A DNA stretch of 64,000 nt from Fluviicola taffensis DSM 16823 (GTDB taxonomy: Bacteria; Bacteroidota; Bacteroidia; Flavobacteriales_D; Crocinitomicaceae), in NCBI RefSeq assembly GCF_000194605.1, contig NC_015321.1, positions 372,001-436,000 on the forward strand, written 5' to 3'. Shown here piece by piece: positions 1-64,000 of this stretch (position 1 is its first letter; every line of letters begins with the position of its first letter). The position numbers and the translations under genes were made by a program. The notes under the pieces were generated by a model that searched no databases, was not told the DNA's origin, and saw only the letters and a list, made by a program, of their open reading frames with translations.

Positions 1-892
1 AAGCAGTATTCAAGGTATTAAACGCCCCAAGTGCATACCCCGCATTTTTGCCAATACTTGTAAAAATAATTGAATCGTTAATTTTACACAATGACGTATT
101 TCTATTTGCTTGTCCTGGAACCAAATTGTAGTACGAAGGCTTTGTATTCCCACTAATAGTAACACCTGAGGGGTTAAATGTCATCATGGAAGTATACAAA
201 GTTTCATAATATGGATTCTCAAATCTATTTCCTATCAAAACGTAATTCAATCCCACACGTTTAACTTTCATCGTCAACCCACAAAAACCTACTCCGGAAG
301 CTTCTGCCCAAAAACAATCGCTATCTGGTGCAAACTTATTAGAAACAGTACCTGAGGAAGCATTAAAAGCCAAAATTCCTTTTCTTGGATTATCATAAAA
401 CAATCCTGTCGCAATGATTTCGGCACCATTCATATCCATATCATTAACAGATTCAAAAACTCCAGTAGAATTAATAGGCTGAAAAGATGGTTGATCAGTA
501 ACTACATACGGATTTCCTGAAATTGGTGGTGCAGTAATAATAAAACGGGCTAATCCTAGTTGAGGATGTCCATCAACAGTTGTAAAACTACCTCCAATAT
601 ATACATTGTTCCCAAAAACTTCTACAGCTTTAATCTCGTTATTAATTGGCGGAAAATTGGCACTTACAAAGTTGAAATCTGCATCCAGCAATGCAATGTT
701 ATTAGCTGGACTACCATCCACAGAAGTGAACTTTCCAACAAGGATGTATTTATCAATGGAGGCAATGTATTTCACATCTGCTACCTGTCCTGCACCATCA
801 AGGTGAATGGTTACATTCTTTAATACTTGAGAAAAAAGAGTTGATTTGATGAAAAAAAGTAGCAACAATAGAAGTAGTGACGGTAATTTCAT
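1..892 (-). CDS. Secreted protein with delta-60-like repeats (3' end outside window)
   Basis: The reading frame is open from an ATG at 892 down to the window edge, about 297 codons with no stop, so the C-terminus is missing. The start gives a clear signal peptide (MKLPSLLLLL..., ending near LFSQ). Two segments, ILVGKFTSVDGSPANN (about residues 51-66) and IGGSFTTVDGHPQLGLARF (about 106-124), match the pattern of delta-60 repeats (GG-x-F-T-x-x-x-G ... ARL), which form beta-propeller-like folds in secreted Bacteroidota proteins. The likely role is an exported surface or adhesion protein, possibly a T9SS substrate, but the sorting domain would lie beyond the window. It is divergent from the secreted protein gene starting at 957. 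The repeat assignment is by eye. Confidence 0.8.
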   Translation of the reverse strand, partial: MKLPSLLLLLLLFFIKSTLFSQVLKNVTIHLDGAGQVADVKYIASIDKYILVGKFTSVDGSPANNIALLDADFNFVSANFPPINNEIKAVEVFGNNVYIGGSFTTVDGHPQLGLARFIITAPPISGNPYVVTDQPSFQPINSTGVFESVNDMDMNGAEIIATGLFYDNPRKGILAFNASSGTVSNKFAPDSDCFWAEASGVGFCGLTMKVKRVGLNYVLIGNRFENPYYETLYTSMMTFNPSGVTISGNTKPSYYNLVPGQANRNTSLCKINDSIIFTSIGKNAGYALGAFNTLNTA

Positions 893-944
893 GGGCGATT
901 CAAGTTTCTAAGTACAGATGATTTGCGAATTCAAATCTAAATAT

Positions 945-952
945 TACTTTCG
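945..952 (+). promoter_or_regulatory. Bacteroidota -7 box (TACTTTCG), 4 nt before ATG 957
   Basis: TACTTTCG matches TAnnTTTG at 7 of 8 positions and ends 4 nt before the ATG at 957. The transcript would begin at or next to the start codon, which favours ATG 957 over the in-frame ATG at 918 that lies upstream of the box. Confidence 0.5.
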
Positions 953-956
953 TACT

Positions 957-3845
957 ATGCAAACTCGACAACTACTTTTTTTCGTTTTTGTTATCCTCCT
1001 AAATTTCAACGGAAATGCGCAAATGGACTCGGTCTCACTCGCTCAATCTAAAATTAGAGCAAAGACACTAGACTCTATCATTCGTGCAAATCCAGATAAG
1101 CAAACGGATAACTTTTCACCTACTGATCATGCCTCTTTACCTATTGGTATTTGTAAAAAAATTGGTGACATCATTTATGTAATTTGTATCGATTCAGCTC
1201 GATTCACTCCACAAGGGGCCACATTTGATGTCTATATGGCAATTGATTGGCCTGGTGCTTATGGGAAACTCGCTTTTGCTGCAAAAGGGGTTTCATTCAA
1301 CCCAAAAGGTGTGATGCCTGGAGGAGATGGAAATCCAATTACACTGAAACTTTTGGGAGATCAACGCTTAAACCTTGGACCAAAAAACGCCATTGTTTTT
1401 AAAGGAGATGGTAGCAACTACATTCAATGGGGATGTAATGGCTATGAACGCGCAAATATCAATGCCGATATCCTTTTTAGTCAACAAATGATTCACAAAC
1501 CTGGAGGCGGACAGGTAAAAGCAAATATCCAAGTAAATGTGGCGGATCTTTCAAAGATTATGTTTCAAACAAGCATGGATCCATTTATCATAAATGGCTT
1601 AGATGATTTTGAATTTAGAGTGAGTCAATTAGTTGTTGACCGAAATGATTCAATCAATCCATCTGGAATTAATCTCCCTCTTGCAACCCGAAATCTATAT
1701 CCTGATATTGGCAATTGGACTGGATTTTACGCGCATAATTTATCCGTCAAACTTCCTCCCAAACTAAGTAGAGGGAGTAGTGAAACAACTGTTGGAGTAA
1801 CGGATTTAGTGATTGACGACAATGGTGTTTCGGGTGATTTCTTCGCTACAGGAATTTTTAGTGTGGGGGAGGGTGATATGGATAGTTGGGGGTTCTCTAT
1901 AGATTCATTGGTACTTGGAATAGAATACAACCGACTTGTTGATGGTCGTTTAGCAGGAAAAATACGAGTAGAACCATTAAACAACGCTGAATTTGTCTAT
2001 CGAGCTGGAGTATACAAACCAAACGACAACTCGCCACTTATCTACGATTTCACAGCAAAAACTACAAACAACTATACGTATGAGCTAACCATGTTTAACT
2101 CAACTTTACGATTAGCTCCCAATTGCATGATTCATGTACAAGTTGTTTCTGGAAAATTCACTCCTGATATTACCTTGAACGGAAGCTTGACCTATAATGG
2201 TGCAAAAGCTCGTTTAAATAAATTAACTTTTCAATCATTGAATATCGGGACAAAAGCTCCCTATATCTATGGGGGAACATTTGCTCTAACAAGTGACTCA
2301 GTTGGAGATGATGGAGAACCCAACAAAGTTGCGCGACTTCCCATTTCACTCAATTATTTAGAACTTGGAATTACGCAAACTCAAGTCATTCTAAAAGTCG
2401 ATTTGAGCTTAAAATTGGGAGGTGAAGACAATTCAAACTCATTTGGAGCATCCACCTTTGTGGGGGTTATTACAAAAAGAGTTACTGGAGCTGATGGAAG
2501 GCAGAAATTGAAATTCGACAAATTTAAAATTTACGACATCTCATTAGCAATCAGTACAAATCCTTTCACATTAAATGGAGTGATTGCCATTCGGGATGAT
2601 GATCCAGTTTATGGAGATATGTTCTTTGGAGCTATTTCGTTCAAATTGAATGCAATTATGAATGATTTTGCAGGTGTATCCGTTGGTTTTGGAAAACTAA
2701 ACTCAAAACGTTATTGGTATGTGGATGCTTCAGTTCCAATTTCTATTCCAATTGGTCAGTTTGCACTGATTACCAATCTTTTTGGAGGTGTTCAATATGG
2801 AGTAAGGAGTACACTCACCCCTGCTCAAAAGCTCGATCGTGCATTTAGCGGAGCAATGAATCCAACCCAGGGAGCTCCCACTTCATCTGCAATTCCTTTT
2901 ATTCCGGATCCAACTTTAGGACTCGGTTTCAGTGCAGGAGTTGCATTAGTTGCTATCCCAGGAGAATCCGTATTGAATGGGGAAGCTATTTTTTCAATCC
3001 AGTTCAATGCAAATGGAGGCTTGGCAAATATCAACTTTTTTGGGAGGGCTACTATGCTTGTTACGCGTTCCGATCGATCGAAATCAAACGCAACCAAAGT
3101 GGAAGGATCCGTTTCTGTAAACTACGATAACGTCAACAAAGTTTTCGATGCACAAATCGACGCACTAGCCATTGTTCCTGGAATTCTTCAGGGAAATTGC
3201 AATTTAAAAATCCATATAGATAAACATGACTGGTATTTTTGGTTAAACCGTCCTTCCAACAGGGCAACTATCGAAGTATTAAACTTGTTTACGGCTAGTA
3301 CTTATTTTATGGTTGGAACTCAAATTGATCCCATGCCACCACCGCCATCTTACGTCACCAATTTAATCAGTGCCAGTCCAATTATCAGTACAGATATGAG
3401 CAGTGTTAGTACTGGAAATGGTTTTGCTACAGGAATGATGATTGCTGCCAATTTTGGAGGAGAATTTCCGAAAGAAACGAATTGGAGAGGTTATGCATAT
3501 GCAAGTGTAGGAGCTGGCTTCGATATTACGATGTTCAAACTCAGTCCAACAGCCCATTGTGAAGGATCTACGGGAAAAGTAGGATTTAACAATTGGTATT
3601 TAATGGGGCAAGTTTACGCCTGGTTAAGTGGTGGAATGGGAGTAAGACATTATAAAGACGATGGAGAACTCAAAAAAGAATATTCCGTTGCTTCCATCGA
3701 TGCCGCCGCCTTGCTGCAAGGAAGATTACCAAAACCCACATTTGTTTACGGTGCAGTCGGATTTTCAGTTAAACTATTGGGAATAATCAATTTAGATTTC
3801 CAAGCAGATATTGAAATAGGAAATGACTGTGCAATTATCAATTAG
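957..3845 (+). CDS. Large secreted beta-rich protein of unknown function
   Basis: The product is 962 residues from ATG 957. An in-frame ATG at 918 exists, but only the 957 start gives an N-terminal signal peptide (MQTRQLLFFVFVILL..., cleavage near GNAQ), and a -7 box lies between the two. The body is rich in short alternating hydrophobic strands, glycine and asparagine, with no cysteine clusters and no internal membrane helices. It resembles a long all-beta surface or periplasmic protein; I recognise no catalytic motif or named domain and see no CHU_C sorting domain. The following fibronectin-III gene starts 4 nt after this stop, so the two are probably co-transcribed and their products may act together outside the cytoplasm. 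Confidence 0.8.
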   Translation: MQTRQLLFFVFVILLNFNGNAQMDSVSLAQSKIRAKTLDSIIRANPDKQTDNFSPTDHASLPIGICKKIGDIIYVICIDSARFTPQGATFDVYMAIDWPGAYGKLAFAAKGVSFNPKGVMPGGDGNPITLKLLGDQRLNLGPKNAIVFKGDGSNYIQWGCNGYERANINADILFSQQMIHKPGGGQVKANIQVNVADLSKIMFQTSMDPFIINGLDDFEFRVSQLVVDRNDSINPSGINLPLATRNLYPDIGNWTGFYAHNLSVKLPPKLSRGSSETTVGVTDLVIDDNGVSGDFFATGIFSVGEGDMDSWGFSIDSLVLGIEYNRLVDGRLAGKIRVEPLNNAEFVYRAGVYKPNDNSPLIYDFTAKTTNNYTYELTMFNSTLRLAPNCMIHVQVVSGKFTPDITLNGSLTYNGAKARLNKLTFQSLNIGTKAPYIYGGTFALTSDSVGDDGEPNKVARLPISLNYLELGITQTQVILKVDLSLKLGGEDNSNSFGASTFVGVITKRVTGADGRQKLKFDKFKIYDISLAISTNPFTLNGVIAIRDDDPVYGDMFFGAISFKLNAIMNDFAGVSVGFGKLNSKRYWYVDASVPISIPIGQFALITNLFGGVQYGVRSTLTPAQKLDRAFSGAMNPTQGAPTSSAIPFIPDPTLGLGFSAGVALVAIPGESVLNGEAIFSIQFNANGGLANINFFGRATMLVTRSDRSKSNATKVEGSVSVNYDNVNKVFDAQIDALAIVPGILQGNCNLKIHIDKHDWYFWLNRPSNRATIEVLNLFTASTYFMVGTQIDPMPPPPSYVTNLISASPIISTDMSSVSTGNGFATGMMIAANFGGEFPKETNWRGYAYASVGAGFDITMFKLSPTAHCEGSTGKVGFNNWYLMGQVYAWLSGGMGVRHYKDDGELKKEYSVASIDAAALLQGRLPKPTFVYGAVGFSVKLLGIINLDFQADIEIGNDCAIIN

Positions 3846-3849
3846 AAGA

Positions 3850-5868
3850 ATGTTACGATTTATAGTATTTATAACAGGTTTAATCTGCATCAGCAATTTT
3901 GCAGTCTCACAAAATAACAATGCGTTTCCAGTAGTTAGTCATCTCACAAAAGACTCTGCTTTCATTAAATGGATTCCAAAAGATATTCAGATGTTTAATG
4001 TTGTTTTGGAAAACGGTGCTCGTGTTACCATTTCAGCTGAAAATAATCGGAATGATTTTGAAAATGGATTCAAAATAGATTTGGAACCAGTTGTAAAAAA
4101 ATGGGAGAAATGGGATTTATCGAATGAAAAGCTAGACCGAATACATGAGATTCAATTTGGAATTCAATCTGCATTAGCTCATGATAAAACAGCTCAAGAT
4201 TATGCTTTTACAATTGCTAGTTTAGAAGCTTCTCTTTCTTTTGAAATGAATCTTTTATCGGATTTGATGATTGCTATTCCTCGCCCGAAAAGTACGGGAT
4301 CATTTGCAGTTAAAGTAGAAATCAAAGGCTATGAACCCGTTATTCAAATCATTGAAAATAAAACATCTAAAATTGGGGAGGTTCCAAAACTTATTGGAAA
4401 AGTTGACAGAAAAAAAATTGCAACTATTTCATGGAATGCAGATTCGGTAGTCACAGAATACTTAGGCTTTCAAATTGAACGAAAAATAGATAATGGGAAG
4501 TTTGAAAAGATTCTCACCTCTCCCTTTGTAAACTTCAAGACAAACGCCGAAAAGCCAGATCGCCTAGCAAGTTACCGTGATGAAAAACTAGAACAAGGAA
4601 AAACCTATACCTATAAAATTTATGGAATCAATTATTTTGGATTCAAAGGCAAATATAGTAATGAAGTAAAAATCTATTTACCAAAGCTTGTCAATGCAAC
4701 CGTGAATATTGATACCGTTGAATCAAAAGGTTATGAGCGCGAAATATCCGTTAGTTTAATGAAAGAAATTGATTCCTTACCCCTTTTGGTGAATCGACTT
4801 GTATTGATGCGATCAGATAGTCTATTAATTAATTACAATGTTGTTGAACAACGTATGATTAAACCAAACGAAACCAAAATCCTATTCAAAACAACCTCAT
4901 TACTTCCTTCAGGAGACCGCAACTATTTCAAAGTATTTGCTTTTTCACCAGATAATGATACCGCTTATTCAACCCCCTATTACTATTTTACGCTCGATCA
5001 AGAGCCACCAAAGGCCGTTTCCAATTTAAAGGGTCTTATAGATTCACTAGGGCATGTTACATTGTCTTGGACCAAACCAAAAGACAATGATCTACAAGGA
5101 TACCGGGTTTATCGCGCCAATTTAAAAACCGAAGAATTTGTAGAAAAAACAACTTCTCTCAAATTGGAGACTATTTATCTAGATACCCTTAACTTAAACA
5201 CTTTGAACAATGATATTTATTATTTTGTAGTATCCGTTGATCAAAACTATAACAACAGTCCTAATTCAGACACCATTTTGGTGATTAAACCGGATACCAT
5301 TCCCCCTTCAGAGCCATTCATTATATCGCTTCGAAAAGTGGATGTTAAAATTGATATGGAATGGCAAAATTCCACATCAAAAGATGTTGAAAAATCCTAT
5401 TTATTAAGAAAAACTGATTTACAAACAGATACTATCCTTTCTTGGAAAAAAGATGAATACAGCCACTTTATAGATTCAACCTTTGCCTTTTCAAAAGACA
5501 TCAATTATTCCATCCTATCGGTTGATCAGTCCAAAAATCAGACGAGCTCCAAATCCAGAAGTTTATTTATTGAACCAGGTTTCAGACCAGCTCTTCAACA
5601 AGTAAAGGCAGTAGCAGATAGAAGTAATAAAAACATAGTTATTTCTTGGCTAAAACCACAAACAGAAGTGTTTCAATACTTTATTTACCGTAAAAAGGGA
5701 GATGGCAATTTTCACTTAATTGAAACTATTTCTAATGCTTCATTATCCAATTGCAATTTCCAAGACAAAACGGTTTCCATTAGTAATGATTACGAATACC
5801 TGATTCAATATCAATCTCAAGATGGATTTAGAAGCTTAAAACACGAACCCGTAAAAGTGAGGTATTGA
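3850..5868 (+). CDS. Secreted fibronectin type III repeat protein
   Basis: The product is about 672 residues from ATG 3850, which directly precedes a signal peptide (MLRFIVFITGLICIS..., cleavage near AVSQ). An in-frame ATG at 3823 would overlap the upstream gene and bury the signal. At least three FN3-like modules are visible through the pattern W...D..GY.IYR: about residues 190-280 (TISWNADS, FQIERKI), 390-480 (VTLSWTKPKDNDLQGYRVYR) and 585-672 (IVISWLKPQTE, YFIYRKK). FN3 modules are extracellular binding or spacer domains. The close spacing to the upstream secreted protein implies one operon. No catalytic domain and no T9SS C-terminal domain are recognisable. Confidence 0.85.
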   Translation: MLRFIVFITGLICISNFAVSQNNNAFPVVSHLTKDSAFIKWIPKDIQMFNVVLENGARVTISAENNRNDFENGFKIDLEPVVKKWEKWDLSNEKLDRIHEIQFGIQSALAHDKTAQDYAFTIASLEASLSFEMNLLSDLMIAIPRPKSTGSFAVKVEIKGYEPVIQIIENKTSKIGEVPKLIGKVDRKKIATISWNADSVVTEYLGFQIERKIDNGKFEKILTSPFVNFKTNAEKPDRLASYRDEKLEQGKTYTYKIYGINYFGFKGKYSNEVKIYLPKLVNATVNIDTVESKGYEREISVSLMKEIDSLPLLVNRLVLMRSDSLLINYNVVEQRMIKPNETKILFKTTSLLPSGDRNYFKVFAFSPDNDTAYSTPYYYFTLDQEPPKAVSNLKGLIDSLGHVTLSWTKPKDNDLQGYRVYRANLKTEEFVEKTTSLKLETIYLDTLNLNTLNNDIYYFVVSVDQNYNNSPNSDTILVIKPDTIPPSEPFIISLRKVDVKIDMEWQNSTSKDVEKSYLLRKTDLQTDTILSWKKDEYSHFIDSTFAFSKDINYSILSVDQSKNQTSSKSRSLFIEPGFRPALQQVKAVADRSNKNIVISWLKPQTEVFQYFIYRKKGDGNFHLIETISNASLSNCNFQDKTVSISNDYEYLIQYQSQDGFRSLKHEPVKVRY

Positions 5869-5965
5869 TTTTCTTGAGCGAAAGAAATCCATTTTATAAT
5901 TTGAATTAAAAAAGGTAATTTTAAGCCTTCACATTATTCACTATAAATATGGTTTTTTAAATATT

Positions 5966-6955
5966 ATGAGAACTTTTCTTCTAATTATAAGCTTCCTTTT
6001 TCACCTAAGTGGAAGTGCACAATCTGAGCACCAAAAAATTTCAACCGATACCTCTTTGAATTTAAACTCACGGATGGTTTCTAAGGCAAAGACAATTCGA
6101 AAACTAGAAATTCCACATACCAATTTTTCTGAATTGGTAATTGTACATACTGGATTTTCTTTGTTGTATAATGAAACACACGAGCAAGCTTCTTGGGTGG
6201 CTTACCAATTAACGAAAGAAGAAACCACTAAGCGATTTGAGAGAACGGATAAATTTCTTCCCGACCCCAAAGTAAGTACTGAAACAGCTAATAATGCAGA
6301 TTATGCAAGCTCAGGTTACGACAGAGGACATTTAGCTCCAGCTGCCGATATGGGTTGGTCGGAAATAACGGTCACCGAAAGTTTTTACTACAGCAACATG
6401 AGTCCGCAGGAACCAAGTTTCAACCGTGGAATCTGGAAAAAGACAGAAGAATTGGTTCGAAATTGGGCAATTGAAAACAATTCGCTATATGTTGTAACTG
6501 GTCCCGTTTTAACAGACAGCCTGAAAACAATCGGAGAAAACAAGGTTTCTGTTCCCAACTACTATTACAAAGTAATCCTCGATTATTCGGAACCTTCTGT
6601 AAAAGGAATTGGCTTTATTATGGCTAATGCGGCATCAAAAGAAAATCCGAGTTATTTCGCTGTTTCAATTGATAGTGTTGAAACGATTACAGGAATTGAT
6701 TTTTATCCATCATTACCCGATGATCAGGAAATAATCATCGAAAAAACGCTTTGTATCGATTGCTGGAGTTGGAGTTTTCAGAAAAAAGAGGGCGTGGCTA
6801 AAGAAGAACCAATTACTACTACTAAAACAGCATCTAAAAAACAAGTTGACAGAGCAATAGCTGTTCAATGTTCTGGAAAAACAAAGGCAAAAAAGAGATG
6901 TAAACACATGACTAAAAGTGCGAATGGGAAGTGTTCACAGCATGGAGGGGATTGA
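5966..6955 (+). CDS. Secreted DNA/RNA non-specific endonuclease (NUC1 family) with Cys/His tail
   Basis: The product is 329 residues with a signal peptide (MRTFLLIISFLFHLSGSAQS). The catalytic DRGH motif is at residues 119-122, with His122 the expected general base, in the family context YDRGHLAPAADM; the following SNMSPQ...FNRGIW region carries the Mg-binding Asn of the NUC1 (EndA/Serratia nuclease) fold. The enzyme should cleave DNA and RNA outside the cytoplasm, perhaps for nutrient scavenging. The last 28 residues form a separate Lys-rich module with Cys302, Cys312, Cys323 and His326 (pattern C-x9-C-x10-C-x2-H), similar to the small DUF5763-type putative zinc motif. It is monocistronic by appearance. 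Confidence 0.92.
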   Translation: MRTFLLIISFLFHLSGSAQSEHQKISTDTSLNLNSRMVSKAKTIRKLEIPHTNFSELVIVHTGFSLLYNETHEQASWVAYQLTKEETTKRFERTDKFLPDPKVSTETANNADYASSGYDRGHLAPAADMGWSEITVTESFYYSNMSPQEPSFNRGIWKKTEELVRNWAIENNSLYVVTGPVLTDSLKTIGENKVSVPNYYYKVILDYSEPSVKGIGFIMANAASKENPSYFAVSIDSVETITGIDFYPSLPDDQEIIIEKTLCIDCWSWSFQKKEGVAKEEPITTTKTASKKQVDRAIAVQCSGKTKAKKRCKHMTKSANGKCSQHGGD

Positions 6956-7060
6956 GTTATATCGGATTAATTCACACATTTCATCTTCCATAGATATTGG
7001 GAGTTTTCCAGCTATGGGTTAGAATCATTCATTGGTATTCTCTATCCTAAAAACAGTGCT

Positions 7061-7155
7061 CCAACGTTTGGCGCACAGGCGCAGGTTTTTGAGACCTGTT
7101 TGCTGTATTCTGTTTACTGTTTCAAAACTTGAGCTTGTGCGCTGTTATCGGTTAC
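7061..7155. repeat. attC-like foldback element at one end of a one-gene insertion
   Basis: Two imperfect inverted arms, 7071-7092 and 7122-7142, share GCGCACA/TGTGCGC ends and a TTTTGA inner end. A small internal hairpin (CAGGT 82-86 / ACCTG 94-98) lies between them. Outside the arms are CCAACGTTTGG (7061-7071) and GTTATCGGTTAC (7144-7155). This layout, a folded imperfect palindrome with a conserved AACGTTTGG on one side and GATAACAGCGC (minus strand) on the other, resembles cassette-associated attC-like elements I recall from Bacteroidota genomes. I see no integrase, so the site type is an inference. Confidence 0.45.
7144..7155 (+). repeat. 12-bp inverted repeat, left copy
   Basis: GTTATCGGTTAC is the inverted counterpart (11 of 12) of GTTACCGATAAC at 8141-8152. 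The two copies lie just outside the two ends of the gene at 7160-8137. Confidence 0.6.
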
Positions 7156-7159
7156 TTTT

Positions 7160-8137
7160 TTATTGTTCGTCAGTTCCATCTTTGTAGTCAAATTCTCTGT
7201 TAAACTCTCCATTTTCATGATACCATTTCCATAGTCCAACCCGCTTGTCAGTTTGATATTGTCCTTGCAATTTAAGGTTGCCGTTTTCGTAAAATTCTTT
7301 GTAGTCGCCCTTCTTGCCAGTTGAAGTGCTTTTGTTGTTTATGTAAACGAAACTTGCAATATTTTTAAGTTTTCCGTTGTTAAAATATTCAGAACATTCC
7401 ATTATCATTTCTTTTTCCATTTCTATTTCAATGAATTTATAAGATAATTGTCCACTTACTTTGTCAGAATATTGCTCGTAAATACCTACGTTTTTATTGA
7501 TTGTATTTTTTGACTTGATAAATCCGTTTGAAGCGAACTGAGAAGTTATGTTTTTAGTCAAGTCAAACTCAGTTTTGATAATTCCGTTATCGTAAAAATG
7601 TTGCCAAGTTTTTATTGCAATGCCTTTTCTAAATTGCCCTTTAGCAATAACAATATTTTTAGAATTAGTAAATGTGAACTGTCCTCCAGTTTTGTTTTTA
7701 AAAATGTCTGAAAACTGCTTTAAAATTAATAGTTCGTTATTAGTTGTCGGCTTGTCTGTGATTTGTTTCGACCATTTGTCACAGATACCACCAAAACTAA
7801 AAATCCGTCCGCTACCGTCAGTATAAATGAGATAAGTATTCCCAATTGTCATGTAATTACCTGCACGAAGTGTTACAACATTGGTGTCAACCTTGCCAAA
7901 ATACACAGTAACTATTTCAACAGTTGCAGTACCGTCAATACTGCCATCAGAACTTGATGAGATGATGTGGTCAGGATAAGTAAGTGGTGTAGAAAATGTT
8001 AAAACCTTACAGGTGAATATTGTGCCTGGATTTCCTTGAAACAGCATTTCAGTCAAAGTCCGGTCGTCAATGGCACAGCAAGCCCAAGAACTTTGGTAAA
8101 GTCCAACGAAAAATAATATGGTAAGTACTGTCCTCAT
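7160..8137 (-). CDS. Secreted protein with NTR/TIMP-like head and MORN-variant repeats
   Basis: The product is 325 residues from ATG 8137, which gives a signal peptide (MRTVLTILFFVGLYQSSWA) directly followed by Cys-Cys. A longer frame to 8173 would overlap the neighbouring gene and hide the signal. Residues about 20-125 look like an NTR/TIMP-like domain: an N-terminal Cys just after cleavage, an alternating strand pattern, GNTYLIYTDGSG, and a later Cys in GICDKWSKQ. The rest carries MORN-variant repeats (YxNGxLKxxG, KRVGLWKWYHENGEF), as in YwqK-type proteins. The gene lies within 7144-8152, bounded by an inverted repeat, and so looks like a separately acquired unit. The molecular function is unknown. 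Confidence 0.8.
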   Translation of the reverse strand: MRTVLTILFFVGLYQSSWACCAIDDRTLTEMLFQGNPGTIFTCKVLTFSTPLTYPDHIISSSSDGSIDGTATVEIVTVYFGKVDTNVVTLRAGNYMTIGNTYLIYTDGSGRIFSFGGICDKWSKQITDKPTTNNELLILKQFSDIFKNKTGGQFTFTNSKNIVIAKGQFRKGIAIKTWQHFYDNGIIKTEFDLTKNITSQFASNGFIKSKNTINKNVGIYEQYSDKVSGQLSYKFIEIEMEKEMIMECSEYFNNGKLKNIASFVYINNKSTSTGKKGDYKEFYENGNLKLQGQYQTDKRVGLWKWYHENGEFNREFDYKDGTDEQ

Positions 8138-8140
8138 AAA

Positions 8141-8152
8141 GTTACCGATAAC
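8141..8152 (-). repeat. 12-bp inverted repeat, right copy
   Basis: GTTACCGATAAC here supplies the last codons and stop (Ser-Tyr-Arg-stop) of the minus-strand gene at 8142-8495, as well as the sequence just before ATG 8137. It mirrors the copy at 7144-7155. Confidence 0.6.
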
Positions 8153-8495
8153 TTCTTGATAGTCGTGAGTCATAAATATGAAACGGAAGCATACTTTTAT
8201 CTTTTTCAGTAAATATCCCAGTATACTTCAAAAAAGCTTCCTCAAACGAGCAAATCAGATAACCTCTATCGTTAAAAGAATAGGTTCCAGATAATTTATA
8301 CCGTTCCAAATGCCGCTCATCCATATCATCCATGGGTCTGAAAGCATCAACGACCTTCTTAGTTATTTCTACCATGCCGTTATCGAAAAACTCTAAACAA
8401 TCTCGATATATAATACAAAAAAATATCCCGCCTGCATGTAAGTCCGTATTTGCAATCAATTCGGACACATATTTCTTGTTGTATTGTATCTTCAT
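8142..8495 (-). CDS. Hypothetical 117-residue protein, possibly with altered C-terminus
   Basis: This is a short soluble protein with no signal peptide or membrane helix and no domain I recognise. It starts 14 nt after the alternative GlmU stop, so it may be the last gene of that operon. Its final residues (RSYR) and stop codon are encoded by the right-hand inverted repeat (8141-8152), so the native C-terminus may have been replaced when the neighbouring unit inserted. Comparing its length with homologues would decide this. Confidence 0.65.
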   Translation of the reverse strand: MKIQYNKKYVSELIANTDLHAGGIFFCIIYRDCLEFFDNGMVEITKKVVDAFRPMDDMDERHLERYKLSGTYSFNDRGYLICSFEEAFLKYTGIFTEKDKSMLPFHIYDSRLSRSYR

Positions 8496-8509
8496 ACTCT
8501 TTTGGAAGA

Positions 8510-9652
8510 TTACCCCCCAATCTTTGCCAAGTAATCAAAGATATATACATCCCCTTCTGTAAGCTCCAAGCCACGTCTATTCATCATCGCATTGGCAGCT
8601 TCTTTCGCTTTTTTCAATTCGAATAATTCGGTTCCGTCAACTGCTCCCCAGGAAAAAGAGGGGATGAACTTTTTGGGGAAATTACCGCCGAAAATATTAC
8701 AAGAAACTCCAACTACGGAAGCGGTATTGAACATCGTATTGATGGCACATTTGCTGTGATCCCCCATACAAACACCCATAAATTGCAAACCTGTTTCCAC
8801 TTCTGCTCCTTCTTCGAAAGACCATGAGCGAATCATGGAATAATTGTTTTTCAAATTGGATGTATTGGAATCTGCTCCAAAATTACACCATTCTCCTACC
8901 ATCGAATTCCCCAAGAAACCATCATGGCCTTTGTTTGAATAAGATTGGAACACACAATTGGAAATTTCACCACCCACCTTACAAAATGGACCAATGGTTG
9001 TTGCTCCATATATTTTAGAACCCATTTTCACTACTGCGTGCTCACCTAAAGAGAATGGTCCGCGAATCATAGATCCTTCCATAATTTCGGCATCTTTGGC
9101 AATGTAAATTGGACCCGATGTAGTGTTTAAAAACGATCCTTCTACCGATGCCCCTACTTCCAGAAAAATCAAAGATGGATCACCAATAACGGTATTTGAC
9201 GTTGATATGTATTGTGTTTCTCTTCCTCCGGTGAGTAAAAAGTAATCGGCCACCAAAATTTCATCGTTCTTTTGAAACAAATCCCAACGCTGGGTTAATT
9301 CCAAAGGATGCTGTTCTGTCCATTTAATCTTTTCAGTCGCATTTCCTCTACGAGCAATCCATGTATTTTCAGAAACCAATACTTGATTATCTTCCAAATG
9401 TACTACTGCAGCTGCAATAGCTTCTGTTGGAATAATAGCGGCATTAACTTCCACATCTGCTTTCCCATCTATACGCGGAAATTTTTTCGAAATATACTTT
9501 TCAGTTTGAAACGAAACAGTAGCTTCTGGAATCCATTTTTCCCACCGTTCTTTATTCGTCAGAATTCCTACTCTTAAATCACCAACTGGCCGAGTAAGGG
9601 TTAATGGCGCAAAACGCAGGTGTAAATCGTTATCGTGAAGAATGATATTCAT
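8510..9652 (-). CDS. Alternative GlmU: sugar nucleotidyltransferase / left-handed beta-helix acyltransferase-like protein
   Basis: The product is 380 residues. The N-terminus (NIILHDNDLHLRFAPLTLTR, then GDLRVGILT) is characteristic of the Bacteroidota 'alternative GlmU' family (TIGR03991-like), where it replaces the usual nucleotidyltransferase glycine-rich loop. The C-terminal half (about 180-340) has hexapeptide-like repeats (IYIAKDAEIMEGSMIRGPF, IGPFCKVGGEI) of a left-handed beta-helix. It is predicted to make UDP-N-acetylglucosamine for peptidoglycan and LPS, in the cytoplasm; that role is inferred from the family. It follows the HAD gene after 65 nt. A -7 box lies 2 nt before its ATG, so it may also have its own promoter. 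Confidence 0.85.
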   Translation of the reverse strand: MNIILHDNDLHLRFAPLTLTRPVGDLRVGILTNKERWEKWIPEATVSFQTEKYISKKFPRIDGKADVEVNAAIIPTEAIAAAVVHLEDNQVLVSENTWIARRGNATEKIKWTEQHPLELTQRWDLFQKNDEILVADYFLLTGGRETQYISTSNTVIGDPSLIFLEVGASVEGSFLNTTSGPIYIAKDAEIMEGSMIRGPFSLGEHAVVKMGSKIYGATTIGPFCKVGGEISNCVFQSYSNKGHDGFLGNSMVGEWCNFGADSNTSNLKNNYSMIRSWSFEEGAEVETGLQFMGVCMGDHSKCAINTMFNTASVVGVSCNIFGGNFPKKFIPSFSWGAVDGTELFELKKAKEAANAMMNRRGLELTEGDVYIFDYLAKIGG

Positions 9653-9654
9653 GG

Positions 9655-9662
9655 CAAACTTA
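9655..9662 (-). promoter_or_regulatory. -7 box TAAGTTTG upstream of alternative GlmU
   Basis: An exact TAnnTTTG match on the minus strand, ending 2 nt before ATG 9652. It is unusually close to the start; it could drive a leaderless transcript or be coincidental. Confidence 0.4.
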
Positions 9663-9681
9663 TTTGTTTAGTGAAGATAGT

Positions 9682-9720
9682 GAATCTAATTGCGAATTGC
9701 GAATGTCGAATGCCGAATTA
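9682..9720. repeat. GAATNNC heptamer repeat tract
   Basis: Successive units GAATTGC, GAATGTC, GAATGCC, GAATTA follow a 7-nt period. The tract overlaps the stop codon of the HAD gene (9718-9720). Similar tracts occur at 47624-47660 and 54561-54597. Confidence 0.6.
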
Positions 9721-10383
9721 TGAAAATAACTTGGTAAGCCGCGGATCATTGTAGTCTTTGATGAAGAACAAAACATTCGAGTATTGGGCAAATTCTTCGG
9801 GAGAATGGGTTGTTGTAACGATAACAACTTTCATTCCTGCATTCAAAGCTGCTTCTGCTCCTTTGGGTACGTCTTCAAATACGATACACAATTCAGGATC
9901 AAATCCTAACAGATTTGCTGCCTTCAAAAACACTTCCGGATTGGGTTTGCTTTCAAGTACATCTTCTGCACTTACAATCGCCTGAAAAAAGGAACGAATA
10001 TTCAAATTATCCACCACGAAATTGATATTGAAACGATTAGCCGCTGATCCAATGGTCATGGAAATATTGGACTTACTTGCCGTTTCAAAAAAAGTTCCTA
10101 ATCCAGGGATTAGTGCTAAGTGCGGAGCATACAATTCCTGATACAACTCCTCTTTTCGCTGAGAATAAAATTCAATGTCTTCTTCACTCAATACTCCCTT
10201 TCCAAAAACACGGTCGAGCAATTCATGATTCTTCCCATACATTTGCTGCTTTACTTGATCTATAACTAAACCCGCATTTAGGTCTTCGTTCAAGATTTTG
10301 TTCCACACTTCCAAATGGAATCCCATGTCATTAATCATGGTTCCATTCAGGTCGAATAGAAATGCTTTTGGTTTTGAGATCAT
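9718..10383 (-). CDS. HAD-family hydrolase, beta-phosphoglucomutase-like, with Asp to Asn in motif I
   Basis: The product is 221 residues with the class I HAD layout: motif I FDLNGTM at residues 10-16, an alpha-helical cap, motif II around TIGSAANRF, the motif III Lys in ESKPNPEVFLKAA and motif IV FEDVPKGAEAA. It resembles beta-phosphoglucomutase and sugar-phosphate phosphatases. The usual DxD is D11-x-N13: the nucleophile is present but the second Asp, the general acid/base, is Asn. It lies between a Na+/solute symporter and the alternative GlmU in one direction with short gaps, so it is probably co-transcribed and acts on a sugar phosphate. The substrate is unknown. Confidence 0.85.
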   Translation of the reverse strand: MISKPKAFLFDLNGTMINDMGFHLEVWNKILNEDLNAGLVIDQVKQQMYGKNHELLDRVFGKGVLSEEDIEFYSQRKEELYQELYAPHLALIPGLGTFFETASKSNISMTIGSAANRFNINFVVDNLNIRSFFQAIVSAEDVLESKPNPEVFLKAANLLGFDPELCIVFEDVPKGAEAALNAGMKVVIVTTTHSPEEFAQYSNVLFFIKDYNDPRLTKLFS

Positions 10384-10414
10384 AAGTTCAAAAGGTTTAA
10401 TAGTTCAAATTGGA

Positions 10415-11968
10415 TTAAACTTGAACGGTTTGAACATGTGAAACAGTATTTGAACCTTTTTTCGAAATAATCCACAGTCCTATGAAGGTCAATAATCCGT
10501 TGAGAATCAACAATTCATTTCCAAAAATGTATCCACCCAAGTATTTTCCATCGGGTTGCAAAACACCTCCTGTCCAGGCCTGAGAGTATTTACTGATAAT
10601 GAAACAGATAACTGGTATTAATACACAGACTATCGGAACTAATTTTTCATGCAATTTCCGTTTGAGAACAATACCAAAGGTAAATAAGCCTAATAATGGT
10701 CCATATGTATAACCCGCAATGGTCAAGATTAATCCAATTAAATCTGTTTTTGGATGGGCATCCACATAATATTTCGTTGCTAAAATAATCAGTAAGAACA
10801 AAATTGAAAAGCCAATGTGTACCATCAACTTGTATTGTTGTTTTTGAGACTCATTTCGCCGTTCAAAGTGCAAGAAATCGATGCAAAATCCTGTCGTCAA
10901 TGCCGCCAATGCACTATCAGCAGAAGCATAAGATGAAGCCGTAATTCCGAGCAAAAAGAAAATTCCAGCAACTTTTCCAAAGTTGTTTAGAGCTAAAGTA
11001 GGAAAAGTATGATCTGTTTTTACTGGTAAATCTATCTGATAATGATTGGCATAAACATACAAGGCGCCACCTAAAAGCAAGAATAAGAAATTAGTAACTA
11101 CTAAAACGGTTGTAAATGAATACATGTTTTTTTTTGCCTCACCTATGGATTTACACGTCAAGTTTTTCTGCATCAAATCTTGGTCTAGTCCAGTCATTGC
11201 AATGGCCAAAAACATTCCTCCAAAAAATTGCTTGTAGAAATAGAGTGGAGAATTTGGATCGTCGAAGAAAAATATACGCGACATGGAGTAACCTCCAGTT
11301 GTTTTTGACTCAGTGATTTTGTGATACAAGCCACTCCAATTAACTCCCAAAGCACTGGAAATGATGATCGTACAAATAATTACTGCGCTAATCAAAAAAA
11401 CTGTTTGAAAAGTATCTGTGTAAACGATGGTTTTGATTCCGCCTTTGAAAGTATAAATCCAGATAAGAGCAACAGTTGTCAATGCAGTAAGCCAATAAGG
11501 AACTCCTAAATCGCCAAACAAAAACAAGTGTAGAACTTCGGTAGCCAAATACAAACGTGTTGCTGAGCCCAAAGTACGAGACAAAATGAAGAAACTTGCT
11601 CCTGTTTTATAACTTACAACACCAAAGCGTGTTGCCAAATATTGGTAGATTGAAGTTACATTTAATCGATAATACAGCGGCATCAATACTTGGGCAATGA
11701 CAATATATCCGATAACATACCCCAATACAATTTGGAAATACGCCATTCCTTCACTCGCAACTTTTCCAGGAACTGAAATAAATGTGACCCCTGAAAGTGA
11801 AGCTCCAATCATTCCAAAAGCAACTAAGTACCACGGACTTTGCTTATTTCCTGTAAAAAACGAATCAGAAGTTGCATTTTTAGATGTGAGAAACGAAATT
11901 AACATCAGTATTGCAAAATAGGCAATCAAAACGATTGCGATTACCCAAGGAGATAGCGTATTGTTCAT
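10415..11968 (-). CDS. Sodium:solute symporter (SSS family)
   Basis: The product is 517 residues with about 13 hydrophobic segments across its length. It opens with an SSS-type first helix and the family motif region FGMIGASLSGVTFISVPG (about residues 51-68), followed by YYRLNVTSIYQYLATRFG, a strong SSS signature. It should import a sugar, carboxylate or related solute with Na+ across the inner membrane. It heads the run toward the HAD gene (31-nt gap) and alternative GlmU, which suggests a sugar or amino-sugar substrate, but the substrate cannot be read from sequence. A -7-like box lies 4 nt upstream of ATG 11968. Confidence 0.92.
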   Translation of the reverse strand: MNNTLSPWVIAIVLIAYFAILMLISFLTSKNATSDSFFTGNKQSPWYLVAFGMIGASLSGVTFISVPGKVASEGMAYFQIVLGYVIGYIVIAQVLMPLYYRLNVTSIYQYLATRFGVVSYKTGASFFILSRTLGSATRLYLATEVLHLFLFGDLGVPYWLTALTTVALIWIYTFKGGIKTIVYTDTFQTVFLISAVIICTIIISSALGVNWSGLYHKITESKTTGGYSMSRIFFFDDPNSPLYFYKQFFGGMFLAIAMTGLDQDLMQKNLTCKSIGEAKKNMYSFTTVLVVTNFLFLLLGGALYVYANHYQIDLPVKTDHTFPTLALNNFGKVAGIFFLLGITASSYASADSALAALTTGFCIDFLHFERRNESQKQQYKLMVHIGFSILFLLIILATKYYVDAHPKTDLIGLILTIAGYTYGPLLGLFTFGIVLKRKLHEKLVPIVCVLIPVICFIISKYSQAWTGGVLQPDGKYLGGYIFGNELLILNGLLTFIGLWIISKKGSNTVSHVQTVQV

Positions 11969-11972
11969 GAAA

Positions 11973-11980
11973 TAAAATTA
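11973..11980 (-). promoter_or_regulatory. -7-like box TAATTTTA, 4 nt before ATG 11968
   Basis: A 7-of-8 match to TAnnTTTG with the same 4-nt spacing to ATG seen at six other genes in this window. Confidence 0.4.
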
Positions 11981-11990
11981 GTATAAAAAA

Positions 11991-12014
11991 GGGGCGAAAA
12001 AATTTTCCCGCCCC
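11991..12014 (-). terminator. Rho-independent terminator after trigger factor
   Basis: The 6-bp stem GGGGCG (11991-11996) / CGCCCC (12009-12014) is followed on the minus strand by a run of six T. It sits 20 nt past the trigger factor stop. Confidence 0.75.
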
Positions 12015-12034
12015 GACTTTTTAATTCAATATGA

Positions 12035-13387
12035 TTACTTCGCTGCCATTTCAACGAACTCATCGTAAGAAATCTCTTTCGAGTTCAATTTCACAGTATT
12101 CTTGAAGTATTGTGTCAATTTTGTTTCAGCTAGCATGTCGTAAATACGATTTGCTTCTTCGCGATTTTGCAAAGCACCAGCCGCTTGTTTCGTCAATTCT
12201 GCATCTTCTGGTGCAGGAATTCCGTATTGTGCAAACTGATTAGCGATTAATCCTTTTGTAAATTCGATTACTTCAGAGTTATCCAACTTGATATCGTTTG
12301 CTTTGAAAATGTGCCCTTGAATCAATTGCCATTTCAAATCTTTCGCGTAGCTATCATAATCAGATTCGATTTGCTCAATAGTGATAGGTTGCTCATTCGA
12401 CAACTGAATCCAACGTTTCAAGAATGTATCTGGAAGATTAATTGGCGTGTTATCAACCAAATCACGGTACACTTCACGCGTCAATAAACGATCTGAATCA
12501 TTTGCAAACATATTTTTCAAATCAGTTGCAATGCGCTCACGCAATTCTTTTTCAGAAGAAACAGCTCCTTCACCAAACAATTTATCAAACAATTCTTGGT
12601 TCAATTCAGCCAACTCCATACGTTTGATGTCATTGATTGTCATTTGGTATGAATCTGAATGGTTTGCCAACTCTTCTGGCTTCACTCCAAGCATTGCAGC
12701 TTTATCGCTATCACCACGCGTAATTTCTGTAGCAGAAATAGTTACTTTATCTCCGATTTTCTTACCAACCAATGATTTTTTCGCTTTCTTATCTTCTACA
12801 AACTCCATAGAAGTTGTCGAAGAATGCATAATTCCACCTTCTTTGATTGATCCATCTTCATTCAACTCCACAAATTGAGCTAAAATCATATCTGTATCCG
12901 CCACCTCATCGGTAGAAGTCATTTTCCCATAACGGCGACGCAAATCATCCAATTGTTGGTCGATTAATTTATCATCGATTTTCACTTGTACGTAATCGTA
13001 TTTGCTTTTATTGGTCAATTTCAAATCAATTGCAGGCGAATAACCGATTTCATAAACGAATTCAAAATCTTCTGGCTTTTCAAAATCTCCTTTCACTTCC
13101 GTTCCGTCTTTCGGGATTGGATTTCCAAGGATTTCTAATTTATTTTCTTGAACGTAAGCGTACAAAGCATCCGAAACCAATTTGTTCATCTCTTCTGCCA
13201 AAACGCCTTTTCCATATTGCTTTTGAATCAAGCCCATAGGAACTTTTCCTGGACGGAATCCTGGAATTTTCGCTTGTTTGCGATATTTATCTAAAGAAGC
13301 AGCTACTTTACCTTGGTAGTCTGCTGGTGAAACTTGCACCGTTAATAATGCTGTTTCTGCATTAACTTCTTGACGTGTTACGTTCAT
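12035..13387 (-). CDS. tig: Trigger factor, ribosome-associated chaperone and prolyl isomerase
   Basis: The product is 450 residues, the usual trigger factor length. The N-terminal ribosome-binding domain carries the signature GFRPGKVP at residues 43-50, followed by MGLIQKQYGKGVLAEE. The middle region (about 150-240) fits the FKBP-like PPIase domain, although several isomerase residues look diverged, as is common in Bacteroidota. The C-terminal helical arms form the substrate cradle. It binds the large ribosomal subunit near the exit tunnel and shields nascent chains in the cytosol. The gene stands alone with its own terminator; a tRNA-Leu lies directly upstream in the same direction but has a separate terminator. 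Confidence 0.96.
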   Translation of the reverse strand: MNVTRQEVNAETALLTVQVSPADYQGKVAASLDKYRKQAKIPGFRPGKVPMGLIQKQYGKGVLAEEMNKLVSDALYAYVQENKLEILGNPIPKDGTEVKGDFEKPEDFEFVYEIGYSPAIDLKLTNKSKYDYVQVKIDDKLIDQQLDDLRRRYGKMTSTDEVADTDMILAQFVELNEDGSIKEGGIMHSSTTSMEFVEDKKAKKSLVGKKIGDKVTISATEITRGDSDKAAMLGVKPEELANHSDSYQMTINDIKRMELAELNQELFDKLFGEGAVSSEKELRERIATDLKNMFANDSDRLLTREVYRDLVDNTPINLPDTFLKRWIQLSNEQPITIEQIESDYDSYAKDLKWQLIQGHIFKANDIKLDNSEVIEFTKGLIANQFAQYGIPAPEDAELTKQAAGALQNREEANRIYDMLAETKLTQYFKNTVKLNSKEISYDEFVEMAAK

Positions 13388-13423
13388 TCCGTTTTCTTTT
13401 AATTCTTAAACTTGTATAAACAA

Positions 13424-13459
13424 AAAATGGTCTTCATTGACGAACAACGAGACCATTTT
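13424..13459 (-). terminator. Terminator after tRNA-Leu
   Basis: A perfect 10-bp stem AAAATGGTCT / AGACCATTTT with a 16-nt loop, followed on the minus strand by a T-run, 4 nt past the tRNA 3' end. It separates the tRNA from the trigger factor gene. Confidence 0.8.
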
Positions 13460-13463
13460 AAAG

Positions 13464-13545
13464 TGCGGATGGAGGGACTCGAACCCGCATACCTCTCGGC
13501 ACTAGATCCTAAGTCTAGCGTGTCTACCAATTTCACCACATCCGC
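13464..13545 (-). tRNA. tRNA-Leu (anticodon UAG)
   Basis: This is an 82-nt class II tRNA. The acceptor GCGGATG pairs with CATCCGC, with discriminator A. The D-arm includes AATTGGTAGAC, the anticodon stem CTAGA/TCTAG encloses the loop CTTAGGA with anticodon TAG, a short variable arm (TGCCGAGAGG) is present, and the T-arm contains GGTTCGAGTCC. It reads CUN leucine codons. The 3' CCA is not encoded. Confidence 0.97.
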
Positions 13546-13868
13546 ATATTATATAAACACAATCGTGTTCTATAAACTTATTTCAAACGAATAGAACTTC
13601 GATTAGTTCTATTTCCCTATATTCCTACGCTGACCTTGTTTTGCCGAAGTGGCTTCACAAAGGCAAGAGCTTCAGCACAAGCGTTTGGGGTGCACAAAAT
13701 TAGTGATTTTTTCAATTCATGCAAGTGGAAGTGAAGATTTTTCGATAAAAAGTGTGAATTTGTAAAACGATTTGAAGACAAGAACTCGAATCAATCCAAT
13801 TTGAAGAGGGATTTAGATAAACTAATACACTTTTAAATCATTGATTTACAAGTTAAAAAAATCTTTCT
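13546..13868. other. Intergenic region between tRNA-Leu and pafA
   Basis: No coding frame is credible here. A minus-strand -7-like box, TAAGTTTA, lies about 27 nt before the mature tRNA and could drive it. Three copies of GTTCTAT or its complement occur at about 13568-13612. The rest shows no recognised structure apart from the hairpin at its far end. Confidence 0.4.
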
Positions 13869-13910
13869 GTAAGTAATTTTACTAACATGCTAATTTGTTA
13901 AATTACTTAC
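13869..13910 (-). terminator. Long hairpin over the pafA stop codon, likely terminator
   Basis: The perfect 11-bp stem GTAAGTAATTT (13869-13879) / AAATTACTTAC (13900-13910) includes the pafA stop codon. On the minus strand it is followed after about 8 nt by seven T. Confidence 0.5.
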
Positions 13911-15541
13911 CTTGTTTTAAATAATTCCAACATTGGTTTTCCGATTGTTGTATTGGGTCTTTGAACCTCTAATATATGAACCAATGTAGCAGTTATATCT
14001 ACAATTTCATACGGTGTGAAAACATCTTGTGGAAGAATATCTTTCCCGTAAAACAACACAGGTACATGCGTATCGTAATTAAATGCAGAGCCATGACTTG
14101 TTCCTTTGTGGGATCCTGGAGTATCTGAGCTTTTAGGCAAATAACCTGGTTGAAGAATAAAAATCAACTCACCACTTCGTTCTTTATCGTAACCAGAAGC
14201 TACCATTTGCTGCCAGTTTTCTGTTGTTTGTGTTTCTAATTCTCCCTTCGTATAAACTCGTTTTACTTCTGTCCACTTAGAAATTTCAGTTTTGAAGAAG
14301 GAAATAACTTGAGGTTCTAATTCTGAGCCTAATATCTCATTTGTCAAATAAACATTGTCATTTTCGATGGTATTCAGGTAATCTTTTCCAAATGTCGCTA
14401 CACAAGCTGTACGCAAAGCATCAATCTTATCTTTCAAAAACAAATACCCTCCTGGAAGCTGATGATCTTTCAAAAATTGTGGTACGGGAACAACTGCATG
14501 ATCAGCCGTTAAAAAAACTACATATTCTCCTTTTCCGATTTGCTTGTCTAATGTTTGAAACAAACGAGCTAACTCCTGATCCAAACGAAAATACATATCT
14601 TCCATTTCCAAGGAATAAGGTCCAAAAGTGTGACCAGCAATATCTGGAGTAGAATAACTAATGGTTAAAAAATCTGTTGTAGCATGTTTACCCAATTGCT
14701 CATTGGAAAGTGCTTGAATAGCAAAATCTGTCAGAAAGGTATTTGCAGCCGGCATAATCGTAAATAAACTCAGTTGATCGGCTGGAGTAGCTTTACTAAA
14801 ATCATACGGAAAAACAGGACTTGTCTTCCCTCCTACTAATCCTTCATACGGAGAGTTATCTTGTTGAATATAGGTGTAACATGCTGAATCTTTTAGCAAA
14901 TTCCAAGGTTGATTGACATATTTCGATACTAATAGAAGCTCATTGAACCGATTCACCCATTGTGGCAATTGTTTCTTATAAAAAGTGGATGTAATGAAAT
15001 TACCTGTTGCATAATCGTACCAATAAGACCCATCAGATAAGTGTCCTGCAGGCAAAATAGCACTTCGATCCTTGATAGAAACACCAATGACTTTGGAGCT
15101 TGGATAAGTCAACTTCAGCTGATCCGTAATCGTATTTGAGCGCAAAAAATAAGGGGAGCATTTTCCATAAGAACTTGCTGAGCCAACTGTGGAAACTGTT
15201 GTATCTTCCACGCAATTGACTTCTCTTCCGAAAGGTCGATAGAACCACTCATTGGCTACAATCCCGTGATTACTCGGTGTTGTTCCAGTATAAATAGATG
15301 CATGGCCAGGCCCCGTAAAGGTTGGGACATAATTATAAGTTACATTTCTAAAGTGAGTTCCTTTGTCCATCAGGCGCTTGAAACCATCTTTTCCAAATTG
15401 GGGATAAAAACGGTACAAATAATCATAACACATTTGATCCACTACAATTCCAACGACCACTTTGGGCGCATTTTTTTGGGAGAAGGATTGGTTGGAGATT
15501 AATCCTAAACAAAGTAATAATAACACCGATAAAACTTTCAT
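13907..15541 (-). CDS. pafA: PafA-type alkaline phosphatase
   Basis: The product is 544 residues with a signal peptide (MKVLSVLLLLCLGLISNQSF, cleavage near SFSQ). Active-site features of the PafA phosphate monoesterases are all visible: metal-binding Asp in VVDQM (Asp35), Thr76 nucleophile in PTFTGPGH, Asn97 in VANEW, and the Lys157-x-Arg159 pair in SIKDRSAILPAGH. Late metal ligands are in LTADHAV and HGSAFNYDTHVP. The Lys-x-Arg pair marks a monoesterase rather than a diesterase. Family knowledge: PafA is a periplasmic, broad-specificity enzyme of Bacteroidota that frees phosphate from organic phosphates, and is often not repressed by phosphate. It is monocistronic with a hairpin over its stop. 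Confidence 0.93.
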   Translation of the reverse strand: MKVLSVLLLLCLGLISNQSFSQKNAPKVVVGIVVDQMCYDYLYRFYPQFGKDGFKRLMDKGTHFRNVTYNYVPTFTGPGHASIYTGTTPSNHGIVANEWFYRPFGREVNCVEDTTVSTVGSASSYGKCSPYFLRSNTITDQLKLTYPSSKVIGVSIKDRSAILPAGHLSDGSYWYDYATGNFITSTFYKKQLPQWVNRFNELLLVSKYVNQPWNLLKDSACYTYIQQDNSPYEGLVGGKTSPVFPYDFSKATPADQLSLFTIMPAANTFLTDFAIQALSNEQLGKHATTDFLTISYSTPDIAGHTFGPYSLEMEDMYFRLDQELARLFQTLDKQIGKGEYVVFLTADHAVVPVPQFLKDHQLPGGYLFLKDKIDALRTACVATFGKDYLNTIENDNVYLTNEILGSELEPQVISFFKTEISKWTEVKRVYTKGELETQTTENWQQMVASGYDKERSGELIFILQPGYLPKSSDTPGSHKGTSHGSAFNYDTHVPVLFYGKDILPQDVFTPYEIVDITATLVHILEVQRPNTTIGKPMLELFKTR

Positions 15542-15574
15542 AATTCAACTTATTTAGAATGCTCTGAATTAAAA

Positions 15575-15612
15575 ACTATTTCCCACGGACGTGCGACAGA
15601 GAAACACAGATA
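15575..15612. repeat. Degenerate CACGGA/ACACAGA-type intergenic repeat remnant
   Basis: CCACGGACGTGCGACAGAG followed by AAACACAGAT resembles the CACGGAG...AAACACAGAG intergenic repeats found in many bacteria. It is short and degenerate. Confidence 0.25.
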
Positions 15613-15767
15613 CTTAATTTACTATGTGATTTCACCATTTTTAAGAACAATCATTATTCACAAAACTAGAATTAGAATTCAAGAAATAGCAAAATTTGGT
15701 GTGAAATTTCAGTTATTTTAGGTGTAATCGAAAATTTGACTCTAAAAAGGTAAATCTAAAATATTCA

Positions 15768-15792
15768 AAAAGCAGCCCCCTTCTTTGCTTTT
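15768..15792 (-). terminator. Possible terminator after the LytS-type kinase
   Basis: The 7-bp stem AAAAGCA / TGCTTTT with an 11-nt loop is followed by T-rich sequence on the minus strand, 30 nt past the kinase stop. Confidence 0.5.
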
Positions 15793-15821
15793 AAATCCAT
15801 TTTAGCTTTCGAATGCTTGGA

Positions 15822-18704
15822 TTATTTAGGGAATGGAATTGTCAAAATGACACATGTTCCTGGGAACTCTTTATTTGATTCGTCGAAAGAATTTATCGAA
15901 ACACTGTACGCATTTTTAGTGTTTGCTTGTAATGATTTCAAGCGCTCTTCCGTAATTTGAGTTCCATAAGATTTATGTCCCGTGTCGCGCTTATTCTTTT
16001 TTGATTCTACATATCCGATTCCATTGTCTTGAATCAACACTTTCAACAATTCTTCTTCCACATAGAATTTCACTAATAATTCAGCACCAACTGTTCGTTT
16101 AGCCAATCCATGAATAATTGCATTCTCTACATAGGGTTGAATTAACATTGGCGGAATACAAGGATATAATGGCAATTGATTAAAATTACATTCAATCTCA
16201 AAAGTGAACTTGTTTTTAAAGCGCATACTTTCAAGCAATATGTAATTTTTGAGAGTTTCATACTCCTCTTCTATTGTTATATAGGTAGCTCTGGAATTTG
16301 AAAGCGTTTGGCGAATCAGTTTAGCAAAACGAAGCAGGTATCTTTCTGCATTTTCATTTTCTTCATACAAGAGAAAACTGTGAATTGAATTGAGTGAATT
16401 AAAAATAAAATGAGGATTCATCTGAGCCGAAAGAGCCATTTGCTCCAATTCCATCATTCGGTTCAGCATATAATTCTTTTTGTTCACTGATTGAATCGAA
16501 AGCTTCAAAATGATATAAAACAAAACGATAACAAGAACAACATATAACAAAATAAAATACCATCTTAAAAAAATCACTTTTTCAACAGTGAAGGTGGTTA
16601 GAAAACTAGATTTTGACCAATTATTTTCACTGTCGAAATAAGATACTTCCAACTGATACTCACCATTTGTTGGATTATTCAAATTAATTTCTCCTTTGTC
16701 TGATTTAATCCAGGTTTGAGCTTTACCAAAACGATACCTGTAACTGTTTTGTTTATCCAGATTTTTGTTTGAAAGTGATATTTTAATGAGATCAGTTTGA
16801 GCTGGAAAAATCTTCTTTTGAGGAACTTCCTTGTTTCTAGAAAACGCCCGAACAGAAAAAACAGTTATAGGACAACCTTTCATCGTTTTTTTTACTTTCA
16901 GAAGATCTATTTTCTGAACCCCCAATTTAGTAGTCAGGTAAAGAATATTCTTATAAACATATATGTCTGTTACTTCTACACTTGACAACAAACTCTTATT
17001 CAGAAACGAATGAATCTTTATATGACCATTTTTCTTGACTAAAGAAAACAATCCTTTTTCAGTAGCTACCCAAAGACGGTTCTTTTCATCAAAGAAAACT
17101 GTCGAAATCTGATTACCTATCTCATTATTCTTTTCAAACCTTACATATTTCTCCGTTTCTATATCCACACAGAAAAGCCCTTCAGAGCTTGAATAAGCCA
17201 ATAATCCCCATTCTTTATGATATTTTAATTGCGTTATACTTTTCTTTAATACTGCTCTGTAATTCGGATTTATTCTTGATTTTTTTATATCGAAAACAAA
17301 CAATCCATCATCATACAAAATGAATATTTTGTTGTTTGAAGTGATACGAAACCAAAGGTAAGGTCCAATTAGTTTTGTTTTATTTAAACGATTTATACCA
17401 TGAAAAACAGTAGAATGCTTTTTAATTTCAACAATTTCACCTGCTGTTTTATCCGTCCCACTAACACATGTATCAGTTGCATAAATTGGATTTATAATAC
17501 AACTCGCATCTACATCTTTCCATCCACTCCAATCAACAACATTTCTTTGAAAAGTAAATCCATTCTTTACAGGCACTAGATTGTACTTATAGACCATTTT
17601 CCCTACGTCTTTGCATAAAAATGGAGCATATAGCTGTTGCCACTTACCTACATAATGTGTAATAATTATTTTATTCTTATTTCCATTGATAAAACGTACT
17701 TCTTCTGTTAAATTGACTCCATTAATGGCTAGTTGCTTAAATGCCTCATCATAAATAGCAAACAGACCTTTATCAAGAGTTGTGAGCCATAATGTCCCAT
17801 TCATATCGGTACAAGCAGAGCTTACTGAATAATTCGGCAAGTAATGTTGGACAAGAATTAACTTTTTGGTCTTGGGATTAAAACGATATTTTTTTAGTCC
17901 ATTTTTATACAACCCTACATACAAAAATCTGCTATCACAATCTAACGAAATAACTTCCTGGTTTTCAGGGATTAAATTAAATTGCTGATGATCTGAAAAA
18001 AACAGCTTCAAATCTGTCATTACAAAATAATGACCTTTGTGTTTTTTCGCTCTCGTAGTACCTGAAAAGCTTAATTTCCCAATAAAAAAACGCTTGTTAT
18101 CCTTAACGATAAAGATCGTGTCCAAATTGAAAGTCACTCCATTTTTTAGTGGTATTAATTCCTTTTCAAACTCAAAAAAACATCCGTTTTCCGTCGTTCT
18201 TTTGAATACATCTTTTACTTCACCAGTTTTACTAACTGAAATTATTTTCTTTTTAAAAACACCATAAACAATAGAATTGTCTTTTTTTACAGAAATAGAA
18301 ATATTGGTGTTTTTTCCTAAAGGAAGCGCCTTCTTAAGTAACTGATTATACTTATACACTTGCATTTCCCCATCCTTAAACACACTTAACAAACCATTAT
18401 AACCCACAAACCAAACTCCACCATTTGGATCCTCAACGACTCTAAAATTCACATTATCAGACAATCCATTTTCAATCGTGTACTTATGAAATTCAAAGCC
18501 ATCATAGCGAATAACTCCTCTGTCAGTTAAAATCCATAATAAACCTGACTTATCCTGATATACTTGATAGCTTTCGGAGCTAGGTAATCCATTTTTAATT
18601 CCAAAGTGATGGTAATTGTACTCCCAAGAAATACGATTCGTCTGCGAAAATGCTCGTGTTGCAATTCCTACAAAAAATAATCCAAATAATATATACTTGA
18701 TCAA
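15822..18704 (-). CDS. LytS-type sensor histidine kinase with beta-propeller sensor
   Basis: The product is about 960 residues: signal peptide (YILFGLFFVGIATRAFSQ), a periplasmic region with two-component-regulator propeller repeats (SGLLWILTDRGVIRYDG; NRLWVATEKGLFSL), a Y_Y_Y-like beta domain, one membrane helix at about 690-715, then a LytS/YehU kinase core with the phospho-accepting His in AQMNPHFIFNSLNSI (about residue 765) and an ATPase domain with DNGIGY. The frame extends to a TTG at 18737, but that codon is inside an exact -7 box (TACATTTG), so I prefer TTG 18704, just before the signal peptide; there is no ATG candidate. Its likely partner is the LytTR regulator at 24734-25486, on the other side of the efflux operon. 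Confidence 0.85.
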   Translation of the reverse strand: MIKYILFGLFFVGIATRAFSQTNRISWEYNYHHFGIKNGLPSSESYQVYQDKSGLLWILTDRGVIRYDGFEFHKYTIENGLSDNVNFRVVEDPNGGVWFVGYNGLLSVFKDGEMQVYKYNQLLKKALPLGKNTNISISVKKDNSIVYGVFKKKIISVSKTGEVKDVFKRTTENGCFFEFEKELIPLKNGVTFNLDTIFIVKDNKRFFIGKLSFSGTTRAKKHKGHYFVMTDLKLFFSDHQQFNLIPENQEVISLDCDSRFLYVGLYKNGLKKYRFNPKTKKLILVQHYLPNYSVSSACTDMNGTLWLTTLDKGLFAIYDEAFKQLAINGVNLTEEVRFINGNKNKIIITHYVGKWQQLYAPFLCKDVGKMVYKYNLVPVKNGFTFQRNVVDWSGWKDVDASCIINPIYATDTCVSGTDKTAGEIVEIKKHSTVFHGINRLNKTKLIGPYLWFRITSNNKIFILYDDGLFVFDIKKSRINPNYRAVLKKSITQLKYHKEWGLLAYSSSEGLFCVDIETEKYVRFEKNNEIGNQISTVFFDEKNRLWVATEKGLFSLVKKNGHIKIHSFLNKSLLSSVEVTDIYVYKNILYLTTKLGVQKIDLLKVKKTMKGCPITVFSVRAFSRNKEVPQKKIFPAQTDLIKISLSNKNLDKQNSYRYRFGKAQTWIKSDKGEINLNNPTNGEYQLEVSYFDSENNWSKSSFLTTFTVEKVIFLRWYFILLYVVLVIVLFYIILKLSIQSVNKKNYMLNRMMELEQMALSAQMNPHFIFNSLNSIHSFLLYEENENAERYLLRFAKLIRQTLSNSRATYITIEEEYETLKNYILLESMRFKNKFTFEIECNFNQLPLYPCIPPMLIQPYVENAIIHGLAKRTVGAELLVKFYVEEELLKVLIQDNGIGYVESKKNKRDTGHKSYGTQITEERLKSLQANTKNAYSVSINSFDESNKEFPGTCVILTIPFPK

Positions 18705-18734
18705 ATTGAGTTTGTATGAGATGTATTCGAAAAA

Positions 18735-18742
18735 CAAATGTA
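18735..18742 (-). promoter_or_regulatory. -7 box TACATTTG for the sensor kinase
   Basis: An exact TAnnTTTG match on the minus strand that contains the outermost possible TTG start of the kinase frame, pushing the real start downstream. It is about 50 nt from the divergent operator at 18793-18811. Confidence 0.55.
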
Positions 18743-18792
18743 ACAGAATCTAAGTCAATTTTTAGTTAAAAAAAACTAGTTAAGACCTTTAA

Positions 18793-18811
18793 TAGTTAAC
18801 TTTGTTAACTA
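18793..18811 (+). promoter_or_regulatory. Perfect palindromic operator with embedded -7 box for the MarR/RND operon
   Basis: TAGTTAACTTTGTTAACTA is a perfect 8-3-8 inverted repeat. It contains the exact -7 box TAACTTTG (18797-18804), 17 nt before ATG 18822. A dimeric MarR regulator bound here would block polymerase. Related half-sites (TAGTTAA, AACTAGTT) occur at 18764-18786 and 18807-18815. Confidence 0.7.
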
Positions 18812-18821
18812 GTTTAATAAA

Positions 18822-19295
18822 ATGACAACACAAGAATGGCCTTTAGGTCGATTTTTTAGTTTCCTAACGAAACAATATATCGGAAAATTAGCGATTCAGA
18901 TGGAAAAAACTCCTGTTGAGCGGTATTATTTCCCTTTGTATCTGATTGGAAAAAAGAATGGAATAATTAGTCAACAAGAATTAGCTAATCAATTATTAAT
19001 GGATAAAGTTTCGTTGGTTCGTATACTGGATGCTCTCGAATCTGATGGTTTCATTGAGCGCAAAACAAATCCAAACGACCGAAGACAACATTTACTTAAC
19101 ATTACTTCTCAAGCAGAGCCTTGGATTGGAGAAATTGAGAAAGGAATCAAAGAAACAAACGAATATTTTTTCAGCCTTCTAGACCCTAGTTTACATGCCA
19201 CCTTTGAGCTAATACTTACTGAACTTATTACAAAGACACAAGAAATACCAGCAGATCAATTCGAATTTTTCTATCCCAAAAAGTTAAACTCATGA
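18822..19295 (+). CDS. MarR-family transcriptional regulator
   Basis: The product is 157 residues, the normal MarR size. A winged helix is visible at about 45-105: recognition-helix region NQLLMDKVSLVRILDALES and wing DGFIERKTNPNDRRQHLLN, the DxRxxxxxLT-like MarR signature. It is the first gene of an operon whose stop overlaps the next start (ATGA at 19292), followed by adaptor, RND pump and TolC genes. The palindrome over its own -7 box suggests autorepression relieved by a ligand that the pump exports. That regulation is inferred from position and family. Confidence 0.93.
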   Translation: MTTQEWPLGRFFSFLTKQYIGKLAIQMEKTPVERYYFPLYLIGKKNGIISQQELANQLLMDKVSLVRILDALESDGFIERKTNPNDRRQHLLNITSQAEPWIGEIEKGIKETNEYFFSLLDPSLHATFELILTELITKTQEIPADQFEFFYPKKLNS

Positions 19296-20323
19296 TATTA
19301 AAGCTTATCCCATTTTTTACGCTCATTGTTCTACTAACGGCTTGTGGAGAAGAAAAAGAAGATTTAAAGGCTCAAAAAGCCCCAATCGTAACTGTTGATG
19401 TGGTTCAAATTAAAGCTGGTGAAGTTATTCGATCTATCGCAATTCCTGGCTCCGTTATTCCGAATGAACAAGTGGATGTCTATTCTGAAGTTGCAGGGCG
19501 GATTCAACGTATTTCTTTTAAGGAAGGTCAAAATGTAAGCAAGGGTTCTGTCATCATCCAAGTAGATTCCGATATTTTAAAAGCGCAAAAAGCCCAATTA
19601 ATGGTTACACTAGATTTAGCTGAAAAAGATCAAAAACGAAAAGAACTTTTGTATCAATCTAAGGGAATTAGTTTGCAAGAATATGAAATTGCAGAATCTG
19701 CACTCGCAAATACAAAAGCTCAATTGGATTTATTGAACGTTCAAATTTCCAAAGCAACCATCCGTGCACCTTTCTCTGGAAAAATTGGTTTAAGATTCGT
19801 TAGCGAAGGAGCATTCATTTCAACAAATACACGTATCACCTCAATTGTTCAAGAAAATCCAGTGAAAATCGAATTTTCTGTTCCTGAAAAATATACGCGA
19901 AATGTCAAAACAGGACAACTCATTCAATTTCAATTAGATGGTGACTTAAAAACATACTCAGCCAAAGTGTATGCTTTTGAACCACGTATCAATGAAGGAA
20001 CCAGAATGATGACCGTTCGTGCTTCTCTTCCAAATCCAGGAGGATTAATTCCTGGTTCTTTTGTTTCCATTAACTACGACATGGGGAAAGAAGAAAATGC
20101 ATTCATGGTTCCGTCTGAAAGTATCATCCCAATTCTAAAAGGTCAGAAAATTTTTGTTGTTCGGAACGGCTTGATAGAAGAAATTCAAGTAGAAATTGGA
20201 ATCAGAACACCAGACAAAGTTCAAATCCTTGGAGCATTAAACGAAGGAGATCAAGTACTCATATCTGGTCTGTTAGCTGTTCGAGCGGGAATGCCTGTAA
20301 AAACTAAACTCGCTACGAAATGA
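19292..20323 (+). CDS. RND efflux periplasmic adaptor (membrane fusion) lipoprotein
   Basis: The product is 343 residues with a lipoprotein signal (lipobox LLTAC, Cys18). It has AcrA/MexA architecture: a barrel-sandwich lipoyl half-motif GRIQRISFKEGQNVSKGSVI (about 68-87), a coiled-coil hairpin (about 95-150), the second lipoyl half ATIRAPFSGKIGLRFVSEGA, then beta-barrel and membrane-proximal domains (GLIPGSFVSINY; VQILGALNEGDQVLISG). It joins the inner-membrane pump to the TolC channel. Its ATG overlaps the MarR stop and its stop overlaps the pump start, each by 4 nt, which indicates translational coupling. Confidence 0.95.
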   Translation: MILKLIPFFTLIVLLTACGEEKEDLKAQKAPIVTVDVVQIKAGEVIRSIAIPGSVIPNEQVDVYSEVAGRIQRISFKEGQNVSKGSVIIQVDSDILKAQKAQLMVTLDLAEKDQKRKELLYQSKGISLQEYEIAESALANTKAQLDLLNVQISKATIRAPFSGKIGLRFVSEGAFISTNTRITSIVQENPVKIEFSVPEKYTRNVKTGQLIQFQLDGDLKTYSAKVYAFEPRINEGTRMMTVRASLPNPGGLIPGSFVSINYDMGKEENAFMVPSESIIPILKGQKIFVVRNGLIEEIQVEIGIRTPDKVQILGALNEGDQVLISGLLAVRAGMPVKTKLATK

Positions 20324-23300
20324 ACATTGCATCCATCAGTATAAACAGACCAGTTTTAGCAAGTGTTCTATCCATCATTGTGGTGCTTTTCGGAGTAATT
20401 GGATTTATCTTTCTTGGTGTTCGGGAATTCCCCTCGGTGGATCCACCCATCATTACCGTTACGACCAATTACGTTGGAGCAAACCCAGATGTCATCGAAT
20501 CACAAATAACAGAACCATTGGAAGAATCAATCAATGGAATCTCGGGAATACGGACTGTTACTTCAACCAGTTCTGACGGAAGAAGTAGTATTGTAGTAGA
20601 ATTTGATTTGAGTGTAGACTTAGATAACGCCGCAAATGATGTGCGAGATAAGGTTTCCGCTGCTATCCGAAATCTTCCGCCAGACGCAGACCCTCCAGTC
20701 GTTGTGAAATCAGATGCCAATGCAGAAACAATCTTCTCCTTAACCGTTCAATCCGATAAAAAGACTTTGTTGGAACTAACCGATTTGGGAAACAATGTAT
20801 TTAAAGAACGTTTGCAAACAATCAAGGGGGTTAGTGAAATCCGTATCTGGGGAGAGAAGAAGTTCTCCATGAAATTCAATCTGGATCCTGAAAGAATGGC
20901 AGGATTGGGTTTAACTGCTTTGGATGTGAAAAATGCCTTATTGAACCAAAACGTAGAATTACCTTCCGGAAGAATTGAGGGAAACACGGTCGAATTGACG
21001 ATTCGCACCTTCGGTCGTTTAACTACGGAGGAAGAATTCAACAACCTAATTGTTGCAAAAAAAGGAACACAAATTGTTCGTTTAAAGGATGTTGGTCGTG
21101 CAAACCTTGCTCCTGAAAATGAACGCACTTTACTTCGAGGAAATCATGGAATTCCTATGATCGGTATTGCCATCAATCCACAGCCAGGAGCAAATTATAT
21201 AGAGATTGTCGATGAGATTTACAAAAAAGTAGAACAAATCAAGAAAGAACTGCCTAAAGATGTGCATTTAGGCGTAGCTCTCGATTCCACTCAAAATATC
21301 CGAAAATCCATTTCAGAAGTAGAAGAAACAATCCTGATTGCCTTTGGATTGGTTGTAGTCATTATTTTCCTGTTCCTGCGTGACTGGAGAACCACCTTGA
21401 TTCCAATCATTGCTATTCCGATTTCATTAATCGGAACCTTCTTTATCATGTACATTTCGAATTTCTCAATCAACTTACTTACTCTACTCGGAATCGTTCT
21501 AGCAACAGGACTAGTGGTCGATGATGCCATTGTTGTTATGGAAAATATCTATGCACGGGTTGAGCGTGGTGAAGATCCGAAAGAAGCTGCACACAAAGGT
21601 TCAAAAGAAATTCTATTCGCCATTATTTCCACAACTATAACACTTACAACGGTTTTCCTTCCGATCATTTTCTTAGATGGATTAACTGGTCGTTTATTCC
21701 GTGAATTCGGAGTTGTTGTTGCTGGATCAGTAATCATTTCTGCTTTTATTTCCTTGACTTTAACTCCAATGATGAGTGCCCGTTTGTTGAAGAAGAAGGA
21801 AAAACATTCTCGTTTCTACAAAATGACCGAAGTGTGGTTGGATAAACTCATGTCGGGATACAGGAATTCGCTCACTAAATTCATGAAACGTCCATGGATT
21901 GCATTTATCCTAATGGCATTTTGTATAGTCCTGATCATTTGGAACGGTTTAAGTTTAAAATCAGAATTAGCACCAATGGAAGACAAGGGGCGTTTCCAGA
22001 TCAGGTCAAATGCACCAGAAGGAACTTCCTTCGAAAGGATGGACTTTCATCAACAGCAAATAATCGACCTCATCGATACCTTACCTGAAAAAACAAGCAT
22101 TATCGCAGTAACTTCCCCAAGTTTCAACTCAGGTGCCGTTAATGCAGGGTTCGTTCGTGTGAACCTCCTTCCTGTAAAGGATCGAAAACGTTCGCAAGAA
22201 GAGATCGTCAATTTACTCAATAAACGTTTGGGAGAATTCAACTTTGCGCGTTCTTTTATTGTACAAGAACAAACAATTGGTGGAGGACGTCAGTCAGGAC
22301 TGCCAGTTCAATACGTATTACAAGCTCCCAATTTTGAAACCATGAAGGAAACACTTCCAAAATTCTTGGAACAAGCAATCGCTGATCCTGTTTTCAAAAT
22401 CGTGGATGTAGATTTGAAATTCAATAAACCCGAACTGCAGGTAGATATTGATCGCGACAAGGCTGAAAGTGTTGGAGTAAATGTCAATGACATTGCTTCT
22501 ACGCTTCAATTATACTTCTCTGGTCAGCGTTACGGTTATTTCATTATGAATGGAAAACAGTACCAGGTGATTGGTCAAGCTATGAAAGAAAAACGGGATG
22601 ATCCCTCAGATCTCAGCGCCATACAGGTGAGAAGTGAATCTGGAGAGTTGATCCCTTTGGACAACCTTGTAACAGTCCGCAACGAATCAAGTCCACCACA
22701 ATTATTCCGATACAATCGCTATGTTTCAGCAACAGTACAGGCAGATGTGAATGCGGGTTTCACCGTTGGTGATGGAATTGATGCCATGGACAAAATTGCG
22801 GAACAAGTACTGCCCGAAAGTTTCTCTCACAGTTTGGCAGGAACCTCGAAGGAATTTGCCGAAAGCGGAAGTAGTATCATCTTCGCTGGTCTTCTTGCAT
22901 TGGTATTGGTTTTCCTCGTCCTAGCAGCACAATTTGAGAGTTACCGCGATCCTTGGATCATACTATTTACCGTTCCTCTAGCACTGGCAGGAGCACTATT
23001 TTCCCTTTGGCTAACGGATCAAACATTAAACATCTTCTCAAAGATCGGAATTATTGTATTGATTGGTCTGGTTACCAAAAACGGAATCTTGATCGTTGAA
23101 TTCGCGAATCAGCGACGGGAAGATGGTTTAAGTATCAAAGAAGCAATTATCGACGCTTGTGCACAGCGTTTCAGACCAATTTTAATGACCACCTTGGCAA
23201 CCATTTTAGGTGCGCTTCCTATTGCATTGGCATTGGGAGATGCTGCAACCAGTAGAATTTCAATGGGAATTTCAATCGTGGGAGGACTAGCTTTTTCCTT

Positions 23301-23373
23301 AATTCTAACCTTATTTGTGATTCCTGGATTATACATTTATTTGACATCTAAAAAATCGAAATTAAAACCATGA
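20320..23373 (+). CDS. RND multidrug efflux pump, AcrB/MexB type
   Basis: The product is 1017 residues, normal for hydrophobe/amphiphile efflux pumps. It begins with the N-terminal helix (SINRPVLASVLSIIVVLFG), has the two large periplasmic loops, and in TM4 the proton-relay pair Asp401-Asp402 (GLVVDDAIVVMENIYAR). The second helix bundle includes VFLVLAAQFESYRDPWIILF and GLVTKNGILIVEFANQRR. It works as a proton-driven trimer in the inner membrane and captures drugs, dyes or bile-like compounds from periplasm and membrane. The substrate is unknown. It overlaps its neighbours by 4 nt on both sides. Confidence 0.97.
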   Translation: MNIASISINRPVLASVLSIIVVLFGVIGFIFLGVREFPSVDPPIITVTTNYVGANPDVIESQITEPLEESINGISGIRTVTSTSSDGRSSIVVEFDLSVDLDNAANDVRDKVSAAIRNLPPDADPPVVVKSDANAETIFSLTVQSDKKTLLELTDLGNNVFKERLQTIKGVSEIRIWGEKKFSMKFNLDPERMAGLGLTALDVKNALLNQNVELPSGRIEGNTVELTIRTFGRLTTEEEFNNLIVAKKGTQIVRLKDVGRANLAPENERTLLRGNHGIPMIGIAINPQPGANYIEIVDEIYKKVEQIKKELPKDVHLGVALDSTQNIRKSISEVEETILIAFGLVVVIIFLFLRDWRTTLIPIIAIPISLIGTFFIMYISNFSINLLTLLGIVLATGLVVDDAIVVMENIYARVERGEDPKEAAHKGSKEILFAIISTTITLTTVFLPIIFLDGLTGRLFREFGVVVAGSVIISAFISLTLTPMMSARLLKKKEKHSRFYKMTEVWLDKLMSGYRNSLTKFMKRPWIAFILMAFCIVLIIWNGLSLKSELAPMEDKGRFQIRSNAPEGTSFERMDFHQQQIIDLIDTLPEKTSIIAVTSPSFNSGAVNAGFVRVNLLPVKDRKRSQEEIVNLLNKRLGEFNFARSFIVQEQTIGGGRQSGLPVQYVLQAPNFETMKETLPKFLEQAIADPVFKIVDVDLKFNKPELQVDIDRDKAESVGVNVNDIASTLQLYFSGQRYGYFIMNGKQYQVIGQAMKEKRDDPSDLSAIQVRSESGELIPLDNLVTVRNESSPPQLFRYNRYVSATVQADVNAGFTVGDGIDAMDKIAEQVLPESFSHSLAGTSKEFAESGSSIIFAGLLALVLVFLVLAAQFESYRDPWIILFTVPLALAGALFSLWLTDQTLNIFSKIGIIVLIGLVTKNGILIVEFANQRREDGLSIKEAIIDACAQRFRPILMTTLATILGALPIALALGDAATSRISMGISIVGGLAFSLILTLFVIPGLYIYLTSKKSKLKP

Positions 23374-24677
23374 AACAGTTTATTCTTCTATTTCTGATTC
23401 TTTCAAGTAGGGTTACTTTGTCTCAACAAATTTTAAGCTTTGAGGAAGTTATTAAACGGACTCTAGCAAATAATTTCGATGTATTGATTCAGCGCAACAA
23501 TACAAAAGTTGCAGATAATTCAAACAACATAGGAACTGCTGGATACTTGCCAACAGTTGCTGTCAATGCCGATCAAAGTTGGACTTTCACCAATACAAGA
23601 CAAGAATTTTTTTCCGGTCAAATCAATGAGAAAAACGGGGCTAGAAACAATGCGTTTACAGCAGCAGCACGCTTAAACTGGACATTATTTGATGGTTTTG
23701 CGATGTTTGCACGTGATAAAAGATTGCAATTATCGGAAGATTTAGCAACTGTAAATCTAACGGCTCAAATGGAAATGTCCATTTATCAAGCTTCTATTTT
23801 GTACTACAGTATTCAGTACTACAAACGAATGCAAACCGTTTATGAAGAAGCCATTCAATTATCAAAAGAACGCTTTGATTTGATTTCATTGAAATCGAAA
23901 AACGGTGCAGCAAATGATTTGGAATTATTGCAAGCAAAGTTGGACTTAAACACAGACTCTTCCAACTACTTGAATCATTTAAATCTAATCATCAAAACAA
24001 AAGCCGATTTAGCTTCAGTTATGGGTGATGCAGGAAATGTTCAATTTGATGTTGATGAAATAATTCCAGTCCTGCAACCTATAACCCAAAGTGCTGTTTT
24101 GGAAAGCGCTTTAGCTCAAAACACAAGTATCTTGATTCAAAAAAGTCAAATTGCCATTATTGATCAACAACGAAAAGAATTGAAAAGTCGGTATTATCCA
24201 CAACTGTCATTTTATGCCCAATACACAACTGCAATATCACAAAGTGAAGTGGGTTTACTTTCATCCAATCGGAGTTTAGGTCCAGGCTTTGGGTTCACCT
24301 TAAACTGGACTATTTTGGATGGTTTATCGAATGTGACAGCCGTCAAAAATAACCAACTCCAGAAAGAGAATGCAGAATTGACTGTTCAAAAACAAGAACA
24401 AACCATCAAAACAGAAGTTGAGAAGGCATGGCAAGATTATGTATTTTCAGAACGGATGTTCCGCTTGGAAAATAGCTCAATAATAAACACTACAGAAATG
24501 TTTGAAATTGCTCAAAAATCCTTTGAAAATGGTTCTTTGACACAATTTGAACTACGAGAAATTCAGTTTTCGATTATTCAAGCAAAGAATAGACAATTAT
24601 CAGCTGAATTCAATCTACGAACTGCAGCTTTAAATTTAGCTTTGTTTACTGGAAACTATAAGAACTTAATACCGTAG
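23370..24677 (+). CDS. TolC-family outer membrane efflux protein
   Basis: The product is 435 residues with a signal peptide (MKQFILLFLILSSRVTLSQQ). It has the TolC/OEP pattern of two repeated long helical hairpin blocks with strand segments; LNWTLFDGFAMFARDKRLQL (about 105-125) and its repeat LNWTILDGLSNVTAVKNNQL (about 311-331) show the internal duplication. It should form the trimeric outer-membrane channel for the adaptor and pump encoded just upstream. It starts within the pump gene's end (ATGA overlap) and closes the operon. Confidence 0.95.
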   Translation: MKQFILLFLILSSRVTLSQQILSFEEVIKRTLANNFDVLIQRNNTKVADNSNNIGTAGYLPTVAVNADQSWTFTNTRQEFFSGQINEKNGARNNAFTAAARLNWTLFDGFAMFARDKRLQLSEDLATVNLTAQMEMSIYQASILYYSIQYYKRMQTVYEEAIQLSKERFDLISLKSKNGAANDLELLQAKLDLNTDSSNYLNHLNLIIKTKADLASVMGDAGNVQFDVDEIIPVLQPITQSAVLESALAQNTSILIQKSQIAIIDQQRKELKSRYYPQLSFYAQYTTAISQSEVGLLSSNRSLGPGFGFTLNWTILDGLSNVTAVKNNQLQKENAELTVQKQEQTIKTEVEKAWQDYVFSERMFRLENSSIINTTEMFEIAQKSFENGSLTQFELREIQFSIIQAKNRQLSAEFNLRTAALNLALFTGNYKNLIP

Positions 24678-24697
24678 AGAAAGTTCACAAGAAGTTT

Positions 24698-24713
24698 AAA
24701 GGTGTATACCTTT
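24698..24713. terminator. Weak bidirectional hairpin between convergent genes
   Basis: The 6-bp stem AAAGGT / ACCTTT with loop GTAT is followed by one further T on the plus strand. It lies between the TolC stop and the response-regulator stop. Confidence 0.4.
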
Positions 24714-24733
24714 TGAAGGCATAAAGAATTAAG

Positions 24734-25486
24734 TTACAAAAAATGATTTTGTAAATCACGAATCACATCTTCTTTCTTTTGGCGAGAAATGGGAACTTTC
24801 AATCCGTTTTTCATTTTGATATATCCTCCATCCTCTTTCAAATATTCATCTACAAATTTCATGTTCACTATAAACGATTTATGAGGTCGGATAAAATTGA
24901 TGTTCGTGCGCAATTTATCATCAAAAAAACGGAGTGGTTTTGACACAATAATCTCTTTGGAATCATCTAAAAAAATTTTACAATAAGAGCTATCCGCTTC
25001 CATGCATACAATAGAATCTAATCTGACAAAACACATTCCATCAGCCGTCGGAATTGAAATCTTACGTTCACCATTACCATAAGACATCATTATTTGATCA
25101 GCACTCATTGAACGAAGATCTCTTACTTTATCTATTGCTTTGTTGACTGCTTCAACAAATAGTTCAGAATCTATCGGTTTCAATAAATAATCCATCGCAT
25201 GATACCTGAATGCTTTTACAGCATATTGATCAAAGGCCGTGGTAAAAATAACTTCAGCAGCAAAAGCATCACTTTCGTCCAATACTTCAAAGCCACTTCC
25301 ATCACCTAAATTAATATCAATGAAAATTAAATCCGCTTCAGTCGAATTAACTAACTCAACAGCAGATTTAAAGGAATCTGCCTCTCCAACAATTTGAAAA
25401 CTTGGAAAATAACGCTCTAGATATTTAGAAATTACTCTTCTTGCATCAACTTCATCATCAATAATCAGTACCCTTTTGGTTTTCAT
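24734..25486 (-). CDS. LytTR-type response regulator
   Basis: The product is 250 residues: a receiver domain with acidic pocket Asp10-Asp11, phospho-accepting Asp57 in FIDINLGDG, switch Thr in IFTTAFD and Lys in YLLKPID, then a LytTR DNA-binding domain (about 145-250) with the HKSFIVN motif and a QKKEDVIRDL-type ending. LytTR regulators bind direct repeats upstream of targets and pair with LytS-type kinases such as the one at 15822-18704. The two genes flank the RND operon and both point away from it, so the efflux operon may have been inserted between former neighbours or be under their control. The pairing is an inference. Confidence 0.93.
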   Translation of the reverse strand: MKTKRVLIIDDEVDARRVISKYLERYFPSFQIVGEADSFKSAVELVNSTEADLIFIDINLGDGSGFEVLDESDAFAAEVIFTTAFDQYAVKAFRYHAMDYLLKPIDSELFVEAVNKAIDKVRDLRSMSADQIMMSYGNGERKISIPTADGMCFVRLDSIVCMEADSSYCKIFLDDSKEIIVSKPLRFFDDKLRTNINFIRPHKSFIVNMKFVDEYLKEDGGYIKMKNGLKVPISRQKKEDVIRDLQNHFL

Positions 25487-25707
25487 CGTATGTGTAGTTA
25501 TCTTATTCGTATTTCAAATGAAAACGACATTTTAGTATTTTTAGTCCCCAATACAGAAAATTTATTCTAATTATAGAGTTTAAGTCGGATTTACTCAGTA
25601 AAGATTGAAATTTTCAACGTTTTAAGAAGTTCAAAAATAGAAAAGGTTACAGGATTTTTCACATTTTATTTCATAAAAAACACAATCCTATATCTGAATT
25701 AAAAAAG

Positions 25708-25715
25708 TAACTTTA
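25708..25715 (+). promoter_or_regulatory. -7-like box TAACTTTA upstream of 25733
   Basis: A 7-of-8 match to TAnnTTTG, 17 nt before ATG 25733, the same spacing as at the MarR gene. Confidence 0.5.
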
Positions 25716-25732
25716 GCACCTCAAATTGAAGC

Positions 25733-26689
25733 ATGGCTAAATTGTTCCTTTCTTTGGTAATTGCGGTTGGAGTTCTTATCACTTCCTCATTCGAATTCAA
25801 TCGGTTACCTGAAAATGAAGTAAAAAAATACAAAACAGAATATGTTTTTGTACTAGTAATTGATGGCCCGCGTTTCACAGAAACATTTGGTGATTCTACT
25901 TACAAATACATTCCACATTTAGGAAATGACTTAAAAAAAGAAGGCGTTTTATTGAGTGATTTCAGAAATAATGGACCAACATTAACAATTTCTGGACATT
26001 CTGCTATCATAACTGGAAGATACCAAAGACTCTCAAATGGGGGAAAACAACTACCAAAATACCCTACCATGTTTCAATATTATCTGAAAGAGAAAGCCGT
26101 TCCACGTTCAGATGCATGGGTTATTTCCAGTAAAGGAAAATTGGAAGTTCTAGGAAATACCCGCTATAAAAAGTGGTGGAATGTGTACAAACCATACACC
26201 TATTGTGGACTCAATGGAAATGGAGCAGATTACACCAATGATCAAGAAACATTTGACAAAGTGAAAGAAGTTCTTTCTTCCGAAAAACCACCTCATTTGA
26301 TGTTAATCAATTTACTTGCAGCTGATGCTTATGCTCATTCCAAAGAATGGGAAATGTACTTGAAATCGATTCAGAAATGTGATGATTATGCCTTTCAATT
26401 ATGGAACTTCATCCAATCTAACGAAAAATTAAAAGACAAGACCGCACTCATCATTACCAATGATCATGGTCGCCATTTAGATGGTCATAAAGATGGATAC
26501 ATCAGTCATGGAGATGGATGTGAAGGCTGTAGACATATTAGCTTGCTAGCAATGGGTCCAGATTTCAAAAAGAATGTGGTCTCTAAAAACTGTTCAGAAC
26601 AATTAGATATCAGTAAAACAATTTCTGAAATCCTGCATTTTCAAATGCCAACTGGAAAAGGAAGAGTTTTGACAGAATTATTCGACTAA
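25733..26689 (+). CDS. Alkaline-phosphatase-superfamily hydrolase, secreted
   Basis: The product is 318 residues with a hydrophobic N-terminus acting as signal or anchor. Motifs of the phosphodiesterase/sulfatase side of the alkaline phosphatase superfamily are visible: metal Asp in LVIDGPR (Asp44), a predicted Thr nucleophile in GPTLTISGHSAIITG (Thr85), and late metal ligands in ITNDHGRHLDGH plus a C-terminal SHGDGCEGCRH segment. It is shorter than PafA (544) and lacks the Lys-x-Arg pair, so the substrate class differs and cannot be named. It probably acts in the periplasm on a phosphate or sulfate ester. It converges with the YchJ gene, with only 18 nt between stops. Confidence 0.8.
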   Translation: MAKLFLSLVIAVGVLITSSFEFNRLPENEVKKYKTEYVFVLVIDGPRFTETFGDSTYKYIPHLGNDLKKEGVLLSDFRNNGPTLTISGHSAIITGRYQRLSNGGKQLPKYPTMFQYYLKEKAVPRSDAWVISSKGKLEVLGNTRYKKWWNVYKPYTYCGLNGNGADYTNDQETFDKVKEVLSSEKPPHLMLINLLAADAYAHSKEWEMYLKSIQKCDDYAFQLWNFIQSNEKLKDKTALIITNDHGRHLDGHKDGYISHGDGCEGCRHISLLAMGPDFKKNVVSKNCSEQLDISKTISEILHFQMPTGKGRVLTELFD

Positions 26690-26707
26690 AACAAAAAATC
26701 GCAATTA

Positions 26708-27091
26708 TTATTCTCCATCCATAAAATACCAGCGACCTCCTATTTTTTCGAATTGGGAATCTTCCGTGTGCCTAGTTAGCACTCCAGTTTCATCTAAATA
26801 AGTCGCCACAAATTTCACCCGTTTTTCGGAAGAAGAAATGATTTCTAAACTAATCCAGGTGCTTTTAGATGCCCATTCCAAAATGGATTTCGGATTGTAG
26901 TATTTTCTATATTTGGGAGAAGTTGTTTCTAAGATATATGAAACATTCATAGTCACATAGGCAGAATATCTTGAACGCATTAATTCTTCTGCAGTCGAAG
27001 GAAAGTTCGTTCCTTGTAAAAAAGGTTCGCAGCAATTTTCAAATGGTTTATTGCTTCCACAATAACATAACTGAACGGATTCCAAACTCAT
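26708..27091 (-). CDS. YchJ-family protein (SEC-C motif, UPF0225)
   Basis: The product is 127 residues. A SEC-C-like N-terminal metal motif is visible: Cys9-x-Cys11 (LCYCGS) and Cys20-Cys21 (NCCEPF), followed by an NTF2-like domain with AEELMRSRYSAYV, the family signature of YchJ. The biochemical role of this family is not established; SEC-C motifs usually bind zinc. It overlaps the upstream serine hydrolase gene by 4 nt, so the two are co-transcribed. Confidence 0.93.
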   Translation of the reverse strand: MSLESVQLCYCGSNKPFENCCEPFLQGTNFPSTAEELMRSRYSAYVTMNVSYILETTSPKYRKYYNPKSILEWASKSTWISLEIISSSEKRVKFVATYLDETGVLTRHTEDSQFEKIGGRWYFMDGE

Positions 27092-28329
27092 GGTTTCTTT
27101 TTTCGAATAGCTTCTGTCATTTGCGACTTTGCATCATTGGGTTTGATGAAATTTTCCTTTGTATCAATCAAAGGCTCATAAGGATAATTTCCAAACAAGG
27201 TCGACAAGCGATTAATTCCAAATACTTTCTTCGTATAATGATTGGAAATAATAATCATACAAATTGTGTCTTTTCTGAGCGATGCATAACACCCCGTATT
27301 TCCATGCCACCAACCTGTATGAAAGAACAAGCTAGATTTCCCCTTATCCTCTCTCATTCTAAATCCTAGACCGTAATTACTTTTACCTTTTCGTTCGTAA
27401 CTATACCCTCGAAATATTTCCTTTTTGATGGATGCGCTCAAAAAATCGTTTGAATAAGTTGCCTTGTCCAATTTCAATAAATCTCGAGCTGTTGTATACA
27501 GGTTTTTATCTCCATAAATTCCATCCAAATTCGTAAATGGTTCCAAGCGATTTCTTGAATCATACGAACGAGCTATGGTGTCCGAATTTTGCCTTCCATC
27601 GTTGATAAACGAATCAGTCATTCCAAGTGGTTCAAAAATGAATTCCTTGGCAATTTTCGGAAATTTCTTTTGCGTAACTCGTTCCGCTATAAGTGCCAAC
27701 AAGGCATAATTGGTATTGCAATAGGAAAACTGGGAATTCGGAGGGAAATACAAAGGCATTTTGTATTGATTCAACAACTGAATGATTTTTTGATTCGTTA
27801 GATTTTTGGTTGCTGGCCAAATGGTATATGGAAAATACCCATAATATGGAATTCCGCTTCGGTGATTCAACAACATACGTACCGTAATTCCTTCATACAT
27901 AATTTCAGGCAAATACGACCGAATGTCCTTATCTAAAACAACTTGATTGGAATCTACTAACTTACAAATAATCAAAGCCGTAACTACTTTGGAAATAGAA
28001 GCTACATGCAGCGGAGTATGCTTGTCCACTCGCTTGTTAAATTTTTCGTTTGCGAATCCTTTGTAACGTTCATAAACAATCTCTCCATTCTTAGCGATCA
28101 AAAACATCCCATTGAAGTCTTCTGCAATTCGATTCCGATAAAATGCACTGATACTATCGTAATAATGAGGGCTAAATGACTTCGGAACAGAATTGAATTT
28201 AGGAAATTGAAAGCTGTTTACAAGTACTTTAGCAGATACTTTCTCTGTTTTTTTGACTTTGGTTTGACAGCCTAAAACCAAAAAAAAGAACACTAAAAGA
28301 GTTGCAAAACGAGGAAATCCGAAAATCAT
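27088..28329 (-). CDS. Beta-lactamase-like serine hydrolase lipoprotein (class C fold)
   Basis: The product is 413 residues with a lipoprotein signal (VLGC, Cys21). The penicillin-recognising enzyme fold is supported by the S-x-x-K motif Ser111-Ile-Ser-Lys114 in HVASISKVV, the Y-x-N motif in SYCNTNYALL, and a late HTGWWHGNTG that occupies the KTG-box position. Such envelope proteins include D-aminopeptidases, esterases and PBP-related enzymes; true beta-lactamase activity cannot be assumed. An exact -7 box TAACTTTG ends 4 nt before its ATG, predicting a leaderless mRNA covering this gene and the YchJ gene. Confidence 0.88.
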   Translation of the reverse strand: MIFGFPRFATLLVFFFLVLGCQTKVKKTEKVSAKVLVNSFQFPKFNSVPKSFSPHYYDSISAFYRNRIAEDFNGMFLIAKNGEIVYERYKGFANEKFNKRVDKHTPLHVASISKVVTALIICKLVDSNQVVLDKDIRSYLPEIMYEGITVRMLLNHRSGIPYYGYFPYTIWPATKNLTNQKIIQLLNQYKMPLYFPPNSQFSYCNTNYALLALIAERVTQKKFPKIAKEFIFEPLGMTDSFINDGRQNSDTIARSYDSRNRLEPFTNLDGIYGDKNLYTTARDLLKLDKATYSNDFLSASIKKEIFRGYSYERKGKSNYGLGFRMREDKGKSSLFFHTGWWHGNTGCYASLRKDTICMIIISNHYTKKVFGINRLSTLFGNYPYEPLIDTKENFIKPNDAKSQMTEAIRKKKP

Positions 28330-28333
28330 GGCG

Positions 28334-28341
28334 CAAAGTTA
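28334..28341 (-). promoter_or_regulatory. -7 box TAACTTTG, 4 nt before ATG 28329
   Basis: An exact TAnnTTTG match on the minus strand with only CGCC between it and the ATG, so the transcript is predicted to start at the start codon. Confidence 0.65.
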
Positions 28342-28454
28342 AGAAAACTTCAACGAATCATTTCTTTCTTTAAAAATCAACACACCTATCTTAGTACATA
28401 ATTAAAAGCAAAAAAATCCTTAATGTATCAAATACCATAAATTAAAATTGTTAT

Positions 28455-29111
28455 TTATGATCTTTTCCTGATAGTTATTGGAACCTCAATGGTGTCAGTA
28501 TTTTCAGAACGTGATAATTCATTAACTACTCTCTCTTTTGTTATCGGAGTCATTAAATCATATAAATCTCCTTTTCTTGATTCAAAATAGGTCAAAAATT
28601 CTTGATAATTTTGAAATTGATGTGTTGTCAATTTTCCATTTTGCTTAGATACAACTTTCCGAATTAATCTTAGATTAACATCTTTAAATTTCTGTTTTGC
28701 TGACAACTTATAACGTTCCGTAGGAAAAATTGACGATGTAAGAATATTATATACACTACTCCTTTGTGAATATGCTTTTTTTCTGCAAGAATCTAACTTA
28801 TCTGTTTGCCCTACGTATCCAGTAAAATTTTCAGGATAATTCTCTAAATAATTCTTCATTACTAATGCACATTGGTATAATAAGTCTAATAGATTACTTC
28901 TATCCAATCTATATCCTATTGATTCACCCCTTAATTCATATTTTTTAGGAACTTTTTTTAAATGATGCGGATAGAATTTCACTAATGAAAATCCTTTATA
29001 ATCATGTAATTCAATAATGAATTTTCGAGAAATGTTTTTATTACATTTTAAATTCAAACCATATCTTACAATCGAATTAACATCATCCGGAAGGTTCAAA
29101 TTACTATGCAT
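28455..29111 (-). CDS. Unknown protein in an AT-rich island
   Basis: The product is about 218 residues from ATG 29111. The frame stays open to a TTG at 29186, but that codon lies at the T-run of a terminator, so the ATG is preferred. I recognise no domain. The protein is soluble, Lys/Tyr/Asn-rich and without a signal peptide; it includes FIIELHDYKGFSLVKFYPHH, and the C-terminus is basic (TIRKRS). It and the 63-residue gene upstream are visibly more AT-rich than neighbours and lie between clearly Bacteroidota-type genes, which hints at transfer. A toxin/effector pairing is possible but unsupported. Confidence 0.6.
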   Translation of the reverse strand: MHSNLNLPDDVNSIVRYGLNLKCNKNISRKFIIELHDYKGFSLVKFYPHHLKKVPKKYELRGESIGYRLDRSNLLDLLYQCALVMKNYLENYPENFTGYVGQTDKLDSCRKKAYSQRSSVYNILTSSIFPTERYKLSAKQKFKDVNLRLIRKVVSKQNGKLTTHQFQNYQEFLTYFESRKGDLYDLMTPITKERVVNELSRSENTDTIEVPITIRKRS

Positions 29112-29186
29112 TATATTGATGTCCCTATTTTGCCGTCCTAGGAAGTAGTATTTTTCGTTAGTCAATGAATAATAGTATTTAAGCAA

Positions 29187-29208
29187 AAAAGAGGCATACG
29201 CCTCTTTT
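29187..29208 (-). terminator. Rho-independent terminator between the two unknown genes
   Basis: The perfect 9-bp stem AAAAGAGGC / GCCTCTTTT with a 4-nt loop (ATAC) is followed by T-rich sequence on the minus strand, 28 nt past the 63-residue gene's stop and just before the next frame. Confidence 0.8.
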
Positions 29209-29235
29209 CTATAAAGTAGTTAATAATATTAGATT

Positions 29236-29427
29236 TTAAATTGCAAATCTCTTTGCATAATGTGGTAATGATTCACTATGAATCTCTGCTGGAGAAGCAT
29301 TTTTCCAAGAAAAATCAGAAATTGGTTTATACAACTTATCTCTATAATTTTCAACCGAAGCTACAACTTCAATAACAGTACCAGAATTTTTGGATTTTGA
29401 ATCCTTGCTTGCTCGTAAATGTCCCAT
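29236..29427 (-). CDS. Small unknown 63-residue protein
   Basis: The frame has an ATG start and is closed by the terminator at 29187-29208, which supports a genuine gene. The sequence is Ser/Lys-rich (GHLRASKDSKSKNSGTVIEV) with no membrane segment, signal or recognised domain. It precedes the unknown 218-residue gene on the same strand in an AT-rich stretch. The role is unknown. Confidence 0.5.
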   Translation of the reverse strand: MGHLRASKDSKSKNSGTVIEVVASVENYRDKLYKPISDFSWKNASPAEIHSESLPHYAKRFAI

Positions 29428-29765
29428 TGCGTTCTAGTGTATTAGTATTACAATGCAATATTATGAATAAAATTTGATTACTCCATCAGATTTTGATTTC
29501 ACTATTCTATTTTCAAAATATTGAATATTTATAAACCCCATAAAATCTCTCTATTCATAAATGATTCAGGACAAAAAGCAAAAATATTTTTCAAAAAATT
29601 TAACGTTTACTTAATTGACTTCTACTATAAATTAGAACTAAATAGAATGTGCCTATCTCTTTTTCATAATTAATGTTTCCTTGATTAATCATATCAAAGA
29701 TACCATTTCATCTAAATTTTGTAATAACAAGGAATAGGTTCAAAGAAATCTATTTTGAGCCTATA
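29428..29765. other. AT-rich intergenic region
   Basis: No credible coding frame beyond a 26-codon minus-strand stretch that I do not call. A hairpin at 29735-29763 lies next to the GldM-like stop. The remainder is low-complexity AT-rich DNA with no recognised repeat. Confidence 0.4.
29735..29763 (-). terminator. Hairpin after the GldM-C-like gene
   Basis: A 10-bp stem (TAGGTTCAAA / TTTGAGCCTA, one G-T pair) with a 9-nt loop sits 3 nt past the stop of the gene ending at 29766. The trailing T-run is weak. Confidence 0.45.
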
Positions 29766-30386
29766 TTAATACGTATACTCAGCTGTCATTTTGCGAATCA
29801 ATCCATCTTTTCCTTTGACTTGTAAAATAACCGTAAAAGAAACTGGCTTTCCTTTATTCGCAGATTTCGCTTTTGTCAATGCGTCTAGAACTTCTTGTGT
29901 GACTACTCCACCATTAATTGGACTCATCGGTTTTTCGATCAGCGGAGAATTCACTTGATAATTGACAACTTCAAAACCTGGATTTTCCAGAATTGAATTT
30001 TCATCATATCCAGCGCGTAAGTTCACTTTGTCCAACGTTACAACTGCCGAACCACTAGGATGCATTCCCCAGAAAATAGTCGGTGTTGGTAAATTTAAAA
30101 CGCGAAACTGCCAAGTTCCAACCACATTTTTGTCTTTGAAATTTCGTGCAATTACAGTAATTGTTTTTTCAGATCCTGTTGGTTTTAAGATAAAACAAGA
30201 ATCTGTTCTGTAAATTTGAGCTTGTGTACTTTCTAAATCTAGAAATGCTGTTTCTGACCCAGCGCCTATTTTTAATTTGTTGTCATACCCTCGATAAACC
30301 ACATTGTATTCAGGAATAGATAGAACAATTTGAGAAAAACTCATAGAGCAAACGAAACACGCGACTATACTGATTATTAATTTCAT
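29766..30386 (-). CDS. Exported GldM C-terminal-domain-like protein
   Basis: The product is 206 residues with a signal peptide (MKLIISIVACFVCSMSFSQ). The mature part starts SIPEYNVVYRGYDNKLKIG, very close in pattern to the beta-rich C-terminal domains of GldM, and continues with ITVIARNFKDKNVVGTWQFRVLNLPTPTIFWG, also GldM-like. GldM is the periplasmic rod of the T9SS motor with an N-terminal membrane helix. This protein lacks that helix and a full rod, so it is an orphan periplasmic relative, perhaps interacting with envelope machinery. No gld genes are adjacent. It is divergent from the lipoprotein gene at 30443. Confidence 0.7.
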   Translation of the reverse strand: MKLIISIVACFVCSMSFSQIVLSIPEYNVVYRGYDNKLKIGAGSETAFLDLESTQAQIYRTDSCFILKPTGSEKTITVIARNFKDKNVVGTWQFRVLNLPTPTIFWGMHPSGSAVVTLDKVNLRAGYDENSILENPGFEVVNYQVNSPLIEKPMSPINGGVVTQEVLDALTKAKSANKGKPVSFTVILQVKGKDGLIRKMTAEYTY

Positions 30387-30442
30387 AGAATAGATGTTAA
30401 TTTTTTTACTTAAATGTAATCAAAATAATTATCTTGGATACT

Positions 30443-30910
30443 ATGAACAGATCCAAAATATTAGTAGCTATCATTTTAAGTTCCATTCTTTTTTCTTGCG
30501 ACGACCCCGCAGAAGAAAAACAAATCGTTGAACCGAAAGTTGAAGCACCAAGCCATGAAGAAAGGCCAGAAAAAGAGTCTAAACCGACAAAAAAAGTAGC
30601 GGAAACACACGTAAAATTATCCAACACCGAAGATAAACTCATTGATCAAATTTGGAAACTTCCCGAAGTGGTATCGTTATCCGAAAAAATAAAATTGGAA
30701 TCAAAAGGAAAACGATCTTTAGTTGGTCGAATTTCCTCTACTCCTTCTGATGATCAAGAATATTACGGCGTTTCGGTTTCGGAAGACAATGGAGAAGCTT
30801 TAGCAACTTATTTTGAATTCCGGATTTATCCAGATAAATCCATTTATTATTACGATCCAATAAACGACGAAGAATTGTCATTAAAAGAATGGCGGGCTGA
30901 GAAAAAATAA
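30443..30910 (+). CDS. Small lipoprotein of unknown function
   Basis: The product is 155 residues from ATG 30443; the upstream in-frame TTG at 30434 is inside a -7-like box (TATCTTGG, 30430-30437). The lipobox is ILFSC, with Cys about residue 19. It is followed by a Glu/Lys/Pro-rich linker to about residue 55 and a globular domain (LIDQIWKLPEVVSLSEKI; YYGVSVSEDNGEALATYFEFRIYPD) with no family I recognise. It is likely anchored in the outer membrane facing the periplasm. Confidence 0.8.
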   Translation: MNRSKILVAIILSSILFSCDDPAEEKQIVEPKVEAPSHEERPEKESKPTKKVAETHVKLSNTEDKLIDQIWKLPEVVSLSEKIKLESKGKRSLVGRISSTPSDDQEYYGVSVSEDNGEALATYFEFRIYPDKSIYYYDPINDEELSLKEWRAEKK

Positions 30911-30923
30911 TCCAAGCCCGCCA
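30890..30923. terminator. Bidirectional hairpin between convergent genes
   Basis: The 9-bp stem TGGCGGGCT / AGCCCGCCA includes the lipoprotein gene's stop region. On the minus strand it is followed by a T-rich stretch, so it could end the CHU_C gene transcript. Confidence 0.5.
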
Positions 30924-30946
30924 AAATCGTAAATTTTAATTCTATT

Positions 30947-32764
30947 CTATTTAAACATTTGCAAAAAGCCTTGCCCTTCTAAATCTTCATCTTGAGCTCC
31001 TTTTGCAGTGTATTTGTAGAAATAAACTCCTTCATCCACTAAGTTTCCGGATGCATCTTTACCATCCCAAGCAAAAGGAACTGTGTTAGATACATTTACT
31101 GGATTTCCCCAACGATTTACAATTGTTACATTCAATGATTTGATATTCAACAATTCAAACGTAAACAAATCATTTACATGGTCTCCATTTGGAGTAAATA
31201 TATTCGGTACTATAATACCTACGGGAACAGTTACTGGTGGAATTGGCGGAGGAATCACATTGACAACTATAGAGGTCGTATCCGAACAATTTCCATTCGT
31301 TGCAACCAAAACAATCGTATAAGATCCAACGGTATCATATACCTGTTGTTGAGACGATAAGTCATTTACATTCGCTGTATTCCCATTTCCAAAAAACCAC
31401 TGAAAATCGGAAGAATTACTACTTGTATTTGTCATATCAACAGTCAATGGACCATAACCCGAAGTTGGATTGGCTGAGAATTGAGCAATTGGCGGATTTA
31501 ATGTCGTCACCAAAATAGAATCTCTTCTGTGACATCCTTGATTTTGCACATCAATATAATACCACCCAGCACCTAAATTTTGCCATACAGAAGCGTTAAT
31601 TTGGTTCGGATTATTAGCTCCAGGACCATTCCATGTATAAATTGGCTGTCCCACAAATGGACCGTGAACAAGTGTATAAACAGCCCCATTATTTGTTCCA
31701 CAACTAGTAGGCTGTGCTACAACTGTATCAAATCCCCAAGGCATTAGAGTAATATTTACATTGACAGAATCTCGTAAAACACATCCTGATCCACTAGGAC
31801 TAACTGCCGAAACAGTATACCAACCAGATGCAGTTGGAGTAATTGTTGGTGTAGTTGCACCTGTTTCCCATGTAAAGCTAGGATTTGCGTAATTTGCAGT
31901 TGCTGTTACACTTTGTGGTTCATTTTGACAAAAAGCAACATTCGCTCCCGCATCAATTGTATTTGGATCGTAGCTTACCACGATAGTATCCGTTTGTACA
32001 CAAGCTGTATTGAATGTAATATTATCAATTGCAAAGTCATTATTTCCGCTCGAAACTTGAGCAACGATACTAATGATAGCTGAAGTACTCACACCAGAAT
32101 TCCAAATTTGCGAAAACTGCTGCCAATCACATCCATTTAAACTAGGACTAAATACTGGACCAATTTGAATGCCATTAATAAAGAATTGTAAAACAGAAAC
32201 ATGGGCAGCACTAATATTCTCCATACTTGTTACCCATGCAGAAAAAGAATAATTCGTATTTGGATCGATGTTAATAGTCTGGGACCACACATTTGTGTTT
32301 GGTATAATTGAACCATTTACAACCATCATATTACCAGGTCCCGTTGTACCTACGTCACTACATGTAAAAAAGCTACTGTGTACGAGATTTGGATTAGTTG
32401 TAATCGCATAAGTTGATTCATCCCATAAAATACCTCCTATTGCAGGAGACGTTCCGTAAGCATAACCAGTTGTAAAACCAGTGTCTCCAGCTTCAAAATC
32501 ACCATTTACAACTAAATTTTGGGTAAAATTTGCGACATTCAAAATCAATGTAGTAGGAGTTGTAATTGTAACACTTGGCTGATTTCCTGGAGCAACATTC
32601 CATGTGTAACTATCATATCCTGCAGGAACTGCAAGACTTAATGATTGACCTTGACACAGTAAAGTATCGTTTCCAAGGCTCAATGTTGGGTATTGGGAAC
32701 ACTGAGCATTCGCCGTAATAGACAGCAATAGAGCAAAGAATGCACCTAATAAATTTTTCTTCAT
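30947..32764 (-). CDS. T9SS type B secreted protein with PKD domain
   Basis: The product is 605 residues with a signal peptide (MKKNLLGAFFALLLSITANA). The mature start has several Ig/PKD-like segments (LSLGNDTLLCQGQSLSL), a central lectin/galactose-binding-like region (about 80-250), a PKD module near 430-505 (SGYGPLTVDMTNTSS, YDTVGSYTIVLVATNGNCSD), and the CHU_C C-terminal domain: IVPNIFTPNGDHVNDLF, NRWGNPV, FAWDGKD, GVYFYKYTA. This ending is the type B sorting signal for export by the type IX system. The protein is likely displayed or secreted as an adhesin. An exact -7 box sits 4 nt before its ATG. Confidence 0.93.
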   Translation of the reverse strand: MKKNLLGAFFALLLSITANAQCSQYPTLSLGNDTLLCQGQSLSLAVPAGYDSYTWNVAPGNQPSVTITTPTTLILNVANFTQNLVVNGDFEAGDTGFTTGYAYGTSPAIGGILWDESTYAITTNPNLVHSSFFTCSDVGTTGPGNMMVVNGSIIPNTNVWSQTINIDPNTNYSFSAWVTSMENISAAHVSVLQFFINGIQIGPVFSPSLNGCDWQQFSQIWNSGVSTSAIISIVAQVSSGNNDFAIDNITFNTACVQTDTIVVSYDPNTIDAGANVAFCQNEPQSVTATANYANPSFTWETGATTPTITPTASGWYTVSAVSPSGSGCVLRDSVNVNITLMPWGFDTVVAQPTSCGTNNGAVYTLVHGPFVGQPIYTWNGPGANNPNQINASVWQNLGAGWYYIDVQNQGCHRRDSILVTTLNPPIAQFSANPTSGYGPLTVDMTNTSSNSSDFQWFFGNGNTANVNDLSSQQQVYDTVGSYTIVLVATNGNCSDTTSIVVNVIPPPIPPVTVPVGIIVPNIFTPNGDHVNDLFTFELLNIKSLNVTIVNRWGNPVNVSNTVPFAWDGKDASGNLVDEGVYFYKYTAKGAQDEDLEGQGFLQMFK

Positions 32765-32768
32765 AACG

Positions 32769-32776
32769 CAAATTTA
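32769..32776 (-). promoter_or_regulatory. -7 box TAAATTTG, 4 nt before ATG 32764
   Basis: An exact TAnnTTTG match on the minus strand with CGTT as the only spacer before the start codon, so a leaderless transcript is predicted. Confidence 0.65.
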
Positions 32777-32897
32777 TAAATACTAAACGGATATAGTAAC
32801 TGTTTAGTTGCTTGAAGATTTATATTATTCTTATTTTAACATCTTTTTAAGAACTATTCCTTAGATATCAAGTGTATCTATGCTCAATAAGATTGAC

Positions 32898-32905
32898 TAA
32901 CTTTG
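32898..32905 (+). promoter_or_regulatory. -7 box TAACTTTG, 4 nt before ATG 32910
   Basis: An exact TAnnTTTG match with CTTT as spacer before the helicase ATG, so a leaderless transcript is predicted. Confidence 0.65.
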
Positions 32906-32909
32906 CTTT

Positions 32910-34142
32910 ATGAAATTTAATGAATTAGGATTAAATGATTTGGTACTTGAAGCCATTCATCACATGGGCTTTGAAAATGCAACTCCAGTTCAACAATTGT
33001 CTATTCCTGAAATACTTGCGAATAACGATTTATTGGCTTGTGCACAAACAGGAACAGGAAAGACTGCAGCATTCATATTACCGATTCTAAACAAATTAAC
33101 TGGTAAAGAAGATACATCAATCAATACGTTGATTTTAGTTCCAACCCGTGAATTGGCAGTACAAATTGAACAAGAAATACAAGGTTTATCCTATTTCGTT
33201 TCCGTTGGTTCTATGGCCGTTTATGGTGGTGGAGATGGTACTCGTTGGGAAGAACAAAAGTCAGCACTGGTTGAAGGGACGGATATTATTGTTGCAACTC
33301 CAGGGAAATTGCTTTCTCACATTATGCAAGGCTATGTCGACTTTTCTCAATTAGAACACTTGGTGCTAGACGAAGCTGATAAAATGTTGGACATGGGATT
33401 TTCAGATGACATTGAACGCATCATTTCTCATTTACCAAAGAAGAGACAAACCTTATTATTTAGTGCTACAATGCCATCAAAAATCAAAAATTTGGCTTCC
33501 AAAATTTTGATCAATCCGAAGGAAATTGCACTTTCAATTTCGAAACCAGCGGCAGGTGTTACTCAACATGTTGTTTTGTGTTTCGATGATCAAAAAAACA
33601 AAACACTCGATTTTATTCTAAAAGGTCGACCTGAATATGATAGTATTATCATTTTTACTTCTGCAAAAATAAAAGTTCATGAGATTGTTTATGCACTCAA
33701 AAGAGCTGGATATAAAAACACCCAAGGAGTTTCTTCCAATTTGGAACAAGAAGAACGGGAGGAAGTTCTACGCGGATTTAGATCTAAGAGAACGCGTATT
33801 TTAGTTGCTACAGATGTAATGAGTCGCGGAATTGATATCAAAGAAATTAATTTAGTTATCAATTACGATGCTCCAAGAGATGCCGAAGATTATGTACACC
33901 GAATTGGACGAACAGCACGCGCCAATACAAAAGGAGAAGCTTACACATTAATTAATCCCAAGGATATGCCTAAGTTGGCTCGTATCGAACGATTGATTGA
34001 AATGGAAATTCAACGTGCTTCTATTCCTGAAGAATTTGGCCCAGTTCCTGAATGGAAAGTATCTGGAAACCCTTCTAACGGAAATGGAAATAACAAAAAT
34101 CGCAAAAAGAAGTTTTTCGGAAAAAAGAAGCCGAGTAGTTAA
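32910..34142 (+). CDS. DEAD-box ATP-dependent RNA helicase
   Basis: The product is 410 residues. It has a Q motif (TPVQQLSIPEIL), motif I AQTGTGKT (45-52), Ia PTRELA, motif II DEAD (154-157), motif III SAT, motif IV IIFTSA, motif V region TDVMSRGIDI and motif VI HRIGRTAR. A basic C-terminal tail (about 385-410, NGNGNNKNRKKKFFGKKK) likely adds RNA affinity, as in RhlE-type cold-shock or ribosome-assembly helicases. It unwinds short RNA duplexes in the cytosol. It converges with the next gene, with 8 nt between stops. Confidence 0.96.
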   Translation: MKFNELGLNDLVLEAIHHMGFENATPVQQLSIPEILANNDLLACAQTGTGKTAAFILPILNKLTGKEDTSINTLILVPTRELAVQIEQEIQGLSYFVSVGSMAVYGGGDGTRWEEQKSALVEGTDIIVATPGKLLSHIMQGYVDFSQLEHLVLDEADKMLDMGFSDDIERIISHLPKKRQTLLFSATMPSKIKNLASKILINPKEIALSISKPAAGVTQHVVLCFDDQKNKTLDFILKGRPEYDSIIIFTSAKIKVHEIVYALKRAGYKNTQGVSSNLEQEEREEVLRGFRSKRTRILVATDVMSRGIDIKEINLVINYDAPRDAEDYVHRIGRTARANTKGEAYTLINPKDMPKLARIERLIEMEIQRASIPEEFGPVPEWKVSGNPSNGNGNNKNRKKKFFGKKKPSS

Positions 34143-34150
34143 TCCGCCTC

Positions 34151-35095
34151 CTACCGCAAAGGTTCCAACACCTTCTTCAGTGATCTCAATAAATTCTGTT
34201 CAAACTCATTGACAATGGATGTACTCCACATTTTCCCATAAAAAGGAATATTCGAATGAATAGTGTATTTGGTTGTCAATTTTAAAACAGTATTTCCATT
34301 TTTCAAGGAGTTCAGTTCGTAACCAATGTATTCAAATTGCAGGCTTTTGTTTTTCAATACATGATCAAAGGTAGGGCTCGAACTCAACTTTGACTTCTCC
34401 AGATTGATTGCAAACGTGAGTTTTTTGTTGTTCTCACTTACCATTACAGACTCATTCAATACAATCCCATTTTCAAAATATCCCAATCGGGTATTTGTTT
34501 TTGGATCGTAAGTAGAATGCGTGGGCTGCGGCACAATGAATGAATTCAAGAAACTGGAAGAATTTGCTATTCTTAAATCTGGAACTGCAAAAAGATTCTT
34601 CCAAATCACCGAATCGGGTTGATTGATGATTATTTCATTACTAACAATGTGTTCCGTTTTATGTTTCGGGAATTGCTTTTCAATCTGTCCTAAGAGAATG
34701 GGTAAAAGCAACAATGGAACAGACAAGCGGTCAATGATACTGTCATCATCTTTTATTTTGTCTTTTTTCTTGAGAACTTGATAAAATATGATGCTCATTA
34801 CTACAGAAAAGAACACATAGGGCAATCCAATAATAAAAAAACAGATTAAATCCTCTAAACCAGAAATCACTGCTGTAATCAAATACAAAATCACTGCGAG
34901 TAATGGAAAAAACACAGCTATTGCCCAACTCTTTCTATAGCCATTGTCCTTGAAATAAAAAGGAATAAAACCCATAATCATTGGGGCAACAATCAAATAA
35001 GAAAGTGAGTTAATCTCAATAAAATCGAACTCGCTCACTACGCGAATGAGTAACCCATATATCGCTGAGAAAATAAGTCCTAGATATTGTTTCAT
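34151..35095 (-). CDS. Membrane protein with SRPBCC-like C-terminal domain
   Basis: The product is 314 residues. The N-terminal half has four hydrophobic helices (about 5-25, 30-50, 55-78, 82-105) plus one near 125-140. The C-terminal half is soluble, with a pattern recalling the polyketide-cyclase/SRPBCC fold (START-like): an early DSVIWKNLFAVPDLRIA and a late helix VNEFEQNLLRSLKKVLEPL. The function is unknown. A -7 box TATATTTG (35112-35119) lies 16 nt upstream of the ATG. Confidence 0.75.
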   Translation of the reverse strand: MKQYLGLIFSAIYGLLIRVVSEFDFIEINSLSYLIVAPMIMGFIPFYFKDNGYRKSWAIAVFFPLLAVILYLITAVISGLEDLICFFIIGLPYVFFSVVMSIIFYQVLKKKDKIKDDDSIIDRLSVPLLLLPILLGQIEKQFPKHKTEHIVSNEIIINQPDSVIWKNLFAVPDLRIANSSSFLNSFIVPQPTHSTYDPKTNTRLGYFENGIVLNESVMVSENNKKLTFAINLEKSKLSSSPTFDHVLKNKSLQFEYIGYELNSLKNGNTVLKLTTKYTIHSNIPFYGKMWSTSIVNEFEQNLLRSLKKVLEPLR

Positions 35096-35111
35096 GTGAT
35101 CTCGGTTTATT

Positions 35112-35119
35112 CAAATATA
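35112..35119 (-). promoter_or_regulatory. -7 box TATATTTG upstream of 35095
   Basis: An exact TAnnTTTG match, 16 nt before the ATG, adjacent to the long palindrome at 35128. Confidence 0.55.
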
Positions 35120-35127
35120 CGGATTAT

Positions 35128-35173
35128 AAAAACCATGTGGGGACGCGATGCATCGCGTCCCCACATGGTTTTT
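35128..35173. repeat. 46-bp perfect palindrome, REP-like
   Basis: The arms 35128-35150 and 35151-35173 are exact complements, with core GGGGACGCGATG / CATCGCGTCCCC and outer AAAAACCATG / CATGGTTTTT. It has no loop and ends in a T-run, so it may also terminate the fumarase transcript on the minus strand. A degenerate partial copy (ATGCATCGCGTACCC) is at 39260-39274. Confidence 0.85.
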
Positions 35174-35185
35174 TTTATTTAAATC

Positions 35186-36790
35186 TTACAAATTCTCAAA
35201 GAAATCATTTCCTTTATCGTCCGTAATAATAAAAGCTGGGAAATCCTTAATCGTAATCTTTCTCACTGCTTCCATTCCCATCTCTTCAAAGTCAACAACC
35301 TCTACTGAAAGGATATTCTCTTTCGCCAGGATTGCTGCTGGACCACCAATGGATCCCAAATAGAATCCGCCGTATTTGTTACATGCATTCGTTACGTCTT
35401 TCGAGCGATTTCCTTTTGCCAACATAATCATACTCCCACCCATACTTTGGAATAAATCCACATAAGAATCCATACGACCTGCTGTTGTTGGACCGAAACT
35501 TCCGGAAGCCATTCCTTCAGGTGTTTTTGCTGGACCTGCATAATAAACCGGGTGATTTTTGAAGTAATCAGGCATCGGTTCTCCTGCATCCAACATTTCT
35601 TTGATACGTGCATGAGCGGCGTCGCGAGCCACGATCAATGTTCCGTTCAACTTCAAACGCGTTTTGATTGGATATTTCGACAATTCAGCCAATACTTCTG
35701 CCATTGGTCTGTCCAAATCGATGTTTACTGGTGGCTCCAAATGCGGCGGAACTTCAGGCAACAAACGACGTGGATTTTTCTCCAATTGCTCTACAAACAA
35801 ACCGTCTTTGGTAATTTTTGCTTTGATGTTTCTATCTGCCGAACAAGATACTCCCAATCCAACTGGACAAGAAGCCGCATGGCGTGGAAGACGAATTACA
35901 CGAACATCGTGCGTGAAGTATTTCCCTCCGAATTGAGCTCCGATTGTACTTTCCTGACAAATTTTATGGATGCGCTTTTCCCACTCCAAATCACGGAAAG
36001 CTTGACCTCCCATGTTTCCTTCTGTAGGTAAATGATCGTAGTAACCAGCCGAAGCTTTTTTCACCGCAGCCAAGTTTGCTTCAGCAGATGTTCCTCCGAC
36101 AACGAACGCCAAGTGATAAGGCGGACAAGCAGAAGTTCCTAAGTCTTTTATTTTTTCTTTGATAAACTCCTCTAAAGAAGCATCATTCAACAACGATTTT
36201 GTTTTCTGGTACAAAAAGGTTTTGTTAGCTGAACCTCCACCTTTTGCAAGAAACAAGAATTCATATTTCGCACCTTGAGTTGCATAAATATCGATTTGTG
36301 CAGGAAGATTGGAACCCGAATTCTTTTCTTCAAACATATCTAAAGCTACAATTTGAGAATAACGTAAGTTCTTCTCTTGGTACGTATTGAAAATTCCTTT
36401 CGAAAGGTATTCCGCATCATTCGCGCCTGTGTAAACACCTTCTCCTTTTTTACCAACCACAATTGCAGTTCCGGTATCCTGACAAGATGGAAGTTGACCT
36501 TCAGCTGCAATCGTTGCATTTTGCAATAAATTGTATGCTACAAAACGGTCATTATCCGTTGCTTCTGGATCATCCAAAATAGCACGCAATTTTTCCAAAT
36601 GAGAAGTTCTCAAGAAGAATGACACATCACTCAATGCCTCTTGAGCTAAAAACTCCAACGCTTTTGGGTCAATGTTCAATACTTCCCTATCTCCGATTTT
36701 CTCTACAGTTACGTAATCAGAAGAAACTTTGCGATATTCAGTCGTGTCCTTTAAAATAGGATACGGTTCTTGGTAAAAAAAGTCAGCCAT
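35186..36790 (-). CDS. fumA: Class I fumarate hydratase (4Fe-4S)
   Basis: The product is 534 residues, matching two-domain class I fumarases (FumA/FumB). Cysteine positions expected for the 4Fe-4S cluster are visible in [10 protein letters not shown], in [10 protein letters not shown] and in the CNKYGGF segment. The N-terminal alpha domain holds the cluster; the C-terminal beta domain contains [11 protein letters not shown] and [20 protein letters not shown], family signatures that rule out tartrate dehydratase subunits by fusion and length. It converts fumarate to L-malate in the TCA cycle. It is monocistronic, with an exact -7 box 19 nt upstream and a long palindrome after the stop. Confidence 0.95.
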
Positions 36791-36809
36791 AATTTTCGTT
36801 ATTCAGGTG

Positions 36810-36817
36810 CAAAATTA
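36810..36817 (-). promoter_or_regulatory. -7 box TAATTTTG for fumarase
   Basis: An exact TAnnTTTG match on the minus strand, 19 nt before ATG 36790. Confidence 0.6.
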
Positions 36818-36893
36818 ATGAAAAAGCGTTTTTAGGTATTGGAAGAACGCAATTAAGAATAATGCTAAATAATAATTCTCGGTATCAGTCTCG

Positions 36894-37001
36894 AGTCCCC
36901 ACATGTGTCATGTCGAGTTTCCGCTTGTTTTCTCGATACATCCCGACTGAAAGGTCGGAATACTCGAACTGACAAGGCGGAAGTATCGAGACGGACACAC
37001 T
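36894..37001. repeat. TCGAG-family nested palindromic repeat, copy A
   Basis: Outer arms TGTGTCATGTCGAG (from 36904) and its imperfect complement near 36980-36999 (TATCGAGACGGACACA) enclose an inner hairpin CCGAC...GTCGG. The left edge GTCCCCACATG matches the arm of the palindrome at 35128-35173. The element abuts the GIY-YIG gene's stop codon. Confidence 0.7.
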
Positions 37002-37290
37002 AATCAAAATTCTTCTTTGCCAAATTGACCAAATCCTCAAATCGCCCCTCAATTAAAGCTTTTTTCTTCACTTTACTCCATCGCTTAATTTGTTTCTCCT
37101 TATCTATAGCATAATAGAAATCAGTAAATTCTGCATAGAAAACCATCTCAACAGGTCGGCGTGAAAAAGTATAACTATCGGGATTCTTTCCTGATTGGTG
37201 TTGTTCCAAACGTCTTGTTAGATTATTGGTTATACCAGTATAATATGAGCCATCTGAGCACTCTAAAATATAAACATATAATAACTTCAT
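37000..37290 (-). CDS. GIY-YIG nuclease-family protein
   Basis: The product is 96 residues from ATG 37290, which begins the canonical single-domain form MKLLYVYILECSDGSYYTGI; a longer start at 37317 adds 9 residues with no family support. The motif YVYIL...YYTG, then Arg in NNLTRRLEQH, and later Glu in KEKQIKRW, define the YhbQ/UPF0213 branch of GIY-YIG nucleases. Single-domain members are often linked to DNA repair, but their substrates are not settled. It is flanked on both sides by TCGAG-family repeats; its stop touches copy A. Confidence 0.92.
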   Translation of the reverse strand: MKLLYVYILECSDGSYYTGITNNLTRRLEQHQSGKNPDSYTFSRRPVEMVFYAEFTDFYYAIDKEKQIKRWSKVKKKALIEGRFEDLVNLAKKNFD

Positions 37291-37353
37291 CCTATTTAAT
37301 TTAAGGAAAAAGTTCATTTATTACAAGCCCTGCCTGTGCTCAATATATCAGAT

Positions 37354-37403
37354 GTCGTTCTCGATACAAAATGATCGTTCCTCACATTTCACTCGAACTG
37401 ACA
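37354..37403. repeat. TCGAG-family repeat, copy B1
   Basis: TTCTCGATACAAAATGATCG followed by TTCCTCACATTTCACTCGAA and CTGACA. The same sequence with small changes occurs at 39207-39252. Confidence 0.7.
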
Positions 37404-37436
37404 TGATGTTGAATACTCGAATTGAAAAGACCGAGG

Positions 37437-37530
37437 TGTCATGTCGAGTTTTCGCCCCGTGTTCTCGATACTCCCGACTGAAAAAGTCGGAAACTCGAAC
37501 TGACACGGCGAAAGTATCGAGACAGACACA
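37437..37530. repeat. TCGAG-family repeat, copy B2
   Basis: TGTCATGTCGAG, TTCTCGATACTCCCGAC, GTCGGAAACTCGAACTGACA and TATCGAGACAGACACA appear in the same order as in copy A, forming nested inverted arms. It lies upstream of the sensor kinase at 37592. Confidence 0.75.
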
Positions 37531-37591
37531 AGAAATCGGATCGAAAACAATTTCTCCTCAAAAACAACGTTTTTACTTACATTCGTAACAC

Positions 37592-39154
37592 ATGAATTTA
37601 TATTCGAACAAACAAACATGGAAAATTGTGCTGCTTATCGTAGCACTGATCACTGTTGCAGCATCGCTTTGGGTATCGAATTCTACGGTTCAAAAAGTAT
37701 CGGATCGGGAACGTTTACGTGCCAAACAATGGGCAGATGCAATCAAGAAAAAAGCTGAATTAGTAGAATTTACAAATCGAGCTTTCCAACAACTCCGTGG
37801 ATACGAACGACGTAAAATCAAGTTGTATTTAGATGCTACGAAGGAAATATCCAAAGAACCAACAAATGGCAATTTTTTCCCCGATTATCGTTTTCCAATT
37901 AGTATTATCAATGAAAACAAAGACATTCCAGTTATATTAGTGGACGATGAAAACCAAGTTTCTGGTTTCATCAATCTCGATTTTGACACAACAGATTTAA
38001 GAACATTAAATCCGACATTGACTCGCAAAGAATTGACCCAAAAATACGAAGACAGTTTACTCATTCTAACTACTTTTTGGGAGAAAAATCACAAACCATT
38101 CCGCATTGAAGTAGTGAAAGGATTAACCATGACCTACTTTTACACCGATACCAAACGCACCATTGAATTAGAAAAAGAGCGGGATTCGTTGATTTCCGCA
38201 TTCAACAACGAATTAATCAATGACTCCAAGTTAATTCCTGTCGTCTTGATGAATAAGGAAAATGACTCATTGATTTCAAGTAATTTATCAAAGGAAAAAA
38301 CAAATTTGAAAAATCTGAGAAATACACTGAGAAAACTTGAATTGGTGAATGATCCGATTGAAATTTCTTTTGGCGAAAACCAGGTTAATCTACTCTATTT
38401 TGACAATTCAGATGAATTAAAACAACTTCAATTCTTTCCCTACATCCAATTTTTAATCATCGGACTATTCATACTGATTGGCTATCTACTTTTTAGTACA
38501 TTCCGAAAGGCAGAACAAAATCAGGTTTGGGCTGGAATGGCTAAGGAAACTGCTCATCAAATGGGAACCCCACTTTCCTCGTTAATGGCTTGGATTCAAA
38601 TTTTGGAAACCCAAGATGTGGATCAAAGCATCATCGCCGAAATGCAAAAAGACGTTGAGCGTTTAGATACTGTTTCGCAACGTTTTTCGAAAATCGGATC
38701 TGAAACTCAACTCACACAAAGTGATATTCGATTAACTGTTCAAGGTGTAATGGATTACTTGCGCCCACGCATTTCTCAAAAAGTGGAAATGACAACTCAC
38801 TTTGATGACGAGGAAATTTTGGTAAGTCACAACAAATCGTTGATGGAATGGGTGATGGAAAATATTATTCGCAATGCAGTTGATGCCATGGAATCGAAAG
38901 GAAAATTAGATGTCACTATAAAAACAGTTCCTGAACGAGTTTATATTGAAATTTCTGATACCGGAAAAGGGCTTTTACCTAAACAATTTAAATCCATTTT
39001 TGAACCTGGTTATACAACTAAAAAACGCGGTTGGGGATTAGGACTTTCCTTAGTAAAACGAATCGTGAAGGAATACCACAAAGGGAAAGTTTACGTGGTT
39101 CATTCTGAAATTGGAAAAGGAACTATGATTCGGGTGAGCTTGCCATTGAAATAG
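37592..39154 (+). CDS. Sensor histidine kinase (no HAMP domain seen)
   Basis: The product is 520 residues. TM1 is at about 10-28; a periplasmic sensor region of about 250 residues has no fold I recognise; TM2 is at about 285-305. An H-box follows at once with His in KETAHQMGTPLSSLMAWIQI, then ATPase boxes NIIRNAVDAMES (N), DTGKGLLP (G1), and TTKKRGWGLGLSLVKRIV (F/G2). The short link between TM2 and the H-box leaves no room for a HAMP domain. No response regulator is adjacent, so it is an orphan kinase here. A -7-like box TACATTCG lies 6 nt before the ATG. Confidence 0.93.
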   Translation: MNLYSNKQTWKIVLLIVALITVAASLWVSNSTVQKVSDRERLRAKQWADAIKKKAELVEFTNRAFQQLRGYERRKIKLYLDATKEISKEPTNGNFFPDYRFPISIINENKDIPVILVDDENQVSGFINLDFDTTDLRTLNPTLTRKELTQKYEDSLLILTTFWEKNHKPFRIEVVKGLTMTYFYTDTKRTIELEKERDSLISAFNNELINDSKLIPVVLMNKENDSLISSNLSKEKTNLKNLRNTLRKLELVNDPIEISFGENQVNLLYFDNSDELKQLQFFPYIQFLIIGLFILIGYLLFSTFRKAEQNQVWAGMAKETAHQMGTPLSSLMAWIQILETQDVDQSIIAEMQKDVERLDTVSQRFSKIGSETQLTQSDIRLTVQGVMDYLRPRISQKVEMTTHFDDEEILVSHNKSLMEWVMENIIRNAVDAMESKGKLDVTIKTVPERVYIEISDTGKGLLPKQFKSIFEPGYTTKKRGWGLGLSLVKRIVKEYHKGKVYVVHSEIGKGTMIRVSLPLK

Positions 39155-39161
39155 TCGTTAG

Positions 39162-39262
39162 GTGTCAAGTCGAGTGCGAAGCGTATCGAGACAGACACGC
39201 CCCTTGTTCTCGATAAAAAATGCTCGTTCCTCACATTTCACTCGAACTGACAGGGCTAAATG
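39162..39262. repeat. TCGAG-family repeat, copy C, with fragment of the GCGATGCATCGC palindrome
   Basis: GGTGTCAAGTCGAG, GCGTATCGAGACAGACACG, then TTCTCGATAAAAAATGCTCG and CACATTTCACTCGAACTGACA. Its right edge runs into ATGCATCGCGTACCC (39260-39274), a broken half of the palindrome family at 35128. Confidence 0.75.
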
Positions 39263-39283
39263 CATCGCGTACCCACCAATGTT

Positions 39284-40249
39284 TTATATTCCAACATCAA
39301 TATTCCCGCATTTAAAATGTCCTTCTGGACAAACTTTTCCTCCGTGTAAACCACAAGGTCTGCAGGTCAATAATTCTGTCTCTTCTCGAATTTCACTATC
39401 ATCTGAAAGCGGGCCAAAACCAAAACGTGGAACCGTAGCACAGAAAAATGCAGTAACTGGAGCATTTACAGCTGTTGCCATGTGTAAAGGCCCTGAATCG
39501 TTCACAAAACAACGATTCGCCTTTTCAAATAGAGCACATGATTCTAATAAGTTTAACTTTCCAGCTAAATTGTTTTCGTTCGGTAAATGTGCTGCTTCCA
39601 AAATTCGCTGACACAATTCAAAATCTGCTGGTCCGCCAACTAAATAAACTGCTCCTTCGCTTTTCAAGTTGTTTGCTAACTCTACCCATTTTGCTTCTGG
39701 AAGTTGCTTTGTAAACCAAACAGATGCTGGTGCTAGCGTGAAAAATGGTTTATCTTTTAAGCTGGTAACTTTTGCACGATCTGCATCCGAAGGAAAAACC
39801 ATTGGTCGCACCAATTTCTCTGCTCCATGATGTGCTATGCATTCTAGATTGCGTTCTACCTCGTGTTTTCCTGTTCCAATCTCGTGCTTGATCTTGATAT
39901 CATAACAAAATGAAAATGGATTTTTATCAAAGCCTACTTTGCGTTTCCCTTTGGAAAGAAAAGTGATGATTCCTGAACTTCCAAAGCGTTGAAGATTGAT
40001 TACCTCATCGTATTTCTTTGTTCTAAAAACACCAATCAATCGGCGCATTTCTTTCCACTTCCCCTCTTTCTTATTGAAGGAAAACACTTCGTGAATTGAT
40101 GGATGATTTTTCAGAATCGCTTCATTGCCTTTTCGAACCAAGACATCGATTTCAGCATCAGGGTACAAACGCTTCAATTCACTAATTACAGGAGTGGCCA
40201 AAATGACGTCTCCTAAAAAAGCTGTTTGAATGACTAAAAAGCGTTGCAT
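39284..40249 (-). CDS. Glycosyltransferase family 9, heptosyltransferase-like
   Basis: The product is 321 residues from ATG 40249, giving the classic family start MQRFLVIQTAFLGDVILATP; the frame extends to 40273 but only this start fits. Other GT9 features are LAPASVWFTKQLPEAKW, VYLVGGPADFELCQRI, FVNDSGPLHMATAVNAPVTA, and a Cys-rich end (CRPCGLHGGKVC...). The family transfers ADP-heptose or a similar sugar to LPS core on the cytoplasmic face of the inner membrane. The actual donor and acceptor cannot be told. A TACTTTTA box is 4 nt before the ATG. Confidence 0.92.
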   Translation of the reverse strand: MQRFLVIQTAFLGDVILATPVISELKRLYPDAEIDVLVRKGNEAILKNHPSIHEVFSFNKKEGKWKEMRRLIGVFRTKKYDEVINLQRFGSSGIITFLSKGKRKVGFDKNPFSFCYDIKIKHEIGTGKHEVERNLECIAHHGAEKLVRPMVFPSDADRAKVTSLKDKPFFTLAPASVWFTKQLPEAKWVELANNLKSEGAVYLVGGPADFELCQRILEAAHLPNENNLAGKLNLLESCALFEKANRCFVNDSGPLHMATAVNAPVTAFFCATVPRFGFGPLSDDSEIREETELLTCRPCGLHGGKVCPEGHFKCGNIDVGI

Positions 40250-40253
40250 GAAG

Positions 40254-40261
40254 TAAAAGTA
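40254..40261 (-). promoter_or_regulatory. -7-like box TACTTTTA, 4 nt before ATG 40249
   Basis: A 7-of-8 match to TAnnTTTG with the recurrent 4-nt spacing. Confidence 0.4.
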
Positions 40262-40283
40262 CGCAAAAATCAATCGGGTGATT

Positions 40284-40360
40284 CTTTTTCAACGCAAAGA
40301 CGCATAGAACGCAGTGGTGAATACACTCAAACCTTTACGCTCTCTTCGTCTCAGTTATTA
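40284..40360. repeat. AACGCAAAGACGC-type intergenic repeat
   Basis: AACGCAAAGACGCATAGAAC and the partly complementary TTACGCTCTCTTCGTCTC form a degenerate foldback of the common 'aacgcaaagacgc' intergenic type. It lies 9 nt from the stop of the small secreted protein gene. Confidence 0.5.
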
Positions 40361-40369
40361 TAAAAATTG

Positions 40370-41254
40370 CTAGAATTTGGGTAACGAATATTCCACATCC
40401 ACCAAGCCTATCTCAAAACGGTTTTCACTAATAATTTTCAGTTCGCTATCAGTATAATCAGCCTTAAGTCCTACTTGAGTGTTATAAATTGTTGGAAGCT
40501 TACTGTAGAATTGATGCTGATCAACCCAATTTGCAAACATCCACGGTGACATATTACCAATTTTTACTTCATTCAGAAAAACGGGTTTCATGCGCTGGTA
40601 AAACTCTTCATTTCCTGCACTATGAACAAGTATAACCCAAATACAGAACTCCCCAAGTTGCAATCTTTTTTCTCCTGGAAACCCTGTTTTCTGAATCATT
40701 TCAGCTAACAATTGTTCATTTACACTATTTATCGAATCCAGTTGGTGCTTAAACGCATTGTTATCTGGATTCGCATACCATTGATTTAGGTAAAACTGAT
40801 CCCAATACGTCATACTATCAATAACTGCTACCAATGAATCTGGATTTTTTTCCTGATAATTCTTTGAACTAATCTCAAAGCCTTCATCAATTAATTTCCT
40901 ATCTCTTTCAATAAATCCCTCAGTAATATAGCCATAATTTAAATCGGCAATGTACCAAGTCGTTCGCATATCAAAAGTAGGAACAGAACAAGATTTTTTC
41001 GCATAAATAGCTGACAACGAATCACTCCCCATTTCCTTGTAGCAATAACTCATGAGCAAATAATCTTCACCAAAGAGCATTCCATATTTTTTTTTTACTG
41101 CATTCAATTCATCGATACTTTCTTTGAAAACGCGTTTTTGAAGTACTTGCTTGTATATGGGACACACCGCTTGCTTGTAAACAATGTGATCAAAGGATTG
41201 TGCCTGAACAATGGAGATGCACAGCACAGATAAAAATGTGGTCAGTCTTTTCAT
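40370..41254 (-). CDS. Secreted protein of unknown function
   Basis: The product is 294 residues from ATG 41254, which gives the signal peptide MKRLTTFLSVLCISIVQAQS; a longer frame to 41311 would begin inside the flanking repeat. The mature part is helical and acidic (KESIDELNAVKKKYGMLFGE, YCYKEMGSDSLSAIYAKKSC), somewhat TPR-like at the start, with no recognised catalytic motif. It has intergenic repeat elements at both ends (40284-40360 and 41301-41384), so it could be a small mobile or shuffled unit. Confidence 0.7.
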   Translation of the reverse strand: MKRLTTFLSVLCISIVQAQSFDHIVYKQAVCPIYKQVLQKRVFKESIDELNAVKKKYGMLFGEDYLLMSYCYKEMGSDSLSAIYAKKSCSVPTFDMRTTWYIADLNYGYITEGFIERDRKLIDEGFEISSKNYQEKNPDSLVAVIDSMTYWDQFYLNQWYANPDNNAFKHQLDSINSVNEQLLAEMIQKTGFPGEKRLQLGEFCIWVILVHSAGNEEFYQRMKPVFLNEVKIGNMSPWMFANWVDQHQFYSKLPTIYNTQVGLKADYTDSELKIISENRFEIGLVDVEYSLPKF

Positions 41255-41300
41255 AAGGAGTTTTTTTAATAATGTTTCTGTTGAATTTTGGTTACAAGAT

Positions 41301-41384
41301 AATTTTTTCACCGCAAAAAATGGAAGAGCGCTAATGGAGCTTTAGTAGGCTCTGCGTTCTCTGCGCCTCCGCGGTAAAAATTAT
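41301..41384. repeat. CACCGC...GCGGTAAAAA intergenic repeat
   Basis: The ends AATTTTTTCACCGC (41301-41314) and GCGGTAAAAATT (41371-41382) are inverted copies with a small gap. The interior has CTCTGCGTTCTCTGCGCCTC, the common intergenic repeat core. Confidence 0.65.
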
Positions 41385-41395
41385 TCTTTATTCAT

Positions 41396-41403
41396 TAACT
41401 TTG
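41396..41403 (+). promoter_or_regulatory. -7 box TAACTTTG for the M1 peptidase
   Basis: An exact TAnnTTTG match, 59 nt before ATG 41463; the leader would be about 55 nt. Confidence 0.5.
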
Positions 41404-41462
41404 TATCCTGAACAAATAGAGCAATCAGCCGCGGCTGATATGCTATAATTTATTTCCAAACT

Positions 41463-44400
41463 ATGAAATCGCAGCTACTCCTGGCGTTCCTTTTTTTAGG
41501 GTTCATTCAATCATCATCCTATGGACAATCTTATTGGCAGCAAAAGGTTGATTATACTATTACCGTTAAACTGGATGATGTGACCCACACATTGAGTGGT
41601 TTTGAACGATTTGTATATCACAACAATTCGCCGCAAACACTTGATTTCATTTACATGCATTTGTGGCCGAACGCATATACGAGTGGAAAAACGGCACTTG
41701 GAAAACAATTGTATGAAAGTGGTGATCCAATACTCACTTTTGGAAAAGATTCGATTCGAGGAGGAATTGATTCCCTTCATTTTCAAGTCAATGGACAAGA
41801 TGTTTCATTCACTTTTGATCCAAAAAATCCAGATATTGGAAAATTAACCCTGAATGCTCCGCTAAAATCGGGAGAATCTATTACTGTTACTACTCCTTTT
41901 CATGTGCAAATTCCTTCTGGGGAAGTTTCTCGTTTGGGGCACATTGGGCAATCGTATCAGATCACTCAATGGTACCCGAAGCCAGCTGTTTACAATAAAA
42001 ATGGCTGGAATCAAATTCCCTACTTAACACAAGGTGAATTTTATTCGGAATACGGAACATTTGATGTTTCAATCACGCTTCCTAAAAACTATGTTGTTGG
42101 TGCAACAGGAGATCTACAAACAGAATCTGAAATTGCTTTCATGAATGAGAAGGCTAGTTACACGAAAGAAAATTTCAGCTCCCTTATTCGAAAAAAATAT
42201 CCCCGCAATGATTTCCCCGCTTCAGATTCAGAATGGAAAACAATCCGCTACACCCAAAAAGATGTACACGACTTTGCATGGTTTGCAGATAAACGCTATG
42301 CTGTGCTAAAAGGAGAAGTAGAATTACCTCATTCGAAGCGAAAAGTAACGACTTGGGCTTTATTTACATCTAAAAATGCCGCTTTGTGGGAACGTGCTTC
42401 TGAATACATTCACGACGGGACTTACTATTATTCGCTTTGGAATGGTGATTACCCCTACAACCAAGTCACTGCAGTTGACGGAACTATTTCTGCAGGTGGA
42501 GGAATGGAATATCCGAATGTAACAGTTATTGGAAATGCAAGTTCTCCAATCGAATTGGAAGTAGTGATTGTTCACGAGGTTGGTCACAATTGGTTTTACG
42601 GAATATTAGGTAGCAACGAACGTGTTCACGGATGGATGGATGAAGGAATGAACACCATGAACGAAATGCGCTACATGACTACGAAGTATCCTAAAAACAC
42701 GTATTTAACGGATATGATTCTGAACGGATATTTTCATTTTCACCAGTTAAGCCACTACGACTCGGGAGATATGATGCATCGAATTATTGCAGGAATCGGA
42801 GAAGATCAACCAATAGAAACACATTCGGCAAAATTTACCGATATCAACTACGCTGGAATCATGTATCAGAAAACAGGATTGGTCTTCACGTATTTGAAGG
42901 AATATCTGGGCGATTCGCTCTTTGATAAAGCCATGCAATCCTATTACAACGAATGGAGTTTCAAGCATCCGCAACCGGAAGATATGCGAGCTACTTTGGA
43001 ACGTGCAACTGGTAAAGATTTGTCGTGGCTTTTTACTGATTTGATTCAAACGACGAATCACATTGATTACAAAATAGCAAAGGTTAAATCATTTGCTGGC
43101 AAAACAACCGTTACGGTCAAAAATGTTGGTCAGGTTAACGGTCCAATTGAAGTAACTGGATTTGTGAAAGGTCAGAAAATGCAAACCATTTGGGCAGAAA
43201 ATGAAACAAAAAAATCGGAAGTGACTTTTGACTCAGAAATGGATGCCGTACAGATCAACGCAAGCGGAAAAGCTCCTGAAATTGCTCAAAGTAACAACTA
43301 TTGGCATCAAAAAGGGATTTTTGGAAAAATAGAGCCGCTGAAGCTGCAATTTTTGATAGACAAAAACGAAACACAAAGAAGTAATTTGTTTTGGAGTCCG
43401 ATCTTGGGTGGAAATGAATACGACAAATTCATGCTTGGTTTTGCTCTCCACAATTTCAGCGTTCCTTCTCCTCGCTTTCAATTTTTAATCGCCCCGATGT
43501 ATTCTTTTGGAGGAAAACGCATTTCAGGAATCGCTGAAATCAATCGTACATGGCTTCCAAAAAGAAACCTCAAACTTTCTAGAATTGGAATTTCACTACG
43601 CTCATTCAAAAATGATACTTTGGGCAGAAACGATGGATATTATGTTGCTATTCTACCTTATTGGACTGCAAAAATTGGCAATCGAATTGGAGGGCCAATT
43701 AGTCAGACCATTCGTGTTCAATCGATGTATCGCTTGGATGTAAGCAGACCCAAACAGCGAGAACTCATTGGAGGATATTTGCAATACGACTTCGATTTTT
43801 CGAAAGAAGACCACAAAGTGAATCTACAAGTGCGAACAGATTATGCTGCGAACCCAGTCAATAGCGACAATTTTTCGCGTTCATCAGTCGCTGCTACATA
43901 CAAATACCGATATATCAAAAACAAACGTTCGCGCTGGATTGAGTTGCGTTTGTTTGCTGGAAACTACTGGAATTTCGACATGTATAACTCTGGAAATGCT
44001 ACCGATTATGGATATGCATTAAGTGGAGCAAGTGGAAATCAGGATGCGTTTTTGGAAGATTACTTCTTTGGTCGTTCTGCACAATCTGGAATTTGGTCGC
44101 AGCAACGTTTGGAAAACATGGGAGGATTCAGATCTTCTATTGGGAATGGGAAATCGGGATATTTTGGAACAACAACTCGTTGGATGACCACCGCTAATTT
44201 CTATCTAGAAACGCCAATTGGTCCAAAGATCTTTGGAATTTATGGAGATTTCGGTTTATTCGACCAAGCATTTAGTACAAAACCTATTCAAGCGTACGAT
44301 TTGGGATTAGCCATGCGTTTGGGAACGATTTTCGGAATTTATTTTCCAGTCTTGCAATCGGATAATATAACAAATGCTTATTCTTCGTCAAATTATTTGG

Positions 44401-44471
44401 AACGGATTCGGTTTACGTTAAAGTTTAATTTAACGAATAAACCGTTGGATTGGTTGAAGTTGTTACCTTGA
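41463..44471 (+). CDS. M1-family zinc metallopeptidase, exported
   Basis: The product is 1002 residues with a signal peptide (MKSQLLLAFLFLGFIQSSSYGQ). An aminopeptidase-N-like N-terminal domain is followed by the gluzincin active site: HEVGH at residues 371-375 and Glu394 (WMDEG), the HExxH-18-E pattern, with the exopeptidase motif GGMEYPN upstream. The C-terminal third (about 640-1002) is strand-rich and aromatic (NRTWLPKRNLKLSRIGISLR; RFTLKFNLTN) and looks like an outer-membrane-associated beta-domain. It probably trims peptides in the periplasm or at the surface. It is monocistronic. Confidence 0.93.
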   Translation: MKSQLLLAFLFLGFIQSSSYGQSYWQQKVDYTITVKLDDVTHTLSGFERFVYHNNSPQTLDFIYMHLWPNAYTSGKTALGKQLYESGDPILTFGKDSIRGGIDSLHFQVNGQDVSFTFDPKNPDIGKLTLNAPLKSGESITVTTPFHVQIPSGEVSRLGHIGQSYQITQWYPKPAVYNKNGWNQIPYLTQGEFYSEYGTFDVSITLPKNYVVGATGDLQTESEIAFMNEKASYTKENFSSLIRKKYPRNDFPASDSEWKTIRYTQKDVHDFAWFADKRYAVLKGEVELPHSKRKVTTWALFTSKNAALWERASEYIHDGTYYYSLWNGDYPYNQVTAVDGTISAGGGMEYPNVTVIGNASSPIELEVVIVHEVGHNWFYGILGSNERVHGWMDEGMNTMNEMRYMTTKYPKNTYLTDMILNGYFHFHQLSHYDSGDMMHRIIAGIGEDQPIETHSAKFTDINYAGIMYQKTGLVFTYLKEYLGDSLFDKAMQSYYNEWSFKHPQPEDMRATLERATGKDLSWLFTDLIQTTNHIDYKIAKVKSFAGKTTVTVKNVGQVNGPIEVTGFVKGQKMQTIWAENETKKSEVTFDSEMDAVQINASGKAPEIAQSNNYWHQKGIFGKIEPLKLQFLIDKNETQRSNLFWSPILGGNEYDKFMLGFALHNFSVPSPRFQFLIAPMYSFGGKRISGIAEINRTWLPKRNLKLSRIGISLRSFKNDTLGRNDGYYVAILPYWTAKIGNRIGGPISQTIRVQSMYRLDVSRPKQRELIGGYLQYDFDFSKEDHKVNLQVRTDYAANPVNSDNFSRSSVAATYKYRYIKNKRSRWIELRLFAGNYWNFDMYNSGNATDYGYALSGASGNQDAFLEDYFFGRSAQSGIWSQQRLENMGGFRSSIGNGKSGYFGTTTRWMTTANFYLETPIGPKIFGIYGDFGLFDQAFSTKPIQAYDLGLAMRLGTIFGIYFPVLQSDNITNAYSSSNYLERIRFTLKFNLTNKPLDWLKLLP

Positions 44472-44548
44472 AAAAACACACTATAAAAGAGTAGGGACTT
44501 GATTAATTGCTTTTTTATATTTATCTCACCATCCAATCAATTCTTTCA

Positions 44549-44556
44549 TACATTTA
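44549..44556 (+). promoter_or_regulatory. -7-like box TACATTTA, 4 nt before ATG 44561
   Basis: A 7-of-8 match to TAnnTTTG, with TGGG spacer. It supports ATG 44561 over the upstream TTG 44507. Confidence 0.4.
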
Positions 44557-44560
44557 TGGG

Positions 44561-45043
44561 ATGGTTTTTACGAAAAAATATGGTTTTCAAATCAATCAAA
44601 ACAAAGACACTTTAACTCAAACTCTGAAAGATTTGAGTAAAGAAAACCTGATTGAACAAAATCGCATTGGAGACGACTCTTTTTATTCCATTGAATTTAT
44701 TTGGGATGAATTTTTTGTGACTCGTAAAGCCAAGCTATTTGAGCGGTCTATGGGAATTGAGCCTGATGCATACATTCGTCTAACTAGTTTATCAGATAAT
44801 CTTACGCAAATAGATGTAAGGATCAAGTTCTCCGAAATTGTATGGATCATCCTAATTTTCGTTCAATTGGGAATCATTGCTGTATCTCTTTTCGGAATTA
44901 ACGTCGATGGATTAAACTGGTGGTATCGAATTCTTATCATGATTGGAATATCTGGACTTTGGAATTTTATCCTTTGGTTAATCCTTATTCAAGGACTGAA
45001 GAAACTGAAAAAAGTGATTACCCAACTATTTGAGAAGCTTTAG
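44561..45043 (+). CDS. Small membrane protein of unknown function
   Basis: The product is 160 residues from ATG 44561; the frame stays open to a TTG at 44507. The N-terminal about 90 residues are soluble (NQNKDTLTQTLKDLSKENLI), followed by two membrane helices at about 92-114 and 122-145 and a basic tail (GLKKLKKVITQLF). I recognise no family. It lies alone between the M1 peptidase and a convergent secreted gene. Confidence 0.65.
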   Translation: MVFTKKYGFQINQNKDTLTQTLKDLSKENLIEQNRIGDDSFYSIEFIWDEFFVTRKAKLFERSMGIEPDAYIRLTSLSDNLTQIDVRIKFSEIVWIILIFVQLGIIAVSLFGINVDGLNWWYRILIMIGISGLWNFILWLILIQGLKKLKKVITQLFEKL

Positions 45044-45065
45044 ATTTTCATGTACTTGACTTCAA

Positions 45066-45746
45066 TCAATAATTCTCTTCCCGAATGATTTGGTCTTTTT
45101 TATACACAATCAATCGGATTAGTTTGCCTGTTTTGTCGTAGTATCTCCAGGATCCTTCTTTCTTTCCATTTTCCCAAATCTCCACACTTTTACTCCTGAA
45201 TTCGTCTATTTCTCCTGTAAAACATTCGTTCTTCAATTCATCAATGGAATAAAATTCTTTCACGATATAATTAGTAGAATCTTCATTGTAGATTTCATTC
45301 TTAACAAGAAAAAAATCCTCTTCAATTGGATTTAAAAGAAGGAGATTTACTTCGTTTTTAAATCCATAATCTATGTATACCGTATCTATTTTACTTTTGT
45401 GAGGATTTTTCAAATAATAGTTACGAATACATTGATTGTATAATTTACTCAATGTATCAGGATTCATTTTCTTCTCTTTCTTAGCATTAAAATCAATACA
45501 GGTCTGAGGAATTTTTACTATTTCTTCATAAAAAGGAGAACCATCACAATGTAGAATTACAATGTAATCACTTTGAATCCATTGTTTTTCCACTCGTCCT
45601 TTCAATTCATAAGAAACAAAATATTCCATCCACATCGTATTTTTCAATGAATCAATGCCCCCAGGAACTTGGAATGACTGAGCATTTATCCCGTTAGACA
45701 AAAAACCAATACAAACAATCAGAAATAAGCGATTTAAATAATTCAT
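45066..45746 (-). CDS. Secreted protein with C-terminal MORN-variant repeat
   Basis: The product is 226 residues with a signal peptide (MNYLNRLFLIVCIGFLSNGINAQ). The C-terminus carries one MORN-variant unit (WENGKKEGSWRYYDKTGKLI), like the end of the 7160-8137 gene. The middle is not recognised. It is probably a periplasmic or surface protein; the function is unknown. Confidence 0.75.
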   Translation of the reverse strand: MNYLNRLFLIVCIGFLSNGINAQSFQVPGGIDSLKNTMWMEYFVSYELKGRVEKQWIQSDYIVILHCDGSPFYEEIVKIPQTCIDFNAKKEKKMNPDTLSKLYNQCIRNYYLKNPHKSKIDTVYIDYGFKNEVNLLLLNPIEEDFFLVKNEIYNEDSTNYIVKEFYSIDELKNECFTGEIDEFRSKSVEIWENGKKEGSWRYYDKTGKLIRLIVYKKDQIIREENY

Positions 45747-45821
45747 GTGATTGATTTCTATTAGTTGTGCTAAAATAAGGAATAAGCTTCTAATTCAGTT
45801 AGATAACTGTAGATTTCATTC

Positions 45822-47606
45822 TCACTCCACCATACTATCCATAATCTTCTTGCGATAAGCTTCCAAAAGTCTACTTTTTGAATAATATCCGAGAACTTGA
45901 TCATTATCAATCACAGGCAAATAATTTAATTTGGAACGCTCGAACATTTCCATCACTTGCTCTAATGTATTCCGCGGATTCAATGAATAGCGAATGGGCT
46001 CCATTACCAATTCTAGCGGTGTGTTGGGTTCGGACGAATAAACGGGCAAAATCGTTGGTAAATCGTCGAGGTAAATCATTCCTAGTAGCATTCCACTATC
46101 GGAAACAATGGGAATCAAGGCTTGATGGGAATATTGAATCGTTAAAAACAGGGTTGAAACAGTATCTGTGGGATTCAAAACAACCAGTGTTTCTTCCAAA
46201 ATATCAGCGGGATCAATGGAGGATAAAATATGACGGTCTTTATCCGCACGAACCACATGACCTTCATCTGCCAATTTCACAATATCCATGGAATGATTCA
46301 AATAGCGCTTAGAAATCGCAAAACTGATGGAAGAAACGATCATCAAAGGAATCATTAATCCGTAGCCGCCAGTGATTTCAGCAATAAGAAAAATAGCGGT
46401 TAATGGGGCATGAAACAATCCACTCAACAAACCAGCCATTCCAACCATGGTAAAGTTGGTAATAGGAAGTGCAAATCCTATTCCTGCTAAGTTCCAACCA
46501 TAAGCAAAAGCAAATCCGGTGTAGCTTCCAACAAACAAAGAAGGTGCAAAATTTCCTCCATTTCCTCCAGAACCTAAGGTTAAACCTGTTGCAATTGCTT
46601 TTAGAAAAACGACTGCTCCAATAAAAACCAACGGAAACCACGATTGTTTAAACGATTCGAATAAGGTTCCATCCAATAAATCAAAGACTTTTTCTGTTGA
46701 AAGTGATCGAATGCTATCATAACCTTCACCAAACAAGGAAGGGAAAATAAAAATGAGTGTAGACAATAACAACGCTCCTACAATTCCTTTTTGATAAGCT
46801 TTCATTTTCCAATGCTCCATCCATGTTTCAATGCGGTTAAACACCCGATTGTGGTATACAGCAATAAAGCCTGTCAAAACTCCTAAAACAATGTAAAATG
46901 GTACGTTCTGCAATTCAAAGACTGCCATATTCTTAAATGACAACAAAATACTTTCATTCAGAACCGCTGCTGATAACAAAGCGCCCGAAGCCGAAGCCAA
47001 CATCAATGGAATAAATGCCGTAATTCCAACATCAGCTAGTAAAACCTCCATTGTAAATAAAACCCCAGCAATCGGGGCATTAAAAGCGGCTGCAATTCCA
47101 GCCGCAACACCACAAGCTAACAACAAGGTTCGCTCTTTGGTGGATAGTTTGTAAACGCGCGCATAATTGGATCCGAAAGCTGCGCCAGTAATCGTAACAG
47201 GAGATTCCAATCCTGCCGAACCACCAAAACCAACAGTTACGGAAGACGTGATGACTTGTGCGTACATCTGCTTGCGAGGCATAATACTCGACTTTTTGTT
47301 AATCGCATAAATGATTCGCCAAGTTCCCTTTTCCAGTTTACCATTCAATAATTTGCGCGTAATGAAAATAGTTAATACAATTCCAAAAACGGGCAAAATG
47401 AAATCGACGTATTTGAAATGCAATTGTTGATTGAGTTCCTTAGCAAAAATCAACACCATGTGGGCAAATGATTTCAGAACAATCACTGCCAATGCAGACG
47501 AAAGTCCAACTATCACACTTGAAAGCAATAAGAATTGTCGGGGAGTTAGACTATTTCTGAGAAAGAAAATTCCACCGTTTAGTTTTCGCAAAAATCGAGA
47601 CAACAT
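45822..47606 (-). CDS. ClC-type chloride channel/transporter with CBS domains
   Basis: The product is 594 residues: a ClC membrane domain of about 420 residues with many helices, then two CBS domains (about 455-580). The gating-Glu motif is GSAGLESP (129-136, Glu134) and the GxFxP-type motif is GGNFAPSLFVG. The usual first anion-binding motif GSGxP is not seen; the corresponding stretch before GLESP reads EKGTWRIIYAINKKSS. Such proteins exchange or conduct chloride or similar anions across the inner membrane, with CBS domains sensing nucleotides. It sits alone, with a heptamer-repeat tract just upstream. Confidence 0.93.
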   Translation of the reverse strand: MLSRFLRKLNGGIFFLRNSLTPRQFLLLSSVIVGLSSALAVIVLKSFAHMVLIFAKELNQQLHFKYVDFILPVFGIVLTIFITRKLLNGKLEKGTWRIIYAINKKSSIMPRKQMYAQVITSSVTVGFGGSAGLESPVTITGAAFGSNYARVYKLSTKERTLLLACGVAAGIAAAFNAPIAGVLFTMEVLLADVGITAFIPLMLASASGALLSAAVLNESILLSFKNMAVFELQNVPFYIVLGVLTGFIAVYHNRVFNRIETWMEHWKMKAYQKGIVGALLLSTLIFIFPSLFGEGYDSIRSLSTEKVFDLLDGTLFESFKQSWFPLVFIGAVVFLKAIATGLTLGSGGNGGNFAPSLFVGSYTGFAFAYGWNLAGIGFALPITNFTMVGMAGLLSGLFHAPLTAIFLIAEITGGYGLMIPLMIVSSISFAISKRYLNHSMDIVKLADEGHVVRADKDRHILSSIDPADILEETLVVLNPTDTVSTLFLTIQYSHQALIPIVSDSGMLLGMIYLDDLPTILPVYSSEPNTPLELVMEPIRYSLNPRNTLEQVMEMFERSKLNYLPVIDNDQVLGYYSKSRLLEAYRKKIMDSMVE

Positions 47607-47623
47607 GCCTTAAAATTACAACA

Positions 47624-47660
47624 ATTAATTACGGATTGCGAATTACGAATACCGAATTTT
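47624..47660. repeat. GAATNNC heptamer repeat tract
   Basis: GATTGC, GAATTAC, GAATACC, GAATTTT at a 7-nt period between the ClC start and the CHU_C gene stop. It is the same family as at 9682 and 54561. Confidence 0.6.
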
Positions 47661-47694
47661 TGATTAAGTGTTGACCAAAGTATGTTGAAATCGA

Positions 47695-50600
47695 CTAATG
47701 AATTACGCTCACATTTCCGCGATAAAAGTACTCTTGATTATTTCCATCAATTACTTTCAATACATAAACGTAAACGTTTGGAGCTACTAAATCTCCACTT
47801 TTCTGATGAATCCCATCCCAACCAATTGTTGGATCATTTGTTTGGAAAACCAATTGTCCCCAACGATCTACAATCGAAAATTCGTATTTCGAAACATCGT
47901 GAAAGGAAACGACAGGAATGAAAATAGGATTCAATCCACCTGGAGTAAAGGCATTTGGAACATATACCAATGGTTCAATTACCGCACAAACTTGATTTGA
48001 AAAGCTCAATTCTTGAATTCCGTATTGATTAATGGCTTCTTCTGCAATAACCAAATAACAAACTTTTCCACTGTGAGAATAACCTAGCTCATCAACCAAA
48101 TCTTCAAAATAACGTTGATTCGGAGAAACTACAGCAGTTGGAGTCGGTGGAAAAACACCATCAATTCCTCTGTAAATTTGATACTGCAAAACGCCACCAT
48201 CATATTCACTGTATGGTGACCAATTCAAATAAGTAGATAAACGCGTTTGATCGGCTGTGACTTTTAAAAGAATCGTTCTTGCTCTATTTGATACCGCCCC
48301 CTGATTTCCACAACTATCAATAATAACAGCACGGTATGTGTAACTGAAATTAGTTACATCCACATCTGTATCCGTAATCGAGGATGTTGAAGTCGTTGCT
48401 GGAACCTCTCCTAACAAATCAAATTGCCCAGTGGCCATATTGAATTTCTCAAATCGAACAGATTGTACATTTGTTCCAGTCGAAACTTCATGTCTTAAAA
48501 CCACCGTGTTCTGATCTACCGTAGCTACTCGCATGTAATTAATAGCTGGTGCAGTTGGGGCTGTAATCACAAACGATTGAATATTGGAAAAAGCTACTGC
48601 TCCATTGGAATTGTTTGCTTGAATGAACACACTGTAATTTAGAAGTGGCGTACAATCCAAATTGTAAAATTCATCCGTTGTTGTTGCAACCGCAGTCCAA
48701 GGACCTGTTCCTTCCTTCACAAAAACAGTATAACCAGTTAAGTTCGTTCCCCAACCAAAGTAAGCTGTCCACTCCAGTTCTGCTTGAGTTGTACAGCTGT
48801 TCGTACTATAAGTTAAATATTGACTACTATGCAATTCAGCCTTTGCAGAAGTTTGATACGTTGGTGGAATGGCTGGTGTGAAACACGAATCAAACGCAGC
48901 AATCGAATAAGTTTCAGGACCCGTGATTGGAATTGAGTGTGTATATGTCGTATTTGCAATTCCCCAAACGGTGTCAATCTCTACGATAAATCCATTCGCA
49001 TCTTTGTGATAAACGATGTATCCATAGGTATCAGACTCGTAATTTTGATCCCAAGTAATGACTACATTTCCAGTAAGTGTATCTATTGAAACACTTGAAA
49101 TAACTGGTATTTTGGGAGTAATGTCATCCTGTAAATTATCTCCAATAATATTAGATGACCACTGACAAGTTGGTGTCGAATAAACGACTTGATAATTCAA
49201 GAAAGCAGAACAAATATCTATGGTATCAATAAAATGTGTTGCATTGTAAGGAAGTACAGCTATCGAAGTCCAAGTTCCTGTCGGATATTCGCGGTAAATC
49301 GTACAAAAATTATCCATTCCTGGTAGGGGATTAGAAGCTGGTAAATTCCAATCCAAAACAGCAGTTCCGTTAGATGGATTGAATAAAGATAATCGAACAT
49401 TTTTAACAGTATCGCTCGATAAAATCACATCACATCCAGATTTCACTTCTACAAAGTAATCTTTATCAACTCCTGGATTAGGAAGAGTTACAGTTGTGGT
49501 TCCAATTGGATAAGTTCCAATTAAACCGTCTTGTAGGGAGTACAAGTTAAAATCCACAAAAGTGTTGTCTGGATTCAAAACGGGATCCCAAGAAATAGCT
49601 ATATCGCCATTTGGTTGTGTTGAAATACAATTAATAGAGGTTGCAGGAATAATTCCTGGATTTTTCACATGAATGGTAATCGTTTTGAATGTTGTTTTAG
49701 GAATTTGACAGAAATTATCCTGAACTCTAAAAACGAACGTAAACGTCTTTTCATCATCTGTATTTCCATATGCATCGACCAAATGAGCGCAGTCTGTTTG
49801 CCATAAAAAATTAGTTGAAACACCTTGAACGCCTGTTATAATCGGAGTTTGATTTAAGGTTGCGCAAGGAGCAACATCACATCCGCCTACACTTGTGAAA
49901 TTGGTGCCAAATTGTGATCCACTAGCAGTCAAATAATTGCTCTGAGGAGTTCCATCTTGTAAAAATTCCACATCTGTAGCTGTCAAGGTGAAATTGACCA
50001 AAGAACCAGCAAGAACAGTTGTCTCGTAAAGCCCTCCAAAAGGCCCATTAATCACAGGAGCATTGTTTGGCGCAGCACAATTAGTAACTATGAGTTGCAT
50101 TTCACGCTCCACTTCAGCTATTAATATGCCATTTCGATACGATTTAGCAATCACTTTCACAACAAATCCACCGATTGTGAACGAACGAAAGCTCAAATGA
50201 CCATTCTGAGAATCAAGTGTCAAGGGTATATTTCCTGCATTAAATGTGGCGTCAGGAGTTGGATTAAATGCGTTAAATCCTGTTTCATAAGGCACAAAGT
50301 CAGGATCTACTGGTGGATTATAGGTTGTTCCTTCAATGCGATCCATCGGAGCTCCTAGAATCGTAACAACAGAATCCAAATCTTCATCTATTGGATGCAT
50401 GTTGTATTCGTAGTTTTCACCAGCGCAAAGAACCAAATACGGATCTTGCAAAAAGCGCGGAGAATTATCGGTGCAAACACCCGCGGAAGCTCCCGGAATT
50501 GCATACATCGTAGCGCGAACTGTTACTCCATAATTCGTTGGATTAGACAAATTCGTGATGCTGCTATTTCGTGAAAAGTTGCTATAGGTTATGATCCAAC

Positions 50601-50982
50601 CTTGTGATGGCGGAACACCTGACAAAATAACTGGATTAGATTGATAAATGATTTTTTCGATTGCTCCTACCCCGTTTCCGCCATTTGCTCCTGAACCACA
50701 TGAAAGAGGATTTGGTGAACCAGTAACTTGTGTACAACTTGGGGAAATATCCGTTCTACTAACGAATAAAACAGGAATGGTCGCCAATGATGGATGATTC
50801 CATATTTTTAAATTCTCTGAAACGGGATTGATATCTACGCCATTGCAATCGCGGTAAAAAACCAATTGAAAGACGTATCCATTTCCAGTGCATTTCCAAG
50901 TAATTTCACCCCCCATTACGTGAGTAGCATTTGCTTTAAAGCATAATGCAGTTAAAATTACTAAGAGAAATACTCGAATCAT
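47695..50982 (-). CDS. T9SS type B secreted protein with FN3-like modules
   Basis: The product is 1095 residues with a signal peptide (MIRVFLLVILTALCFKANA, then THVMGGEITWKC). The N-terminal about 330 residues begin with the THVMGGEI motif that opens many Bacteroidota gliding-related giant proteins. About five FN3-like modules follow (VVITWDQNYESDTYGYIVYH; AELEWTAYFGWGTNLTGYTV). The C-terminus is the CHU_C type B signal: YVPNAFTPGG, VDRWGQLVF, GWDGIHQ, VYVYVLKV. It is probably a cell-surface adhesin exported by the T9SS. It is monocistronic. Confidence 0.93.
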   Translation of the reverse strand: MIRVFLLVILTALCFKANATHVMGGEITWKCTGNGYVFQLVFYRDCNGVDINPVSENLKIWNHPSLATIPVLFVSRTDISPSCTQVTGSPNPLSCGSGANGGNGVGAIEKIIYQSNPVILSGVPPSQGWIITYSNFSRNSSITNLSNPTNYGVTVRATMYAIPGASAGVCTDNSPRFLQDPYLVLCAGENYEYNMHPIDEDLDSVVTILGAPMDRIEGTTYNPPVDPDFVPYETGFNAFNPTPDATFNAGNIPLTLDSQNGHLSFRSFTIGGFVVKVIAKSYRNGILIAEVEREMQLIVTNCAAPNNAPVINGPFGGLYETTVLAGSLVNFTLTATDVEFLQDGTPQSNYLTASGSQFGTNFTSVGGCDVAPCATLNQTPIITGVQGVSTNFLWQTDCAHLVDAYGNTDDEKTFTFVFRVQDNFCQIPKTTFKTITIHVKNPGIIPATSINCISTQPNGDIAISWDPVLNPDNTFVDFNLYSLQDGLIGTYPIGTTTVTLPNPGVDKDYFVEVKSGCDVILSSDTVKNVRLSLFNPSNGTAVLDWNLPASNPLPGMDNFCTIYREYPTGTWTSIAVLPYNATHFIDTIDICSAFLNYQVVYSTPTCQWSSNIIGDNLQDDITPKIPVISSVSIDTLTGNVVITWDQNYESDTYGYIVYHKDANGFIVEIDTVWGIANTTYTHSIPITGPETYSIAAFDSCFTPAIPPTYQTSAKAELHSSQYLTYSTNSCTTQAELEWTAYFGWGTNLTGYTVFVKEGTGPWTAVATTTDEFYNLDCTPLLNYSVFIQANNSNGAVAFSNIQSFVITAPTAPAINYMRVATVDQNTVVLRHEVSTGTNVQSVRFEKFNMATGQFDLLGEVPATTSTSSITDTDVDVTNFSYTYRAVIIDSCGNQGAVSNRARTILLKVTADQTRLSTYLNWSPYSEYDGGVLQYQIYRGIDGVFPPTPTAVVSPNQRYFEDLVDELGYSHSGKVCYLVIAEEAINQYGIQELSFSNQVCAVIEPLVYVPNAFTPGGLNPIFIPVVSFHDVSKYEFSIVDRWGQLVFQTNDPTIGWDGIHQKSGDLVAPNVYVYVLKVIDGNNQEYFYRGNVSVIH

Positions 50983-51055
50983 ATAGTCAATAACGTAAAA
51001 AACGTTGTTTTAGTTTATACACTAAAAACGTACAAATTCTGAATGCGTTGTGTTT

Positions 51056-52315
51056 TTAACCTGCAGTAATGATTAAAAAATCTTCGAAGTTCAAATATTG
51101 CTTCGCTAACTCTTGAATTCTAACAGCAGTAATATTTTTTACTTTCTGAATGGCATCATCATAAAACGACAAATCCAAATTGTACATATCAACGCTGTTA
51201 TACATGTCCAACATAGCATACGGACCATCTGCACTTTTCAAAAGCTGACCCAACATGTAATTTTTCACCAAATTCAATTCATCTTCTGGAACTAATTCTG
51301 TTTGCAAGCGCTCCAATTCGAATTTAATTTCGTGAAGCGTTTTATCCAGAACCTCTTTCCCTACTTCAGTAACAATAACAAAATATCCAGTTTCATTCAT
51401 GTCCATTACTCCAGTGCCGATTCCATAAGTATATCCTTTATCTTCACGAATATTCGACATTAAACGCGATCCAAAATAGTCGCCTAAAATGGTGTTCAAA
51501 ACTTGAAAATCGATGTAATCAGGACTTGATTTATGGAATAAGAAGCGTCCCATTCTCAAAGCACATTGAACGGCACCATCTTTAGGAAAATCCAAACGTT
51601 GTGCTTGAAATTCAAATCCGTTAGCATAATTCACTTTTGAATCAACCGCCCATTTACCAAACAAATCAATCAATGCGTCCACATCATCCAATTCTAAATT
51701 CCCCACCAATGTCATGCGGGTAAGTCCATTCAGATAATGTTCTTTCCAGAATTTTTTAAACGAAAAAAGACTAATATCGTCATAGTCAGACTCCTCTGAA
51801 ATCGTTGAATAATCGGTATTCGAAGCGAATAACTGTTTTCTAAATTGCTGTTGCGCAACATATTTTACTTTTTGTTGATTCACGGCATATTGCTGTTTCA
51901 TCGAACGCAGTACGTCTTCCACTTCGTTGTCTCTAAAAGACAATTCTTGAATAGCATTGGCAACAATATTCGAAATTGGTCGGATGTGTTCACGTAAGCA
52001 ATAAATGCTCACCACCGCAGTTTCGAAGGAAATATCCGTGTCTAAAAACCCTCCTAAGGAATCAATTTTTTCATGGATTTCTACCGATGATAATTCATTC
52101 GTTCCTGACAATAACAAACTATGTACAATTGCTGGAATACTTTTACCTCCTCTTGTAATTCCTGCGTCAAAAAACAAATCCAAACGCACCGTTTCATTTG
52201 GAACCTCTTGCATCCAAAGCAATTTAACATCCTGAGTGATATCAAAAATTTGCGGTTTAACAAACGAAATGTGATCTACCTGTTTCGTTTCAGGTTGCTG
52301 ACTTCTAAAACTCAT
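51056..52315 (-). CDS. M16-family peptidase-like protein, non-catalytic subunit
   Basis: The product is 419 residues with the two M16 half-domains, but the position of HxxEH reads IVHSLLLSG, so zinc-binding residues are missing. The C-half pattern (LNTILGDYFGSRLMSNIREDKGYTYG) is typical of M16C partners. Its start overlaps the stop of the catalytic M16 gene by 4 nt (52312-52315). By analogy with PMPalpha/beta and bacterial M16 pairs, the two form a heterodimer with this subunit binding substrate. No signal peptide is seen. Confidence 0.9.
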   Translation of the reverse strand: MSFRSQQPETKQVDHISFVKPQIFDITQDVKLLWMQEVPNETVRLDLFFDAGITRGGKSIPAIVHSLLLSGTNELSSVEIHEKIDSLGGFLDTDISFETAVVSIYCLREHIRPISNIVANAIQELSFRDNEVEDVLRSMKQQYAVNQQKVKYVAQQQFRKQLFASNTDYSTISEESDYDDISLFSFKKFWKEHYLNGLTRMTLVGNLELDDVDALIDLFGKWAVDSKVNYANGFEFQAQRLDFPKDGAVQCALRMGRFLFHKSSPDYIDFQVLNTILGDYFGSRLMSNIREDKGYTYGIGTGVMDMNETGYFVIVTEVGKEVLDKTLHEIKFELERLQTELVPEDELNLVKNYMLGQLLKSADGPYAMLDMYNSVDMYNLDLSFYDDAIQKVKNITAVRIQELAKQYLNFEDFLIITAG

Positions 52316-53553
52316 TCTTTGATAGATTTAACGCGTAAAACGGAGGTGTTTTCTTTTTTAAACAACTGATTTGCAACTGCTTTTATTTGCTGGGGCGTAA
52401 TACTTTGATACAATGCATTCTCTTCATTGACTCCATTTGCATCACCTAACAATTCGTAGTTACATAAATTCATTGCACGATTCAACAAACCTTGTTCTTG
52501 GAATTCTTTCACTGTTCGAATTTTAATCAAGAGTTTAGAAGCTTCGGTTTCTGGCATTAATTCGGTTTTCAATTCCTCTAAAAGCGACCAAAGTGCTGCA
52601 TCAAGGTCTTCGAAAGAAGCCCCATCACTCAATTTACCATCGATAATGAGTAATCCTTCATCCAATGAACCTGTGATATAAGCATTGATGGAGGTCACTA
52701 ATTTCAATTCTTTTTTCAATTTGAAATACAAACGAGAAGATTTTTCACGACCCAATGCATCTGAAATGATATCCGTTACATAATATTCAAAACTTCTTCT
52801 TTCAGGCATTTTGAAAGCGTAATAGAAGGCATCATTCGGTACTTTTCGCTCAATAGTCAATTCCCGAAATTCGGTTTGAACTGGTTCTTTGGGTAAAATG
52901 CGCTCTGGCTTCAAGGATGCGGGAATATCTCCATACCATTTTTCAACCAAGCGTTTTGTTTCTTCCAATGAAATATTTCCAGCGATACATAAAATGGCGT
53001 TTGCTGGATGATAATGCGCTTTAAAAAAGGCCTTCACATCATCCATCGTTGCTTCCTCAATGTGTTGAATATTTTTACCTATAGTTGCCCATTTGTAAGG
53101 ATGCTTGTGGTAAGCCAAGGGACGCAATTCCAGCCACACATCTCCGTAAGGTTGATTCAAGTAACGTTGCTTGAATTCCTCAATCACCACATTGCGTTGC
53201 ACTTCCAAGCTCTTTGGTGTAAAACCCAAAGAAAGCATTCGATCACTTTCCAACCAAAGTGCTGTTTCGATATTTTGAACTGGCAATACGTTGTAATAAT
53301 TCGTTATATCGTTTGATGTAAAAGCATTGCTTTCTCCTCCAGCATTCTGCAATGGGGCATCAAAATCAGGAATATTGACAGAACCACCAAACATTAAATG
53401 CTCAAACAAATGTGCAAAACCTGTTTTGTCTTCAGATTCATCTCTTGCTCCAACATCGTAAAGTGTATTAATCACTGCCATTGGTGTGGTAGGATCAAAA
53501 TGATGCAGAACTGTTAGTCCGTTTTCTAACTTAAATCGGTTAAAATCGATCAT
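52312..53553 (-). CDS. M16-family zinc peptidase, catalytic subunit
   Basis: The product is 413 residues. The inverted zinc motif HLFEH is at residues 48-52, with the downstream Glu in VVIEEFKQRY completing the site. The R/Y substrate residues of the second half are provided by DALGREKSSRLYFKLKKELK and its partner protein. It starts 1 nt inside the nitronate monooxygenase stop, so 54506-51056 is one three-gene run. It probably degrades oligopeptides in the cytoplasm; no signal peptide is present. Confidence 0.94.
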   Translation of the reverse strand: MIDFNRFKLENGLTVLHHFDPTTPMAVINTLYDVGARDESEDKTGFAHLFEHLMFGGSVNIPDFDAPLQNAGGESNAFTSNDITNYYNVLPVQNIETALWLESDRMLSLGFTPKSLEVQRNVVIEEFKQRYLNQPYGDVWLELRPLAYHKHPYKWATIGKNIQHIEEATMDDVKAFFKAHYHPANAILCIAGNISLEETKRLVEKWYGDIPASLKPERILPKEPVQTEFRELTIERKVPNDAFYYAFKMPERRSFEYYVTDIISDALGREKSSRLYFKLKKELKLVTSINAYITGSLDEGLLIIDGKLSDGASFEDLDAALWSLLEELKTELMPETEASKLLIKIRTVKEFQEQGLLNRAMNLCNYELLGDANGVNEENALYQSITPQQIKAVANQLFKKENTSVLRVKSIKE

Positions 53554-54506
53554 TAAAATGTGTATTTGGAGTCGCTTCGTTCATTCAAAGCAACCGTAAA
53601 TTCTGTAATAATTTCAGTCACTATTTCAGCAGCAGGTTTCATTTCGTTGATTAAGCCAGAAATCTGACCTACCTCTAGTTCTCCCTCGATTAAATCGCCT
53701 TCAAACATTCCTTTTTTAGCGCGGCCTCTTCCCAAAAGCTCAATCAATTGCTCGTTCGAAGCACCAGATTCGTTGGCTTGAACCACTTGTTCAAAGAACC
53801 GATTTTTCAGTAATCGCACAGGTGTTAATTCTTTCAACATCAACATCGTATCGCCTTCTTTTGCTTTCAATACCTCATCTTTGAAATTTTGATGTGCCGA
53901 AGATTCGGGAGAAGCAATAAAGCGAGAGCCGATTTGCACGCCATCCGCACCCAAAGTTAGAGCTGCAAGCATTCCTCTTCCTGTTCCAATTCCTCCAGCA
54001 GCAATCAGCGGAATAGAAATCACCGCTTTCACTTGTGGAATCAAACAAAAAGTAGTGGTCTCATCACGACCATTATGTCCGCCAGCTTCAAATCCTTCCG
54101 CTACAACAGCATCTACTCCAGCTTCCTGCGCTTTTAAAGCAAACTTTGCAGAAGAAACAACATGGACAACTGTTATTCCAGCTTCTTTTAAGCGTACAGT
54201 GTATGTTTTCGGATTTCCTGCTGAAGTGAAAACGATGGGAACTTGGTGTTTAATAATCGTTTGAATATGTTCTTCAATGTTAGGATAAAGCATGGGAAGA
54301 TTTATTGCAAACGGTTTCTGCGTAGCTTCCTTGCATTTACGAATGTGCTCATCCAAAATTTCGGGATACATTGATCCAGAGCCAATTATTCCAAGTCCGC
54401 CAGCATTTGAAACTGCGCTAGCTAATTCCCACCCCGAACACCAAATCATTCCTGCTTGGATTATGGGATATTTTATATTAAAAAGTTCTGTGATTTTATT
54501 TTTCAT
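53553..54506 (-). CDS. Nitronate monooxygenase / 2-nitropropane dioxygenase-type flavoprotein
   Basis: The product is 317 residues with the FMN-binding TIM barrel of the NPD family. The N-terminal IKYPIIQAGMIWCSG, the segment AEGFEAGGHNGRDETTT with the catalytic-type His, and the phosphate-binding IPLIAAGGIGTGRGMLAALTLGADGVQIGSRF are all present. It may oxidise alkyl nitronates such as propionate-3-nitronate, but the family also contains enoyl reductases, so the substrate is open. It is the first gene before the M16 pair, with a 1-nt overlap. Confidence 0.92.
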   Translation of the reverse strand: MKNKITELFNIKYPIIQAGMIWCSGWELASAVSNAGGLGIIGSGSMYPEILDEHIRKCKEATQKPFAINLPMLYPNIEEHIQTIIKHQVPIVFTSAGNPKTYTVRLKEAGITVVHVVSSAKFALKAQEAGVDAVVAEGFEAGGHNGRDETTTFCLIPQVKAVISIPLIAAGGIGTGRGMLAALTLGADGVQIGSRFIASPESSAHQNFKDEVLKAKEGDTMLMLKELTPVRLLKNRFFEQVVQANESGASNEQLIELLGRGRAKKGMFEGDLIEGELEVGQISGLINEMKPAAEIVTEIITEFTVALNERSDSKYTF

Positions 54507-54560
54507 GAAGAGATTCCTGCTTTCAATTTTACCAGTAACGAAAATACAAAGAATCCCTCT

Positions 54561-54597
54561 TTTAATTCCTAATTACGAATCCCTAATCACGAATTAA
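54561..54597. repeat. GAATNNC heptamer repeat tract
   Basis: AATTAC, GAATCCC, TAATCAC, GAATTAA at a 7-nt period between the divergent starts at 54506 and 54660. Confidence 0.55.
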
Positions 54598-54659
54598 GGA
54601 GAATCATTCCATTTTTTTTTCAGATTTGGATTGGAGCTTTGCGTTATCAAATTCAGATT

Positions 54660-55502
54660 ATGGGAAAATTTTTGGTTTCAATCGTTGTAATCACAAGCAT
54701 CTTACATTCGTTAAAGATAAACGCTCAAACAAGCGACACCTTACTTCCTGCAAAGATCAAACACATCGAACCTTTATTTGTAGATTTAATTCGCGATTTA
54801 GGTGCACGAAAAGGAGAAAAGGAATGGAATATTGGTTTTGGCAGTGCTCATTTGAACAATCATATTGAGTTAACGACCTTGGTTGAATATGAATTCGCAC
54901 CCATCAATAGATTGGGATTTGAAGTAGAAATTCCCTTTACATTCTCTATAGGATCAGGAAATCAAAAAGAACCCTTACCTGGAAATCGGTTGGACGGATT
55001 GAAACTAGCGACTCAATATACGTTTCTAGTTGCACCACGTCTCAATACTTCCGCCGCAGTTGGCTATTTGAATGAATTCGAACTCACTTCTTTCAATAAA
55101 TATGGGAAAGAGTCATTCGTAAGAGCCAATCTCATGCATCCTTTTTTGGTTGTGGCAAAAAGCTGGAAAAACAACATCCACACCATGCTTATCACTGGCC
55201 CAGAATGGGAAAAAGAAATGCGTTCCACTAAAACTGATTTTTTCTACCATTTGAATGCGAGTATTCATTATGCGATTCCGACCACAAACAGCGTAATTGG
55301 ACTAGAAATCAATAGTTTATTCGCACAAGATTTCGCTTCAATTGTTTTACGACCTCAAATGCGACTAACCGTTTCCAAAACTTCAAAAGTGGGATTAGTT
55401 GCGGGAATTCCCACAAATGTAAAATACGATTCTTACAGCTTTTTTGTACGCTGGATTTATGAACCTCTATTAATTAAAAGAGATAAAAGGTTCAAGAATT
55501 AA
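54660..55502 (+). CDS. HAEPLYID-like outer-membrane beta protein
   Basis: The product is 280 residues from ATG 54660, just before the signal sequence MGKFLVSIVVITSILHSLKINAQ; an ATG-like start upstream at 54639 is out of signal context. Residues about 35-55 read KHIEPLFVDLIRDLGARKGE, near the HAEPLYID family motif of Bacteroidota. The rest has alternating strands typical of an outer-membrane barrel (NHIELTTLVEYEFAPINRLGFEVEIPF; VGLVAGIPTNVKYDSYSFFVR). The function is unknown. Confidence 0.75.
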   Translation: MGKFLVSIVVITSILHSLKINAQTSDTLLPAKIKHIEPLFVDLIRDLGARKGEKEWNIGFGSAHLNNHIELTTLVEYEFAPINRLGFEVEIPFTFSIGSGNQKEPLPGNRLDGLKLATQYTFLVAPRLNTSAAVGYLNEFELTSFNKYGKESFVRANLMHPFLVVAKSWKNNIHTMLITGPEWEKEMRSTKTDFFYHLNASIHYAIPTTNSVIGLEINSLFAQDFASIVLRPQMRLTVSKTSKVGLVAGIPTNVKYDSYSFFVRWIYEPLLIKRDKRFKN

Positions 55503-55552
55503 AAAAATGGGATACAATACTCAAAACTCTAGTTTTATCTAAATAAACAGAA

Positions 55553-55586
55553 TCTTTGCTCAATTGGTAGCAAGATAGTATCTTCG
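55553..55586 (+). promoter_or_regulatory. Candidate promoter for the MBOAT operon
   Basis: TTTG (55553-55556), a 20-22 nt spacer, then TATCTTCG (55579-55586; 7 of 8 to TAnnTTTG). This fits the -33/-7 spacing known in Bacteroidota and lies about 100 nt before ATG 55687. Confidence 0.45.
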
Positions 55587-55686
55587 AATCGAACCTTGGA
55601 AATCGAACTTAAATTATTCTCGAAAGCATTCTTTAAGACATTTATTATCAGGGCTTCCCTCGAACAAAAAAATAAAACAAAGAGAT

Positions 55687-57102
55687 ATGTTATTCAATTC
55701 ATTCGAATTTTTGTTGTTTTTCCCAATTGTAACTGTGTTATTTTATTTGCTTCCACACAAATATCGGTGGGTTCATTTGTTAGCTGCGAGTTGCATATTC
55801 TATATGTTTTTCATACCACAATACATTTTAATCTTATTTGTAACTATCATCATTGATTACATTGCTGGTATTTGGATTGAAAAAACGAGACCCGAAAGGA
55901 AAAAAGCCTATTTAGTCATTAGTATTGTATCCACATGCTTGGTCTTATTCATCTTTAAATACTTCGATTTTTTCAACCATAACATGGTGTTGTTAAGCCA
56001 TAAATTTGGTTTCTACTATCCAGAGCGTGTCGTCAATTTCATCTTACCCATAGGTTTATCATTCCACACTTTTCAGAGTTTGAGTTACGTTATTGAAGTT
56101 TACAGAGGCAATCAAAAAGCGGAGAAACATTTTGGGATCTATTCACTATACGTTATGTTTTATCCGCAATTAGTTACAGGTCCCATTGAGCGTCCTCAAA
56201 ATCTGCTTGTTCAATTAAGAGAAGAGAAAAAATTTGATTATTCAAATATAGCTCGCGGTTTGAGATTGATTTTATTTGGGCTTTTCATTAAAATGGTAGT
56301 TGCAGATAATATTGCCGTCTATGTTGATCAAATTTACGCCAACCCATCAGGCTACAATACCTTTAGTATTTTAAAAGGATTGTTTTTGTATTCTTTTCAG
56401 ATATACTGTGACTTCTTTGGATATTCAACAATTGCGGTTGGATGTGCTAGAGTCATGGGCTATAACCTGATGGATAATTTTAAAACTCCCTATTTATCAA
56501 AAAGTATTGGCGAATTTTGGCAACGCTGGCACATTTCACTTTCCACTTGGTTTAGAGATTACGTCTATTTCTCATTAGGCGGGAATAAAGTGAAAATTCA
56601 ACGCTGGATGATCAATATTTTGATTGTATTTATTGTGAGCGGGCTATGGCATGGAGCAAATTGGACATTTATATTGTGGGGACTTGCTCATGGCTTGGTT
56701 TACATTTCTGAAAATATCTTCAACAGATTATTTAAAATACGTGAAATCAAGAATGAGGCTCTTCAATCTGTATGGAATATTTTCAAAATCATCAAAACAT
56801 TTGTGATTGTGAGTTTTATCTGGGTTCTATTTAGAGCATCTGATCTTCAACAAGTGAAAACCATTTTCAAATCAATCATTCACAATCTGAATACCGTAGA
56901 TAATTTCACTGTTGAACCCAAAGCATGGTTGTTTTTAGGGCTGTTTATCATTATCGACATTGTATTGTTTAATACGCGCTTCGATTTTTGGTGTACTAAA
57001 AGAGCTTCCATTGTTCGATGGTCGTTATATACTTCTATGATCTTTTTAATTATTGTGTTCTCCAGTGTAGAGAACTTTCCTTTTATTTATTTTCAATTCT
57101 AA
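55687..57102 (+). CDS. MBOAT-family O-acyltransferase (AlgI/DltB-like)
   Basis: The product is 471 residues with about ten membrane helices. The conserved MBOAT features are LPIGLSFHTFQSLSYVIEVY (about 118-138), MFYPQLVTGPIERPQNLL, FWQRWHISLSTWFRDYVY, and the catalytic His322 in GLWHGANWTF. The family moves acyl groups across the inner membrane onto exported polysaccharides, as in alginate or teichoic acid acetylation. The next gene, 5 nt on, encodes an SGNH-like exported partner, matching the AlgI/AlgJ or DltB/DltD pairing. The acceptor polymer is unknown. Confidence 0.94.
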   Translation: MLFNSFEFLLFFPIVTVLFYLLPHKYRWVHLLAASCIFYMFFIPQYILILFVTIIIDYIAGIWIEKTRPERKKAYLVISIVSTCLVLFIFKYFDFFNHNMVLLSHKFGFYYPERVVNFILPIGLSFHTFQSLSYVIEVYRGNQKAEKHFGIYSLYVMFYPQLVTGPIERPQNLLVQLREEKKFDYSNIARGLRLILFGLFIKMVVADNIAVYVDQIYANPSGYNTFSILKGLFLYSFQIYCDFFGYSTIAVGCARVMGYNLMDNFKTPYLSKSIGEFWQRWHISLSTWFRDYVYFSLGGNKVKIQRWMINILIVFIVSGLWHGANWTFILWGLAHGLVYISENIFNRLFKIREIKNEALQSVWNIFKIIKTFVIVSFIWVLFRASDLQQVKTIFKSIIHNLNTVDNFTVEPKAWLFLGLFIIIDIVLFNTRFDFWCTKRASIVRWSLYTSMIFLIIVFSSVENFPFIYFQF

Positions 57103-57107
57103 GACTA

Positions 57108-58610
57108 ATGAATAGGTATAAAACTCTTGGATATAAAATTCTCTTATTGATTGTGTTACTAGTTGGTCTAAACTACATCTATAAATACACCTTTTACGAA
57201 CAAGATATCCAAACACATTCAAGTGTCATTAACCTTGTTCGTAATGTAGTTCAACAGAAAGATGAGATCATTTATCTGGGTGAATCATCAAACATCACAT
57301 TCCGAGAAGATGATATTGACAAAAGAGCAATTAGTGATTTTATTGGTGATTATTTCCCTTCTAAAAAAGTTGGTTCTATAACGAAAGAAGCCAGTCACGC
57401 AGGAATTTATTACGAATTATTGAGAAATATTCCCGAGAAATCATCTGTTAAGACCGTTATCGTGACGTTAAATCTAAGGTCGTTTAATGCAAACTGGATT
57501 TATTCAAATCTTGAAACACCCTTGCAGAAGAGTATCGTATTATTGAAACCATATCCACCTTTATACAATCGACTTTTGTTGACATTTAGAGGTTATGATA
57601 TCAAAACAGATGCAGAACGAGAAGTTCAATTTAAAGATAAATGGAAAAAAGACATCTTAAAATTTCCGAAACCTTTTCCATACAATAATGTCATTGATTG
57701 GGATGCCGGAATGGCTGCAAAGGGAATCAAAAATGGAGATGGCTTGATTAATGTTCCTTTAACAGAACTCGCGTGTCACTACATTAAAACGTATGCTTTT
57801 CAAATTGATCCATTAACAAATCCACGGATCAAAGATTTTGACAAGATTGTGCATTTGGCGAAGGAACGAAATTGGAAGCTCGTTTTCAATTTAATGGCCG
57901 AAAACACTGAAATGGCTGATTCTTTAGTTGGAAAGGAATTGATCTATTTAATGAAGCAAAACAGGGATTTATTGAAAAAGCGGTATGAATCAACTACAAC
58001 AATCGTAGTTGATAATTTCGAGAGCATTCCTGATTCTGAATATATCGACAGAAATTGGACCACTGAGCACTATGCTGAAAATGGAAGAAAGATAATTGCG
58101 GAAAATGTTGCTGAAAAGCTAAAAAGGCTCTATCCAAAAGCGTATAAATCCGTTGCGTTTTCCAATACAAAACCCTTTGATTTTTTTAATGATTGTGACG
58201 GTAGTCTTCCTTGGGGACAAATGTATACTCTTAGCTCAGAAAAATCATATTCAGGTGGAAAATCTTCTAAAACTGGACAAAAACAAGCCTTTAGCATTAC
58301 TTTTGAATACCCAATAAAAAGCCTTCCCGACTCATTAAAACAAGTTTCCATCGATCTGAAAGTTTTCCAAACAGGTATAAACCCTGACATAAAACTTGTA
58401 ATAGAATTGTCCGGAAAGGATATTAATTATCAATGGAATGGTATTCCAATTTCAGACTTATCTCGAAAAACTCAAAAATGGGACGAAATAAATTACATTT
58501 ACACACTTCCAAAAGAGTTTCACCAAGGTGATTTAATAAAAATATTTGTTTATAACCCAACAAATAGAATCACCTATATTGACGATTTGAAAATTAAATT
58601 CAAAAGATAA
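57108..58610 (+). CDS. SGNH-like exported partner of the MBOAT acyltransferase
   Basis: The product is 500 residues from ATG 57108 (an in-frame start at 57018 would overlap the MBOAT gene). One N-terminal membrane helix (about 8-26) faces the rest to the periplasm. Residues 56-62 read YLGESSN, an SGNH-type nucleophile block with Gly58-Glu-Ser60, followed by KEASHAGIYYELL and VTLNLRSF; a late SGNH-like D-x-x-H is not obvious, though DRNWTTEHYAENGRKI fits the region. A C-terminal beta domain (about 350-500) looks like a carbohydrate-binding module. It probably completes acyl transfer to a surface glycan. Confidence 0.78.
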   Translation: MNRYKTLGYKILLLIVLLVGLNYIYKYTFYEQDIQTHSSVINLVRNVVQQKDEIIYLGESSNITFREDDIDKRAISDFIGDYFPSKKVGSITKEASHAGIYYELLRNIPEKSSVKTVIVTLNLRSFNANWIYSNLETPLQKSIVLLKPYPPLYNRLLLTFRGYDIKTDAEREVQFKDKWKKDILKFPKPFPYNNVIDWDAGMAAKGIKNGDGLINVPLTELACHYIKTYAFQIDPLTNPRIKDFDKIVHLAKERNWKLVFNLMAENTEMADSLVGKELIYLMKQNRDLLKKRYESTTTIVVDNFESIPDSEYIDRNWTTEHYAENGRKIIAENVAEKLKRLYPKAYKSVAFSNTKPFDFFNDCDGSLPWGQMYTLSSEKSYSGGKSSKTGQKQAFSITFEYPIKSLPDSLKQVSIDLKVFQTGINPDIKLVIELSGKDINYQWNGIPISDLSRKTQKWDEINYIYTLPKEFHQGDLIKIFVYNPTNRITYIDDLKIKFKR

Positions 58611-58657
58611 AAATGGTTCGAATTCCCAAACTTTTCAGGAGTGGAGTTACGCAACAA

Positions 58658-58697
58658 AAAAAGTCCAGACCTCGCATGAACGAAATCTGGACTTTTT
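58658..58697. terminator. Bidirectional terminator
   Basis: A perfect 12-bp stem, 58658-58669 (AAAAAGTCCAGA) and 58686-58697 (TCTGGACTTTTT), between convergent genes. T-runs are present on both strands. Confidence 0.85.
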
Positions 58698-58713
58698 AAA
58701 CTTGATTGAAATC

Positions 58714-59091
58714 TTATTCAGCTTTCAACTGCTTGATTGACTCTTCGATTTGAGGAGCAAGTTCTGGCATTGTCTTTTTAAAGTTCTCCATCTGCTTGAT
58801 AGATTCTTCTTTAAACTCTTCGTAGTTACCACACTCTTTCATTTCTTTACGCATTTTTTCTTGGCTCGCTTTATCCTTGCTTCCACCAAATATTTTCTCG
58901 CATTTCGTTTCTTCTGCCTTATGCGTTTTAACGTATTCCTTTTGGAAAGACCCATCGTAATTTTTATCACGTTCGCCTTTCAATATTTCTGTTGCCATGT
59001 CAGTACACTGGCACAATTCACTTTCCTTAGAGCATGATTGAATTGTCATAAATCCTAATCCAAGTAAAGCAATTAATTTTAAATTTTTCAT
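58714..59091 (-). CDS. Small lipoprotein, helical and Lys/Glu-rich
   Basis: The product is 125 residues with a lipoprotein signal (MKNLKLIALLGLGFMTIQSC, Cys20). The mature protein has Cys pairs near the start (ELCQC) and two more cysteines later, then a charged helical tail (EEFKEESIKQMENFKKTM). I recognise no family. It is likely anchored in the periplasm or outer membrane. Its 3' end has a strong terminator shared with the MBOAT operon. Confidence 0.8.
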   Translation of the reverse strand: MKNLKLIALLGLGFMTIQSCSKESELCQCTDMATEILKGERDKNYDGSFQKEYVKTHKAEETKCEKIFGGSKDKASQEKMRKEMKECGNYEEFKEESIKQMENFKKTMPELAPQIEESIKQLKAE

Positions 59092-59184
59092 TCTTCTGTA
59101 TATTAAGTTGGGTAAACATAGTAATATAACGTGAATTTGAATTGAATTCGATTCAATTATCTATGCATGGATGATGTTAACAAC

Positions 59185-62100
59185 TTACTTAAGAACCGTT
59201 ATATGACCCGTCAAATCGTATTTCACAAAGTCTTTTCCAAGTGCTGAAATTTTGTAGACATAAATTCCATCTTGAACAACCTTTTTACGATAAGTCGCAT
59301 CCCAACCAAAGTTTACATCGGTTGACTCATAAATCACTTCTCCCCATCGATCAAAAATGAGGATATGGAATTCTGAAATATTGGTATACTTCACTCGGAA
59401 AACATCGTTGAATCCATCACCCGTTCCTGGTGTAAAGGAATTAGGCACATACAAAGTAGATGTTTCAGACAAACCAATAAAAATACTATCAATTGCAATA
59501 CAGCCATTGCTATCTATCACTGTCACAGCAAACCAATTGGAACTAACAACAGTTGTCATTGGATTGTGAATGGAGTTATCATCCAAGCTACCTTCACTCG
59601 ACCAAAAGTAACTAAAAGGCGCTGTTCCTCCAGTAGTTTGTGCATTCAAATGAATTACATTTCCGTATTGTACATCCAATACGTTTGATGCAGTTGCATT
59701 GATTGATATCGGTGGATAGAGACTAATCTGAATCGTAACAATACTATCGCAGGTACTAGTAGGAAATACTTGCGTATAAGTTCCTGCTTGTGTGTAAAGA
59801 ATGTTATTGTGAATAAAACTCTCTCCCACGCACATATCATGAATAATTGTTGAAAATTTGGGTGGAAGCACTGTTAAGTCAAGTGTGGCAATACTATCAC
59901 AGCCTGAAAAAGAGACCAGAGTATCAGTATATATTCCCGTTGTTTGATAATACTGATTTCCTAATTGAACGCTGTCTCCACTGCAAATAATAGAATCCAC
60001 TAGTGATGAAGCTCCACTCACAAACAGATTCGTAATGGTAAAATCATAACAACCTGCTACATTTTGAAGTGAATCAATATAAACTCCAGAAGTATTGACA
60101 AAAATAGATGGTGTAATTTCCAAACTATCTCCTAAGCAGATGACCACATGATTCGTATCAATTTGCGATTCTAATATCAAAACAGAGATTTGAATGATGC
60201 TATCACATCCATTTACTGATTGCAATACTTCGCTATAGATTCCTGGCAAATAATACACTCCTGAAATCAAAATAGAATCTCCTGTACAAACAAAATAATC
60301 GTGATTGATTAGCCCATTCATTACTACGTGATAATCCATGAAAAAAGTATCTACACATCCGTTGATATTGACGATTTTTGAGATTTGATAAATCCCAGTA
60401 TCAGCTGGAGTTAAGGGCGAAAGAATCAAACTATCTCCAATAAACACTTGATTTGAAGGTGTAATCCACTCATAGGTGGTGTGAACTGAAGAGGGAAAAA
60501 TAATTTGTGTGTTATTGCAGTCTACAATTGCTTGTGGATCAATAAACGTAATTGAATCTACAGTAACTTGTTTAGACGCAGCATTTCCACAAGCATCAAA
60601 GATTCGAACGGTATAAACTCCAGGAATACTAACCAAAAAGGTATTACTCGATTGGAGAGGAAATAATTCAGGTCCTGCAATAATCTCATATTGATATGGA
60701 GCCACTCCTTTACTTGTATCGGGAATCAACTCTAAATGTAAACTGTTATTACAAAGAATCGTATTGTTTGTCAAAACATCCGGAAACTCATACGGTTCAA
60801 TAGTGATTGTGTCAATGATCAAGGCACAAGGCATCGGAGTATCATTGATTTCATACTGAGGAGTACCTTCGAATTCAAATGTAATTTCATAAGGCCCAGA
60901 TGGTAAATTTAAGAGCGAATCATTATTAAATGCACCGTAATAACTAAAGGGTACCTCATCGAGAATCGTATCGTTTACAATATCACGTATAATGACATAC
61001 CCGCCTCCATGCATCGTAAAATAAATCTTATTTTCACCAGGGCAGCCTCTGCGATAACTATGATCATACCCCAAACTTGTCACATCCTGTGGATGAATGA
61101 TAAATGTTCCTGGAAGTTCATTTCCGCAGTCGTCAATAACTTTGTAGGTATACGTTCCAATAGCCAAATTACTCAGGAAAAAATAATCCGCCCCAGGAAC
61201 GGTATCAGGATAGGAATAGGTATCTGAATAGGCAAATTCCGGATTAGTACTTCCAAGTGTTGCTGGACCTGAAAGTAAAACAAGACGAGAATTCGTGCTA
61301 AATCCACTCGTGTGAATCCTGTATGTACCAACAACTGAATCTATACAAGCATCATAAACAACTTCCCCGTTTATAATAACGGGAGGTGCTTCACCTGGAA
61401 TCAAGTAATCCTGTTCAAACGTTTGCCCACAGCCATCTGTAATTAGCAAATGATAACTTTCTCCTGGAACCAATGGATTTGGCATAGCCACACCTGCAAT
61501 CGGCATACCACCAGAAGCTGTTCCTGAAGCAGTAACCAAACCTGTAGCGAGATCTGTTAATGTGTAAGTAAGTGGCTGTTTCAGAAAAGTATGGTAGGGT
61601 AAAACACTCGGGGTATTTTCAAAGACTGCATTCACCGAATTCCCACACTGGTTAAAACTGTATTTCGGATAAAAGATAAACGGATAGGTATTCTGAACAG
61701 GTGAAACAATCTGATCTCCGCAGGCATTGGTAACTGCTACCTGGATATAATCTCCGTACGTAAGTCCGGAAATATCTTGTACAATCTGAATATAGCCGTG
61801 CGTATCCAAATGAGACGAGTCGATGATTGTCTCGGTTGTCAAGTTGAAATTTCCGTTTGAGGTACTATATTGGTAATTCAACGGATAACGCAATTTATCC
61901 ATCATCAGATAAAATGAAATACGCATGGTATCACACCCTATCTTTTCAGACGACAGATCACTTCCAAACATCATATCTGTTTGAGCATCCTGAATGGTTA
62001 CTGCAATTGTTCTCAAATTATTGCACCCATCTGTTGCTTTAATAGTGTAATTTCCTGCAGAAAGATTTTGAAAAGAAGAGCTTGTTTGAGTCGGTGTGGG

Positions 62101-62529
62101 AACTCCTGATGCAGGGATCAATTGCCACGTAAAAGGCGCTAAACCAGTACTTGGAACCAAATTTCCGACCAAACTCCCCGTATTATCTCCAGGGCAATAT
62201 GGAGCAACTTTAGAAGGCACAAAATCAATCATGGAATAAGTTCCTGTTACCGTTATCGATTGTGGAGAATGATTTCCTGCAGCATCTGCTACATCAACGG
62301 TATAATTCCCAGGTGGAAGAGAAGTAAACGAGCTGTTGGTTTGAATAGGTTGAATAACAGGTCCGGAAACAATGCTGTAAGTAAGCGGAGGATTCGTTGT
62401 TGAGGCAGTGATTGTAATTCCTCCATTGTTGGGGCAAGTACTCACCGTTGAAGTTACAGAACTCACCGTCAACTGACCAAAAATCGATTCGGAAAGGAGA
62501 AAAAGGAAAAAGAGTAACGGAAGCTTCAT
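59185..62529 (-). CDS. Large T9SS type B secreted protein with SprB-like repeats
   Basis: The product is 1114 residues from ATG 62529, which precedes the signal MKLPLLFFLFLLSESIFGQ; an upstream ATG at 62538 adds 3 residues. Repeated modules of about 100 residues resemble SprB/Ig-like repeats: SIVSGPVIQPIQTNSSFTSL and later FLVSIPGVYTVRIFDACGNA; many Cys and Thr/Ser residues occur between. The C-terminus has the CHU_C type B ending: YVPNSFTPGTGDGFNDVF, FDRWGEVIYE, FGWDATY, GIYVYKI. It is likely a surface-displayed adhesin or gliding-related protein. Confidence 0.92.
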   Translation of the reverse strand: MKLPLLFFLFLLSESIFGQLTVSSVTSTVSTCPNNGGITITASTTNPPLTYSIVSGPVIQPIQTNSSFTSLPPGNYTVDVADAAGNHSPQSITVTGTYSMIDFVPSKVAPYCPGDNTGSLVGNLVPSTGLAPFTWQLIPASGVPTPTQTSSSFQNLSAGNYTIKATDGCNNLRTIAVTIQDAQTDMMFGSDLSSEKIGCDTMRISFYLMMDKLRYPLNYQYSTSNGNFNLTTETIIDSSHLDTHGYIQIVQDISGLTYGDYIQVAVTNACGDQIVSPVQNTYPFIFYPKYSFNQCGNSVNAVFENTPSVLPYHTFLKQPLTYTLTDLATGLVTASGTASGGMPIAGVAMPNPLVPGESYHLLITDGCGQTFEQDYLIPGEAPPVIINGEVVYDACIDSVVGTYRIHTSGFSTNSRLVLLSGPATLGSTNPEFAYSDTYSYPDTVPGADYFFLSNLAIGTYTYKVIDDCGNELPGTFIIHPQDVTSLGYDHSYRRGCPGENKIYFTMHGGGYVIIRDIVNDTILDEVPFSYYGAFNNDSLLNLPSGPYEITFEFEGTPQYEINDTPMPCALIIDTITIEPYEFPDVLTNNTILCNNSLHLELIPDTSKGVAPYQYEIIAGPELFPLQSSNTFLVSIPGVYTVRIFDACGNAASKQVTVDSITFIDPQAIVDCNNTQIIFPSSVHTTYEWITPSNQVFIGDSLILSPLTPADTGIYQISKIVNINGCVDTFFMDYHVVMNGLINHDYFVCTGDSILISGVYYLPGIYSEVLQSVNGCDSIIQISVLILESQIDTNHVVICLGDSLEITPSIFVNTSGVYIDSLQNVAGCYDFTITNLFVSGASSLVDSIICSGDSVQLGNQYYQTTGIYTDTLVSFSGCDSIATLDLTVLPPKFSTIIHDMCVGESFIHNNILYTQAGTYTQVFPTSTCDSIVTIQISLYPPISINATASNVLDVQYGNVIHLNAQTTGGTAPFSYFWSSEGSLDDNSIHNPMTTVVSSNWFAVTVIDSNGCIAIDSIFIGLSETSTLYVPNSFTPGTGDGFNDVFRVKYTNISEFHILIFDRWGEVIYESTDVNFGWDATYRKKVVQDGIYVYKISALGKDFVKYDLTGHITVLK

Positions 62530-62604
62530 GGAGGTCATTATTAAGTAATCAGTTCTTATTCAAAACGCAACATCACTCAGAGCGTTGCTGTTTAATCCAA
62601 ATAA

Positions 62605-62638
62605 AAATGGCAGTTAACTATTGAATCAACTGCCATTT
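62605..62638 (-). terminator. Rho-independent terminator after the TolC-type gene
   Basis: The perfect 11-bp stem AAATGGCAGTT / AACTGCCATTT with a 12-nt loop is followed on the minus strand by T-rich sequence, 19 nt past the stop at 62658. Confidence 0.8.
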
Positions 62639-62657
62639 AACTTCATTGATAAGTCAG

Positions 62658-64000
62658 CTATTTCCAACCTCCACCTAGTGCTCTGTACAAATTAACAACA
62701 GATTGCAATTGATCCAACTTGTCATTGATTCCATTCATTTGAGCAGCAATTAAATTTTGTTCCGAGCTCAATACGTCTGTGTAATTCGTCTCAGAACGAT
62801 TACTCAGTAATTCTCGTGTATTATCCACAGCAGTTGTTAAAGATTCAATCTGTTTGTTGCGAATAAGTTCTCTTTCTGTAGCATTTTGATAGGAAAAAAG
62901 CGCGTTTGAGACTTCCATCCCACTTTTTAAAATCACATCTTGAAAATTGTAAAATGCAACTTGTTGTTCTGCCTTCGCTGCTCTCAAACGCGCTTTGTTT
63001 TGACCTCTATTGAATATTGGTTGAACCAAGCCACCAATAATATTGTAAAAAAGTGATTTACTAAAAATTTCCTGAATTTTAAAACTAGCAAAACCACCAT
63101 TCGCAGTTAATGTCAACGATGGATAGAAATACGTTTTAGCAACATTCGTGTTTTCAAATGCCGATATAAAAGAATACTCTGCAGCTTGAACATCCGGTCT
63201 GTTTTTCAACAACTGAGAGGAAACTCCTAATCTTAAATCGGCAAAAATTACTTGCGTATCCAATTCACCACGCTCAATCTTCCCTGGTCCTTGTCCCAAT
63301 AAGTAATTCATTAAGTTTTCAGCCTGCCAAATTTTGTTTTGTAAATCTGGAACCATTACTTCAGCAGCATATTGGTTGGCCTCACTTTGTAACACTTCAG
63401 CACTTGTCACTTTCCCTGATTCTTGCAAAGCAGTTAATGTGAGAACTTGTTGCTTTCGAATTTCGATCGTTTCTTGAGTAATCTTCAATTGCTTATCAAA
63501 AGCCAATAAGTTGTAATAAGCATTTGCAATATCAGCAATCAATTGTGTTTGAATGGCTCTTTTAGATGCATCACTCTGTAACATTCCAGCTAAAGCTCCT
63601 CTTTTGGCACTCCGTAATTTCCCCCAAATATCTGCTTCCCAAGATGTGCCCAATTGAAGTCGATTGGTATGTGTGGTCAATTGCAATAATCCAGGAGGGG
63701 CGTTTACCGCTCTTTGAGATTGTTTTGCATCTGTTGAAGTAATATCTAATTGAAGTGTAGGCAAAAACGCCATTTTACTTTGTTTCAAATATGCCTGACT
63801 TGCATTGATTCGCTCCACAGCTTGTTTCAAATTCAAGTTCTGAGCAAGACCTCTCTCAATCAAACTTCGTAGTTGCGGATCGGAAAAAAGCTTGTCCCAC
63901 GCTACATCTGCCATTGATGTGGTATCTTCTGATGCGTTATCGCGATACAATTCTGTGGATTTCACATCATCTGGTCGCTCATAACGAGTTGTCACACAAC
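62658..64000 (-). CDS. TolC/NodT-family outer-membrane efflux lipoprotein (5' end outside window)
   Basis: The frame is open to the right edge, so the start is missing. A GTG at 63995 is not the start: the in-frame codon before it is Cys, giving C-V-T-T-R-Y-E-R-P-D, the usual mature start of OprM/NodT lipoproteins (lipid-anchored Cys), with the signal peptide beyond the window. Family motifs are visible: WDKLFSDPQLRSLIERGLAQ, LNLKQAVERI, LQLGTSWEADIWGKLRSAKR, and YFYPSLTLTANGGF. It is the outer channel of a tripartite pump; its adaptor and pump genes should lie just past the right edge. It is distinct from the TolC protein at 23370. Confidence 0.93.
   Translation of the reverse strand, partial: CVTTRYERPDDVKSTELYRDNASEDTTSMADVAWDKLFSDPQLRSLIERGLAQNLNLKQAVERINASQAYLKQSKMAFLPTLQLDITSTDAKQSQRAVNAPPGLLQLTTHTNRLQLGTSWEADIWGKLRSAKRGALAGMLQSDASKRAIQTQLIADIANAYYNLLAFDKQLKITQETIEIRKQQVLTLTALQESGKVTSAEVLQSEANQYAAEVMVPDLQNKIWQAENLMNYLLGQGPGKIERGELDTQVIFADLRLGVSSQLLKNRPDVQAAEYSFISAFENTNVAKTYFYPSLTLTANGGFASFKIQEIFSKSLFYNIIGGLVQPIFNRGQNKARLRAAKAEQQVAFYNFQDVILKSGMEVSNALFSYQNATERELIRNKQIESLTTAVDNTRELLSNRSETNYTDVLSSEQNLIAAQMNGINDKLDQLQSVVNLYRALGGGWK

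Follow-up and report, generated by a model that had tools for sequence, protein, structure and literature searches.

The first bases of an integron cassette complement the R′ box of the cassette's own attC site, and in the circular form they make up the other half of that site. For canonical integrons, Loot et al. (as cited in PMC11023631) are said to have described in 2024 a cassette or single attC at a secondary (attG) site without integrase. As for the Xer enzymes, none is known to run a cassette array.

The insertion that distinguishes IntI has been treated as defining and necessary (PMC9668308; PMC7790495), and its helix I2 is credited with making single-strand recombination possible (PMC7790495). 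There is no direct proof of that role, because deleting I2 kills IntI1 (PMC7790495). According to Smyshlyaev et al. 2021 (PMC8138268), an "integron-like" subgroup of tyrosine recombinases does not fully conserve the IntI insertion, and their passages on it report no Bacteroidota cassette arrays. In the stems of canonical attC sites, bulged bases have been described (PMC2727003). And integrons have been considered nearly absent from the Bacteroidetes, with earlier reports of integrases without cassettes and a later one of a complete integron in Salinibacter ruber (PMC9024848).

Anatomy of the cassette

The window is the whole 64-kb stretch of DNA that we analyzed, and coordinates refer to it unless a genome position is given. 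Its minus strand, from 8151 to 7065, reads G^TTATCGGTAAC, one secreted-protein gene, an R′ box GTAACCGATAAC, and a hairpin that closes with CAAACG^TT. We are confident that 7065-8151 represents a solitary integron-like gene cassette, which entered a small gene near its 3′ end and used a secondary G^TT site there. The cassette rule and the comparison with arrays put its ends at the TT of the 5′ G^TT and at the G of the 3′ G^TT, a length of 1087 bp. The first-pass annotation of this DNA had proposed that a gene cassette with an attC-like element was inserted here, and our analysis supports that as by far the best reading.

On the minus strand, the cassette starts as ...GACTATCAAGAAG^TTATCGGTAACTTT-ATG, continues with the gene, and ends as GTAACCGATAAC-A-GCGCACAAGCTCAAG...CTGCGCCTGTGCGC-CAAACG^TTGGAGC... 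The cargo gene (7160-8137, minus strand), which had been placed correctly, is an open reading frame of 325 aa with a predicted signal peptide. Pfam bears out the MORN_2 repeats that had been suggested for its C-terminal tail; the suggested NTR/TIMP-like head was not confirmed by a family model.

Just outside the gene, as was first noticed, GTTATCGGTTAC (7144-7155) and GTTACCGATAAC (8141-8152) are inverted copies of each other at 11/12 positions. Read on the minus strand, the first is the R′ box, whose positions 10-12 read AAC in nearly every member of the family of sites described below, and the second is the cassette 5′ end GTTATCGGTAAC, which complements the cassette's own R′ and would be the R″ half in the circle. 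The inverted repeat that flanks the gene is thus the integron rule itself, since the cassette 5′ end is the other half-site when circular.

The foldback reported next to the left repeat is also there. It forms the body of an attC-like site (7055-7155, minus strand), which is an imperfect hairpin with an unpaired central spacer. The alignment to the family and the mismatch statistics identify its 5′ stem arm (7122-7142) and its 3′ stem arm (7071-7091), both on the minus strand, and also a diagnostic mismatch, in which the A at 7129 opposes a minus-strand C at 7084; on the + strand this pair is a T.G wobble. The 3′ boundary, CG^TT (7063-7066, minus strand), falls where CGTT is conserved in the family, and the bases past the G belong to the target site. 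The cassette therefore has G^TT at both boundaries. When the region 7055-7160 is compared to dinucleotide shuffles, the proposed foldback is stronger than expected on the + strand (z −2.6, 1/200) and not on the minus strand (z −0.86). In the circular form, both strands of the cassette close as a full hairpin, at −23.8 kcal/mol (+ strand) and −15.5 kcal/mol (minus strand).

A family of sites conserved in structure

We used two covariance models of the site. Model R1 was built from ten aligned sites of the array in the same genome, in which the stem shows compensatory changes at 17/18 pairs. Model R2 was built from the sites of other species alone, so that both the window site and the rest of its genome were excluded. 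R1 gives the window site 24.5 bits, and R2 gives it 34.4 bits (E = 6.9e-7 over the window, where E-values of both models are rough because of a short calibration). The runner-up under R2 has 9.5 bits, and we observe this one attC as the sole site in the 64 kb. The statement that no recombinase lies nearby stands for the surroundings of the cassette; the same genome does have a likely recombinase, about 0.69 Mb off around the circle.

The window site retains the R′ AAC, the A.C mismatch (7129/7084), the CAAACG^TT end, and most of the stem. It is about 40 bases below the common 121-base form, with the shortening in the loop part, it has no C at position 2 where one is usual, and it scores well under the array sites.

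Rfam returned no match, a DNA-level search for copies of the foldback in 395 genomes of the phylum found chance or simple-repeat matches only (for instance, a TGCTGTT repeat in the genome G216), and the exact-letter pattern matched the window alone, which indicates a family conserved in structure and not in letters. The expectation that the foldback would recur elsewhere in the genome thus fails for DNA-level copies and holds for at least 45 structural relatives. At that level, 46 places in the genome match R1 at E ≤ 1, beside unrelated genes.

Most stem pairs are standard in a fraction 0.83-1.00 of 112 sites. The pair A27.C112 is an A.C mismatch in 106/110 sites, is never Watson-Crick, and reads G.T on the bottom strand. 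The bulged extrahelical bases that a canonical attC carries in its L arm are missing, and there are symmetric mismatches instead. We infer that the A.C mismatch stands in for the extrahelical bases. The more stable fold is that of the bottom strand in 64 sites and that of the top strand in 29; the bottom-strand preference is a tendency, not a rule.

The array and the recombinase in the same genome

A search for integron integrases identified a tyrosine recombinase of 370 aa in the same genome (G000:C1:4320327-4321439, minus strand). Directly behind it, from 4.320 Mb, lies a cassette array of about 110 kb, and there are scattered clusters and single cassettes besides. The R1 matches fall in this main array (4.21-4.32 Mb), in a cluster at 4.49-4.51 Mb, and, singly or a few together, near 0.16, 0.91, 1.14-1.15, 1.44, 3.06, and 3.44 Mb. 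The units behind the recombinase obey the rule that the 5′ end complements R′, as in GTTATGTGCC...GGCACATAAC, GTTGGTGGC...GCCACCAAC, and GTTACAGGAT...ATCCTGTAAC. Several of the scattered cassettes also keep the 5′-end rule and start at an attI-like flank, for example GCATATATACAA^GTT.

Two side observations concern the arrangement of these cassettes. The second cluster (L268) has two identical copies of the attI-like flank GCCTATATACAA^GTT, near 4.490 and 4.495 Mb, which looks like copying or repeated use. Within the main array, a block of about 10 kb lies between two attC sites (L119:1142-10679, about 4.306-4.316 Mb), with an MmeI-type restriction-modification gene and genes for an AAA_13 ATPase, RhuM, a DEAD helicase, and a T5orf172 protein; it is either defence-like cargo or a later insertion.

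The system across the Bacteroidota

A query with the recombinase found 316 relatives in named genomes, and we analyzed 80 of these loci. They include Flavobacterium, Pedobacter, Cyclobacterium, Schleiferia, Daejeonella, Galbibacter, Mongoliibacter, and many Bacteroidota MAGs. Labels of other groups, such as Azoarcus and Chlorobiaceae, appear on a few of the MAGs, and these may be binning errors.

Model R1 detects 114 sites in the 80 loci: 109 are downstream of the recombinase and on its strand, in 301 kb, 3 are upstream, in 694 kb, and 2 are antisense. A site is present in 32 of the 37 loci that have at least 2.5 kb downstream. In 33/80 loci, the contig ends less than 1.5 kb behind the recombinase, probably an effect of repeat-rich arrays. 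The layout seen in this genome, with an array directly behind a recombinase, recurs in dozens of further species of Bacteroidota.

The cassette rule can also be measured. In 60 consecutive units from other species, a mean of 6.9/9 positions of the cassette 5′ end agree with the R′ of the same cassette, versus 3.4 when the neighbouring cassette is used and 3.1 when pairs are shuffled. In most loci we observe a conserved attI, TATAWAMAA^GTT, with the first cassette starting some 77-105 bp past the end of the recombinase match. An attI thus lies beside the recombinase gene, as it does beside the integrase gene of a canonical integron. When whole genomes are searched (this one and 58 relatives), sites appear in 51/59, and there are arrays in Flavobacterium, Pedobacter, Cyclobacterium, and on the Chryseobacterium plasmid NZ_CP041688.1.

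An IS110 element, a group II intron, and other transposases break up the plasmid array (L251), which brings to mind that canonical attC sites, too, are known to harbour group II introns. A further genome, G017, has a recombinase 44% identical to the one described here (L127:7888-9030) and no recognisable attC site, and this recombinase possibly represents a sister family with another type of site.

The recombinase compared with IntI and Xer

The integron-integrase model TIGR02249 gives the recombinase 197 bits, for a cut-off of 265 that no protein of this genome or of the 58 relatives passes, and the Xer model NF040815 gives it 211 bits, for a cut-off of 220. The spacing between the KKDR and HxLRH motifs is 58-59 residues in this recombinase and in 80/80 relatives, compared with 59-66 in Xer and 100 in IntI. 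Missing in 80/80 is the insertion of about 41 residues with helix I2 that a canonical integron integrase has, and the IntI4 stretch around residues 208-242 is without counterpart in the recombinase.

In the length and motifs of its catalytic domain, the enzyme resembles XerA and XerC-like recombinases (4A8E, 5HXY; NF040815), which are its best matches among solved structures. It differs from them in its N-terminal part, about 95 residues (L119:16155-16439, minus strand) for which Pfam has no match, and which may be what binds the folded site. In the relatives L079 and L081, the N-terminal part is longer and apparently repeated. In a recombinase tree that includes few IntI sequences, the nodes key to placing the family relative to IntI and Xer have supports of 0.23 and 0.17.

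The organization as a whole is like that of a sedentary chromosomal integron such as the Vibrio superintegron: a recombinase gene, an adjacent attI, and a long, mostly co-oriented array, with imperfect-hairpin sites that have R′/R″ boxes, a G^TT boundary, and an asymmetric unpaired central spacer. Unlike in Vibrio, the recombinase is co-directional with the cassettes, it has no I2 insertion of about 41 residues and carries the N-terminal part unmatched in Pfam, and the sites have the A.C mismatch and no bulged extrahelical bases. The system is organized like an integron, yet its recombinase, which has no I2, is not an IntI.

These observations also bear on whether the window holds a canonical cassette that came from elsewhere and was moved by a standard IntI enzyme. 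The R′/R″ boxes, the G^TT boundary, and the 5′ end complementing R′ are rules that both systems share, and they would suit such an origin. However, neither this genome nor any of the 58 relatives encodes a protein above the integron-integrase cut-off, the A.C mismatch is conserved where an attC has bulged bases (PMC2727003), and in the class 1 integrase contigs that we scanned, whose flanks may hold no attC, the best R2 score is an unconvincing 8.4 bits. We regard a canonical origin as improbable.

The insertion site

We return to the solitary integron-like cassette and its surroundings. Upstream of it on the minus strand is an orphan gene of 117 aa (8142-8495), whose 3′ end has been replaced by the insertion. 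Its stop codon, as pointed out before, lies within the right repeat, which is to say inside the cassette 5′ end, and a stop codon supplied in this way is expected of an insertion. With the flanks joined in silico, the frame of the neighbour runs 12 codons more, ...SRLSRS-WSTVFRIENTNE, and then stops. The target side before G^TT, ...GACTATCAAGAA (8153-8170, minus strand), bears a weak likeness to the attI consensus TATAWAMAA, and by attI score this flank is in the top 1.4% of the GTT sites of the window. An attI-like target flank and a disrupted neighbour frame fit insertion at a secondary site, as in canonical integrons. Like an attG insertion, the window holds one chromosomal cassette, at a G^TT that lies outside the array; unlike it, the system has a recombinase family other than IntI, and the target is weakly attI-like.

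Eleven stretches of DNA from congeners, each surrounding the orthologous NTP-transferase gene, contain neither the cargo gene, nor the 117-aa gene, nor an attC site (the latter searched with R2), and no relative was found that keeps both flanks without the insert. The 117-aa protein has no homologue among 248 other genomes of the order. The cargo head was not found in 394 other genomes of the phylum, a weak homologue of it appears in G724 only, and plasmid and phage collections contain no relatives of the cargo.

Could the hairpin simply be a bidirectional terminator between convergent genes, accompanied by an inverted repeat that arose by chance? The hairpin does lie between convergent genes, with a T run nearby on the + strand. 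But the repeat by itself has little room for chance (an equally good inverted 12-mer pair with the same geometry appears in 6/20,000 random placements in the window), the hairpin matches the family model with its diagnostic mismatch and boxes, and relatives are without gene and site, all of which leaves this explanation very unlikely. Least probable of all is that the gene is enclosed by the terminal inverted repeats of a transposon or MITE-like element. Such an element would account for the flanking repeats but has no transposase, and its repeat letters are not shared genome-wide (32 matches with at most one mismatch vs. 41 for a reversed control), while the other elements share the hairpin structure and the pairing of R′ with the 5′ end instead.

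A putative mechanism and its meaning

For the integron-like cassette of the window, we propose that the recombinase at 4.320 Mb, or a relative of it, would act on the hairpin of a single attC strand. This would probably be the + strand of the window, opposite to that of the gene, where the conserved A.C becomes G.T. Excised cassettes would be circular, with the 5′ end TTATCGGTAAC facing R′ as a restored R″, and the circles would then insert between the G and the TT of a double-stranded target. The usual target would be the attI that directly follows the recombinase gene, and occasionally it would be a secondary site, as in the window.

Taken to the phylum, the proposal that we somewhat favor is that of a Bacteroidota-wide integron, in which an Xer-like recombinase without I2 reads single-strand attC hairpins by means of the A.C/G.T cue. 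It would be a second solution to single-strand cassette recombination, and the solitary cassettes would show its action outside the array. This large Bacteroidota family of gene-capturing "integrons" is apparently undescribed so far; a survey of the open-licence literature, with preprints outside its scope, found no description.

Integron-like attC sites in 51/59 genomes contrast with the reported near-absence of integrons from the Bacteroidetes. The question of I2 becomes directly testable in a natural family that has no I2 but whose attC sites remain structured and covarying. And the family would give us both a new platform for gene capture and the means of finding its cassettes.
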